A stretch of 42,377 bases of DNA from an uncultured Pelagibacteraceae bacterium (GTDB lineage Bacteria; Pseudomonadota; Alphaproteobacteria; Pelagibacterales; Pelagibacteraceae), in assembly GCA_902635665.1 (NCBI GenBank), contig CACPOX010000010.1, forward strand, positions 1 through 42,377, written 5' to 3'. How positions within the stretch are numbered: position 1 is the stretch's first letter; every line of letters begins with the position of its first letter. A program made the translations under genes and the position numbers. A model generated the notes under the pieces. It made no database searches, had not been told where the DNA came from, and saw only the letters and a program-made list of their open reading frames with translations. This document shows, in pieces, positions 1 to 42,377 of the stretch.

Positions 1-93
1 TACGGTTTTATTTTTTAACAAATTAAATTTTCACTTTATTCACTAATTTATTTTTTCTTATCTTTTAAATGGTTGATGATAGAAGCTTAATGA

Positions 94-1170
94 ATGATTA
101 AACATCAAATCAAATTTTATCTTGAAAATGCAAAACAAGTATTTTCAATTAAATTTATTTCTGTTTTAATAATTTCTTTTCCTAGCGCAATTATTACTGA
201 CTATTTTAATATTCCTCTAGCTTGGTTTTTAGGACCTATGATTGTCACTTCAATTGCTGCTTTATCAGGCCTAAAAATCATGATGCCTAAAATTGTATTA
301 AGCTTTATCTTGATAATTTTAGGTTTACATATTGGAAATTACATAGACCAGAATCTATTTAATCAAATGTTTGATTGGATTTGGACTTCGTTAATAATGT
401 TAATCTACATAATAATTTGTATTTTAGTTGTAGCTAAATACCTTCAAAAATTTGCAAGTTATGGTGAAAAAGCCTCAATATTTTCAGCTGCTCCTGGTGC
501 ACTGGGTCCTTTAATGATTTTAGCTGAAAATGAAAAAACAGATTTATCTCAAGTCGCGACCTCTCACTTGATTAGATTAATCATCATAATAACTGTCATT
601 CCATTTATTATAGTTAATAATACTGACAGCAATGTCTTGTTAAATGATAACTTTAACTATTTAACTCAAAATCATTTCAATTTAATTTTACTTATTATTG
701 CATCTTTATTTTTTATTTTTGTTTTTGATAAAATTAGAATTCCTGCAGCTTTACTATCTGGAACATTATTTGCGAGTGGTTTGTTACAAATTACAGATAT
801 AGCCTCATATGAATTACCAGATGAAACAGTAAATTTTTGTCTACTTATACTTGGCTCTTCAGTTGGTTGTAGGTTTGCTGAAAAAACAGTTAAAGAAATA
901 GCTAATAATTCTCTTCATAGTATTGTAGCAACTACTATTTTAGTAATATTAGGTTTGGTTGCAGCCTATATTGCAACATTCTTTGTTGAAACAAATATTT
1001 TAACTTTAATATTATCATTTAGTCCTGGCGGAATTTATGAAGTAGCAGTTATAGCGATTGCTTTTGATTTAAATCCAGACTTTGTTGCTTTTCACCATAT
1101 AATAAGATTACTTTTCATACTTTTCACAGTTCCTATATTTTTAAGAGTATTAGAAAAAATTAAGAAATAA
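94..1170 (+). CDS. AbrB-family (duplicated AbrB domain) integral membrane protein
   Basis: A 358-residue protein made almost wholly of hydrophobic segments, in two similar halves. Each half carries a glycine/proline-rich motif: APGALGPLMI near residues 131-140 and SPGGIYEVAV near 310-319. This is the layout of the AbrB-type membrane protein family, often labelled ammonia-monooxygenase-like or 'regulator of aidB expression'. The real substrate of the family is unknown, and those labels should not be taken as function. The ATG at 94 directly precedes the conserved part and no strong ribosome site is visible. The gene runs into the end of the convergent glycosyltransferase gene with an 11-base overlap. 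The family call is good; a function cannot be given. Confidence 0.75.
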   Translation: MIKHQIKFYLENAKQVFSIKFISVLIISFPSAIITDYFNIPLAWFLGPMIVTSIAALSGLKIMMPKIVLSFILIILGLHIGNYIDQNLFNQMFDWIWTSLIMLIYIIICILVVAKYLQKFASYGEKASIFSAAPGALGPLMILAENEKTDLSQVATSHLIRLIIIITVIPFIIVNNTDSNVLLNDNFNYLTQNHFNLILLIIASLFFIFVFDKIRIPAALLSGTLFASGLLQITDIASYELPDETVNFCLLILGSSVGCRFAEKTVKEIANNSLHSIVATTILVILGLVAAYIATFFVETNILTLILSFSPGGIYEVAVIAIAFDLNPDFVAFHHIIRLLFILFTVPIFLRVLEKIKK

Positions 1171-2101
1171 TTTCAGAAAATCTCTCAAAAACTTTTTCTG
1201 CTGAAAGTTTAGATAATTCGGGAGCTTGTATTGCTTTAAAATTTTCTCTTTCAATACTTACCTTAAAAGGAGTTGTATGAGATCCAAATAAAGCAATTCC
1301 TTTTGAACCTAAATGAGCTGTCATATGTGCTGGTCCAGTATCATTTGCAACAACAAATAAGCTATCTTTAATTAAGGTTGCTAACTGAGATATATCTAAA
1401 GCTTTACCGTTATCTAAAACACAGAGTGCATTAATATTTGATGCCTCTTTAATTTCACTAGGTCCAGGTGCAATAACTATTTTAAGTTTGTTATCTGATT
1501 TTTTATTAATCATAGAAATTAATTCATTATAATAAGGCCATTTCTTTGAAGTTAAATGAGTCGAACAAAATGGAAAAAGCAAAATATATTTATCCAATTG
1601 ATGGTAATTTTTTATTTGAGATATATCTGTTGTACTCCAAGAAAAATCAGGGCTCAAAGTATGATTTGTGTTTATGCCTGAATTTTTTAATTGATAATCA
1701 AATCTAGACAAAACAGAATCTTTATCAAAATCTTGTTTTGTGGTTCCTTCAGGTAATGTTGTATCAGTAGATGACCAAGTATCTTTTGTTGCTTTTGGAA
1801 ATAAAATTTTTTTATAAAAAGCTGTTCTGCTTGAGTTCTGTAGATCATAAATTTTAGAAAAATTATATTTTTTTATGCTTTTCATTAATGAATATAAATA
1901 AATCAGATTTAGTCTTGATAATCGCTTATCTAAAATAACATCCGAAATATGTGGATTTTTTTTAAACAAATCAAAATATGGTTTAGTTGTTAGCAAATAA
2001 ATTTCATCTCCTTTATGATTCTCAGAAATATCTTGAATTGCACCACAAGCTTGAGCTATATCACCCAAAGATCCATGTTTAATGATTAAAATATTAGACA
2101 T
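1160..2101 (-). CDS. Glycosyltransferase family 9 (heptosyltransferase-like)
   Basis: A 313-residue protein starting MSNILIIKHGSLGDI, the usual N-terminal strand and nucleotide-sugar loop of ADP-heptose:LPS heptosyltransferases (GT9, GT-B fold). The C-terminal half contains VVANDTGPAHMTAHLGSKGIALFG, residues about 250-273, the donor-binding D-T-G-P-x-H motif of the family. It probably adds a heptose or related sugar to lipopolysaccharide core at the cytoplasmic face of the inner membrane. It is divergent from the small gene at 2134, and such pairs recur in LPS gene sets. Donor and acceptor cannot be read from the sequence. Confidence 0.85.
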   Translation of the reverse strand: MSNILIIKHGSLGDIAQACGAIQDISENHKGDEIYLLTTKPYFDLFKKNPHISDVILDKRLSRLNLIYLYSLMKSIKKYNFSKIYDLQNSSRTAFYKKILFPKATKDTWSSTDTTLPEGTTKQDFDKDSVLSRFDYQLKNSGINTNHTLSPDFSWSTTDISQIKNYHQLDKYILLFPFCSTHLTSKKWPYYNELISMINKKSDNKLKIVIAPGPSEIKEASNINALCVLDNGKALDISQLATLIKDSLFVVANDTGPAHMTAHLGSKGIALFGSHTTPFKVSIERENFKAIQAPELSKLSAEKVFERFSEIIS

Positions 2102-2133
2102 ATTTTTAACAATTTAACATAGTATAAAATTTA

Positions 2134-2523
2134 ATGAATAAAATTATAGTAGAAGTTTCAGTTGGTGAGCTTTTAGACAAAATTTCAATCTTAGAAATAA
2201 AAAAAGAAAAAATTAAAGATCCTGATAAACTAAAATTCATATCGAATGAACATTCGATTCTTAAAGATCAATTGGTAAAAAATGTTAAATCTGACGAAAA
2301 ATTAGAAAAACTATTCCAAGATTTAAAAGAGATTAATGCCAAGTTGTGGGTTATAGAAGATGACAAAAGAGATTGTGAAAAAAATAAGGACTTTGGTGAT
2401 AAATTTATAAAGTTATCTAGAGATGTTCATTTTTTAAATGATGACAGAGCAAAAATTAAATTGGAAATTAATAATCACACTGGATCAAGCATTAAAGAAA
2501 TTAAAGAATATACTAGCTACTAA
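2134..2523 (+). CDS. Small DUF6165-like protein
   Basis: A 129-residue, charged, probably all-helical soluble protein opening with IIVEVSVGELLDKISILEIKKEKI. This opening and the overall length match my recollection of the DUF6165 family, whose genes often sit beside LPS glycosyltransferases, as here (32 bases from the divergent GT9 start). It has no signal peptide, no membrane segment and no catalytic motif that I recognise. A role in surface-sugar assembly is inferred from neighbours only. The last 11 bases overlap the end of the convergent dioxygenase gene. Confidence 0.6.
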   Translation: MNKIIVEVSVGELLDKISILEIKKEKIKDPDKLKFISNEHSILKDQLVKNVKSDEKLEKLFQDLKEINAKLWVIEDDKRDCEKNKDFGDKFIKLSRDVHFLNDDRAKIKLEINNHTGSSIKEIKEYTSY

Positions 2524-3301
2524 AAACTTTAGGAAACCAATCTTCTCTCATCAAATCTCCCGTTTTTAAATTGATCCCATCAAATGGAGGTGAAGTTGGC
2601 CCTTCTCTATCAATATACTTAATATCATCTCCTATAAATCGCATTGAAAATGCCCTTCGAGATTTAGAGGTATTGTTTCCTGTTGAACCATGTACAGTTT
2701 TAAAATTAAATAAAACAGTATCTCCTAAACTTAGTTCTGGAATTAAAATATTTTTTTCAAATTCTTTTGATGAAGGTAAATCCATAAAAGAACTGTCGTC
2801 CTCATACCAAGATTGGTTATTTGACCATTTTGTGGGTCTAATCAACTTTGACCATTTGTGAGAGCCTAAAATTAATTTAATATTATTTTTCTGATCAACT
2901 TCATCTAATGGAATCCAAAAACTTCCAGTATCTTTACCATCAACACAATAATAAGGCATATCTTGATGCCAGGGTGTTTCTTTATGAGTACCTGGATCCT
3001 TTATAAAAATGTGTTCATGAAAAATTTGAATAGATTTAGAATTAGTTGCTTCTGCAACTATTTGAGCTGCAGGAGAATTATATAAACAATCCTTAAATTC
3101 TTCTATTCTTTCCCAATTACAATAATCCTCAAAAAAACTACCATTATCATCAGTTACATTTTCTCTTCCATGTTTACTTGGATTATCTAAAACTTTTTGA
3201 AATCCTGTTCTAAGTGGCTCAATCCACTCTTTAAATACATCCTTAATTATTATTAAACCATCACTTTGATAATCATTAATTTGTTTCTCTGATAAAAACA
3301 T
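2513..3301 (-). CDS. Phytanoyl-CoA dioxygenase (PhyH) family hydroxylase
   Basis: A 262-residue Fe(II)/2-oxoglutarate-dependent dioxygenase. The iron-binding triad is visible as H112-x-D114 (WHQDMPYY) and H204 (TVHGSTGNN), with R215/R216 (SRRAF) placed to bind 2-oxoglutarate. The family includes ectoine hydroxylase, proline hydroxylases and phytanoyl-CoA hydroxylase, so the substrate is open. The gene starts 2 bases after the last permease gene of the amino acid importer upstream on the same strand. That suggests it hydroxylates or degrades the imported compound, which is inference. No signal peptide, so it should be cytoplasmic. Confidence 0.85.
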   Translation of the reverse strand: MFLSEKQINDYQSDGLIIIKDVFKEWIEPLRTGFQKVLDNPSKHGRENVTDDNGSFFEDYCNWERIEEFKDCLYNSPAAQIVAEATNSKSIQIFHEHIFIKDPGTHKETPWHQDMPYYCVDGKDTGSFWIPLDEVDQKNNIKLILGSHKWSKLIRPTKWSNNQSWYEDDSSFMDLPSSKEFEKNILIPELSLGDTVLFNFKTVHGSTGNNTSKSRRAFSMRFIGDDIKYIDREGPTSPPFDGINLKTGDLMREDWFPKVFSS

Positions 3302-3303
3302 TT

Positions 3304-3981
3304 TTATTGTTGAAAGCTATACTTTTTCTCTAAATATTTAATTAGATTGTGAATTAAAAAAGTCATAAATAAATAAATAGATCCAGCTATAATAAAAACC
3401 TCTAAAGGTCTAAATGTAGTAGAAATTATTTTTTGAGCTACACCAGTAATATCCATTAATGTAACCGTGCTTGCTAATGATGTGCCTTTTAACATTAAAA
3501 TAATTTCATTCCCGTAAGCAGGAAGTGATTGTCTAATAGCAATTGGAATTTGAATTTTATAAAATATCTTACTATTTGATATGCCTAAACTTTTTCCAGC
3601 CTCAATTACTCCTGGCTTAATAGTTTGAAAAGCAGATCTTAAAATTTCAGACGTATAAGCACCTGTATTTAAAGCAAAAGCAATAATTGCACACCAATAA
3701 GGTTCTTTTAATATGGACCATAAAAATGTAGTTCTCAACCACTCAATATTACCTAGTCCAAAATAAATTATAAAGATTTGTACTAAAAGAGGCGTTCCTC
3801 TAAAAATATAAGAATATCCATATGCAAACTTATTAACAAAAACATTTTTATTTATTCTTAAAATTGCAAAAAATAAACCAAGAAATATTCCTATTAATAA
3901 AGAGGCAGAAAGTAACTTTAAAGTAACAAAAGTAGCGTTAATTAATTTTGGAAAACTAGAGATCATTAAATCAATATCCAT
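3304..3981 (-). CDS. Amino acid ABC transporter permease (HisM/OccM type)
   Basis: A 225-residue inner-membrane permease of the polar amino acid (His/Glu/Arg/opine) family, with about five membrane segments. The EAA loop is seen at GVIEAGKSLGISNSKIFYKIQIPIA, residues about 123-147, which docks the ATPase. FRGTPLLVQIFI near residues 59-70 is the typical family motif. The start directly abuts the previous permease gene, so the two are co-transcribed and should form a heterodimer. The gene is followed after 2 bases by the PhyH hydroxylase. No ATP-binding subunit is present anywhere in this operon. Confidence 0.9.
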   Translation of the reverse strand: MDIDLMISSFPKLINATFVTLKLLSASLLIGIFLGLFFAILRINKNVFVNKFAYGYSYIFRGTPLLVQIFIIYFGLGNIEWLRTTFLWSILKEPYWCAIIAFALNTGAYTSEILRSAFQTIKPGVIEAGKSLGISNSKIFYKIQIPIAIRQSLPAYGNEIILMLKGTSLASTVTLMDITGVAQKIISTTFRPLEVFIIAGSIYLFMTFLIHNLIKYLEKKYSFQQ

Positions 3982-4674
3982 TTAAAATCCCTTTCTATAT
4001 TTTAATTCGAGTTTGTTTATCAGTCTCATACTTAAAAATGTTAACATCAAAAAAATTAGAGCTGCAATTGAGTAAAAAAACAATGGATCTCTAGTGGCGC
4101 CTGCTGCAATACGTGACTGTCTCATTATTTCAACTAAACCTGTAACGGAAATAAGTGCAGTGTCTTTTAAAGTTATTTGCCAAACATTACTTAAGTTTGG
4201 GATGGCCAATCTTAACATTTGAGGTAAAATTATTTTATAAAATTGTATGAATTTACTTAATCCAAGAACTTTTCCAGCCTCAAACTGACCTTTGTCTATT
4301 GATTTAATTGCACCTCTGAACACTTCTGTTGAATAGGCGCCAGAAATAATACCAATGGCCATTGAACCTGTAATAAAAGCATTTATCTCTATGTATTCAT
4401 AATAACCAAAAATAGATGCAACGTACATCAATGCACCACTACTTCCAAAATAGAAAAGATAAATTACTAAAAGTTCGGGGACACCACGAACTACTGTGGT
4501 ATAAAAATTTCCAATTAAGTTTAGTGATTTATATTTAGATAATTTGAGTGGTGTAAATATTATAGAGAAAATAAAGCCAATAAGCATTGCTGAAATAGAT
4601 ACAGCAATTGTCATCAAGGTTGCGTAAAATAACTCGTCACCCCAACCTGTTTTACCAAATGCTAGAAGTTCCAT
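3982..4674 (-). CDS. Amino acid ABC transporter permease (HisQ/OccQ type)
   Basis: A 230-residue polar amino acid permease partnering the next gene. It shows VVRGVPELLVIYLFYFG (about residues 62-78) and an EAA loop at GQFEAGKVLGLSKFIQFYKIILP. The order binding protein - HisQ-type - HisM-type is the usual one. A perfect 10-bp inverted repeat ends only 6 bases before this ATG and would occupy the ribosome-binding zone, so translation may depend on opening that hairpin. Together with the neighbouring permease it should form the membrane channel of the importer. Confidence 0.9.
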   Translation of the reverse strand: MELLAFGKTGWGDELFYATLMTIAVSISAMLIGFIFSIIFTPLKLSKYKSLNLIGNFYTTVVRGVPELLVIYLFYFGSSGALMYVASIFGYYEYIEINAFITGSMAIGIISGAYSTEVFRGAIKSIDKGQFEAGKVLGLSKFIQFYKIILPQMLRLAIPNLSNVWQITLKDTALISVTGLVEIMRQSRIAAGATRDPLFFYSIAALIFLMLTFLSMRLINKLELKYRKGF

Positions 4675-4680
4675 ATAGAT

Positions 4681-4705
4681 TGGCGACTATATATTATAGT
4701 CGCCA
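4681..4705 (-). promoter_or_regulatory. Intercistronic hairpin between binding protein and permease genes
   Basis: TGGCGACTAT (4681-4690) and ATAGTCGCCA (4696-4705) are a perfect 10-bp inverted repeat with a 5-base loop and GC-rich outer arms, standing out in this AT-rich DNA. It starts 13 bases after the binding-protein stop and ends 6 bases before the permease start. No T-run follows, so it looks like an mRNA-stabilising or translation-limiting hairpin rather than a terminator. Similar structures follow the other three binding-protein genes in this window. Confidence 0.75.
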
Positions 4706-4718
4706 GATCTGAAATGAA

Positions 4719-5570
4719 TTACATAGAAGCGTCAAAACCAAAGTGCTTAACAGCAAGTTTACTAATAATTCCTTGTTTTCTAGCTTTATTAATTGCTTTA
4801 TTGAAGTCTTTTAAAATTTTGGCATCTCTTTTTCCAATAGCACTATCACTAGCTTGTCTGATACCAACACCTACACCATTACCAAATGCACCACCTGAAA
4901 AAGTTGGTCCAACTAATACAACTGGCTTACCTGATTTGTCTGCATAATCTGTAAATGCTACTGCTGCAGCTAAAGCAACATCACATCTTCCAGAGGTTAA
5001 ATCTAGGTTAACTTCATCTTGAGTTTTATAAGTTCTTACATTTACGCTTCCTACATCACCTGATTCTAAAAAGTTTTGGTGAATTGTTCCTGTTTGAGTA
5101 CAAACAGTTTTGCCAGCAAGTGCCCCCGTTAATGTTTTAAGAGCTTTTTTAACATCTGAACCACCTAGTGATAAATTAATACCCTCAGGTGTATCCATGC
5201 CCTCTAAACTTGAACCTTTCATTACTGCAAGAGAAGCTACTTCATCAGCATAACCTTGTGAAAATGTAATTGTTTTTTGTCTTTCAGCAGTAATGGACAT
5301 TCCAGCCATTATTGCATCAAACTTCCTCATTACTAGAGCTGGAATCATTCCATCCCAATCTTGTTCTACAATTGTGCACTCATACTTCATAATTTTGCAA
5401 AGCTCTTGAGCAAGCTCAACCTCAAACCCAATAAGATTACCTGAAGCATCTTTTGAATTCCATGGAGGATAAGCACCTTCAGTTCCAATTTTTATTTTTT
5501 CAGCAGAAACGTTTCCGATAATAAATAAAGAAGCAAGAACTGTTAAAATAGTTTTTTTAAATATATTCAT
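4719..5570 (-). CDS. Amino acid/opine ABC transporter substrate-binding protein
   Basis: A 283-residue periplasmic protein with a clear signal peptide (about residues 1-23, ending NVSAEK). The body begins IKIGTEGAYPPWN, followed by GFEVELAQELC and FDAIMAGMSIT, the pattern of the lysine-arginine-ornithine / histidine / octopine-nopaline group. It is somewhat longer than HisJ because of an extra stretch around residues 108-135. The start is set by a strong Shine-Dalgarno site (AAGGAG, 6 bases before the ATG). It heads an operon with two permeases and a PhyH hydroxylase. The ligand is probably a basic or modified amino acid; the exact one is unknown. Confidence 0.88.
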   Translation of the reverse strand: MNIFKKTILTVLASLFIIGNVSAEKIKIGTEGAYPPWNSKDASGNLIGFEVELAQELCKIMKYECTIVEQDWDGMIPALVMRKFDAIMAGMSITAERQKTITFSQGYADEVASLAVMKGSSLEGMDTPEGINLSLGGSDVKKALKTLTGALAGKTVCTQTGTIHQNFLESGDVGSVNVRTYKTQDEVNLDLTSGRCDVALAAAVAFTDYADKSGKPVVLVGPTFSGGAFGNGVGVGIRQASDSAIGKRDAKILKDFNKAINKARKQGIISKLAVKHFGFDASM

Positions 5571-5629
5571 TATTATCTCCTTAAATTAAAGGCAATTATT
5601 TCACAATTTTAAATAATAAAAAAGAAAAA

Positions 5630-6670
5630 TTAATGGTTTATTGAAGATGAAAAATTCCAAGAACAATCAAAACTCGGTATATAAACTCTTGATAATTTTG
5701 CATTTCCAAAATTTTTATTGAAAACATTTAACCAATTTTCAACCTGTTGTGGTTTTTTATCCTGACTTCCAACTTGAGCTGTAATCACTCCTTTTGGTTT
5801 TAGAATTCTTACCAATGAATCCATATTTTTTGCTGCTAAATCTATACAAAACTGATCATCATTTAGATCAACAAAAATATGATCATAAGTATCGTCTCCT
5901 ATTGATTTTATACTCTCAAATGCATCACCCCAAACACATTTAACAGAATTTTTTTCAGTTGCTTTCTTTCCAATATCTCCAAGGTGTTTATTGCAAACAT
6001 CTACAACTTCTGGGTCTAATTCGTACCAATCTAAAAATTTAAAATTTTTTGAAATACATTCTCTTGCTACTCCACCATCTCCACCACCGATAATAGCAGC
6101 TCTTTCATTGTCTTGGTTCAAATCAAGTCCAGATCCAACAAAAGTTGAGCTATATAAATGTTCGTCTGTTGCTGCAACTTGGATTTCACCATCGATAAAT
6201 AAAGATTTTCCAAATTGTTCTAAATCTAAAATTTCAATATGTTGACCAACTTTAGATTTAAAATCCTCTAATACATCATTTACAACATAAGACTTTTGTA
6301 GTCCAGGTGAGCTATAAATATCGTAATACAAAGATTTTGTATCTCTATTAAATTCTTTTTTAACTATTCTTTTATGTTCAAATTCTTTTTTTATAATATC
6401 AATCGCAACTGTAGGACTTATTTTTCCACAAGTAAAAAAATCAAAACTAATAATTCCTTTTTCTGGAAAAGTATGAAAACTAATATGACTTTCGGCCAAT
6501 AATGCTAATATTGTAAATCCTTGAGGTTCAAATTTATATTTTGATATATTTAGAATTGTTACTTTTGCGGCTTTTGCAATTTCATGAATTACTTTTTCAA
6601 ATACAGAAGGATCGTATTCTTTTGTTGTGCCGATAATGTCTAGAGTTATATGCTCTCCAACTTTAGTCAT
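5630..6670 (-). CDS. speD-speE fusion: Fused S-adenosylmethionine decarboxylase - spermidine/spermine synthase
   Basis: A 346-residue two-domain protein. Residues 1-110 are a SpeD domain: E60/S61 in ESHISFHTFPE is the self-cleavage pair that would yield the pyruvoyl group, with H66 and C81 (FFTCGK). These fit Thermotoga SpeD E62/S63, H68, C83 with a constant offset of 2. Residues about 115-346 are an aminopropyltransferase: GGGDGG at 195-200 (D198) and FVDL with D268. The whole layout and stretches such as QFGKSLFIDGEIQVA resemble animal spermine synthase, which also has an N-terminal SpeD-like domain, there inactive. It likely makes decarboxylated AdoMet and a polyamine, releasing MTA. It lies 3 bases after the aldolase-like gene. 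T53 replaces the Ser55 expected from Thermotoga. Confidence 0.85.
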   Translation of the reverse strand: MTKVGEHITLDIIGTTKEYDPSVFEKVIHEIAKAAKVTILNISKYKFEPQGFTILALLAESHISFHTFPEKGIISFDFFTCGKISPTVAIDIIKKEFEHKRIVKKEFNRDTKSLYYDIYSSPGLQKSYVVNDVLEDFKSKVGQHIEILDLEQFGKSLFIDGEIQVAATDEHLYSSTFVGSGLDLNQDNERAAIIGGGDGGVARECISKNFKFLDWYELDPEVVDVCNKHLGDIGKKATEKNSVKCVWGDAFESIKSIGDDTYDHIFVDLNDDQFCIDLAAKNMDSLVRILKPKGVITAQVGSQDKKPQQVENWLNVFNKNFGNAKLSRVYIPSFDCSWNFSSSINH

Positions 6671-6673
6671 TAA

Positions 6674-7315
6674 TTATCCTCTTTTATAATTCTTTGCCTT
6701 GGATAAAACTTTTTTCATTTCTTTAACTGAAAGAATCTTTGGCTTACCCAATTTAAGGCTCGTTATATACTGAAGTGATAGATTTTCAACCTCTTCGGCT
6801 AACTCAAAAGCCTTTGATAAATTTGTTTCAAATGCAATCTGTCCGTGATTTGAAATTAAACAAGCTTTACGACCTTTTAATGCTTTCAAAATATTCTTTG
6901 ATAATTCTCTAGTTCCAAAAGTTGCATATTTTGCACATTTGATGTCATGACCTCCTGCCAAAGCTACCATATAATGAAATGCCGGAATCCCTCTCTTGTG
7001 AGTAGAAACTGCTGTTGCATTTGTTGAATGAGCATGAATAATCGCCTTAGCCTCTTTTTTGTTCTTGTAAACATCTTGATGAAATTGCCATTCTGAGGAT
7101 GGAATACCTTTTTTTTTATCAAATCTTCCTTCTGAGGAAACAAAAACAATATCTTTATTTTTTAAGGAAGAATATTTTTTTCCGGATGGTGTAATTAAAA
7201 AACCATCCTTATATCTTACAGATATATTTCCAGACCTAAGAGCAGATAACTTTGTGCTATTAAGCATTTTTGAATATTTGATTATTTCAGCCTTTATTTT
7301 GCTCATTAAAAACAT
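6674..7315 (-). CDS. Class II aldolase, FucA-like; candidate methylthioribulose-1-phosphate aldolase
   Basis: A 213-residue class II aldolase. The zinc ligands and the catalytic acid match E. coli FucA with a constant offset of 2: E75, H94, H96, H157 and Y115. The segment AGGHDIKCAKYATFGTREL is very FucA-like. It forms an operon with the downstream SpeD-SpeE fusion (3 bases apart), and mtnP, mtnA and apt lie nearby. In the known DHAP shunt, a FucA-like aldolase (Ald2) splits methylthioribulose-1-phosphate into DHAP and methylthioacetaldehyde. That role is inferred here from context. Alternatives are MtnB dehydratase (same fold) or true fuculose-phosphate aldolase. ATG codons at 7315 and 7306 are both possible starts. 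Confidence 0.8.
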   Translation of the reverse strand: MFLMSKIKAEIIKYSKMLNSTKLSALRSGNISVRYKDGFLITPSGKKYSSLKNKDIVFVSSEGRFDKKKGIPSSEWQFHQDVYKNKKEAKAIIHAHSTNATAVSTHKRGIPAFHYMVALAGGHDIKCAKYATFGTRELSKNILKALKGRKACLISNHGQIAFETNLSKAFELAEEVENLSLQYITSLKLGKPKILSVKEMKKVLSKAKNYKRG

Positions 7316-7359
7316 CTTGATTTTAACTTAATTTAAGATGAGACTATAGAAAATTTAAA

Positions 7360-8721
7360 ATGGCAGATACAATAAAATATTTCTTAGAAGAGAGCAAAAT
7401 GCCAAAGACTTGGTATAATATTGCTGCAGATTTACCAAAACCTATGGAGCCTCCGCTGCATCCAGGTACTTTAAAGCCGATTGGACCTGATGATCTAGCG
7501 CCTTTGTTTCCGATGGCATTGATTGGCCAAGAAGTTTCTCAGGATAGAGAAATAGAAATACCTGAACCAGTAAGAGAAATTTATAAACAATGGAGACCAT
7601 CACCATTATACAGAGCAAGAAAATTGGAAAAACATTTAGATACACCAGCAAAAATTTATTACAAATACGAGGGCGTTAGTCCTTCTGGTAGCCACAAACC
7701 AAATACTGCAGTGGCTCAAGCATTTTACAATAAAGAAGAAGGTACAAAAAAAATTACTACTGAAACAGGCGCGGGACAATGGGGAACATCTCTTGCGTTT
7801 GCATGTAAACTGTTTGGAATTGAGCTAGATGTTTATATGGTAAAAGTTAGTTTTGAACAAAAACCATATAGAAAATTAGTAATGCAAACTTATGGAGCAA
7901 GATGTGTCGCAAGTCCATCTGACGAGACAGATAGTGGTAAAGCAATTTTAGCAAAAGATCCTAACAATACAGGAAGTTTAGGAATAGCAATTTCTGAAGC
8001 TGTTGAAATGGCTGCTAAAAATCCTGATACAAAGTATGCTTTAGGGAGTGTGTTAAACCATGTTTTAATGCACCAAACAATTGTAGGGAACGAAGCTTTG
8101 CTTCAAATGGAAATGGCTAACGATTATCCAGATATTTTAGTTGGTTGTACAGGTGGTGGAAGTAATTTTTCAGGATTAGTTAATCCTTTTTTAGGAAAAA
8201 ACTTTAGAGAAGGAAAAAAAACAAGAGTAATAGCATGTGAGCCAAAGTCATGCCCAACGCTAACTGAAGGAAAATATGTTTATGATTTTGGTGATACAGG
8301 AAAATTAACACCTTTAGTAAAAATGCATACTTTAGGATCTCAATTTATTCCACCTGCAACCCACTCTGGTGGCTTAAGATATCATGGTATGGCTCCGCTT
8401 GTTAGTCACTTAAAAGAAATTAATGCAATAGAAGCAAAAGCTTATGGTCAAAAGGAGTGTTTTGAAGCAGGTGTAAATTTTGCAAGAACTGAAGGAATAG
8501 TTCCAGCACCTGAAGCGACACATGCTGTTAAAGGAGCTATAGATGCAGCATTAGAATGCAAAAAAAATGGTGAGTCTAAATCAATATTATTTAATTTATG
8601 TGGTCATGGTCATTTTGATATGAAAGCATATGGAGATTACTTCGAAGGCAGCCTTGCAGAAGATAAGTTTGATAAAGGAAGTATGGACAAAGCACTAGAA
8701 GACCTTCCAAAAATTGCCTAA
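7360..8721 (+). CDS. trpB2: TrpB2-type tryptophan synthase beta-like enzyme
   Basis: A 453-residue PLP enzyme of the long TrpB2 class, which works without a tight TrpA partner. K113 in SGSHKPN is the Schiff-base lysine, and CTGGGSNFSG (about residues 263-272) binds the phosphate of PLP. The N-terminal extension with DLPKPMEPPLHPGT and the DDLAPLFP segment is typical of TrpB2 and absent from TrpB1. The reaction would be indole plus serine to tryptophan, or a related beta-replacement. No other trp gene is in the window. It is followed after 8 bases by the DUF1015-like gene and is divergent from the aldolase/SpeD-SpeE operon, with only 44 bases between. Confidence 0.9.
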   Translation: MADTIKYFLEESKMPKTWYNIAADLPKPMEPPLHPGTLKPIGPDDLAPLFPMALIGQEVSQDREIEIPEPVREIYKQWRPSPLYRARKLEKHLDTPAKIYYKYEGVSPSGSHKPNTAVAQAFYNKEEGTKKITTETGAGQWGTSLAFACKLFGIELDVYMVKVSFEQKPYRKLVMQTYGARCVASPSDETDSGKAILAKDPNNTGSLGIAISEAVEMAAKNPDTKYALGSVLNHVLMHQTIVGNEALLQMEMANDYPDILVGCTGGGSNFSGLVNPFLGKNFREGKKTRVIACEPKSCPTLTEGKYVYDFGDTGKLTPLVKMHTLGSQFIPPATHSGGLRYHGMAPLVSHLKEINAIEAKAYGQKECFEAGVNFARTEGIVPAPEATHAVKGAIDAALECKKNGESKSILFNLCGHGHFDMKAYGDYFEGSLAEDKFDKGSMDKALEDLPKIA

Positions 8722-8729
8722 TTAATAAT

Positions 8730-9815
8730 TTGAGTCTAATAAATCCATTTAAAGCTTTACGGCCAATCCAGAAACTAGCTCGTAGAATTTCAACTCCAAA
8801 TCCAAAATATTTTAATAGTTTAAAATCCTATCCGAAATTTGGTTATTTAAAAATTTTAACTAGCAAAAACCTTATTCAATCAAAAAAATATTTTGTAAAT
8901 ATGAAGAATAAAAAACTGGTAACTAAAGAAAGTAAAGATTGTTATTACGTTTACAAAATATCTGATAAAAACCATCAACAAATTGGAATACTGGGTAAAA
9001 TAGATTTAAACAATTATGACAACAAAAATATTTTAGGGCATGAAGAAACTTTTAAAAATAGAGTTTTTGAAAGAAAGAAACAAATATTAAATATTTCAAC
9101 ACAAGTAGGTCCAATTTATACGGCTTATAAATACAAAAAATACCTTCAAGATTTCTTAATTAAAGTTACAAAATCAAAGCCAATTTATTCATTTAAATCA
9201 TTAGACAAATTTAATCATCAGGTATGGATTGTTGATAAAGAAAACAATCTAAAAAATTTTATTAAAAAAATTAATAAAATATATATTTGTGATGGTCATC
9301 ATAGAATACAAGGAATGCTTAAAAGTAATAAAAAAATATCCCCCATGATTATTGCTTTTCCTCATAATCAAATAAAAATTCTAGATTATAATAGAGTATT
9401 AAAAAGTAATTTAAGTAGCGAAAAAATTATCAATATTATCAGTAAAAATTTTAAAATTAAAAAAATAAAGAATAACTCAAAAAATTTAAAAAAAGGTTTT
9501 TTAGAAATGTATATGAGTAATCAATGGTATTTACTTAAACTAATCAAAAAAAATAAAAAATTAGATGTCACTATTCTTCATGAGAATATTATTAGTAAAA
9601 TTAAAGCTACTAAAATTGATTTTATTTCAGGGATTAATGGTTCAAATCGTCTTAAAAAATTAGTAAATTCAAAAAAGTTTAATATAGCTTTTAAACTTAG
9701 CCCTACAAATATTTCAAGTGTTATGAGTATTGCAGATAAAAAAAGGTTTATGCCAGCAAAATCAACCTGGTTTCATCCTAAACCTTTAGATGGGTTAATT
9801 TGTTCTGAATTATAA
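8730..9815 (+). CDS. DUF1015-like protein (diverged)
   Basis: A 361-residue basic protein with ICDGHHRIQGM near residues 189-199, the DGHHR signature of the DUF1015 family, and KALRPIQKLA near the start, where the family usually has a R/P-rich opening. It is shorter and much richer in lysine and asparagine than typical members. The start is a TTG at 8730, 8 bases after the trpB2 stop, suggesting coupled expression. Family members are often linked to serine or glycine metabolism genes, but no biochemical function is established as far as I know. The end overlaps the convergent asparaginase gene by 6 bases. Confidence 0.65.
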   Translation: MSLINPFKALRPIQKLARRISTPNPKYFNSLKSYPKFGYLKILTSKNLIQSKKYFVNMKNKKLVTKESKDCYYVYKISDKNHQQIGILGKIDLNNYDNKNILGHEETFKNRVFERKKQILNISTQVGPIYTAYKYKKYLQDFLIKVTKSKPIYSFKSLDKFNHQVWIVDKENNLKNFIKKINKIYICDGHHRIQGMLKSNKKISPMIIAFPHNQIKILDYNRVLKSNLSSEKIINIISKNFKIKKIKNNSKNLKKGFLEMYMSNQWYLLKLIKKNKKLDVTILHENIISKIKATKIDFISGINGSNRLKKLVNSKKFNIAFKLSPTNISSVMSIADKKRFMPAKSTWFHPKPLDGLICSEL

Positions 9816-10787
9816 CACAAATTTCATTTTCCCTATTTTTTGACCCACAGAATTTGTTACTTCGCTAGATTTAATTTTTGCTAATTCATTTTCATCTATA
9901 ATATTTAATTCAGAAATTAATCCCGCTATTGCAATTTCAGCTGCCCTTGCTGCTCCATCTAAAATTTTAACTACTAATGCAGATTTAATTTCAGGTATTA
10001 GTGCCAAAAATACACCTTCAGCACCATTTTTAAAGAATATTTTTTTTTTAGAAAGTTTTGTTAAGATGCAATTAGCGCTATTTGTACCTCCAGTTATTTC
10101 TGGAAAGTTAACACATGAGTTAAAAATTTTTTTTGCTATATTTATATTTTCATTTAATATTTTATCATCTGTTAATCGTGACGCTGCTAATGCAAATTTT
10201 TTTAAAGGCATTAAAGGATTAGGTAAAGTACAACCGTCTATACCAATATTTTTTATTTTAAAGTCTGATAAATTTTCAATTAATTGAATTAAATCCTTTT
10301 GTAACGGATGTGTTTTTTCGTGATAATTTTCTAAAGTTAAGTTTTTATGTTTACATACAGCAAGGTGTCCACAATGTTTCCCTGAACAATTATGATAAAT
10401 CCTTCTTTTTTTTTCATTTTCTAATTTTACTTTAAATTTATCCTCTAAATTCCAAGGCCAATCATATCCACATGAAAGATTTTCTTCTTTAATATTAAAT
10501 TTTTTTAACCAACTAGAAATAATTTCCTGATGAAATTTTTCTGCATGATGTGATGCTGTAGTAATTGCAATTTGTTCTTCACTGAGACTCATAGAATTTG
10601 CTACACCATCCTTATAAAGATTTAGAGTTTGGATTGGTTTTAATGCTGATCTTGGGTAAATATTTAAGTCTGAATTACCCCATTCTTTTAAAATATTTCC
10701 TGATGAATTAATTAATACTGCTACACCTTGATGAGAACTTTCTATTTCACCACTTCTAGTAACTTCGACCATTTTTAAAGATTCCAT
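9810..10787 (-). CDS. Asparaginase of the Rhizobium etli type II family
   Basis: A 325-residue protein of the AnsII/asparaginase_II family, unrelated to E. coli asparaginases. Active-site and metal residues known from R. etli ReAV appear in order: S47-x-x-K50 (SALK), S79 (TTASHH), C134-x-x-K137 (NCSGKHCG) and C186 (DGCTLP), nearly all offset by 1 from ReAV numbering. It would hydrolyse L-asparagine to aspartate and ammonia. It is the last gene of the mtnP-hydrolase-mtnA operon, 4 bases after mtnA; the metabolic link is unclear. ATG codons at 10787 or 10772 could both serve as start. Confidence 0.85.
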   Translation of the reverse strand: MESLKMVEVTRSGEIESSHQGVAVLINSSGNILKEWGNSDLNIYPRSALKPIQTLNLYKDGVANSMSLSEEQIAITTASHHAEKFHQEIISSWLKKFNIKEENLSCGYDWPWNLEDKFKVKLENEKKRRIYHNCSGKHCGHLAVCKHKNLTLENYHEKTHPLQKDLIQLIENLSDFKIKNIGIDGCTLPNPLMPLKKFALAASRLTDDKILNENINIAKKIFNSCVNFPEITGGTNSANCILTKLSKKKIFFKNGAEGVFLALIPEIKSALVVKILDGAARAAEIAIAGLISELNIIDENELAKIKSSEVTNSVGQKIGKMKFVL

Positions 10788-10791
10788 ATAT

Positions 10792-11865
10792 CTACTTATT
10801 AAATAATTTTTTTAAAGCTTCGTTTGATGCTTCACAAATCCCTTTTTCTGTAATTAAATTAGTAACATATTTTGCTGGCGTCACATCAAATGCTAAATTC
10901 ATTGCCTTGCTTTTCTTGGGATATATCAAAACTTTCTTAACTTGATTGTTTTCATCAACACCCACAACATGAGATAATTCCTCTGAATTTCTCTCTTCTA
11001 TTGGAATATCTTTTGCATCTTTAATGTTCCAATCTATTGTAGAGCTTGGAAGAGTAACATAAAATGGAACATTATTATCATGAGCAGATAGTGCTTTAAG
11101 ATAAGTTCCAATTTTATTACACACATCTCCATTAGATAAGGTTCTGTCAGTTCCTACAATACACATATCAACCTCACCTCGCTGCATCAGAATTCCACCT
11201 GTATTATCAGCAATGATTGTATTCGGAACTTCTTCTTCATTTAGCTCATATGAAGTTAAATTTGCACCTTGATTTCTGGGTCTTGTTTCATCCACCCACA
11301 CATGAACCGGAATTCCTTTTTTATGAGCATGATAAATGGGTGAAGTTGCTGTTCCCCAATTAATAGTTGCTAACCATCCAGCATTACAATGAGTTAATAT
11401 GTTAACTGTATCTTTTTTTTTGTTGAAAATTTCTTCAATTATTTTTACTCCATTAATGCCAATATTTTTACAGAATTTTTCGTCTTCGTCGCATATTTCT
11501 TTAGCTTCTTTTAAAGCTATATCTAAAATTTGATCACTATTAATACCTGATAATTTTTTCATCATACGATCTACTGCCCATTTTAAATTAATTGCAGTAG
11601 GTCTTGATTGAATTAATTTTTCAGCACTTTTCTTTAAAAATTGTGAATCATTATTTTCTTGTACTGCTAAAACTATACCATATGCTGCCGTTCCTCCTAT
11701 TAAAGGAGCTCCTCTTACTTCCATTGCTTTAATAGCATTAATTGCATCCTTTACTGTCTTTAATTCTTTAATTACAAATTGATGAGGAAGTTTGGTTTGA
11801 TTAATTATTTTAACAACATTTCCCTCGTACCATATTGTTCGATATTCTTTTCCTTCTATTTTCAT
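10792..11865 (-). CDS. mtnA: S-methyl-5-thioribose-1-phosphate isomerase
   Basis: A 357-residue aldose-ketose isomerase of the eIF2B-like fold, converting methylthioribose-1-phosphate to methylthioribulose-1-phosphate. C160 (ILTHCNAGWLAT) and D240 (VGTDRTLSNGD) fall at the same numbers as the catalytic pair of Bacillus subtilis MtnA. RGAPLIGGTAAYG (51-63) and VDETRPRNQGANLT (191-204) are further family signatures that separate MtnA from eIF2B subunits. It sits 6 bases after the hydrolase gene in the mtnP operon. No mtnB, mtnC or mtnD is seen in the window, so the fate of its product probably depends on the aldolase-like gene near 7 kb. Confidence 0.95.
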   Translation of the reverse strand: MKIEGKEYRTIWYEGNVVKIINQTKLPHQFVIKELKTVKDAINAIKAMEVRGAPLIGGTAAYGIVLAVQENNDSQFLKKSAEKLIQSRPTAINLKWAVDRMMKKLSGINSDQILDIALKEAKEICDEDEKFCKNIGINGVKIIEEIFNKKKDTVNILTHCNAGWLATINWGTATSPIYHAHKKGIPVHVWVDETRPRNQGANLTSYELNEEEVPNTIIADNTGGILMQRGEVDMCIVGTDRTLSNGDVCNKIGTYLKALSAHDNNVPFYVTLPSSTIDWNIKDAKDIPIEERNSEELSHVVGVDENNQVKKVLIYPKKSKAMNLAFDVTPAKYVTNLITEKGICEASNEALKKLFNK

Positions 11866-11871
11866 TAGAGA

Positions 11872-12678
11872 TTATCCCTGCTCTTCAATATATTTTTTTA
11901 TAATTTTTTTTGTTTCGTTAATTCTGCAATCTTTTCTATACGTATTGTGACCCTCACCGCATTTGTAAGCTATAATTTTAACTGTATCTGGTGATTTATC
12001 CTTAAGAAACATAAGTTCTTTTGATCTATTAAATTTATCATCCTCATATGCAAAAATAAGAGCTTTAATCAAATCTGCTTCTTGTATCTGCTTAACTTGC
12101 TTAGGTCTAATTTCCTTTCTCCATACTGGATATTTATTAATTTCATGTCTTGGTCCACAACATGCTGGGGCAAAAACAATTGCTGAATTAAATTTTTTCC
12201 CTACTTTTGGCATCAACATAAGCGAAGACCAGGCTCCTGCAGAAACTCCTGAAAGAAAAATATTTTTAGGCTTGATGCCAATATCTAATAATTGATCTAA
12301 AACATTTTCAATTTCATTAACTCTTTTTCCAATATAAGACCCAGATTTATTTCCATCAGTTGCTTTAGAACATAAATAATAAAAGAAAATATTATCAGTT
12401 TCAGTTAAGCTTAATAAGGAATTTGGAATGGCGTTATATTTTTTTTTACATTTTTCTTTTTTTTGAGGCCTAGTTGTTCCATGAGAAAATATTATAATTT
12501 TTATATTTTCTGAATTATTTAAGCTTATATTGGGTGTTTTTCCTTTATAAGATTTAGAAATTGGTTGTAAATTAAATTTATTCTTCTCTTTATCAATAAC
12601 AAATCCACTTAGGTTTTTTGAATAAGAATAAGAATTAAATAAAAAGAAAATTAAAATTGTATAAATTATTTTTTTCAT
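11872..12678 (-). CDS. Secreted alpha/beta-hydrolase-like protein
   Basis: A 268-residue protein with an N-terminal signal peptide (MKKIIYTILIFFLFNSYSYS). The mature part has an oxyanion-type IIFSHGTT (about residues 62-69), a nucleophile elbow GVSAG with S146, and a late histidine in CGEGHN, all in the order of an alpha/beta-hydrolase triad. Several cysteines (C77, C103 and a late CRI) could form disulfides, in keeping with a periplasmic place. The substrate is unknown. It is wedged inside the MTA operon: its start overlaps the mtnP end by 4 bases and mtnA follows after 6 bases, so it is translationally coupled to mtnP. An exported enzyme between two cytoplasmic salvage enzymes is unexpected. 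Confidence 0.65.
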   Translation of the reverse strand: MKKIIYTILIFFLFNSYSYSKNLSGFVIDKEKNKFNLQPISKSYKGKTPNISLNNSENIKIIIFSHGTTRPQKKEKCKKKYNAIPNSLLSLTETDNIFFYYLCSKATDGNKSGSYIGKRVNEIENVLDQLLDIGIKPKNIFLSGVSAGAWSSLMLMPKVGKKFNSAIVFAPACCGPRHEINKYPVWRKEIRPKQVKQIQEADLIKALIFAYEDDKFNRSKELMFLKDKSPDTVKIIAYKCGEGHNTYRKDCRINETKKIIKKYIEEQG

Positions 12679-13547
12679 TTATTTAAAACTCTTCCAGCTA
12701 TATTTTTAAGTTTATCTATTGTTTTTTTAGTTCTTTTTTCTGGAGCTGTTATTATTGCTACATCTAAACAGTTATTTGTTGGATCATTTGGGTCAATATG
12801 ATCTTCAAAATTATCTATTAAATTTTTAATCATAATTTTTGCTTTTTCTGCATTACCTAATAAAACCTTAATTACTTTTTGAACATCAACATTTTCGTGA
12901 TCTGGATGCCAACAATCAAAATCGGTAACCATAGAAACCGATGCGTATCTAATTTCAGCCTCTCTTGCTAATTTTGCCTCTGGCATATTGGTCATCCCAA
13001 TAACATCTGCTTTCCATGATCTGTATAAATTAGATTCTGCTAACGTAGAAAATTGAGGTCCCTCCATTACAACGTATGTTCCATTTCTTTGATAATCTAT
13101 ACTTGATTTTTTAATTGCATCTTCGCACGCATTCATCAGTCCATTTGATGTTGGATGGGCCATTGATACATGAGCAACAATTTCATCATTAAAAAAAGTT
13201 TTTACTCTTGCAAAAGTTCTATCAATAAATTGGTCAACAATTACAAATTTTCCAGGAGGTAGATCTTCTTTTAAAGAACCCACAGCTGAAACTGATACAA
13301 TATCACTTACACCTAATTGTTTTAGTGCATCTATGTTAGCTCTAAAATTAATATTAGATGGAGAAATAAAGTGACCTCTTCCATGTCTTGGTAAGAAGTA
13401 AACCTCTTTTTTGTTATAATTAGTTTTTAAAATTTGATCTGAAGGTTTTCCCCATGGGGTTTGTAAATTAACTAATTCTCTATTTTTAAATTCCTCAACA
13501 TCATAAAGACCACTACCACCTATAATTGCTAATTTATTTGTTGTCAT
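12675..13547 (-). CDS. mtnP: S-methyl-5'-thioadenosine phosphorylase
   Basis: A 290-residue purine nucleoside phosphorylase of the human MTAP type. IIGGSGLYD (8-16), FLPRHGRGHFISPSNINFRAN, VVMEGPQFST and MVTDFDCWHPDHENVDV are all MTAP signatures; the last separates MTAP from inosine/guanosine phosphorylases. It splits MTA with phosphate into adenine and methylthioribose-1-phosphate, so no MTR kinase is needed. It is the first gene of the mtnP-hydrolase-mtnA-asparaginase operon. It is divergent from apt, whose product would recycle the released adenine. Confidence 0.95.
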   Translation of the reverse strand: MTTNKLAIIGGSGLYDVEEFKNRELVNLQTPWGKPSDQILKTNYNKKEVYFLPRHGRGHFISPSNINFRANIDALKQLGVSDIVSVSAVGSLKEDLPPGKFVIVDQFIDRTFARVKTFFNDEIVAHVSMAHPTSNGLMNACEDAIKKSSIDYQRNGTYVVMEGPQFSTLAESNLYRSWKADVIGMTNMPEAKLAREAEIRYASVSMVTDFDCWHPDHENVDVQKVIKVLLGNAEKAKIMIKNLIDNFEDHIDPNDPTNNCLDVAIITAPEKRTKKTIDKLKNIAGRVLNK

Positions 13548-13589
13548 AGTTAAAAATTTATTTATTTATACTTTTATAATTAAAGTCTT

Positions 13590-14117
13590 ATGAATTTAAA
13601 AGATTATATTCGATCTATTCCAGATTACCCTAAAGAAGGTATTTTATTTAGAGATATCACAACTCTAATTAAAGATGAAAACGCTTTCAATGAAACTATT
13701 AATCAGATAGTTGAAAGATCAAAAAAATATAATTTCACTAAAATTGCAGCAATAGAGTCTAGAGGATTTGTTTTTGCCTCTGCTGTTTCATATCTATTAA
13801 AAAAACCATTCATCATGTTGAGAAAAAAAAATAAACTTCCTGCAGAAGTTCATTCCATTGATTTTGAGTTAGAATACGGAACAGCAACTATAGAGGTTCA
13901 TAAAGATTCGATAAATAAAGACGATAATGTGCTAGTTATAGATGATTTAATAGCTACAGGAGGAACTGCGGAGGCTGCAGCTAAATTAATTGAGATCTCT
14001 AAAGGAAATGTTGCGGCATTTATATTTGTTATAAATTTATTTGATTTAAACGGTTCTGATAATTTGGTCAAAAAAGGTTATAATGTTGAAAATTTAATTG
14101 AATTTCCAGGACATTAA
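13590..14117 (+). CDS. apt: Adenine phosphoribosyltransferase
   Basis: A 175-residue type I phosphoribosyltransferase. IRSIPDYPKEGILFRDIT at the N-terminus is the Apt hood signature, and VLVIDDLIATGGTA (about residues 112-125) is the PRPP-binding loop. It converts adenine plus PRPP to AMP. Divergent from mtnP with 42 bases between, it fits as the adenine-recovery step of MTA salvage. It is followed closely by a methyltransferase gene of the surface-sugar block, which is probably unrelated in function. Confidence 0.95.
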   Translation: MNLKDYIRSIPDYPKEGILFRDITTLIKDENAFNETINQIVERSKKYNFTKIAAIESRGFVFASAVSYLLKKPFIMLRKKNKLPAEVHSIDFELEYGTATIEVHKDSINKDDNVLVIDDLIATGGTAEAAAKLIEISKGNVAAFIFVINLFDLNGSDNLVKKGYNVENLIEFPGH

Positions 14118-14127
14118 TTTTTTAATT

Positions 14128-14805
14128 ATGGAAAAACTTAACAAATTTACAAAAATATTTAGAAAAATTTACTACAAAACTTTTGTAGAAAATTTTAAAG
14201 GAAAATTAAATTATAACTTTCCAGAAAATTTTCACAGATGGGATTTAATTAAATATTTAATTAAAAAAAATAATTATAAAAATTATTTAGAAATTGGATG
14301 TGATCAAAATCAATTATTTTCAAAAGTTAATATTGATAACAAGATTGGTGTTGATCCTGTGAGTGGAGGAAATATTAGAAAAACGAGTGATGATTTTTTT
14401 AAAGAAAACAAATCAAACTTTGATATCGTTTTTATAGATGGTTTACACATCTACGAACAAGTTAAAAAAGATATACTTAATTCCATTCATTTCTTAGAAA
14501 AAGATGGAATAATACTAGTTCATGACTGTATGCCAGATAGTTTGGGCAAACAGGCAGTGCCAAGATATAAAATGCAATGGAATGGTGATGTATGGAAAGC
14601 AATAGTGGATTTAAGACAAATTGAAGAGTTAGATATTTATACTTGTGAGATGGATCAAGGTATTGGTATTATTACAAAAAAAAAAAATACTTCTATCCTT
14701 AAAATTGATAAGCCAATTAACAAACTTAGATTTGTAGATTACTTTAATAACTATGAAGAATATATGAGAGTTATAAGTGTAGAAAAATTTAAAGAAATTT
14801 TTTAA
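14128..14805 (+). CDS. Class I SAM-dependent methyltransferase (family 24-like)
   Basis: A 225-residue protein with a Rossmann motif YLEIGCDQNQLF, an acidic IGVDPVSG for the ribose, and DIVFIDGLHIYEQVKKDI...GIILVHDCMP, the pattern of Methyltransf_24-type enzymes found in sugar and peptide modification clusters. I chose the ATG at 14128, after the apt stop; an upstream TTG at 14098 would overlap apt by 20 bases. The gene opens an AT-rich, lysine/asparagine-rich segment holding glycosyltransferase and rfb genes, so it probably methylates a surface sugar. The acceptor is unknown. Confidence 0.7.
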   Translation: MEKLNKFTKIFRKIYYKTFVENFKGKLNYNFPENFHRWDLIKYLIKKNNYKNYLEIGCDQNQLFSKVNIDNKIGVDPVSGGNIRKTSDDFFKENKSNFDIVFIDGLHIYEQVKKDILNSIHFLEKDGIILVHDCMPDSLGKQAVPRYKMQWNGDVWKAIVDLRQIEELDIYTCEMDQGIGIITKKKNTSILKIDKPINKLRFVDYFNNYEEYMRVISVEKFKEIF

Positions 14806-15647
14806 TCAGGTCTATACCAAGAATTTTTTCCCAAAAGAGCATTGAGTGTTCCTGAAAATCTCATAAAATTGATAACAGTTTTTTTTGGTTGAAATATTAT
14901 TATAAAAAATATTGTTTTAAATAAATTTATAAAAACTAAAGGTATAAAATTAATTAATGTTTCAAAATTATTAAAATGTTTTCTTTTATAATAAACACTG
15001 GACCACATCCAGTGCCAATGTCTACACTTCTCAAATTCAAATCCTATATCACTAGACTTAGCAGCTTTATGAAAAATTTTTGCTTTAGTATTAACATATA
15101 TTTTATAATTTTTTTCTTTAAGTCTTTTGCATAAATCGATCTCCTCTAAATAAAGAAATATATTCTTGTCAAACATGCCAACTTTTTTAACAATTTTTTT
15201 ATTTATAAGTAATGCAAAACCTTTCACATAATTTGTCTCAAAAATACCACTCTTCATTAATTTATTATTTTTAATTACAGATCCAAAATTTTTGTCTTGA
15301 GAGATTGGAGCCATAATAGAAAAATCTAATTTTTGTGAATTTATAGATTTTATTAATTCTGACTCACAACTTTTATTTAAAACTGTATCTGGATTTAAAA
15401 CCAAAAGATATTTAGTTTTGCATATTTTGATAATTTCGTTGTTTGCGTTGCCGTATCCCAAGTTTTTTTTAGATAAGATATATTTTAATTTTGGATATTT
15501 AGATTTTACTTTTTTTTTAATAGTAAGATCATTTGAATTGTCATAAATTATAATTTTGTTTATTTTTTTAATGCTTTTTAGGCATTTAAAAAGTACTTTT
15601 TCACTTTTATAAGTAACAATACCAATAGTTATATCTTTGTAATTCAT
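14802..15647 (-). CDS. Glycosyltransferase family 2, rhamnosyltransferase-like
   Basis: A 281-residue GT-A fold protein starting with ITIGIVTYKSEKVLFKCLKSI. It has KYLLVLNPDTVLN (about residues 78-90) as the DxD-like metal/nucleotide motif, then a MFDKNIFLYLEEIDLCKRL segment typical of WbbL-like rhamnosyltransferases. A hydrophobic stretch near residues 235-250 may touch the membrane. The convergent and divergent neighbours are a methyltransferase and rfbB, so transfer of dTDP-rhamnose or a related 6-deoxyhexose is likely. The acceptor is unknown. The start at 15647 is 39 bases from the divergent rfbB start. Confidence 0.8.
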   Translation of the reverse strand: MNYKDITIGIVTYKSEKVLFKCLKSIKKINKIIIYDNSNDLTIKKKVKSKYPKLKYILSKKNLGYGNANNEIIKICKTKYLLVLNPDTVLNKSCESELIKSINSQKLDFSIMAPISQDKNFGSVIKNNKLMKSGIFETNYVKGFALLINKKIVKKVGMFDKNIFLYLEEIDLCKRLKEKNYKIYVNTKAKIFHKAAKSSDIGFEFEKCRHWHWMWSSVYYKRKHFNNFETLINFIPLVFINLFKTIFFIIIFQPKKTVINFMRFSGTLNALLGKNSWYRPD

Positions 15648-15686
15648 TTAAAATTAATACATTATAATATAAGAATTCATCTAAAT

Positions 15687-16709
15687 ATGAATAAAAATAT
15701 AATTGTAACTGGAGGAATGGGTTTCATAGGTAGTAACTTAATTAATCTTCTTCTAAAAAAAAATTATAAAGTGATTAATATTGATAAAATTACTTATTCT
15801 TCAAATTTTTATAATACAAAAAACTTTAAAAAAAATAAAAACTATAAATTTATAAAAAGTGATATTGGAAACAGAACTAAAATTAAAAAAGTATTTTTTA
15901 AATATAAGCCTATTGCAATTTTCAATTTAGCTGCAGAAACTCATGTTGATAGATCAATAGATAATCCCAAAAACTTCATAAACAGTAATATAGTTAGTGT
16001 TTTTAACTTCATAGAAGAATTTAAAAAATATTATAAAAAAAATAAAATAACAAAATTAATCCATATCTCTACTGACGAGGTTTTTGGTGACGTACTTAAA
16101 GGTAGATCAAAGGAAAATGATACCTACAAGCCAAGTTCGCCATATGCAGCGAGTAAAGCTGCCTCTGATCATTTATTTTATTCATATTTTAGAACATTTA
16201 ATTTACCTATTATAATAACTAACTGTTCAAATAATTATGGTCCTAACCAACATCCTGAAAAATTAATTCCTAAATTGATTTATAATATATTAAATAATAT
16301 TGCTTTGCCAATTTATGGAAATGGAAAAAATTCAAGAGAATGGATTTATGTTACAGATCATTGTAAAGCATTATTTAAGGTATTTAAAAAAGGTAAAATT
16401 GGACAAACTTATAATATAGGCTCAAATCAAAATTTTGATAATATCACTATTGCAAAACATTTATTAAAAATTGCTAAAAATAAAATCCAAGTTGGGTCAA
16501 AAGTTAAATTAAAATATATTAAAGATAGACCTGGTCACGATATAAGATATGCACTGAATAGTAATAAAATTAAAAAAAAATTAAATTGGTCATCTGAAAT
16601 TAAAATTGAAGAAGGTCTAAAAGAAACTTTTAATTGGTATATAAATAATAAATCTTATTTTAATTTAATAAAAAAAAAAGATATTCTTAAAAGATTAGGA
16701 AACAAATGA
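15687..16709 (+). CDS. rfbB: dTDP-glucose 4,6-dehydratase
   Basis: A 340-residue extended SDR enzyme. IIVTGGMGFIGSNLI (5-19) binds NAD, ISTDEVFGD holds the Thr-Asp-Glu catalytic set, and YAASKAASD gives the Tyr-x3-Lys pair. NYGPNQHPEKLIP is typical of RfbB/RmlB. It forms dTDP-4-keto-6-deoxyglucose. It is the first gene of a tight rfbB-rfbA-rfbC-reductase operon in which every junction overlaps by 4 bases. Length is normal. Confidence 0.93.
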   Translation: MNKNIIVTGGMGFIGSNLINLLLKKNYKVINIDKITYSSNFYNTKNFKKNKNYKFIKSDIGNRTKIKKVFFKYKPIAIFNLAAETHVDRSIDNPKNFINSNIVSVFNFIEEFKKYYKKNKITKLIHISTDEVFGDVLKGRSKENDTYKPSSPYAASKAASDHLFYSYFRTFNLPIIITNCSNNYGPNQHPEKLIPKLIYNILNNIALPIYGNGKNSREWIYVTDHCKALFKVFKKGKIGQTYNIGSNQNFDNITIAKHLLKIAKNKIQVGSKVKLKYIKDRPGHDIRYALNSNKIKKKLNWSSEIKIEEGLKETFNWYINNKSYFNLIKKKDILKRLGNK

Positions 16710-17575
16710 TTAAAAAAGGAATTATACTTGCGGGTGGTAAGGGAACAAGAATGAGTCCATTAACGAAGGCCGTTAATAAACAGTTGTTGCCTATTTATGA
16801 TAAGCCTTTAATTTATTATCCTCTCTCTATACTCATGTTGGCCAAAATAAAAAATATATTAATCATAGTAAACAAGGGTGAACTAAATCAATATAAGCGG
16901 CTTTTGGGTGATGGTAAAAACTTGGGTATAAAAATAAGCTATAAAGAACAAGAAAAACCAAATGGTTTACCTGAAGCTTTTATCTTAGGTGAAAATTTTA
17001 TAGGTAAAGATAATGTTGCATTAATTCTTGGTGACAATTTTTTTTATGGTCAATCTTTAACAAAAACTCTGTTGCAATGTGTTAAACTTGAAAAAGGTTC
17101 AAAAATAATTCTGCATAAAGTAATAAACCCAGAAAAATTTGGTGTAGCTAAAATTAAAAATAATAAAATAACAATAATCAAAGAAAAACCTAAAAAATAT
17201 ATATCTGACTTAGCAATTACTGGATTGTACTTTTTTGACAATAAAGTTGTAAATTTTTCAAAAAAACTCAAGCCATCAAAAAGAAATGAGTTAGAAATTA
17301 CTGATTTGTTGAAGAAATACTTAAGAAATAAAAAATTAAAAGCTGAGTATATTGGTAGGGGTGGTGCTTGGCTTGACACAGGATCTATTGATGATTTTTA
17401 CAAAACTAGCAATTTTGTTTCAGCAATTGAGAATAGACAAGGTTTCAAAATAGCATGCATTGAAGAAATATCCTTACAAAACAGATGGATAAGAAGGAAA
17501 GATATATTAAATTCAATAAAGTTTTATGGAAATTGTGAATATTCAAAATATTTAAAAAAATTGATATCTAAATGA
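16706..17575 (+). CDS. rfbA: Glucose-1-phosphate thymidylyltransferase
   Basis: A 289-residue nucleotidyltransferase with ILAGGKGTRMSPLTKAVNKQLLPIYDKP, residues about 7-34 (G-x-G-T-R-x(n)-K site), ILGDNFFYG for metal binding and VINPEKFGVA in the sugar-binding part. It makes dTDP-glucose from glucose-1-phosphate and dTTP. The ATG overlaps the rfbB stop (ATGA), so the two are translationally coupled. Length matches RmlA. Confidence 0.94.
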   Translation: MIKKGIILAGGKGTRMSPLTKAVNKQLLPIYDKPLIYYPLSILMLAKIKNILIIVNKGELNQYKRLLGDGKNLGIKISYKEQEKPNGLPEAFILGENFIGKDNVALILGDNFFYGQSLTKTLLQCVKLEKGSKIILHKVINPEKFGVAKIKNNKITIIKEKPKKYISDLAITGLYFFDNKVVNFSKKLKPSKRNELEITDLLKKYLRNKKLKAEYIGRGGAWLDTGSIDDFYKTSNFVSAIENRQGFKIACIEEISLQNRWIRRKDILNSIKFYGNCEYSKYLKKLISK

Positions 17576-18096
17576 AACTAAAATCAAATTTTAAAGATTT
17601 GTTTTTAATTAAAAATAAATCTTTTAGAGATAATAGAGGTTACTTTAAAGAATTAATTAGAGAAAATATAATCAATAAAAATTTTCCATTTTTGGTAATG
17701 TCTTTTTCAAAAAAAAATGTTATTAGAGGATTGCATATTCAAACAACTAATTCACAAGGAAAGTTTATCTCAGTTCTAAAGGGTAAAATATTTGATGTTG
17801 CCATTGACCTACGAAAAAATTCTAAAACATATGGTAAAGTTTATAAGTGTTTATTGAGTGAAAAAAATAATACATCAATTTTTATACCTCCAGGTTTTGC
17901 ACATGGCTTCCAAGCTTTAGATGATGAAAATTATATAGTTTATAGTTGTACTAAGTATAGAAATAAAAAAAGTGAAACCACAATAAAATTTGATGATAAA
18001 GAATTTAAAATTAAATGGCCAAATAAAAAATTTGTAATTTCAGCCAAAGATAAAAATGGTATTTCTTTATCAGAATTTAAAAAAAAATATTTGTGA
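17572..18096 (+). CDS. rfbC: dTDP-4-dehydrorhamnose 3,5-epimerase
   Basis: A 174-residue cupin-fold epimerase. NVIRGLHIQTTNSQGKFISVLKGKIFDVAIDLRK contains the catalytic histidine of the R-G-L-H motif, and IPPGFAHGFQAL holds the second conserved histidine region. It converts dTDP-4-keto-6-deoxyglucose to dTDP-4-keto-rhamnose. The ATG overlaps the rfbA stop by 4 bases. Length is normal for RmlC. Confidence 0.92.
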   Translation: MKLKSNFKDLFLIKNKSFRDNRGYFKELIRENIINKNFPFLVMSFSKKNVIRGLHIQTTNSQGKFISVLKGKIFDVAIDLRKNSKTYGKVYKCLLSEKNNTSIFIPPGFAHGFQALDDENYIVYSCTKYRNKKSETTIKFDDKEFKIKWPNKKFVISAKDKNGISLSEFKKKYL

Positions 18097-18806
18097 AAAA
18101 AAAAATTTTAGTTACAGGTGGAAATGGTAGATTTGCCAAAATCTTAAAAGAAAACAATAATAAATTAAATCTTTTTTTTGCCACAAAAAAAGAATGTAAT
18201 ATTCTAGACATAAGATCCATCCAGAGAATATGCAAAAAAATTAAACCTAATATTATTTTGCATTGTGCGGGGTTATCAAGGCCTATGCAAATTCATGAAA
18301 AAAATATTTCAAAAAGTATTAATTTAAACATTATAGGTACAGCAAATATCACTAAAGTATGTGAAAAAAACAACATTAAATTAGTCTACTTTTCAACTGG
18401 CTATGTTTATGAAGGAACCAAGGGTAATTATTCAGAAAAAGATCCTGTAAGACCTTTCAATAATTATGGTTTGTCAAAACTAGGAGGAGAGTGTGCGGTA
18501 TCAATGTATAAAAATTCTTTAATTTTAAGAATTACAATGACAGAAAAACCCTTTTTACATAAAAAAGCATATTCAAATTTAAAAACTAACTTCATGTTTC
18601 AAGAGGATTTAGTTAAAATTTTGCCTAAATTAATTAGTCAAAGAGGAGTAATCAATGTTGGAGGTAGAAGTCAAAGTGTGTATTCCTTCGCCAGATTTCA
18701 GGATAAAAATATTAAAAAAATTAGAGTAAATAAAAATAATTTGATGCCACTTAATCAAACTATGAACCTATATAAATTAAAAAAAATTCTTAAAAATAGT
18801 AAGTAA
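18093..18806 (+). CDS. dTDP-4-dehydrorhamnose reductase-like SDR (short)
   Basis: A 237-residue NAD(P)-dependent reductase with ILVTGGNGRFAKIL (4-17), LHCAGLSRP, YFSTGYVYEG and the Tyr-x3-Lys pair in YGLSKLGGE. Its place as the fourth gene of rfbBAC points to the RfbD step, dTDP-4-keto-rhamnose to dTDP-L-rhamnose. It is about 50 residues shorter than usual RfbD and the C-terminal substrate-binding half is reduced. It may instead make a related 6-deoxy sugar. It starts with GTG at 18093, overlapping the rfbC stop by 4 bases. Confidence 0.7.
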   Translation: MKKKILVTGGNGRFAKILKENNNKLNLFFATKKECNILDIRSIQRICKKIKPNIILHCAGLSRPMQIHEKNISKSINLNIIGTANITKVCEKNNIKLVYFSTGYVYEGTKGNYSEKDPVRPFNNYGLSKLGGECAVSMYKNSLILRITMTEKPFLHKKAYSNLKTNFMFQEDLVKILPKLISQRGVINVGGRSQSVYSFARFQDKNIKKIRVNKNNLMPLNQTMNLYKLKKILKNSK

Positions 18807-18831
18807 ATTTATATATTATGTTGATAAAAAC

Positions 18832-18840
18832 TTATCCACA
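18832..18840 (+). promoter_or_regulatory. Single perfect DnaA-box sequence
   Basis: TTATCCACA, the canonical 9-mer bound by DnaA, lies in the short spacer between the rfb operon and guaC, followed by GG. I found no second perfect copy in the window and no origin-type AT/box cluster around it, so this is not evidence for oriC. It could be a DnaA-titration or DnaA-regulated promoter site, or chance. Confidence 0.35.
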
Positions 18841-18890
18841 GGCTTCTAATTTGTTTGAAATTAATTTTTATAATTATAACCTTTAGCTTA

Positions 18891-19925
18891 ATGAGAATAG
18901 AAGAAGAACTTAAACTAGATTACTCAGATGTCTTATTTAGACCTAAAAGAAGTACTCTTAAAAGTCGAAAAGATGTCAATCTATTAAGAACTTATAGATT
19001 TAAATATAGCAGAAATGAATGGTCAGGTATTCCAATAATGGCAGCTAATATGGATGGGGTTGGAGAGTTAAGTGTTGCAGAAAAATTAAATGAATATGGA
19101 ATGATAACATCCTTAACAAAGCAACATGATGTTAAAAAAATTAAACAAAGTAAAAATATTAAAAAAATATATCCTAATATTGCACTTAGTGTCGGTATAA
19201 AAAAAGAAGATTTTCAAAATTTAGACAAAGTACTAAAAGAATTTAATTTTTTTAAATTTATTTGTATTGACGTTGCAAATGGGTACACAGAACACTTTAC
19301 CAATTTCATTAAATCAGTAAGAGACAAATATCCTACTAAAACAATAATTGCTGGTAATGTAGTAACAGCTGATATGACTCAAGAATTAGTTTTAAGTGGT
19401 GCGGATATTGTAAAAGTTGGAATTGGACCAGGAAGTGTTTGTACAACAAGAATTCAAACAGGGGTTGGTTATCCACAATTAAGTGCTGTAATCGAATGTG
19501 CTGATGCAGCACATGGACTTGGGGCACATGTAATAGCTGATGGTGGATGTACCTGTCCTGGTGATGTAGCTAAAGGTTTTGGTGGTGGCGCAGATTTTGT
19601 AATGCTTGGAGGTATGCTTGCTGGACACGACGAAGGAAATGGAAAAATTGTTAAAGTAAATGGAGAAAAATTTATAGAGTTCTATGGATCTAGCTCAGAA
19701 GTTGCTAATAAAAAACATTATGGTGGACTTTCAGATTACAGAAGTAGTGAAGGTAGGAAAGTGCGGGTAAAATATAGAGGTAAATTAAACGACACAATTT
19801 TAAATATTCTTGGCGGCGTAAGAAGTAGCTGTACTTATGTTGGTGCACCTTCACTTAAACAATTAAGTAAATGCACAACATTTGTTAGAGTATCAAATCA
19901 GTTCAATGATAGTTTAATTAAATAA
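18891..19925 (+). CDS. guaC: GMP reductase
   Basis: A 344-residue (beta/alpha)8 enzyme of the IMPDH/GMPR family. [24 protein letters not shown] (about 178-201) carries the catalytic cysteine C184, and [34 protein letters not shown] is GMPR-specific. No CBS domains are present, as expected for GuaC and unlike IMPDH. It reduces GMP to IMP with NADPH release of ammonia. I chose the ATG at 18891; an upstream TTG at 18855 would add 12 hydrophobic residues foreign to the family. It converges on a guanine/xanthine phosphoribosyltransferase-like gene, together a small guanine-salvage set. Confidence 0.93.
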
Positions 19926-19929
19926 ATAA

Positions 19930-20445
19930 TTATTCAAATTTAAAATCTTTTATATTTGTAGTCTCGTATTTTTCAAATGGCATATGTATCCATGGAGAAT
20001 CCTTTAAATAATCAACACAATAATCAGGTTTAAATTTTGATGTTGATTTATGCCAAAGCACTGCTGTTTTTATTTTCTCTTCTAAATAAAACCCATAAAA
20101 ATGTTCTAGCCATTTCAAGCTTTTTATTAATGTTTTTCCCGAGTCAGCAAGATCATCAACTAATAAAATATGAGATCCTAAATTAGGAGTAGTCTTAGCC
20201 AAATCTCTTGAAAATGTAAATTGTCCTTGATGGTTTTTAATATCATCATTATTCCCATGGTAAGATTCTACAGACAATATGGCTAGAGGAACATTAAACA
20301 ACCTGCTAAAAATATCTCCAACTCTTAATCCTCCTTTTGCAATACAAATAATTTGATTAAATTCACAATTATCTTCATAAATTTTTTTTGCTAATTGCTC
20401 TATCTTCTTGTGGTAATCTTCCCAAGTAATATAAATATCTTTCAT
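19930..20445 (-). CDS. Xanthine/guanine phosphoribosyltransferase-like protein
   Basis: A 171-residue type I phosphoribosyltransferase resembling E. coli Gpt: YITWEDYHKKIEQLAKKI at the start, IICIAKGGLRVGDIFSRLF, and the PRPP loop HILLVDDLADSGKTL (about residues 92-106). Near the end, DSPWIHMPFEKYE mimics the Gpt W-I-x-x-P-W region. It would salvage guanine or xanthine. Its ATG lies only 7 bases (all A on its strand) after the CCA end of the tRNA-Met gene on the same strand, so tRNA and mRNA are probably made as one transcript. It is convergent with guaC, 4 bases apart. Confidence 0.75.
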   Translation of the reverse strand: MKDIYITWEDYHKKIEQLAKKIYEDNCEFNQIICIAKGGLRVGDIFSRLFNVPLAILSVESYHGNNDDIKNHQGQFTFSRDLAKTTPNLGSHILLVDDLADSGKTLIKSLKWLEHFYGFYLEEKIKTAVLWHKSTSKFKPDYCVDYLKDSPWIHMPFEKYETTNIKDFKFE

Positions 20446-20452
20446 TTTTTTT

Positions 20453-20529
20453 TGGTAGCGGGAAGTGGGATCGAACCACTGACCTCGGGCTTATGAGTCC
20501 CGCGCTCTAACCAACTGAGCTACCCCGCC
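20453..20529 (-). tRNA. tRNA-Met (CAT), elongator type
   Basis: A 77-base gene read on the minus strand: GGCGGGG acceptor arm, D-arm TAGCTCAGTTGGTTAGAGC, anticodon loop CTCATAA, T-loop GGTTCGATCC, and encoded CCA. The anticodon is CAT. Position 1:72 can pair (G-T) instead of the C-A mismatch of bacterial initiators, which points to elongator tRNA-Met rather than tRNA-fMet. A lysidine-modified tRNA-Ile2 also has CAT at the DNA level, but the body matches alphaproteobacterial elongator Met. The phosphoribosyltransferase gene follows after 7 bases. Confidence 0.95.
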
Positions 20530-20727
20530 TTAAATAATTGTTGATTTATACTACTTTTAAATTTTGTTGCAAACAAGTTTTGATTAAATTCTTTTTTAAG
20601 TGTGCCCATGATGTGTACACTTTTTTAGTACAAGTTTATTTTTTTTTCATTATATAAATTATTATCAATGAGCTCTAAGTGTGTCCACAAAGATTGAGAA
20701 GTTAATAAAAGTGCAAGGAATAAAGAT
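20530..20727. other. Non-coding spacer with two 12-base direct repeats
   Basis: About 200 bases between the tRNA 5' end and the small membrane protein gene, with no credible reading frame. It holds TAAGTGTGCCCA (20597-20608) and TAAGTGTGTCCA (20676-20687), a direct repeat with one difference, and the palindrome GTGTACAC (20613-20620) followed by a T-run. These may be regulator sites for the tRNA/phosphoribosyltransferase transcript. No known RNA family was recognised. Confidence 0.4.
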
Positions 20728-20943
20728 TTAAATAATAAAATAAACAACTAAAGAAGATACAATAGATGCTAAAAACAGAGAAAAAATAATTCTTTTTTTT
20801 AAGGTTCTTTTTTGGTCTAACCTAACTCTGTTAAGTAAAATATTTACGTTTGTAGTTTTGATATTGCTATTTTGTAATTCATTTTTTGAGGAAATATCTA
20901 ATTTATCTAAGTTAATTTTTTCAATATCTTTTTTCACAATCAT
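20728..20943 (-). CDS. Small tail-anchored membrane protein
   Basis: A 71-residue protein: a polar N-terminal half, a basic stretch NVNILLNRVRLDQKRTLKKR (residues 33-52), then one C-terminal membrane segment reaching the end. The basic flank before the membrane span suggests the N-terminus is cytoplasmic. It is similar in size and layout, and partly in sequence, to the 65-residue protein at 38.5 kb. No known domain recognised. It follows the dimethylglycine-dehydrogenase-like gene on the same strand with 38 bases between. Coding status is supported by this shared design; function unknown. Confidence 0.6.
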   Translation of the reverse strand: MIVKKDIEKINLDKLDISSKNELQNSNIKTTNVNILLNRVRLDQKRTLKKRIIFSLFLASIVSSLVVYFII

Positions 20944-20981
20944 ATTTAAGCAGGTATCAATATTAAATTCAAATTAAGAAT

Positions 20982-23426
20982 TTAAAGATTTTTAAAATTA
21001 AGGTCTTTTAATGGTTTTAGTAGCAAATCAGCTGGATATTTTATTTTCTCAATTTCGATATAAATGGCTTTATTAGCCAACTCTTCTTGAGAAAATTTAT
21101 TTTTTATATAACCAAAAGCAAGATTTTTCTTATAATTAAAAGAATAATTACCCGAGGTAGTTCTTCCAATAATTTCATCTTCAAGATAAATTGGTTCATC
21201 ATGAAGTATTAGAGGTTTTCCAGGTATATTGTTTTTAAGTACAAACATTGAAAGTTTTCTATCTGGTTTTTTATCTTTTATTTTTTCCAATGCTTCTCTA
21301 CCCACAAAATCTACTTTTTTTTTAAAATTTATCGTAAAATCTAAACCTGATTGATATTGATTTTCCTCTGGAGAAATATCATGTCCCCAATGTAGAAAAC
21401 CACATTCCATTCTCATTGTATCTAGAGCATGCATTCCACAATTAGAAAGATTATATTTTTTTCCTATTTCAATAATTTTTTCGTAAATTTTTTTAGCATC
21501 TAGAGTATTAATATATAATTCATAACCTAATTCACCGACATAAGATAAACGTTGAGCCCAGATTCTTACATTGTCTATTGTTATAAACTTTGAATTTGCA
21601 AATTTAAAATTTGTATTGGTAAAATCATCTTTGCTTAAATGTTCCATCAACATTCTACTTTTAGGTCCAAAAATACCTAATACACAATAATCATCAGTTA
21701 CATCATGAAGTTCAATTTGATCTGACAAATGCTTTTTTATATGGAACTTATCTCTTACTCTTGTTGCTGCTGAACTAATTATTCTAAAATAGTTATTGTC
21801 TAAACAAACTATAGTTAGATCTGCTTCTATGCCACCATCTTTATTTAACATGTGGGTATAAGTGCATTTTCCAATTTCGTTTTTTATATTTGATGTACAA
21901 ATTCTTTGTAATTCATCGTGAGCTTTTTCAGATTTTATTTCGAATTTAGAAAATGGAGTTAAATCAAAAAGACCTACATTTTTTGTAGTATTAGTTGTTT
22001 CATATTCTACAGAAGGATACCAATTTTGATAATTATAACTGTACTCATACTCTGTCTTTTCTCCATCAATAGCAAACCACATGGGTCTTTCGTAACCTCC
22101 TGAGACACCAAAGCAAGCACCAAATCCTTTTAATAAATTGTGATAAGGTAATAATTTTTTATTTCTTGATGTTTTGTGTTGTTTGTATGGCCAATGCATT
22201 CCATATAAATCACCTAAAGACTCTGTAATTCTATCCTTAATAAAACCTAATTCTGAATGAAATTTCTGAAATCTTTTTATATCGTAATTAAAAATATCTT
22301 CATTAATATGCCCTGTTATTAACCATTCAGCAGTAACTTTGCCTACCCCTCCTCCACTTCCAATTCCAATACTATTTAATCCACAACTTACAAATAAATT
22401 TTTAACCTCTGGAACTTCACCAAGTAAAGAATTTGTGTCTGGTGTAAAAGATTCTGGTCCCGCAAAAAACTTTCTTATTCCAACTTTTTCTAAAACAGGA
22501 AATCTAACCATTGATTTTTCTAAATAAGGCTCAAAGTGCTCAAAATTTTCTGGAAATTCTCCAAAAGAAAAATCCTCTGGAACTTTATTCGTTTTATCAA
22601 ATGCTGGTATTGATTTACCCTCAAATATTCCAATTAATAATTTACCAGCATCTTCTTTAAAATAAACACTACTATCAAAATCTCTTATCACTGGAAGTAT
22701 TTTTGAAAGATTTTCTATTGGTTCGGTAATTACATAAAAATGTTCTGCAGGATAAAGTGGTATACTCACTCCAATCTTCTCTCCAATTTGTCTTGACCAC
22801 ATACCTGTTGCTAACACAACATACTCACATTCAATATCCTCACCATTTACTCTAACCCCACAAACTCTGCCGTTTTTAGTTAAAATAGTTTCAACAGGAG
22901 ACTGCTCAAATATTTTTGCCCCACCTTCTCTTGCTGCTTTTGCTAACATATGTGTTACACCACTTGGATCAGCAGCTCCATCTCCTGGCATTAAAACCCC
23001 ACCTTTTAAATCCTCAGTATTCATCATTGGGTAGTTTTTTTTAATTTCTTCCTTGTTTAAAATTTTGATATCTACATCGTATAATTGTGCCGTAGTTGCT
23101 TGTCTTTTAAGTTCTTGCCATCTACTTTCAGTTTGTGCAATTGAAAGTGCTCCGTTAAGTCTTAGACCGGCTGAATGATCAACCTCTTTTTCTAATTTTT
23201 TGTATAAATCTAAGGTATACTTTCTAATTTTAGTAACTGCTGCTGTAGGTCCCAATTGACTTACCAGTCCTGCTGCATGCCATGTTGTGCCTGAAGTTAA
23301 TTGATCTCTTTCTAACAAAACAACATCATTCCAACCAAATTTAGTTAAATGATAAGCAACAGAACAGCCAATTACACCACCTCCTACAACAACAACTTTC
23401 GCTGATGATGGTAATGATTTTCCCAT
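20982..23426 (-). CDS. Dimethylglycine/sarcosine dehydrogenase-like flavoprotein (DAO + GcvT domains)
   Basis: An 814-residue two-part enzyme. Residues about 10-390 are a D-amino-acid-oxidase-type FAD domain with VVVVGGGVIGCSVAYHL (11-27) and SGTTWHAAGL, where H50 matches the histidine that carries covalent FAD in this family. Residues about 420-814 are a GcvT/aminomethyltransferase-like folate domain, with GELGYELYI and MHALDTMRMECGF. It likely oxidises dimethylglycine or sarcosine and passes the one-carbon unit to tetrahydrofolate. I set the start at 23426, since the frame open further upstream overlaps the epimerase gene; the gap is then 19 bases. Members of this family with this layout are also found for other methylated amines, so the substrate is not certain. 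Confidence 0.88.
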   Translation of the reverse strand: MGKSLPSSAKVVVVGGGVIGCSVAYHLTKFGWNDVVLLERDQLTSGTTWHAAGLVSQLGPTAAVTKIRKYTLDLYKKLEKEVDHSAGLRLNGALSIAQTESRWQELKRQATTAQLYDVDIKILNKEEIKKNYPMMNTEDLKGGVLMPGDGAADPSGVTHMLAKAAREGGAKIFEQSPVETILTKNGRVCGVRVNGEDIECEYVVLATGMWSRQIGEKIGVSIPLYPAEHFYVITEPIENLSKILPVIRDFDSSVYFKEDAGKLLIGIFEGKSIPAFDKTNKVPEDFSFGEFPENFEHFEPYLEKSMVRFPVLEKVGIRKFFAGPESFTPDTNSLLGEVPEVKNLFVSCGLNSIGIGSGGGVGKVTAEWLITGHINEDIFNYDIKRFQKFHSELGFIKDRITESLGDLYGMHWPYKQHKTSRNKKLLPYHNLLKGFGACFGVSGGYERPMWFAIDGEKTEYEYSYNYQNWYPSVEYETTNTTKNVGLFDLTPFSKFEIKSEKAHDELQRICTSNIKNEIGKCTYTHMLNKDGGIEADLTIVCLDNNYFRIISSAATRVRDKFHIKKHLSDQIELHDVTDDYCVLGIFGPKSRMLMEHLSKDDFTNTNFKFANSKFITIDNVRIWAQRLSYVGELGYELYINTLDAKKIYEKIIEIGKKYNLSNCGMHALDTMRMECGFLHWGHDISPEENQYQSGLDFTINFKKKVDFVGREALEKIKDKKPDRKLSMFVLKNNIPGKPLILHDEPIYLEDEIIGRTTSGNYSFNYKKNLAFGYIKNKFSQEELANKAIYIEIEKIKYPADLLLKPLKDLNFKNL

Positions 23427-23445
23427 AATGAAAATTAATAATAAT

Positions 23446-24456
23446 TTAAGATTTTGTAAACCTACTAATATTGACGCCTTCTTTTTGCATTTCAGAAGAA
23501 ATCCAGTCATAAGTTTTTTGCAAACCATCTTTTAGTTTAATACCATAACTCCAATTTAAAACTTGTTTTACCAGATCGTTGTTGCTTGATCTTCCCCTAA
23601 CTCCTTTAGGTTTGTCCAGCTGATATATTTTTTCTAATTTTTGAATTCCTGATATTCCTTCAATTATTTCAATCATTTGATTTATAGACACTTGTTCATC
23701 ACTTCCTATATTTACTGGATCAGAACAATTGGACTCAAACAATCTCAATGTTCCCTCAACACAATCGTCAATATATAAAAAAGTACGTGTTTGTTTTCCA
23801 TCTCCCCAAACTTCGATTTTGGTATCTTTATTTTTTTTAGCATTAAAAACTTTTCTGCAAAGTGCAGCTGGTGCTTTTTCTCTTCCACCATCGAAAGTGC
23901 CATATGGCCCATAGATATTATGGTATCTCGCTACTCTAACTTGAATGCCGTAATCTTCCATAAAGTGTCTACACATTCTTTCGCTAAATAATTTTTCCCA
24001 TCCATATCCGTCTTCTGGATCTGCAGGATAAGCATCTTCCTCTTTCAAGCCATCAATAAAAACTTCTTGTTGTTTTGATTTATTATAGGCACATGCACTT
24101 GAAGAGAAAAAATATTTGCTAACTTTATCTTCCTTACATGCAATTAATAAATTTGTGTTAATCAAGACAGATTGCATACATTCTGCTTTATTATTTTCTA
24201 TGAAACCCATTCCACCCATATTGCATGCCATATTGAAAACATAATCAATACCTTTAGTAACTTTTTTACAATTAGTTATATCTTTCATATCCATTGAGTA
24301 ATGGTTTTCAGAATTTTCAAAATCTTGAAACCAATATTCTCTAGGTTTTATATCACATGCAACAATTATATTACCGTCTTTAAGTAATCTTTTTACTAAA
24401 TGACCCCCTATAAAACCACCTGCACCAACAATAAGAATTTTTTTATTTTTTATCAT
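23446..24456 (-). CDS. GDP-mannose 3,5-epimerase-like SDR (plant GME type)
   Basis: A 336-residue extended SDR strikingly like plant GDP-D-mannose 3,5-epimerase. NAD site ILIVGAGGFIGGHL (7-20). C122 (SSSACAYN), Y151/K155 (YGWEKL) and K194 (GGREKAPAAL) line up with Arabidopsis GME C145, Y174/K178 and K217, all at the same offset of 23. Further shared blocks are CNMGGMGFIENN, VWGDGKQTRTFLYIDD, VNIGSDEQVS and GVRGRSSNN. It would interconvert GDP-mannose with GDP-L-galactose and GDP-L-gulose. It lies 26 bases after a WecG/TagA/CpsF glycosyltransferase gene, fitting a surface-sugar role. Another GDP- or UDP-sugar epimerase role remains possible. Confidence 0.8.
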   Translation of the reverse strand: MIKNKKILIVGAGGFIGGHLVKRLLKDGNIIVACDIKPREYWFQDFENSENHYSMDMKDITNCKKVTKGIDYVFNMACNMGGMGFIENNKAECMQSVLINTNLLIACKEDKVSKYFFSSSACAYNKSKQQEVFIDGLKEEDAYPADPEDGYGWEKLFSERMCRHFMEDYGIQVRVARYHNIYGPYGTFDGGREKAPAALCRKVFNAKKNKDTKIEVWGDGKQTRTFLYIDDCVEGTLRLFESNCSDPVNIGSDEQVSINQMIEIIEGISGIQKLEKIYQLDKPKGVRGRSSNNDLVKQVLNWSYGIKLKDGLQKTYDWISSEMQKEGVNISRFTKS

Positions 24457-24482
24457 TTTAAGTTCTATTTATTAATTTTTTT

Positions 24483-25211
24483 TTAAATAATTTCTACTTT
24501 ATCTTTTAAAACTTTAAAAAATAATGACAAAGATTTTAATAATCTAGGTATAAAAACTAAAGGATTAAATAAAAGTCTAATAAACCAACCTAAATATAAT
24601 TTATCAATTGTGTCATTTATTGGAGCCTGATCTTTTGTAAAATAAGAAATTGCACCACCTGTACAAATTATTTTAGATTTAAAATCAATGTTAATTTTTA
24701 AAAAATTTCCCAAAACTTCTTGTACACCACCACCAAGGTTAATAATTACAAATTCAGGCTGAAAATCAATTATTTCTCGTAATAACTGCTCGTCTTTTAT
24801 TGAATTTTTATCATAGATAGGAGCAACGTATTTTTTTATATTTATACAGCCTAAATTTTGTAAGTATTTTAAATTGCTCTCAGAATTTTTGGCGAATGGA
24901 TCAACTAAGAAAATTTTTTTTTCTTTATTCAAAGTTAAAAAATTAAATAGAAGTTTTAAAAATTTATATCCTGAAAATTTTGTTACTTTTATTCCTTTAA
25001 GAAATCTTAGTAACAAAACAAAATATCCGCTATCAAAAAAAACATAGTCTGAAGAAGTTAATGATTTGTGATATTCTAAATTTGATTCTAATGTTGCAAG
25101 GGGTGGCGCTGCTGGAAAAGTAAATAAGCCATAACTATCCATTAAATTTATAAAATCTTCTTCACTAAAATTGTTAAATATAATATTTTTGTATCTGATC
25201 TTTTTTATCAT
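24483..25211 (-). CDS. WecG/TagA/CpsF family glycosyltransferase (GT26)
   Basis: A 242-residue protein with FVIINLGGGVQEVLG (about residues 154-168), then ICTGGAISYFTKDQAPINDTIDKLYLGWFIRLLFNP (183-218), which is the family's G-G-x-x-x-[FY] and R-A-P...G-L-E-W-x-x-R-L pattern in a diverged form. GT26 enzymes add N-acetylmannosamine-type sugars to lipid carriers at the cytoplasmic membrane. It is followed on the same strand by the GDP-mannose 3,5-epimerase-like gene. Some family residues differ (APIND in place of RAP), so donor use may differ. A terminator-like hairpin separates it from the alanine dehydrogenase gene upstream. Confidence 0.75.
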   Translation of the reverse strand: MIKKIRYKNIIFNNFSEEDFINLMDSYGLFTFPAAPPLATLESNLEYHKSLTSSDYVFFDSGYFVLLLRFLKGIKVTKFSGYKFLKLLFNFLTLNKEKKIFLVDPFAKNSESNLKYLQNLGCINIKKYVAPIYDKNSIKDEQLLREIIDFQPEFVIINLGGGVQEVLGNFLKINIDFKSKIICTGGAISYFTKDQAPINDTIDKLYLGWFIRLLFNPLVFIPRLLKSLSLFFKVLKDKVEII

Positions 25212-25220
25212 TAACTATTT

Positions 25221-25258
25221 AAAAAATATTTGAATAATTTCTAAAGTATTATTCAAAT
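25221..25258 (-). terminator. Terminator-like hairpin after alanine dehydrogenase
   Basis: Arms 25228-25238 and 25248-25258 form a perfect 11-bp inverted repeat (core TTTGAATAAT / ATTATTCAAA) overlapping the ald stop codon. On the minus strand it is followed by a run of six T at 25226-25221. It is AT-rich and so of modest strength. It would separate the aminotransferase-ald unit from the glycosyltransferase/epimerase genes. Confidence 0.55.
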
Positions 25259-26365
25259 TAAACTTATTGGCTCAACATATTCATGGCCAAAAACGTCTGC
25301 AACAGCTTTATACGTTACCTGTCCTTTATATATATTTAATCCTGCAAGAAAATGTTTGTCTTCACTGAGTGCTTTTTTACAACCTTTATTGGCTAGGTTA
25401 ACTAAAAAAGGAACTGTTGCTTGATTTAATGCAAGAGTTGAAGTTCTAGGAACACCGCCAGGCATATTAGCTACACAATAATGTACAACATCATCAACTA
25501 TATAAGTTGGATCACCATGCGTTGTGGGTTTACTTGTTTCTACACAGCCTCCTTGATCAATTGCAACATCAACAATTACAGAGCCTCTTTTCATAGTTTT
25601 AATCATTTTTCTTGTAATTAACTTTGGTGCTTCTGCACCTGGAATCAATACACCACCAACTAACAGATCAGCTTCTGCAACTAGTTTATCTAAATCGGTT
25701 TTATCACTTTGTTCAGGAATTATCTTATCTCCAAACATTTCAACTAGTTGTTTTAATCTTTCTTCAGATTTATCAACAATATGAACTTTAGCTCTCATGC
25801 CGGTAGCTATTATTGCTGCATTTTCTCCTACCACTCCTCCTCCAAGGATTAAAACATTTGCAGGTTCACCTCCCGGTGCTCCTCCTAATAATACTCCTCT
25901 ACCCTTTTGATTTTTTTCCAAACAATGAGCTCCAGCTTGTACTGACATTCTTCCTGCAACAGCACTCATAGGAGCAAGTAAAGGCAGTCTTCCATTATCA
26001 TCTGTTACTGTTTCGTAAGCAATGTTAATACTTTTAGAATTTATTAACCCTTCAGTTAATTCTTTTGCTGCAGCTAAGTGTAGATAAGTGTATACAATTT
26101 GATTTTCTCTAATCATATCGACTTCTACTTTTTGTGGCTCTTTAACTTTAACTATTATTTCTGCATCATTAAAAATATCAGCTGCAGTATCAACAATTTT
26201 GGCTCCTGCTTTTAAATATTGATCATTCTCAAAACCAGCTTCAAATCCACCATTATTTTCAACTAATACTTCATGGCCTTCTGAAACCAAAGTTTTTACA
26301 CTATCCGGAGTTAAACCAATTCTGTTTTCTTGAGGCTTAATCTCCTTAGGTACGCCTATTTTCAT
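25253..26365 (-). CDS. ald: Alanine dehydrogenase
   Basis: A 370-residue NAD-dependent enzyme with MKIGVPKEIKPQENRIGLTP at the start, YTYLHLAAAKELT (about 90-102) with the catalytic histidine, and VLILGGGVVGENAAIIATGM as the Rossmann motif. Length is typical. It deaminates alanine to pyruvate and ammonium. Its gene follows the class III aminotransferase gene by 33 bases, the classical pairing in taurine degradation: the aminotransferase makes alanine from pyruvate and Ald regenerates pyruvate and releases ammonium. An AGAGAG ribosome site precedes the ATG. Confidence 0.95.
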   Translation of the reverse strand: MKIGVPKEIKPQENRIGLTPDSVKTLVSEGHEVLVENNGGFEAGFENDQYLKAGAKIVDTAADIFNDAEIIVKVKEPQKVEVDMIRENQIVYTYLHLAAAKELTEGLINSKSINIAYETVTDDNGRLPLLAPMSAVAGRMSVQAGAHCLEKNQKGRGVLLGGAPGGEPANVLILGGGVVGENAAIIATGMRAKVHIVDKSEERLKQLVEMFGDKIIPEQSDKTDLDKLVAEADLLVGGVLIPGAEAPKLITRKMIKTMKRGSVIVDVAIDQGGCVETSKPTTHGDPTYIVDDVVHYCVANMPGGVPRTSTLALNQATVPFLVNLANKGCKKALSEDKHFLAGLNIYKGQVTYKAVADVFGHEYVEPISLI

Positions 26366-26398
26366 GAACTCTCTCTATATTTTTAACTAAATAAAAAA

Positions 26399-27745
26399 TT
26401 AATTTTTCTGGTTTTTTTGATAGTTAGTAATACCTGTTCTAAGTTTATCAATAATCTCATCTATATGTTTTTCTTCACATATAAATTGTGGAGCTATTAT
26501 TAAACAATCACCTGTTGCCTTAAAATTAACCCCTGCTTCATAACAAGCTTTAAAACATTCATAGCCAGCTTTTCCAGGTTTAGTATTCATCTTCATATCA
26601 ATTCCACCCATCATTCCATAGCCTCTGATATTTTCTACTGACTCTAAATCTTGAAGAGAGAACAAACCTTTTTGGAAATAAGGTGCTAAATTTTTAGCTC
26701 TATTAAAAATATCTTCTTTTTCAAAAATATCTTGAACTGCTAATCCAGCTGCAACAGCTACTGGAATTCCTGAGTAAGTATATCCATGAAATAATTCAAC
26801 AGAACCCATCGGTGAAGCATCCATCACTGCATCATAGATTTCGTCTTTACATGCCACAACACCCATTGGAACAACTCCATTAGTAGTAGCTTTTGCCATT
26901 GTCATTAAATCTGGTGTTACACCAAATTCGTGACTAGCAAATGCAGAACCTGTTCTTCCCCATCCTGTAATTACTTCATCAAAAATTAAAAGTATTCCAT
27001 GCTTATCACAAATTTCTCTTAATCTTTGCAAATATCCTTTTGGTGGAACTAATGTTCCTGTTGATCCTGCAATTGGCTCAACAATACATGCTGCAATATT
27101 TTCAGGACCAAAGTTACTAGCAATTCTTTCTAAATCATCAGCAAGATCTCCACCTGTTTCAGGTTGACCGCTTACAAATTTATGTTCCGGTAAATGAGTA
27201 TGTCTCATATGCTGAACACCTGGCATTAATATACTTGCGAATGTTTTAACATTATTAATCATTCCACCAACAGATACACAGCCAATATTCATTCCGTGAT
27301 AAGCTCTTTCACGACCAACAAATCTAAATCTATGGGCATTCCCTTTTGCTCTATGATAAGCAACTGAAATTTTAATTGCTGTTTCAACAGCAGTAGAACC
27401 ACAAATTGTAAAAAACATTTTATTTAGATCACCTGGAGTGTGTTTTGAAATCCTAGTTGCTAATTCAAATGATCCACCAAAACCTTGTTGAAAAGGTTGA
27501 GCGTAATCTAAAGTTTCTAACTGTTTAGTAACAGCTTCTGTAATTTCTTTTCTACCATGACCTAATGGATTACAAAACAATCCTGAGCTTGCATCAATTT
27601 GTGTTTTTCCATGATGAGTTTTTAAATAAACTCCTTTTGCTTCAGTTATTAATCTTGGATTAGCTTTAAAATCTTTATTAGATGTAAACGGCATCCAATG
27701 TTCATTTAATGAATTTGGAACTAAAGTTCTGTTCTCTGAGCTCAT
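26399..27745 (-). CDS. tpa: Class III aminotransferase, probably taurine:pyruvate aminotransferase
   Basis: A 448-residue PLP enzyme. K285 (MTMAKATTNG) is the Schiff-base lysine, LLIFDEVITGWGRTG (252-266) is the class III motif, and GSTAVETAIK binds PLP phosphate. The class covers omega-amino acid:pyruvate and taurine:pyruvate aminotransferases, which sequence alone does not separate for me. The choice of taurine rests on the neighbours: ald downstream and tauABC divergent. Product would be sulfoacetaldehyde; the usual next enzyme Xsc is not in this window. The leader and first five codons are homologous to those of the aldehyde dehydrogenase gene at 34.8 kb. Confidence 0.82.
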   Translation of the reverse strand: MSSENRTLVPNSLNEHWMPFTSNKDFKANPRLITEAKGVYLKTHHGKTQIDASSGLFCNPLGHGRKEITEAVTKQLETLDYAQPFQQGFGGSFELATRISKHTPGDLNKMFFTICGSTAVETAIKISVAYHRAKGNAHRFRFVGRERAYHGMNIGCVSVGGMINNVKTFASILMPGVQHMRHTHLPEHKFVSGQPETGGDLADDLERIASNFGPENIAACIVEPIAGSTGTLVPPKGYLQRLREICDKHGILLIFDEVITGWGRTGSAFASHEFGVTPDLMTMAKATTNGVVPMGVVACKDEIYDAVMDASPMGSVELFHGYTYSGIPVAVAAGLAVQDIFEKEDIFNRAKNLAPYFQKGLFSLQDLESVENIRGYGMMGGIDMKMNTKPGKAGYECFKACYEAGVNFKATGDCLIIAPQFICEEKHIDEIIDKLRTGITNYQKNQKN

Positions 27746-27850
27746 AAATTTCTTTCTATAAATTTGTTTTTAAATTTAACTTTAAGGCCTCTTTAGACTA
27801 AAATAAATAGATTAACTACCACATTATTGACACAACCAAGGATTGTATAA
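27741..27850 (-). promoter_or_regulatory. Leader of the aminotransferase gene, homologous to the leader at 34.7-34.9 kb
   Basis: Read on the minus strand, this region matches 34742-34858 on the plus strand: an identical 24-base block (27795-27818 here, 34761-34784 there), a diverged stretch with an indel of about 10 bases, then matching sequence through the ATG and the next codons (ATGAGCTCAG in both). A dyad CAACC-AA-GGATTG at 27833-27845 sits just upstream. It is also the shared spacer with tauA, so it probably carries both promoters and an operator. Confidence 0.75.
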
Positions 27851-27928
27851 GTTTCTTTTTTTGTTTTACTTCAGAGGCAATTTGAATTTAAATATCCGGA
27901 ATTTAATTAATTAAACATAGGGGAATAA

Positions 27929-28870
27929 ATGAAAAAAATATTAAGTTTTATTCTAGGATCTATTTTTGCACTTAACCTATCAATTTCAGTTGCTAATTCA
28001 GCTGCAAATGAAGTTAGAGTTGCATACTTTCTAGAATGGCCAAGTCCAAATCTAGAGGACATGCAAAAAAAGAATTTTGCTAAAGCTCTTGGTGTACCAG
28101 TAAAATGGACGAATTTCACTAATGGTGGAGCAATGACTGATGCAATGTTAGCAGGAGATATTGATATTTCTTACTCACAAGGATTAGTACCTTTTATCAA
28201 TGCTGTAAAATCTAATGCACCTATCAAATTAGTTGATATCGCTATGGAATACGGAATGGGTGGAACTACATGTGTTACATCTAACGCTTCTGGAATTACA
28301 AAAGCAAACGCTACTGAATTAGAAGGTAAAAAAGTTGCTGTTCCATTAGGAACAATGGCTGAATACGTTTTTGATGAAAGTATGAAAGTTGTTGGTGCTG
28401 ACAGAGGTAAAATGGATATTATTCAAATGGACCCTGAAGAAGGTGCTGCTGCATTAGTAAGTGGTGATGTTGTAATGGCATGTTTATTTGGTGGTAACTC
28501 TATCAAAGCAGCAACTGCAGTTGGATCAAGACTTTTAACTGTAGATGAAGCTAGAGCAGCTGGTATCTTAGGTATAGATATCACTTCTGTTACAGATAAA
28601 TTCATGAAAGAAAACCCAGGTATGTTAAGAACTTTCATCGAAGTTACTCATGAAGCTAATGCTAGATACAAAGCTGGTAAAGCTGACATGAATGCTATGG
28701 CGAAAGCTTCTGAAATGAAGGTTTCAGATATGAAAGACACTTTAAGTGGTTTCAAATTCTTAACTCCAGAAGAAACAAAAGCATCTATGGAAAGTGGTAA
28801 TCTTGATGGTTTCCTAAAAGGTATGGGAACTCCAGGAGGATCTGTAGATACAAGTTTCTTACCTTTATAA
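27929..28870 (+). CDS. tauA: Taurine-type ABC transporter substrate-binding protein
   Basis: A 313-residue NMT1/TauA-like periplasmic protein with a signal peptide (residues 1-25, cut after NSAA). EVRVAYFLEWPSPNL opens the mature part, and GAMTDAMLAGDIDISYSQGLVPF (47-69) is the usual strand-helix region of the group. The start is fixed by a strong AGGGGA site 6 bases before the ATG. Taurine is the likely ligand because of the divergent aminotransferase/ald genes; another sulfonate is possible. The gene is followed by a strong terminator before tauB, so it can be made in excess over the membrane parts. Confidence 0.85.
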   Translation: MKKILSFILGSIFALNLSISVANSAANEVRVAYFLEWPSPNLEDMQKKNFAKALGVPVKWTNFTNGGAMTDAMLAGDIDISYSQGLVPFINAVKSNAPIKLVDIAMEYGMGGTTCVTSNASGITKANATELEGKKVAVPLGTMAEYVFDESMKVVGADRGKMDIIQMDPEEGAAALVSGDVVMACLFGGNSIKAATAVGSRLLTVDEARAAGILGIDITSVTDKFMKENPGMLRTFIEVTHEANARYKAGKADMNAMAKASEMKVSDMKDTLSGFKFLTPEETKASMESGNLDGFLKGMGTPGGSVDTSFLPL

Positions 28871-28892
28871 TTTTAAGGGTTTAAAACTTTTA

Positions 28893-28930
28893 AATAGGCA
28901 CCGATTTATAATTGGTGCCTATTTTTTTTG
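28893..28930 (+). terminator. Rho-independent terminator between tauA and tauB
   Basis: AATAGGCACC (28893-28902) and GGTGCCTATT (28914-28923) form a perfect 10-bp stem with an 11-base loop, followed by eight T. It sits 23 bases after the tauA stop and 25 bases before the tauB start. Leaky termination here would set the ratio of binding protein to transporter. Confidence 0.88.
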
Positions 28931-28954
28931 TCAAATTTCTAATATAAGGCAGTT

Positions 28955-29752
28955 ATGAGCGATCTAGTTTCTCAAAATCTAAATATGATTTTTAAAACTC
29001 CAAAAGGAGAAACAGTTCACGCCTTAAAAGATGTAAGCTTTACTCTAAAAAAAGGAGAATTGCTTACAGTACTAGGTCCTTCTGGTTGTGGAAAAACAAC
29101 TTTACTAAATATTACTGCTGGATTTTTAAGACCTACCTCAGGAAAAATAACACTTAATAATAATGAAATTGATGGACCTGGTGTTGAAAGAGGAATGGTT
29201 TTTCAACAAGGTGCTTTGTTTGAATGGTTAACAGTAGCTGAGAATGTAAATTTTGGACTTAGGATGAAAAAAGAAGATCCTGACGTTACAGCTAAGAAAG
29301 TTGATGAATGGTTAGATATAGTTGGACTTCAAGGTTTTGGTAACACACCTACTTATCAATTATCTGGAGGTATGCAGCAAAGAGTTGCGCTTGCAAGATG
29401 TTTAATTAATGATCCGGATTTAATTTTAATGGATGAGCCATTAGGGGCATTAGATGCATTAACAAGAGAAAAGATGCAATCTTTAGTTTTAAAGATTTGG
29501 AAAGAAACAGGAAAAACAATAATCTTAATTACTCACTCTGTTGAAGAAGCTTTATTACTTGGAGAAAGATTATATGTAATGGCGCCAAGACCAGGACGTA
29601 TACACAAAGAGTACAACCTTCCATTTGCAGAAATGGGTCTTACACAAGACTTAAGAGAAATTAAAAAAAATAAAGAATTTTCATCCACACGAGAAGAAAT
29701 TTTATCCATGATTTGGAATATGGAAGAAGAAATAATGGGGAAAGAAAATTAA
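28955..29752 (+). CDS. tauB: Taurine-type ABC transporter ATP-binding protein
   Basis: A 265-residue ATPase with Walker A GPSGCGKTTL (41-50), Q-loop MVFQQGALFEWLTVAENV, signature LSGGMQQRVALARC and Walker B LILMDEPLGALDALTR. The F-E-W-L-T-V segment after the Q-loop is typical of the nitrate/sulfonate/taurine group. The start is ATG with weak GGCAG upstream. The stop is directly followed by the tauC ATG (TAAATG), so tauB and tauC are coupled. Confidence 0.92.
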   Translation: MSDLVSQNLNMIFKTPKGETVHALKDVSFTLKKGELLTVLGPSGCGKTTLLNITAGFLRPTSGKITLNNNEIDGPGVERGMVFQQGALFEWLTVAENVNFGLRMKKEDPDVTAKKVDEWLDIVGLQGFGNTPTYQLSGGMQQRVALARCLINDPDLILMDEPLGALDALTREKMQSLVLKIWKETGKTIILITHSVEEALLLGERLYVMAPRPGRIHKEYNLPFAEMGLTQDLREIKKNKEFSSTREEILSMIWNMEEEIMGKEN

Positions 29753-31678
29753 ATGTTAACCCAATTTGTAACCATCTTAATATTTGTAGCTGTAATTGGG
29801 TGTATTCTTTATGGACGAAGACTAATTAGAACTGAAAAAATTGATGCCGTATTTGGCAATCCAGAAAGAGCAAAAGGTGGAACCCACTGGGTGATAGTTG
29901 GAACTAGTGCAATTCTCATGTTATGGCTTTATTATTCATGGGATATAGCAAAAGGTTTTTATCCAAAATCAGCGAATGAATTATGTCAAGTTGCTAAAAT
30001 AAACGAGTCATTATTAGGTTTAAAATATCAATTTCCTATTGAAGAAAGAGAATTCAAAAGCACTTCAATTATAAAAATTGAAAATAAAAACCTTGAAAAG
30101 ATTGCTAATGAAATAAATGGATCTTCAGATTTAAATAATCAACAGAAAACAATTTTGGTAAGTTATATCGATAGAACTTCTAAGTTAATTCCTTTCTTAA
30201 CTAGTGAAGAGCTTATGGAAATGGAAACTAAAATTAAAATCAAAGAAATGACGGAGGAAATAAAACGTCTTAGCTTAAATTTCCAAACGGAAGGTTATCC
30301 TTTTGAAACAGATACTGAAAAAAATGAAAGACAAAAACTTATTGATGAACAAGGTGGTTGGGGAATTACTACAATAGACTCTGGAACAGGTACAATTGAA
30401 AATACTATTGAAATACCAACTGCACCACAAACTAACAAAGGCTTAAAATTTGATGCAGCTGCAGCAGAACTAAAAAAAATTGACGACAAATTTTTCAAAT
30501 TAAAAAATCATAACCCACAGTTCAAAAGCGCAATCAAACAACTTAAAGATGATATTAAAGCTTACAGAAAAGGATTAGATGATAATGAAGAAATAGCATC
30601 TGACTATGCAAAAAATATTGTTAAAATTGCAAGAAGAATAGAGTTTGCAAGCATCTATCCTCCTAATGCATTAAATGAAATGCAAGCAGCAATAATAGAG
30701 TTTGATGAATTACAAAATAAAGAGCAAGGTGGATTAAGATTAATTGATATTCTTTTATTTCCAGCAGGAACAATTGTAGCAAGTGGACCAACATGTTCTG
30801 AACAAGGTTCAGGCAGATGGTTACCCAAACCATCAGATACATTTAATAAATTTGTATTGATGTCTAAACCAAGTGTTGGATACAAAAATATTCCTCTTTT
30901 ATGGATTGAGATGGTTGATGTAAGTAAAATGATCGGATTTATTTTACCAGACTGGATTGCAGACATATTGCCTGGTGAATATCCGGTACATTCAAAAGAT
31001 GGAATTGTAAAAGAAAACTTTAAAAGCAATGTTTTAAAAGTTGTTACGGGTGATTTTAAATTATTTAAAGTGCCTGTTCCATATGGACATATATGGGACT
31101 CATTCTTAAGAGTATTTTTAGGTTTAGTTTTTGGAATTCTTATTGGGGTACCATTAGGATTGTTTATGGGTCTAAATCGATTTGCTAAAGGTTTCTTTGA
31201 TCCTTTAATCGAATTATACAGACCTGTTCCACCGTTAGCTTGGGCGCCATTGATTATTTCAGTTCTTGGAATAGATAATACGGGTAAAATATTTTTATTA
31301 TTCATGGTCTCACTTTCAATTATGATTATTTCTGCAAGAGCTGGTGCATCAGGAACACAGCTTTCAAAAATACATGCCGCACATTCGTTAGGAGCTACTA
31401 AAAAACAAATTTTAAGATATGTGATTTTCCCTAATTCACTTCCTGAAATTCTTACAGGAATTAGAGTTGCTGTTGGTATGTGCTGGGGAACACTTGTTGC
31501 TGCAGAGTTTCTAGCAGGTACAACTGGTATTGGTTTTGTTGAAAATGTTGCAAAAAAATACTTTCAATATGAAGTTATTTGGATAACAATTTTCATAATG
31601 GGTCTGCTGGGTCTTTTATTTGATATATCTTTAAGAAAAATAATAGATAAGACTATTCCTTGGAGAGGCAAAGGTTAA
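29753..31678 (+). CDS. tauC: Taurine-type ABC permease with a large N-terminal extension
   Basis: A 641-residue protein. Only the last 200 or so residues (about 440-641) are the usual TauC/SsuC permease, with the EAA loop AAHSLGATKKQILRYVIFPNSLPEI. Before it come two membrane spans (about 4-20 and 47-65) and some 370 mostly charged, helix-rich residues, then RWLPKPSDTFNKF near 359, a stretch like the usual N-terminus of TauC-type permeases. Standard TauC has about 250-300 residues, so this one is more than double. The extra part probably lies in the periplasm between span 2 and the permease and may receive the binding protein; this is inference. No frameshift or fusion scar is visible. Confidence 0.85.
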   Translation: MLTQFVTILIFVAVIGCILYGRRLIRTEKIDAVFGNPERAKGGTHWVIVGTSAILMLWLYYSWDIAKGFYPKSANELCQVAKINESLLGLKYQFPIEEREFKSTSIIKIENKNLEKIANEINGSSDLNNQQKTILVSYIDRTSKLIPFLTSEELMEMETKIKIKEMTEEIKRLSLNFQTEGYPFETDTEKNERQKLIDEQGGWGITTIDSGTGTIENTIEIPTAPQTNKGLKFDAAAAELKKIDDKFFKLKNHNPQFKSAIKQLKDDIKAYRKGLDDNEEIASDYAKNIVKIARRIEFASIYPPNALNEMQAAIIEFDELQNKEQGGLRLIDILLFPAGTIVASGPTCSEQGSGRWLPKPSDTFNKFVLMSKPSVGYKNIPLLWIEMVDVSKMIGFILPDWIADILPGEYPVHSKDGIVKENFKSNVLKVVTGDFKLFKVPVPYGHIWDSFLRVFLGLVFGILIGVPLGLFMGLNRFAKGFFDPLIELYRPVPPLAWAPLIISVLGIDNTGKIFLLFMVSLSIMIISARAGASGTQLSKIHAAHSLGATKKQILRYVIFPNSLPEILTGIRVAVGMCWGTLVAAEFLAGTTGIGFVENVAKKYFQYEVIWITIFIMGLLGLLFDISLRKIIDKTIPWRGKG

Positions 31679-31698
31679 GCAAACAATTTTTTAATTAA

Positions 31699-32208
31699 TT
31701 AGACCTTTTTTATAAAACCAATGGCAGCACCAATGGTAGTCAAAAACCCAGCTAAAGGTAGGATAGCTACCGCATATTTTTTGGGCATATAATTCGGTTT
31801 GAACTCAATACCTTGCATACTAAATTCTAAATACCACATTTCCCAATACTTCCCTCGCATACCCTCTACAAGTTCAATTCCATAAATTATTAAGACTATA
31901 CCAATTATCATAATCATAATTTTCCAGAACTGGCGTATGTATAATGAAACTCTCTCTGGTAATTTTTCATAAATTAAATTTAATGCTACATGTTCATTAT
32001 CTCTTGCTGTTAGAGAAAGTGCTATAAACATCAACCAAATATTACTTAATACTGTTAGCAAATCTCCCCAAACAGGAGGGTTATTAAAAACATATCGCAT
32101 TGTAACATTGTAAAGAGTAAAACCAACCATAGCAGCCAACAATAGTGAACACATAGCTTCCAACGTACGATGAATAAAACGATCAATACTGTTTAAAAAT
32201 TTTATCAT
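31699..32208 (-). CDS. dctQ: TRAP transporter small membrane subunit (DctQ)
   Basis: A 169-residue protein with four membrane segments and the DctQ pattern: FIHRTLEAMCSLLLAAMVGFTLYNVTMRYVFNNPPVWGDLLTVLSNIWLMFIALSLTARDNEHVALNLI. It joins DctM in the membrane complex of a sodium-driven, binding-protein-dependent importer. Its start overlaps the dctM stop by 1 base. Arginine is coded by CGN in 5 of 7 cases, unlike most genes in this window, which use AGA. Convergent with tauC, 20 bases apart. Confidence 0.9.
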   Translation of the reverse strand: MIKFLNSIDRFIHRTLEAMCSLLLAAMVGFTLYNVTMRYVFNNPPVWGDLLTVLSNIWLMFIALSLTARDNEHVALNLIYEKLPERVSLYIRQFWKIMIMIIGIVLIIYGIELVEGMRGKYWEMWYLEFSMQGIEFKPNYMPKKYAVAILPLAGFLTTIGAAIGFIKKV

Positions 32209-33491
32209 TAATTAGTCAATAAGTTTGGAAGAAACATTGTTAGTTCTGGTACAATAAGAATAAAAAATAAAAGTAAAAAAAGACCAACAAGATAAGGAAT
32301 TAACGCAATAGCAACTTTTTCAAGACGCACTTGCGCTATTGTTGCAGAGGTAAAGTAGGCAACACCAACAGGTGGTGTTACTGATCCTATTAAGAAACCA
32401 ACTATAACAACCATAGCTGCTTGCACCTCAGGAAAGCCAGCTTGAGACATAACATTCACTAGAACTGGGCCAACAATGATAATGTTTACCGCTGAGTCCA
32501 TTACTGTTCCAAGAAGAAAGATGAATAATATCAAAGCTAAAATAAATAATATAGGAGAATCCGCTAAGCCTAAAAGCCAGGTTTCAAGATCGCCGATAGC
32601 ACCAAGAGAAGTAAGTAACCAACTGAAAGGTCCTGATGCAGCTATGATAATAAAAACCATTGCTGAATTACGGAATGCTCGACGAAAAGCACCTGTACAA
32701 TCTTTCCATTTAATAGTTCGATAAACAAATACACCTGTAAATAACGCAACTAAAGCAGTGATAGCACCAGCTTCAACTACCGATGCTACGCCACCCATTA
32801 CTGAGCCAACTAAAACCAAAGGTATCAAAAGGGCGAAAGAGGATCGGTATAATTCTTTACCAGCTCGACGTACCGAAAATGGTTGATCACTTCGCTCGAA
32901 ATTATATTTCACTGCGAAGTAATGGTTGATTACCATTATTACAACACCAATCAAGACTCCTGGAATAATCCCAGCTGCAAATAAAGATGCAATTGAAATC
33001 TCAGTTGCATTAGCAAGCACAATCATCATGATACTAGGTGGAATGATCCCTCCTATGGTGGAACTTACACCTGTAACTGCAGCTGAAAACGCAGCAGGAT
33101 AACCTGCTTTCTTCATTGCTGGTAAAACTAATGCTCCAACTGTAGCTGTATCTGCTACTACAGATCCATTCATGCCAGCAAAAAACATACTTACCAAAAC
33201 ATTAACTTGGGCTAACCCTCCTCGTATACGTCCAATTAATGCCCTACTCAAAGCTACTAAACGGTCTGTAATCGTTGCACTTGTCATTAACTCACCTGTC
33301 AACATAAAGAATGCAATTGCAGTTAATGGAACTGAGTCAATAGCCGTAAACATTTGACTAGGAATTAAAACAAGAGGTACAGCATCTGTGAGAAGAATAT
33401 AAACAAATGGAATCAGTATCAATATAAAGCCAATTGGAGCTCCTAATAAAATTAGAAAAAGGAGCACTACAAGTAAAATAATACTTTCCAT
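32208..33491 (-). CDS. dctM: TRAP transporter large permease subunit (DctM)
   Basis: A 427-residue protein with about 12 membrane segments. MNGSVVADTATVGALVLPAMKKAGYPAAFSAAVTGVSSTIGGIIPPSI (109-156) is the first DctM pore signature, and GSVTPPVGVAYFTSATIA the matching one in the second half. Length is normal. All 13 arginines avoid AGA (12 CGN, 1 AGG by my reading), in contrast to the 8 of 8 AGA in the adjacent binding-protein gene. That points to a foreign origin of dctM and dctQ. The ligand class cannot be read from the permease. Confidence 0.92.
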   Translation of the reverse strand: MESIILLVVLLFLILLGAPIGFILILIPFVYILLTDAVPLVLIPSQMFTAIDSVPLTAIAFFMLTGELMTSATITDRLVALSRALIGRIRGGLAQVNVLVSMFFAGMNGSVVADTATVGALVLPAMKKAGYPAAFSAAVTGVSSTIGGIIPPSIMMIVLANATEISIASLFAAGIIPGVLIGVVIMVINHYFAVKYNFERSDQPFSVRRAGKELYRSSFALLIPLVLVGSVMGGVASVVEAGAITALVALFTGVFVYRTIKWKDCTGAFRRAFRNSAMVFIIIAASGPFSWLLTSLGAIGDLETWLLGLADSPILFILALILFIFLLGTVMDSAVNIIIVGPVLVNVMSQAGFPEVQAAMVVIVGFLIGSVTPPVGVAYFTSATIAQVRLEKVAIALIPYLVGLFLLLFFILIVPELTMFLPNLLTN

Positions 33492-33522
33492 GAATACTTA
33501 TAAGTTATGATTTATTTTAGGG

Positions 33523-33558
33523 AAAGACCACTTAATTCTATTGAATTAAGTGGTCTTT
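33523..33558 (-). promoter_or_regulatory. Long perfect hairpin between dctP and dctM
   Basis: Arms 33523-33538 (AAAGACCACTTAATTC) and 33543-33558 (GAATTAAGTGGTCTTT) pair over 16 bases without mismatch around a TATT loop. On the minus strand it begins 21 bases after the dctP stop and ends 31 bases before the dctM start. No T-run follows on that strand, so it may protect the dctP message from 3' decay or attenuate, rather than fully terminate. Confidence 0.85.
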
Positions 33559-33579
33559 ACACAATTTTTGTTGAACGAA

Positions 33580-34620
33580 TTATAGAGCGCCAGCTGCTTC
33601 TAACTGAGCTACAAATCCATCCATACCTTGTTCAAGAAGTACTCTTTTAGCTACTTCAGGTTCGAAAGTACCCTTAGCGTCTAACCAGGCACCAATTGCA
33701 CCCGCTCTCCACTTAGTCATCTCTGCTTCTGTTGGTACATACCACTCTTTAGCAGATGCTTTAATTGCATCTTCACCATTTTTAATCCAAGCGTTATCCA
33801 ACTCGTTTACTTTCTCTCCATAAGCATCAGCTGCTTCATGTAACCATTTTTTTTCTTGATCAGACAATGCATTGTATTGCTTAGCATCCATTGCTAAAAT
33901 ATTTCCAGACCACATTCCTCCGATCTCAGTGAAATATTTCGCAACTTCATGAAGTTTTGCTACATGCTGCCATGGACTAGCAACATACTGACCTTCAACT
34001 ACACCTGATTGAAGACCTTGATATAATTGGCTCCAGTCATAAGGTGTTGGTGTTGCACCCCAATTTTTAACTAGCATGAACTCAACTGGACTTTTAGTAG
34101 TTCTCCATTTAAGTCCTTTCATATCATCTGGTTCATGAACAGGTTTAGTTGCATTTCCAAGCTGTCTAAATCCTCCACTTGAATATACAGAAAGGCAAAT
34201 GTGACCAGCATTCTCAAGAGCTAGTTTACACTGTCTTTCAGCTAACCATTCATCTGATATTCTTTTCGCATCCTCTAGTGATTTGAAAATAAATGGCAAA
34301 TCGAAAATTGCTAATTCTGGCCCAAAGTTACCATAGTTTGCAGTAGAACTAGTCCACAAAGCTATAAGGCCTTGGTTAGCTTGTTCTCCACATTTTTGCT
34401 CTGCGCATAAGCTTCTTTGATAATGAGGTTCAATTTTCATTTTACCTCCAGATGCTTTCTCCATAGCTGGTATCAGCGCCTGATCTATTGCGTCACCAAT
34501 TGGCATACCCAATCTACCAGTAGTTCCAAGCTTAAGAGTTATTTCTGCATAAGCAGCTTGTGCAAAGAAAATAATTGCAACCACTTTAATAAGTGTCTTG
34601 CTTATTGTTTTAATAAACAT
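33580..34620 (-). CDS. dctP: TRAP transporter solute-binding protein (DctP)
   Basis: A 346-residue periplasmic protein with a signal peptide (1-24, ending QAAYAE). ITLKLGTTGRLGMPIG opens the mature part, PDDMKGLKWRTTKSPVEFMLVKNWGATPTPYDWSQLYQGLQSGVVEGQ (143-190) holds the arginine that usually binds a carboxylate, so the ligand is probably an organic acid. A strong AGAGGAGAG site precedes the ATG. All eight arginines use AGA. First gene of dctP-dctM-dctQ, divergent from the aldehyde dehydrogenase operon, so import and breakdown may be co-regulated. Confidence 0.9.
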   Translation of the reverse strand: MFIKTISKTLIKVVAIIFFAQAAYAEITLKLGTTGRLGMPIGDAIDQALIPAMEKASGGKMKIEPHYQRSLCAEQKCGEQANQGLIALWTSSTANYGNFGPELAIFDLPFIFKSLEDAKRISDEWLAERQCKLALENAGHICLSVYSSGGFRQLGNATKPVHEPDDMKGLKWRTTKSPVEFMLVKNWGATPTPYDWSQLYQGLQSGVVEGQYVASPWQHVAKLHEVAKYFTEIGGMWSGNILAMDAKQYNALSDQEKKWLHEAADAYGEKVNELDNAWIKNGEDAIKASAKEWYVPTEAEMTKWRAGAIGAWLDAKGTFEPEVAKRVLLEQGMDGFVAQLEAAGAL

Positions 34621-34682
34621 TTAATTTCTCTCCTCTTAGTTAGTTAAATTATCTATTTAAATATATTTAAGCCTAATTAAGT

Positions 34683-34693
34683 TTCCGACGGAA
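34683..34693. promoter_or_regulatory. Palindrome TTCCGaCGGAA in the dctP/aldehyde dehydrogenase spacer
   Basis: A perfect 5-bp-arm dyad with a central A, relatively GC-rich for this DNA, 62 bases upstream of the dctP start. It looks like a repressor operator, but no regulator gene is next to it and I cannot assign a family. Confidence 0.4.
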
Positions 34694-34711
34694 GTACACA
34701 GAAAAAAAAAC

Positions 34712-34858
34712 TTGTCCAACCAAAATGGGATTGCAATTAAGAGTTGTATTAAGAATATCATAGTTAATCTATTTATTTTAGTCTCAAGGTGTCTTAGATT
34801 AAATTTAAAAAATAAAAAAATTAAAATTTATAGGAAAAAATTTATGAGCTCAGGTAAC
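34712..34858 (+). promoter_or_regulatory. Leader of the aldehyde dehydrogenase gene, homologous to the aminotransferase leader
   Basis: Positions 34742-34858 match the minus strand of 27741-27837, with 24 identical bases at 34761-34784 and renewed identity around AAATTTAAAAA, TTTATAG and through ATGAGCTCAG. An inverted pair TTAATCTA (34764-34771) / TAGATTAA (34795-34802) could fold this leader. Just upstream, CAACC-AAAATG-GGATTG at 34717-34733 resembles the dyad in the other leader. Confidence 0.75.
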
Positions 34859-36331
34859 AAATACAAAATAATAGCTAGTAAAATTAAATTTGAAGGGAGA
34901 GCATTTATTAATGGTAAATATGTAAATGCTATTGATGGTAAAAAATTTGAAACAATCAATCCCGCAACTGGTAAAAAACTTTGTGTTGTTGCAAAATGTA
35001 ATCATAAAGATGTGGATTTAGCAGTTAAAGTTTCAAGGAAAGCTTTTAATAGTGGAATTTGGTCTAGAAGTGCACCTGAATATAGAAAAGAAGTTTTATT
35101 AAAATTTGCTGAATTACTTAGAAAACATGGTGATGAAAATTCAGTTTTAGAATCTATAGATACAGGCAAACTTATCACCGATTGTATTAATGAAGTTGCA
35201 AATGATGCCCCAATGCATTTTCAATGGTATGGAGAATTAATTGATAAAGTATTTGGAAAAATTGGTCCAACAGAACCTTCTATTACTAGTTTGATTGTTA
35301 AAGAGCCAATTGGAGTTGTTGCTGGAATTGTTCCTTGGAACTTTCCTTTAATGATGGCGGTATGGAAAATGGCACCAGCTCTTGCAGCTGGTTGTTCAGT
35401 AATAATTAAGCCTGCAGAGGACACACCTCTTACAGCAATTAGAGTTGCTCAAATTGGAAAAGAAGCTGGGATACCAGATGGAGTTTTGAATGTACTTCCA
35501 GGTTATGGTGATGTAGGTGAAGCTTTAGGTCGACACAAAGATGTTGATGCAGTTTCTTTCACAGGTTCAACTGAAGTAGGTGGTTATTTTTTAAAATACT
35601 CAAGTGAAAGTAATTTAAAACCTGTTGCATTAGAGATGGGAGGAAAAAGTCCATTTATAGTTTTAGAGGATGCTAAAATTACTGATGATTTAATAGATAA
35701 TGCTATGAATTCTGCATTTTGGAACGGTGGTCAGAACTGTTCAGCAAATATGAGACAGATAGTTCATAAAAAAGTAAAAGATGAATTTTTAGATAAAATT
35801 ATTAAAAAAGTTAAAAAATTAAAAGTGGGAGATCCATTAGATCTAAAATCGAACATGGGATCTATGATTTCAAAAGGACATTTACAAACTGTTGATGGAT
35901 ATATCCAAACAGGAATCGATGAAGGGGCAAAACTTTTATATGGAGGAGTTTCAGATAATAAGCAAAAAGGTTTCTATGCAAAACCAACTTTATTTGATGG
36001 ATTAAAAGAAAATATGACCATCGCTCAGGAAGAAATATTTGGACCGGTACTCGGTGTTTTAACGGTTAAAAATGATGAAGAAGCTTTAAAAATTGCTAGT
36101 AATTCTAAATATGGATTACATGCAAGTGTATTTACTCAAGATATAAATAGAGCATTTCATTTAGCTAAAAGCTTACCTTGTGGAACTGTGTCAGTGAATA
36201 CTTTTTCTGAAGGAGATATTAAAACTCCTTTCGGGGGATATAAACAATCTGGTTCACTAAGTAGAGATCAAGGTACTGAAGCTTTAAATTCATTTCTTCA
36301 AACAAAAACAATCTGGATAAGTCATAATTAA
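34844..36331 (+). CDS. NAD(P)-dependent aldehyde dehydrogenase
   Basis: A 495-residue ALDH-superfamily enzyme of the betaine-aldehyde / gamma-aminobutyraldehyde group. Catalytic C299 (GGQNCSANMR), general base E264 (LEMGGKSP), oxyanion N166 (VPWNFP) and K189 are all present. I chose the ATG at 34844, which has AGGAAA 6 bases upstream; the longer frame would add 44 residues foreign to the family. The next gene, an epoxide hydrolase, begins 3 bases after the stop. Because its leader is a copy of that of the aminotransferase, it may oxidise an aldehyde from that enzyme, such as sulfoacetaldehyde. That is only inference. Confidence 0.85.
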   Translation: MSSGNKYKIIASKIKFEGRAFINGKYVNAIDGKKFETINPATGKKLCVVAKCNHKDVDLAVKVSRKAFNSGIWSRSAPEYRKEVLLKFAELLRKHGDENSVLESIDTGKLITDCINEVANDAPMHFQWYGELIDKVFGKIGPTEPSITSLIVKEPIGVVAGIVPWNFPLMMAVWKMAPALAAGCSVIIKPAEDTPLTAIRVAQIGKEAGIPDGVLNVLPGYGDVGEALGRHKDVDAVSFTGSTEVGGYFLKYSSESNLKPVALEMGGKSPFIVLEDAKITDDLIDNAMNSAFWNGGQNCSANMRQIVHKKVKDEFLDKIIKKVKKLKVGDPLDLKSNMGSMISKGHLQTVDGYIQTGIDEGAKLLYGGVSDNKQKGFYAKPTLFDGLKENMTIAQEEIFGPVLGVLTVKNDEEALKIASNSKYGLHASVFTQDINRAFHLAKSLPCGTVSVNTFSEGDIKTPFGGYKQSGSLSRDQGTEALNSFLQTKTIWISHN

Positions 36332-36334
36332 TTG

Positions 36335-37489
36335 ATGATCAAACCATACAAGATAAGTGTACCTATAAGTACACTCAATAATATTAATAAAAAAATAAAG
36401 GCCTATCCATGGAAGATGATGCAAAATGTAAATGGATGGGAATATGGAACTAATTATAATTTTCTAAAAAAAATATCTGAATATTGGGTTTCAAAATATA
36501 ATTGGAAAAAATTTGAAAACAAAATTAATTCTTTTAAAAACTATAAGACTAATGTTGATGGTATAAATCTACATTTTATAATTGAGAAGAGTAAAAACCC
36601 TAAATCAAGACCACTATTACTTTTGCACGGATGGCCGGGTAGTGTAATTGAATTTTTTGACATCATTCCAAGACTTGCTCATCCTGAAAAATTTGGTGGA
36701 AAAATTGAGGATGGATTTGATGTAATTGTTCCTTCATTACCAGGATTTGGTTTTTCAACGCCTATTAAAAAAGCTTTAGGTCCTAGAAAGATTGGCAAAA
36801 TACTCAATAAATTTATGATCAAAAGCTTAGGTTATAAAAATTATGTTGTACAAGGTGGAGATTGGGGAGCAACTATTGCATCATGGATTGGTTTTGATAG
36901 TGCAAAAAATTGTAAAGGAATTCATATTAATTGTTTACCGATTAGACATCCCAAAGGGCCAAAAAATATAAAAGAAAAAAAATGGCAAAAAAAGTTTAAT
37001 TTTGATCAAATAATGCAGGAAGGATACAGAACTCAACAAGCTACAAAACCTCAAACCTTATCTTATGCAATGATAGATAGTCCGGTAGGAACTGCAGCAT
37101 GGATTTTAGAAAAATTTCATGGATGGTCAGATCTGAAAACGGGTAGAATAGAAAAAACATATTCAAAAGATGAATTAATATCAAATATAATGATCTACAT
37201 AATTACCAAAAGTTTTAATACTTCTGCTTGGATATATTTTGGAAGAAGAAAGGAAGGTGGTCGATCTTTCCCCAAAAATTTCAAAAAAATAAAAGTCCCT
37301 ACTGCAATAGCGGAATTTCCAAAAGAAATGCTTGAATGGCCTCCTAAATCATACGTAAACAGAATTTTTAACATAAAAAGATGGAAAAAATTTTCAAGAG
37401 GTGGTCATTTTGCAGCTTTAGAGGTTCCAAATTTATTAATAAATGATATTAAGAATTTTTTTAATAAAGACATAAAAATATTCAAATAA
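36335..37489 (+). CDS. Epoxide hydrolase (microsomal type, alpha/beta-hydrolase)
   Basis: A 384-residue protein. Residues 1-110 are the EHN domain that precedes the hydrolase core in EPHX1-like enzymes (KPYKISVPISTLNNI, ...YWVSKYNWKKFENKIN). The oxyanion motif is HGWPGS (98-103), the nucleophile D176 sits in VQGGDWGATIASW, and the late histidine is in SRGGHFAALEVP. It would open an epoxide to a diol through an ester intermediate. I use the ATG at 36335; the TTG one codon earlier is less likely. It lies between an aldehyde dehydrogenase and an Ldh2-type dehydrogenase in a tight operon, suggesting a catabolic route for an unknown compound. Confidence 0.88.
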   Translation: MIKPYKISVPISTLNNINKKIKAYPWKMMQNVNGWEYGTNYNFLKKISEYWVSKYNWKKFENKINSFKNYKTNVDGINLHFIIEKSKNPKSRPLLLLHGWPGSVIEFFDIIPRLAHPEKFGGKIEDGFDVIVPSLPGFGFSTPIKKALGPRKIGKILNKFMIKSLGYKNYVVQGGDWGATIASWIGFDSAKNCKGIHINCLPIRHPKGPKNIKEKKWQKKFNFDQIMQEGYRTQQATKPQTLSYAMIDSPVGTAAWILEKFHGWSDLKTGRIEKTYSKDELISNIMIYIITKSFNTSAWIYFGRRKEGGRSFPKNFKKIKVPTAIAEFPKEMLEWPPKSYVNRIFNIKRWKKFSRGGHFAALEVPNLLINDIKNFFNKDIKIFK

Positions 37490-38494
37490 GTGAAAACACC
37501 TCTTTTAAAAAAACAAATTGTTAAGATTTTTCAAAAATATGGTTTAAGTAAAGATCATGCTTTAATTTCTGCTAATGCATTAATCAATGCTGAATTAGTT
37601 GGTGCATATGGACATGGTTTATCAAGACTTAAAATGTACTGTGATAGAATTTCAAAAAAAGTAATTAATCCAAAACCAAAAATTAAAATTAAAAAAATAT
37701 CTTCATCTATTTCACATATAGATGCAAAAAATAGTATTGGTTTTGTTGCTGCAGATCTAGGAATTAAAACTGCAATCAAGCATGCACAAAATAGTGGTAT
37801 AGGAATGGTAGCAGTTAAAAATAGTGGTCACTATGGTTTGTCTGGTTATTACGCAGAACAAGCAGTAAAGAAAAATTTAATTACAATGATCTATACAAAT
37901 GCTCCACCTGCAGTTGCTCCACATGGTGCTTTAAAATCTTTATTTGGAACAAATCCAATTTGTTTTGGATCCCCTACTGGTTCTAAAATTCCTTTTATTT
38001 TAGACACATCAATTTCAGTAATTAACAGAGGTAAAATTAGAGTTGCTGTAAGAAATAATCAATCAATTCCTACGGGAGTTGCTTTAGATAAATTTGGCAA
38101 ACCAACTACTAATGCAAAAAAAGCATTAGCCGGAGTTCAATTACCAATTGCAGGCTTTAGAGGATCGGGACTTGCCTGGATGGTAGATATTTTAAGCGGA
38201 GTTTTGACTGGAGGAAATCATGCAGGAAGAGTTAAGGATCCATTTGATGATTTTTCAGGCCCACAAAATATTGGTCATTTATTTATAACTTTTAAAGCAA
38301 ATTTATTTCAAAAAAATTATAATCAACGAATTAAAGATAATATTAAATCAATAAAAAAACTTCCTAAGATTAAAGGAGTTAAAGAAATAATGTATCCAGG
38401 ACAAAATAAATATAACCGGTATAAAAATAACTCAAAAAAAGAAATTTCTATACCGGATATGATTAAAAAAGATTTGGAAACGTTAATAAGTTAA
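37490..38494 (+). CDS. Malate/L-lactate dehydrogenase family (Ldh2) oxidoreductase
   Basis: A 334-residue enzyme of the Ldh2/MDH2 family, not the classical Rossmann LDH. Conserved features are H42 in GAYGHGLSRL, the catalytic H114 in VKNSGHYGLSGYYAEQA, FGTNPICFGSP, LDTSISVINRGKI and GKPTTNAKKAL. Members act on 2-hydroxy or imino acids: sulfolactate, ureidoglycolate, diketogulonate, piperideine carboxylate. The substrate is open. It starts with GTG directly after the epoxide hydrolase stop (TAAGTG), so translation is coupled. The end overlaps the convergent small protein gene by 12 bases. Confidence 0.85.
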   Translation: MKTPLLKKQIVKIFQKYGLSKDHALISANALINAELVGAYGHGLSRLKMYCDRISKKVINPKPKIKIKKISSSISHIDAKNSIGFVAADLGIKTAIKHAQNSGIGMVAVKNSGHYGLSGYYAEQAVKKNLITMIYTNAPPAVAPHGALKSLFGTNPICFGSPTGSKIPFILDTSISVINRGKIRVAVRNNQSIPTGVALDKFGKPTTNAKKALAGVQLPIAGFRGSGLAWMVDILSGVLTGGNHAGRVKDPFDDFSGPQNIGHLFITFKANLFQKNYNQRIKDNIKSIKKLPKIKGVKEIMYPGQNKYNRYKNNSKKEISIPDMIKKDLETLIS

Positions 38495-38680
38495 CATCGT
38501 TAGAGCACCCAAAGAAACGATAACGGATGATAAAATTATTGTTCGTTTAACTTTTTCCTTCTTCTTTTCCTCTAGAAGTCTTTGCTTTAGAACATCCACG
38601 TTAACCCTTTTAGGAGTTTCAACATATTGAGAGGGGGTCTCTACAATCTCGGATGTTCTATTTAAGCTTTCTGTACTCAT
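38483..38680 (-). CDS. Small tail-anchored membrane protein
   Basis: A 65-residue protein with a polar N-terminal half, a basic helix RVNVDVLKQRLLEEKKKEKV (residues 25-44) and one C-terminal membrane segment to the end. Size and order of parts match the 71-residue protein at 20.7 kb, and both share the run VN..LL..R followed by lysine-rich sequence and IIxS. It may be a membrane-anchored helix that binds a partner or nucleic acid; nothing more can be said. It is divergent from the two-HTH regulator gene. Confidence 0.6.
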   Translation of the reverse strand: MSTESLNRTSEIVETPSQYVETPKRVNVDVLKQRLLEEKKKEKVKRTIILSSVIVSLGALTMLTY

Positions 38681-38769
38681 ATTTCGTTTATAAGTTTAAT
38701 TTTAATCATTATTAGTTCATTTTTTACACACTAGGGTTGTCCAAAATGGGTTGACTCTGATATCGCTTT

Positions 38770-38803
38770 TGTTCATATTGGGTTTTTTTTTAAAATATGA
38801 ACA
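38770..38803 (+). promoter_or_regulatory. Inverted repeat enclosing the start codon of the two-HTH regulator gene
   Basis: TGTTCATATT (38770-38779) and AATATGAACA (38794-38803) are a perfect 10-bp inverted repeat with a T-rich 14-base loop. The ATG at 38797-38799 lies inside the second arm. As RNA it would hide the start codon; as DNA it may be an operator bound by the regulator itself. A partial further copy, GAACATATT, occurs at 38821-38829 inside the gene. Confidence 0.7.
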
Positions 38804-39759
38804 CTTTACCGAGTATATCTGAACATATTAATGAGAAGGTAATCAATAAAGTAATTAAAGATAATTTTGCCGCACTGGCACCCTCTTATTTTACTTTAAC
38901 AAGCAACTGGTTTGTAAGAGCCTATGATCATTATAAAGACATAGATAAGTTTGTCCTCATTATATATTTGATACATCAAGGTCTTGTATATTTCAGGCAA
39001 AATGGGATAAAAATTGATTACGACACATTTTATAGGGATAAATCAATCGAAATTGATAAAATTAATATTTCAGATATTTCAAAAGATCTAGGTGTTCCAA
39101 AAGAAAGTATTAGAAGAAAAGTTTTAGAACTAGAAAAACAAAGAATAATTAAAAGAATTGGTAAGAAAATATTTGTTGTTCGAGATACCCTTTACTCAGC
39201 TAAAGCGGTCGAAACTCTTACTGAGGTTGCAAATATCTTGTATGAATTTAATAAAATTTTAAAAAAAGAAAAATTAGTAACTGAAGTTTATTCTCTTAAA
39301 GAGATAATATTAGCAATAAAAGAAAATTTTTCTTACTGCTTGTATCAATTTAATAAATTTTGGTTTATTTTTATCAAAAGATGGAGAGAAGAATTAAAAG
39401 ATTTAGAAATTTTTTCAATCGGCATGGTTGTGCTAATAAATACAATTAAAAATCCAAAATTTACTCCAAAAAAAACACATTTAAATTCATATAGAAAAGA
39501 GATTCAGGGATCAGATAAAAGAGGAGTTAATGCCATGTCAATTTCTGAGATCACTGGTATTCCAAGACCTACAGTTGTTAGAAAACTAAAATATTTAATT
39601 GATAAAAAATTTCTTCATATAAATGATAAAAAATTAATTTCATACAACGCTAAAGATAGTGCTTTTGTAACAACAAAGGGAATGGTGAATAAAAATATGC
39701 TTAGCTTAAGCCATTTTATTTATAAAGTTTTTAATCAAATAAGAATAATCAATACTTAA
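38797..39759 (+). CDS. DNA-binding regulator with two helix-turn-helix domains
   Basis: A 320-residue soluble protein. Residues 91-120 (ISDISKDLGVPKESIRRKVLELEKQRIIKR) and 247-275 (MSISEITGIPRPTVVRKLKYLIDKKFLHI) are both winged-helix type HTH units with a clear turn and recognition helix. The N-terminal part (30-80) and the middle (140-230) are helical with aromatic patches and might bind a ligand or partner. I recognise no named family. Tandem HTH in one chain would let a monomer bind a two-site operator. The ATG sits within a perfect inverted repeat, suggesting self-control. The end overlaps the transporter gene on the other strand by 4 bases. Confidence 0.75.
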   Translation: MNTLPSISEHINEKVINKVIKDNFAALAPSYFTLTSNWFVRAYDHYKDIDKFVLIIYLIHQGLVYFRQNGIKIDYDTFYRDKSIEIDKINISDISKDLGVPKESIRRKVLELEKQRIIKRIGKKIFVVRDTLYSAKAVETLTEVANILYEFNKILKKEKLVTEVYSLKEIILAIKENFSYCLYQFNKFWFIFIKRWREELKDLEIFSIGMVVLINTIKNPKFTPKKTHLNSYRKEIQGSDKRGVNAMSISEITGIPRPTVVRKLKYLIDKKFLHINDKKLISYNAKDSAFVTTKGMVNKNMLSLSHFIYKVFNQIRIINT

Positions 39760-40607
39760 TTAGACTTTCTTAAAATAAAAATAAATATAAATCCAGTTAT
39801 ATACATGATTAGTGCATAAGCAGCTGTTGGTATTGCATATAATATATCAGTACCAAATATTTGTGTAGAAACGAATATAGCTAAAGTACCATTTTGTAAT
39901 CCACATTCTAAGGCAATACACCTCATTTGTTTAACTCCTGAGGCAAATACTTTTGCAATGTAATATGCAATAACCATCATCGATACATTTAATATTAAAG
40001 TAATTAAACCAGCTTGCATTATAAAACTAATTAAATTTTCTCTTTCTTCATAAAACGCTGCGAAGAAGAAAATTACAAATAAAACAATATTAAGCTTGTT
40101 AAATATTCCAACTTTAGATGCTATAAAATTTTCAGCAACTTTTCTGATGATCATTCCTAAAATTACAGGTACCGTTACAACTAAAAACATTTTTAGTGCT
40201 ATTCCTGTCATTGAAATATTTTGAGAAAATTCTGTTATCCCTAAAATGTCTGCGGATGTAAAGATTATTAAAGGAACTGTAATTATACTTAATAAACTAA
40301 TTACAGCTGTTAAAGATATTGATAATGCAACATCTCCATCAGCAAATTTTGTCATAATATTAGATGTAACTCCACCTGGAGCTGCAGCTATGATCATGAC
40401 TCCTATTGCTATTTCTGGCGGTGCTCTAAAAATTAAAATTAATATGTATGCTACAATTGGAAGAATTATTAATTGAGAAATAAAACCAACTATAAAATCT
40501 TTTGGTGTTTTTAATACTCTGCCAAAATCTTCTAGTTTTAATCCTAGGCCTAAGCCTAACATAATCAAAGCCAATATGATTGGCGCTATCTTAGTTACTA
40601 TTTCCAA
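39756..40607 (-). CDS. Bile acid:sodium symporter (BASS/SBF) family transporter
   Basis: A 283-residue membrane protein with about nine hydrophobic segments. IIAAAPGGVTSNIMTKFADGDVALSISLT is the crossing-helix motif of the family, with CGLQNGTLAIFVSTQIF the second. Bacterial members carry organic acids such as pantoate, pyruvate or steroid acids with sodium, so the ligand is open. I chose a TTG start at 40607 because a strong GGAG site lies 5 bases before it within a G-rich stretch rare in this DNA. A TTG at 40637 would give ten more residues. It is convergent with the two-HTH regulator gene. Confidence 0.82.
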   Translation of the reverse strand: MEIVTKIAPIILALIMLGLGLGLKLEDFGRVLKTPKDFIVGFISQLIILPIVAYILILIFRAPPEIAIGVMIIAAAPGGVTSNIMTKFADGDVALSISLTAVISLLSIITVPLIIFTSADILGITEFSQNISMTGIALKMFLVVTVPVILGMIIRKVAENFIASKVGIFNKLNIVLFVIFFFAAFYEERENLISFIMQAGLITLILNVSMMVIAYYIAKVFASGVKQMRCIALECGLQNGTLAIFVSTQIFGTDILYAIPTAAYALIMYITGFIFIFILRKSN

Positions 40608-40766
40608 ATCTTCTCCCTCCCCCTCAAGAAAGAACAATTAACTATATATCATTTAATAAGATAAATAAATTTTAAACCTATAAGTGAATATCTAAATAAA
40701 ATAGTAACATTTTCCTGTATTTCATAATAAGTTTTTTAGAATAAATATAAACTTAGAGAGGAAATA

Positions 40767-41804
40767 ATGAAAAATCTTATTAAGATAGCATCTATTGTCC
40801 TTCTTTTTTCAATTACATTGTTTGGTCTTACAAACAAAGCTTCTGCTGCAAAATTAACTTTATATTGCAGTGTAGAAATCGATGTTTGTGAAATGCTTGA
40901 GCAAGCTTATGAAAAAGAAACAGGCACAAAAGTTGCGATGACAAGAGCAAGTAGTGGTGAAACTTTTGCGAAAATTAAAGCAGAAGGGTCTAATCCAAAA
41001 GGAGACGTTTGGTTTGGTGGAACAGGTGATCCACACTTAACAGCTGCTCAGGAAAATTTAACAGAGAAATATAAATCAAAACATTTTGATGATTTATTAC
41101 CTGCAGCACAAAACCAAGCAAAAAATGCTGACTATAAATCTGTCGGGATTTATGTTGGTGCATTAGGTTTTGGATACAACAAAGATCTTTTAGCTAAAAA
41201 AGGTCTTCCGGCTCCAAAATCATGGATGGACTTAACAAAACCTATTTATAAAGGTGAAATCCAAGTAGCAAATCCTAATTCATCTGGAACTGCTTACACA
41301 ACTTTAGCTACAATTCTTCAAATTTTTGGAGAAGATAAAGGTTGGGATTACATGAAAAAACTTCATGCAAATATAAATACTTATACAAAATCTGGTTCTG
41401 CTCCAATTAAAGCGACTGGAAGAGGCGAAAACTTAATTGGTATTTGTTTCCAACACGATGGTGTTAAACAAACTAAAAAAGGTTTACCTGTTGTAACAGT
41501 ATCTCCAGCTGAAGGAACTGGTTATGAAGTTGGATCAATGAGTATTATTGCTGGTGCAAGAAATATGAAGGAAGCTAAGAAGTTTTATGACTGGGCATTA
41601 AGTCCTGCAATACAAACTATGGTTTTCACTTCAGGAAAATCTTTGCAAGTACCATCAAATACCAAAGCAAAAGCTGATCCTGATGCTCCAGATTTATCTA
41701 CAATCAACTTGATTGATTACAATTTTAAAGTTTATGGAGATAAAAGTACTAGAGCGAGCCTGTTATCCAAGTGGGATAACGATGTATCTGTAATTCCTAG
41801 ATAA
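40767..41804 (+). CDS. ABC transporter substrate-binding protein, ferric iron / phosphonate type (AfuA-like)
   Basis: A 345-residue periplasmic protein with a signal peptide (1-27, ending KASAAK). LTLYCSVEIDVCEMLEQAYEKETGTKVAMTRASSGETFAKI starts the mature part. KGDVWFGGTGDPH, GIYVGALGFGYN, IQVANPNSSGTAYTTLATILQ and GTGYEVGSMSIIAGARN follow the family 1/6 binding proteins annotated for iron(III) or 2-aminoethylphosphonate. The paired tyrosines of classic FbpA are not evident, so iron is not certain. A strong AGAGAGGA site precedes the ATG. The permease gene begins 12 bases after the stop. Confidence 0.82.
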   Translation: MKNLIKIASIVLLFSITLFGLTNKASAAKLTLYCSVEIDVCEMLEQAYEKETGTKVAMTRASSGETFAKIKAEGSNPKGDVWFGGTGDPHLTAAQENLTEKYKSKHFDDLLPAAQNQAKNADYKSVGIYVGALGFGYNKDLLAKKGLPAPKSWMDLTKPIYKGEIQVANPNSSGTAYTTLATILQIFGEDKGWDYMKKLHANINTYTKSGSAPIKATGRGENLIGICFQHDGVKQTKKGLPVVTVSPAEGTGYEVGSMSIIAGARNMKEAKKFYDWALSPAIQTMVFTSGKSLQVPSNTKAKADPDAPDLSTINLIDYNFKVYGDKSTRASLLSKWDNDVSVIPR

Positions 41805-41816
41805 TTTTAGGAATTA
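41791..41816 (+). promoter_or_regulatory. Hairpin covering the binding-protein stop and the permease ribosome site
   Basis: TAATTCCTA (41791-41799) and TAGGAATTA (41808-41816) are a perfect 9-bp inverted repeat. The stop codon (41802-41804) is in the loop, and the second arm holds AGGA, the likely Shine-Dalgarno site of the permease whose ATG follows at 41817. Ribosomes ending the binding-protein gene would melt the hairpin, coupling the two at low ratio. Confidence 0.7.
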
Positions 41817-42377
41817 ATGAGAGGACTCGTTATCTGTTGGATGCTCATAGGAGGATTGGGCTTCCTAGTCTTTCCATGGTATGTAACAGGTGACGGGTTT
41901 TTCTCAATAAACTGGATACTAGAATATTCTTTAGAGGATTATGGTTCTGCATTACCTCAAGTATTTATAAATAAAAAATATTGGCTTTTACCAATATTAC
42001 TTCCTCTAATTTTTCCTTTATCAACATTTAAATTAAATCAGAACAATCCGATATATTCTAAAATTTTTTTATACTCAGGGTTAATTGGTTTTTTTTACTT
42101 TTTTCTTCAGGGATTTTCTATTGGTATAAGAGGATGGAATTTTGAAATTTTACAATCTATTTTTGGTGATGTAGAAAATCAATTTGGTGTTGGTTCAGGT
42201 GCAGTTTTAACTTGTTGTACATTTGTATTTTATATCACTCATGGTCTTTCAGCACGTGGGTGGTTGAATGGGGATAATTTTATAGTTGGAAGTATAGGTA
42301 GTATTATAATTTTAGTTTCAACTTTTGTATTTTTTCCAATTTTCAGAATGTTTGCAGTTGCTTTTAAAGGAACCGAA
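41817..42377 (+). CDS. ABC transporter permease, partial (cut by the window end)
   Basis: An open frame of 187 codons from ATG at 41817 to the window edge with no stop. It has hydrophobic spans at about residues 4-19, 51-65, 80-97, 125-145 and 155-178 (start MRGLVICWMLIGGLGFLVFPWYVTG; later GSGAVLTCCTFVFYITHGLSARGW). Following an AfuA-like binding-protein gene by 12 bases, it is the expected inner-membrane permease. The wide-spaced N-terminal spans suggest the long two-module type of about 700 residues common in iron/phosphonate systems. The C-terminal modules with the EAA loops lie outside the window. Confidence 0.75.
   Translation, partial: MRGLVICWMLIGGLGFLVFPWYVTGDGFFSINWILEYSLEDYGSALPQVFINKKYWLLPILLPLIFPLSTFKLNQNNPIYSKIFLYSGLIGFFYFFLQGFSIGIRGWNFEILQSIFGDVENQFGVGSGAVLTCCTFVFYITHGLSARGWLNGDNFIVGSIGSIIILVSTFVFFPIFRMFAVAFKGTE

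Follow-up and report, generated by a model that had tools for sequence, protein, structure and literature searches.

The stretch of DNA analyzed here (the window, 42,377 nucleotides) comes from a SAR11 contig and carries MtnP, MtnA, Apt, a class II aldolase and SpeD-SpeE within 8.5 kb. An earlier sequence-only reading had proposed this set, and profile matches place every member where it had been put. On the minus strand, speDE (5630..6670) encodes a fused S-adenosylmethionine decarboxylase and aminopropyltransferase, the source of 5'-methylthioadenosine (MTA); its product passes TIGR03330 (97.9 bits, cut-off 75.65) and Pfam Spermine_synth (83, cut-off 22.9) and stays under the cut-off of the SpeE model TIGR00417 (94.7 against 249.55 bits). 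The gene for an Ald2-like class II aldolase (6674..7315, minus strand; Pfam Aldolase_II 160.3 bits, cut-off 22.2) lies 3 nt from speDE. The same strand carries mtnA for 5-methylthioribose-1-phosphate isomerase (10792..11865; TIGR00512 418.3 bits, cut-off 279) and mtnP for MTA phosphorylase (12675..13547; TIGR01694 308.2 bits, cut-off 274.85; NF006492 441.5, cut-off 437). Divergent from mtnP, on the plus strand, apt (13590..14117; TIGR01090 201.5, cut-off 185.85) encodes an adenine phosphoribosyltransferase for adenine recovery.

Four genes interrupt the operon in the window. Three of them, trpB2 (plus strand), a DUF1015 gene (plus) and asparaginase II (minus), form an insertion at 7360..10787, and an alpha/beta-hydrolase-like gene (11872..12678, minus; Abhydrolase_2 21.5 bits, below the cut-off of 23), variable among relatives, sits between mtnP and mtnA. 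Downstream of speDE lie an amino-acid type ABC transporter (two permeases, then a binding protein; 3304..5570, minus) and a PhyH-type Fe(II)/2-oxoglutarate dioxygenase gene (2513..3301, minus; PF05721 92.5 bits), speculatively an accessory. A search of the window for a SAM riboswitch (Rfam, gathering threshold) yielded none, the sole match being one tRNA.

In many SAR11 loci mtnP-mtnA-ald-speDE form one uninterrupted operon, divergent from apt. We counted layouts in 95 SAR11 loci with BLAST boundaries, including 18 regions mostly picked for absence of Ald2. Of 75 loci showing ald and speDE on one strand, 72 have them at most 60 bp apart, and therefore the clustering is not due to chance; mtnA and ald are this close in 52 of 76, and among the 85 loci with apt and mtnP both visible, 80 have apt divergent at no more than 200 bp. 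The proposal that the aldolase belongs to the operon of the MTA producer thus holds for the window and recurs across SAR11 loci. The PhyH gene follows the transporter in 47 of the 95 loci, lies between mtnP and mtnA in 5 and is not seen in 43, some of which end too early; outside SAR11 it is near the operon in just 1 of 47 regions (L198). The ABC transporter persists downstream of speDE where the shunt is absent (L236-L240) and is probably not part of it.

Enzymes of other MTA routes were judged by family cut-offs, MtnB by its own model in the genome of the window (85% complete). The sequence-only reading had seen no mtnB, mtnC or mtnD; neither these nor mtnK are recognized among the scanned window genes, and none exceeds its cut-off in that genome. 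Samples were also drawn from the order (147 Pelagibacterales) and the class (385 genomes). MtnC, MtnD and MtnK are over cut-off in 0 of the 147 Pelagibacterales, and a RuBisCO-like protein (PF00016, E 0.001) is likewise found in 0/147. Sub-threshold matches occur for MtnC in 56 of the 147 genomes (18-24.5 bits, read as other phosphatases), for MtnD once (21.8 bits, in G007) and for MtnK in 80 (up to 36.4 bits against a cut-off of 275). We thus rejected standard methionine salvage (MtnB, MtnC and MtnD), the MTA-isoprenoid shunt (RuBisCO-like protein) and the kinase version of the shunt (MtnK).

Very probably the locus encodes a DHAP shunt for polyamine-derived MTA, consisting of MtnP, MtnA and the Ald2-like aldolase. 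SpeDE would produce MTA, which MtnP would convert to adenine and 5-methylthioribose-1-phosphate (step 1), with Apt turning the adenine into AMP. MtnA would then form 5-methylthioribulose-1-phosphate (step 2), and the aldolase would cleave this to DHAP and 2-(methylthio)acetaldehyde (step 3), the DHAP feeding central carbon metabolism. The aldolase substrate, the direction of flux and what becomes of the aldehyde are inferred, as is any recovery of the sulfur or release of a volatile. The same route would probably take 5'-deoxyadenosine from radical-SAM enzymes to DHAP and acetaldehyde. The shunt is supported because many SAR11 loci share the single operon, because experiments in Rhodopseudomonas palustris have established the MtnP-MtnA-Ald2 route, which works aerobically there (available portions of PMC5893883), and because relatives outside the order keep the aldolase beside mtnA or mtnP (23 of 25 loci of the best-ranked relatives, L078 and L083-L106). 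In the 47-region set outside SAR11, which shares genomes with these loci, the Ald2-type count is 25/28 including L125, a region with neither mtnA nor mtnP. The sub-threshold MtnC and MtnK matches count against the shunt.

Decisive evidence for the DHAP shunt comes from gene replacement. Across the 147 Pelagibacterales, mtnA and either aldolase type are both present in 79 genomes and both missing in 66, with one genome each for aldolase only (G036, whose region begins at a contig edge) and mtnA only; the Fisher tests on these counts assume independent genomes, which does not hold here. Ald2 is carried by 63 of the 80 mtnA-positive genomes and a fusion protein by 16, while none has both and one (G144, with mtnP and mtnA) has neither, which counts against the reading. 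Near-perfect co-occurrence with mtnA, this clean exchange of one aldolase type for another and the absence of MtnC, MtnD and MtnK over cut-off support the shunt proposed by the sequence-only reading.

The replacing protein, encoded for example at 10189-12222 of L131, joins a dehydrogenase to a distantly related aldolase, in the domain layout of RhaEW, an aldolase/NAD-dependent lactaldehyde dehydrogenase. Its motifs were compared in 63 fusion sequences (some genomes twice), using the six commonest variants per motif among those listed. At 11 replaced loci it lies between mtnA and speDE, and in G010 and G083 it closes an apt-mtnP-mtnA operon. These two and G100 (a short contig with no mtnP visible) are second-family genomes with the fusion and mtnA and no detectable speDE, which also counts against the shunt for polyamine-derived MTA. 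RhaEW itself is always in rha loci, according to the available text of PMC3870299, whereas the SAR11 fusion lies in mtnA loci, scores 442.0 against the RhaD_aldol-ADH model TIGR02632 (cut-off 567.75) and passes NF006192, a family of unspecified function (905.6, cut-off 639). In the regions examined, neither mtnA nor mtnP accompanies six remoter homologues of 28-32% identity, which may be true RhaEW. The fused form points to 2-(methylthio)acetate as the oxidized product.

A third state is seen in six speDE-positive genomes without mtnPA, where a nucleosidase-like gene lies between apt and speDE; its product stays below TIGR01704 (47.8 against 73.8) and passes Pfam PNP_UDP_1 (57.3, cut-off 25.1). 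We counted speDE in a hand-picked subset of 52 genomes from the 147: 33 of the 34 speDE-positive genomes carry Ald2, the fusion or, in these six, the nucleosidase-like gene, and among 10 first-family genomes without speDE, 9 also lack mtnA. On a SpeDE tree with 34 Ald2 rows (33 chosen loci and the window), 13 fusion rows and 6 nucleosidase rows, the three states need 13 changes, to which speDE recombination could add. Nucleosidase rows cluster on this tree no more than shuffled labels do (500/500).

Two rival explanations concern the identity of the aldolase. As had been claimed, it has an intact metal site: the metal ligands E73, H92, H94 and H155 and the tyrosines Y113 and Y209 (FucA numbering) are all kept. 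It might be a true L-fuculose-1-phosphate aldolase (FucA) whose place in this operon is a coincidence. FucA is indeed the top match both by structure and among PDB sequences (46% identity), and the SAR11 aldolase is closer to E. coli FucA (46%) than to E. coli Ald2 (41%), which counts against the shunt. Nonetheless, it scores below both FucA cut-offs (TIGR01086 201.8 against 400.25; NF005984 221.2 against 264), and sequence identity or HMM scores alone cannot separate FucA from Ald2. The predicted structure (18 sequences; mean pLDDT 82, weak at 115-122 and the C-terminus) confirms the FucA/DrdA fold only. The tree leans towards an Ald2 assignment: the SAR11 aldolase groups with aldolases adjoining mtnA/mtnP in genomes of the same class (row L078 being G336, outside the order), but E. 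coli Ald2 groups with FucA, and a SAR11+FucA grouping is not rejected by the AU test (p-AU 0.153), again a point against the shunt. This figure includes row L083, and we rely on it because L083 nests in the SAR11 group; without that row p is 0.026 and 0.041. Since the aldolase tracks mtnA, is swapped for another aldolase type and adjoins mtnA/mtnP in its best-ranked relatives outside the order, a FucA role is highly improbable; a genome paper on a SAR11 isolate also reports that none of its genes is annotated for fucose or fuculose (PMC6018831). We give no more credence to a divergent MtnB dehydratase within standard methionine salvage with unrecognized later genes: MtnB belongs to the same superfamily and can show aldolase side activity (in the available part of PMC8102628), but the window aldolase reaches just 65.9 of the required 137.05 bits, and MtnC and MtnD are missing over cut-off throughout the order sample.

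The other two rivals concern the purpose of the route. It might mainly dispose of 5'-deoxyadenosine from radical-SAM enzymes, with a DrdA-like 5-deoxyribulose-1-phosphate aldolase and MTA as a side substrate, a reading that overlaps the DHAP shunt for MTA, so that the two are not exclusive. DrdA of Bacillus thuringiensis (6btd/6btg), which belongs to a kinase-dependent 5-deoxyribose pathway and prefers Mn (PMC6079011, as far as available), shares the fold of the window aldolase (TM 0.84, 33-34% identity); the E. coli DHAP-shunt enzymes take both substrates (PMC10986504, available portion), and in the three second-family genomes mtnA and the fusion are kept although speDE is not detected. However, the MTA producer sits in the operon, and in the chosen set disposal genes accompany speDE in 33/34 genomes while mtnA is mostly missing along with it (9/10), which makes this explanation unlikely. 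Somewhat less doubtful is that adenine recovery is the main role and the cell simply excretes the sulfur left on the sugar. The divergent apt beside mtnP (80/85 loci) and the one nucleosidase-like gene holding the place in six genomes agree with it, but it gives no account of why mtnA and an aldolase are kept in 79 genomes; its sulfur part is compatible with the DHAP shunt.

We found no earlier report of an MTA DHAP shunt in SAR11 in the openly searchable literature. By route, the closest systems are those of Rhodospirillum rubrum and R. palustris, whose MtnP version uses these three enzymes as well. SAR11 differs from both in that the operon includes the MTA producer SpeDE, the RuBisCO-like second route is lacking (0/147) and the genome is a streamlined marine one. 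The mtnK-mtnA-ald2 shunt of E. coli (ExPEC; cluster seen in S88) shares the isomerase and aldolase steps but uses a nucleosidase and MtnK in place of MtnP (PMC10986504, same portion). E. coli Ald2 shares 58% identity with E. coli FucA, groups with it and stands apart from the SAR11 aldolase.

Tentatively, these observations can be joined in a reading that we hold possible, if short of probable: an exchangeable MTA-disposal cassette between apt and speDE, filled by Ald2, the RhaEW-like fusion or the nucleosidase. With the fusion, the DHAP shunt would gain a new oxidative branch, in wide use in Alphaproteobacteria, in which one enzyme forms DHAP and 2-(methylthio)acetate from the MTA-derived sugar phosphate. 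In other SAR11, the PhyH dioxygenase that accompanies the operon might release methanethiol by hydroxylating the carbon adjacent to the sulfur; this weakest part of the reading might fill the open aerobic step noted in R. palustris.

SAR11 cells are among the most numerous in the ocean and require reduced sulfur. If the route is active, SpeDE turnover would lead to a two-carbon methylthio compound rather than methionine, and strains would differ in yielding a methylthio-aldehyde or alcohol, methylthioacetate or methylthioribose. The swapping suggests a testable function for the NF006192 'bifunctional aldolase/short-chain dehydrogenase' family. Three disposal modules exchanged repeatedly beside one MTA producer provide a natural experiment on the evolution of by-product disposal, and an active route would be an unrecognized source of marine organic sulfur.

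The window is contig C10 of genome G000 (1.10 Mb in 37 contigs, 85% complete) and its closest named relatives are SAR11: the 66 loci found with the aldolase carry 64 Pelagibacter-type names, besides one unclassified proteobacterial MAG (L051) and one Prochlorococcus (L066). The SpeD-SpeE fusion (speDE, 5630..6670, minus strand), the class II aldolase (ald, 6674..7315, minus strand), MtnA, MtnP and Apt are all confirmed by open reading frames and family models at the positions proposed by the sequence-only reading. That reading also placed the aldolase in the operon of the MTA producer, which agrees with a spacing of 3 nt to speDE in the window and of at most 60 bp in 72 of the 75 SAR11 loci where both genes are visible on one strand.

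Spacings were counted over 95 SAR11 loci. In many SAR11 loci nothing interrupts the set, which reads apt (divergent) mtnP-mtnA-ald-speDE, usually with an amino-acid ABC transporter next after speDE. The gap is at most 60 bp between mtnA and ald in 52/76 loci and between mtnP and mtnA in 50/86; apt is divergent from mtnP and at most 200 bp away in 80 of 85. The window carries trpB2, DUF1015 and asparaginase II genes between the aldolase and mtnA (7360-10787), and an alpha/beta-hydrolase-like gene between mtnA and mtnP. Since relatives carry insertions of differing content at 7360-10787, this spot is variable. A candidate operon partner is a PhyH-type dioxygenase gene (window 2513-3301), found after the transporter in 47 of the 95 loci, between mtnP and mtnA in 5, and not seen in 43. 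Its two alternative positions beside the operon are represented by the window, L063, L132, L136, L140 and L144; in L140, where it lies between mtnP and mtnA, it overlaps mtnP by 4 bp.

The absence of mtnB, mtnC and mtnD noted from the sequence persisted in a genome-wide search that included mtnK. Over 147 sampled Pelagibacterales genomes nothing exceeded the cut-off for MtnD (one sub-threshold match), MtnC (sub-threshold matches in 56) or MtnK (in 80), and the RuBisCO-like model had no match at all; in G000, the sole match of the MtnB model was the aldolase itself, far under the cut-off. Judged by these models, no other MTA route is recognisable (MtnC, MtnD, MtnK and RuBisCO-like over the 147 genomes, MtnB in the window's own genome).

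On the question of whether the aldolase is an Ald2 or a FucA, the catalytic residues are identical in both. Against E. coli FucA the SAR11 aldolase shows 46% identity, against E. coli Ald2 41%, and against the five MTA-linked aldolases compared 43-52%; in structure, its AlphaFold model agrees with FucA and DrdA. The tree suggested by the sequence-only reading places it with MTA-linked sequences, and E. coli FucA, E. coli Ald2, three sugar-operon aldolases and the Prochlorococcus aldolase elsewhere; across the root, further MTA-linked sequences fall into the group that contains FucA. This separation from FucA is qualified by an AU test with the nested row L083 included, which does not reject SAR11 plus FucA (p 0.153). 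The Ald2 assignment is carried by genomic context, not by sequence. E. coli Ald2 groups with E. coli FucA, at 58% identity (L177 40370-41011, L146 2542-3189), and seems to be a separate descendant of a FucA-like enzyme; the shunt aldolase may therefore have more than one origin. The Prochlorococcus gene (L066 9986-10651, from a single-cell genome) is 47% identical and groups with the sugar-operon aldolases; no mtn genes were found within its 20 kb locus.

Of the 147 Pelagibacterales, 80 have a match to mtnA (77 over the cut-off) and 77 one to mtnP, while 64 carry the aldolase at no less than 60% identity. A RhaEW-like aldolase-dehydrogenase fusion (L131 10189-12222; L141 10192-12216) occurs in 16, all of which have mtnA and none Ald2. 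The single mtnA-positive genome with neither is G144, whose locus L140 reads mtnP-phyH-mtnA followed by a sulfatase-like gene, with neither aldolase type there and no detectable speDE in the genome. In 11 fetched regions mtnA and speDE flank the fusion, which is encoded on the other strand from mtnA. It adjoins speDE about 9 kb from mtnA in G088 and on another contig in G121, adjoins mtnA at a contig end in G100, and is the last gene of an apt-mtnP-mtnA operon in G010 and G083. The neighbours absent in G036, G070, G100, G109, G114 and G117 fall where contigs end. An alignment of 63 fusion sequences, in which some genomes appear twice, shows no variation in the HGGGN and YxxxK motifs, and the variants listed for the other motifs retain the metal ligands and the SDR signature. 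RhaEW is, to our knowledge, the fusion's nearest characterised relative. Next after the mtnP-mtnA-fusion operon of one second-family genome comes an agmatine-deiminase-like gene (L141 12244-13383; 164 bits against a cut-off of 381.8), a possible further polyamine link.

In the available text of PMC5893883, R. palustris has an established MtnP, MtnA and Ald2 route that yields DHAP and 2-(methylthio)acetaldehyde; the aldehyde proceeds to 2-(methylthio)ethanol and from there to methanethiol, by aerobic enzymes that are not yet known. RhaEW couples aldol cleavage to NAD-dependent oxidation, with no activity with NADH, according to the portion available of PMC3870299. By analogy, the fusion would yield 2-(methylthio)acetate. 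Second-family genomes with mtnA and the fusion in which speDE is undetectable suggest that the route also receives substrate from elsewhere, for example 5'-deoxyadenosine or imported MTA. Exudation of MTA by Prochlorococcus is reported in the available part of PMC11698098.

The accessible text of the DHAP-shunt papers (PMC10986504, PMC12632272, PMC5893883, PMC8102628, PMC6302742) does not describe the shunt in SAR11; the R. palustris authors, in the part available, give about 6.5% of KEGG bacteria, mostly terrestrial, as having the three homologues (PMC5893883). The fused SAR11 SpeE is described in PMC8437039, where the text available shows MTA only as a by-product. In the literature searched we found neither the shunt reported for SAR11 nor the fusion reported to take part in MTA metabolism; subscription literature, including the original Ald2 work, lay outside it and may mention Pelagibacter.

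A third state appears in six genomes with speDE in which mtnP, mtnA and the aldolase are all absent. All six have a short, nucleosidase-like gene of 175-178 aa between apt and speDE (L236-L241, e.g. L237 8253-8780), a PNP_UDP_1 superfamily member in both copies scanned. For the one copy searched against the PDB (L237), MTA/SAH nucleosidases match best, though its score is under the family cut-offs, and the other loci examined gave no match at E 1e-5. Among 52 chosen genomes, 33 of the 34 with speDE fall into one of the three disposal states, and the remaining one, G109, has mtnP on a short broken contig; mtnA is present in 4 of the 18 lacking speDE (G144, G010, G083, G100). The three states need 13 changes on the SpeDE tree (53 rows) against a minimum of 2. 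Disposal modules therefore seem to have undergone repeated swapping at a single site, provided that recombination of speDE has not raised the count.

Outside the order, in a class sample of 385 genomes, mtnA or mtnP lies no more than about 1.5 kb away in 23 of the 25 loci that hold the aldolase's best-ranked relatives (L078, L083-L106). Linkage to mtnA/mtnP is found for the fusion's best-ranked relatives in 19 of 30 loci and, with larger regions, in 14 of 20; neither gene is present in the fetched regions of six homologues that are more distant (28-32% identity). The aldolase occurs in 110 genomes (E < 1e-40) and the fusion in 69 (E < 1e-100), both together in 4 against 19.7 expected. Given these counts and the linkage across the class, the shunt seems to use one or the other of two distantly related aldolases far outside SAR11 as well.
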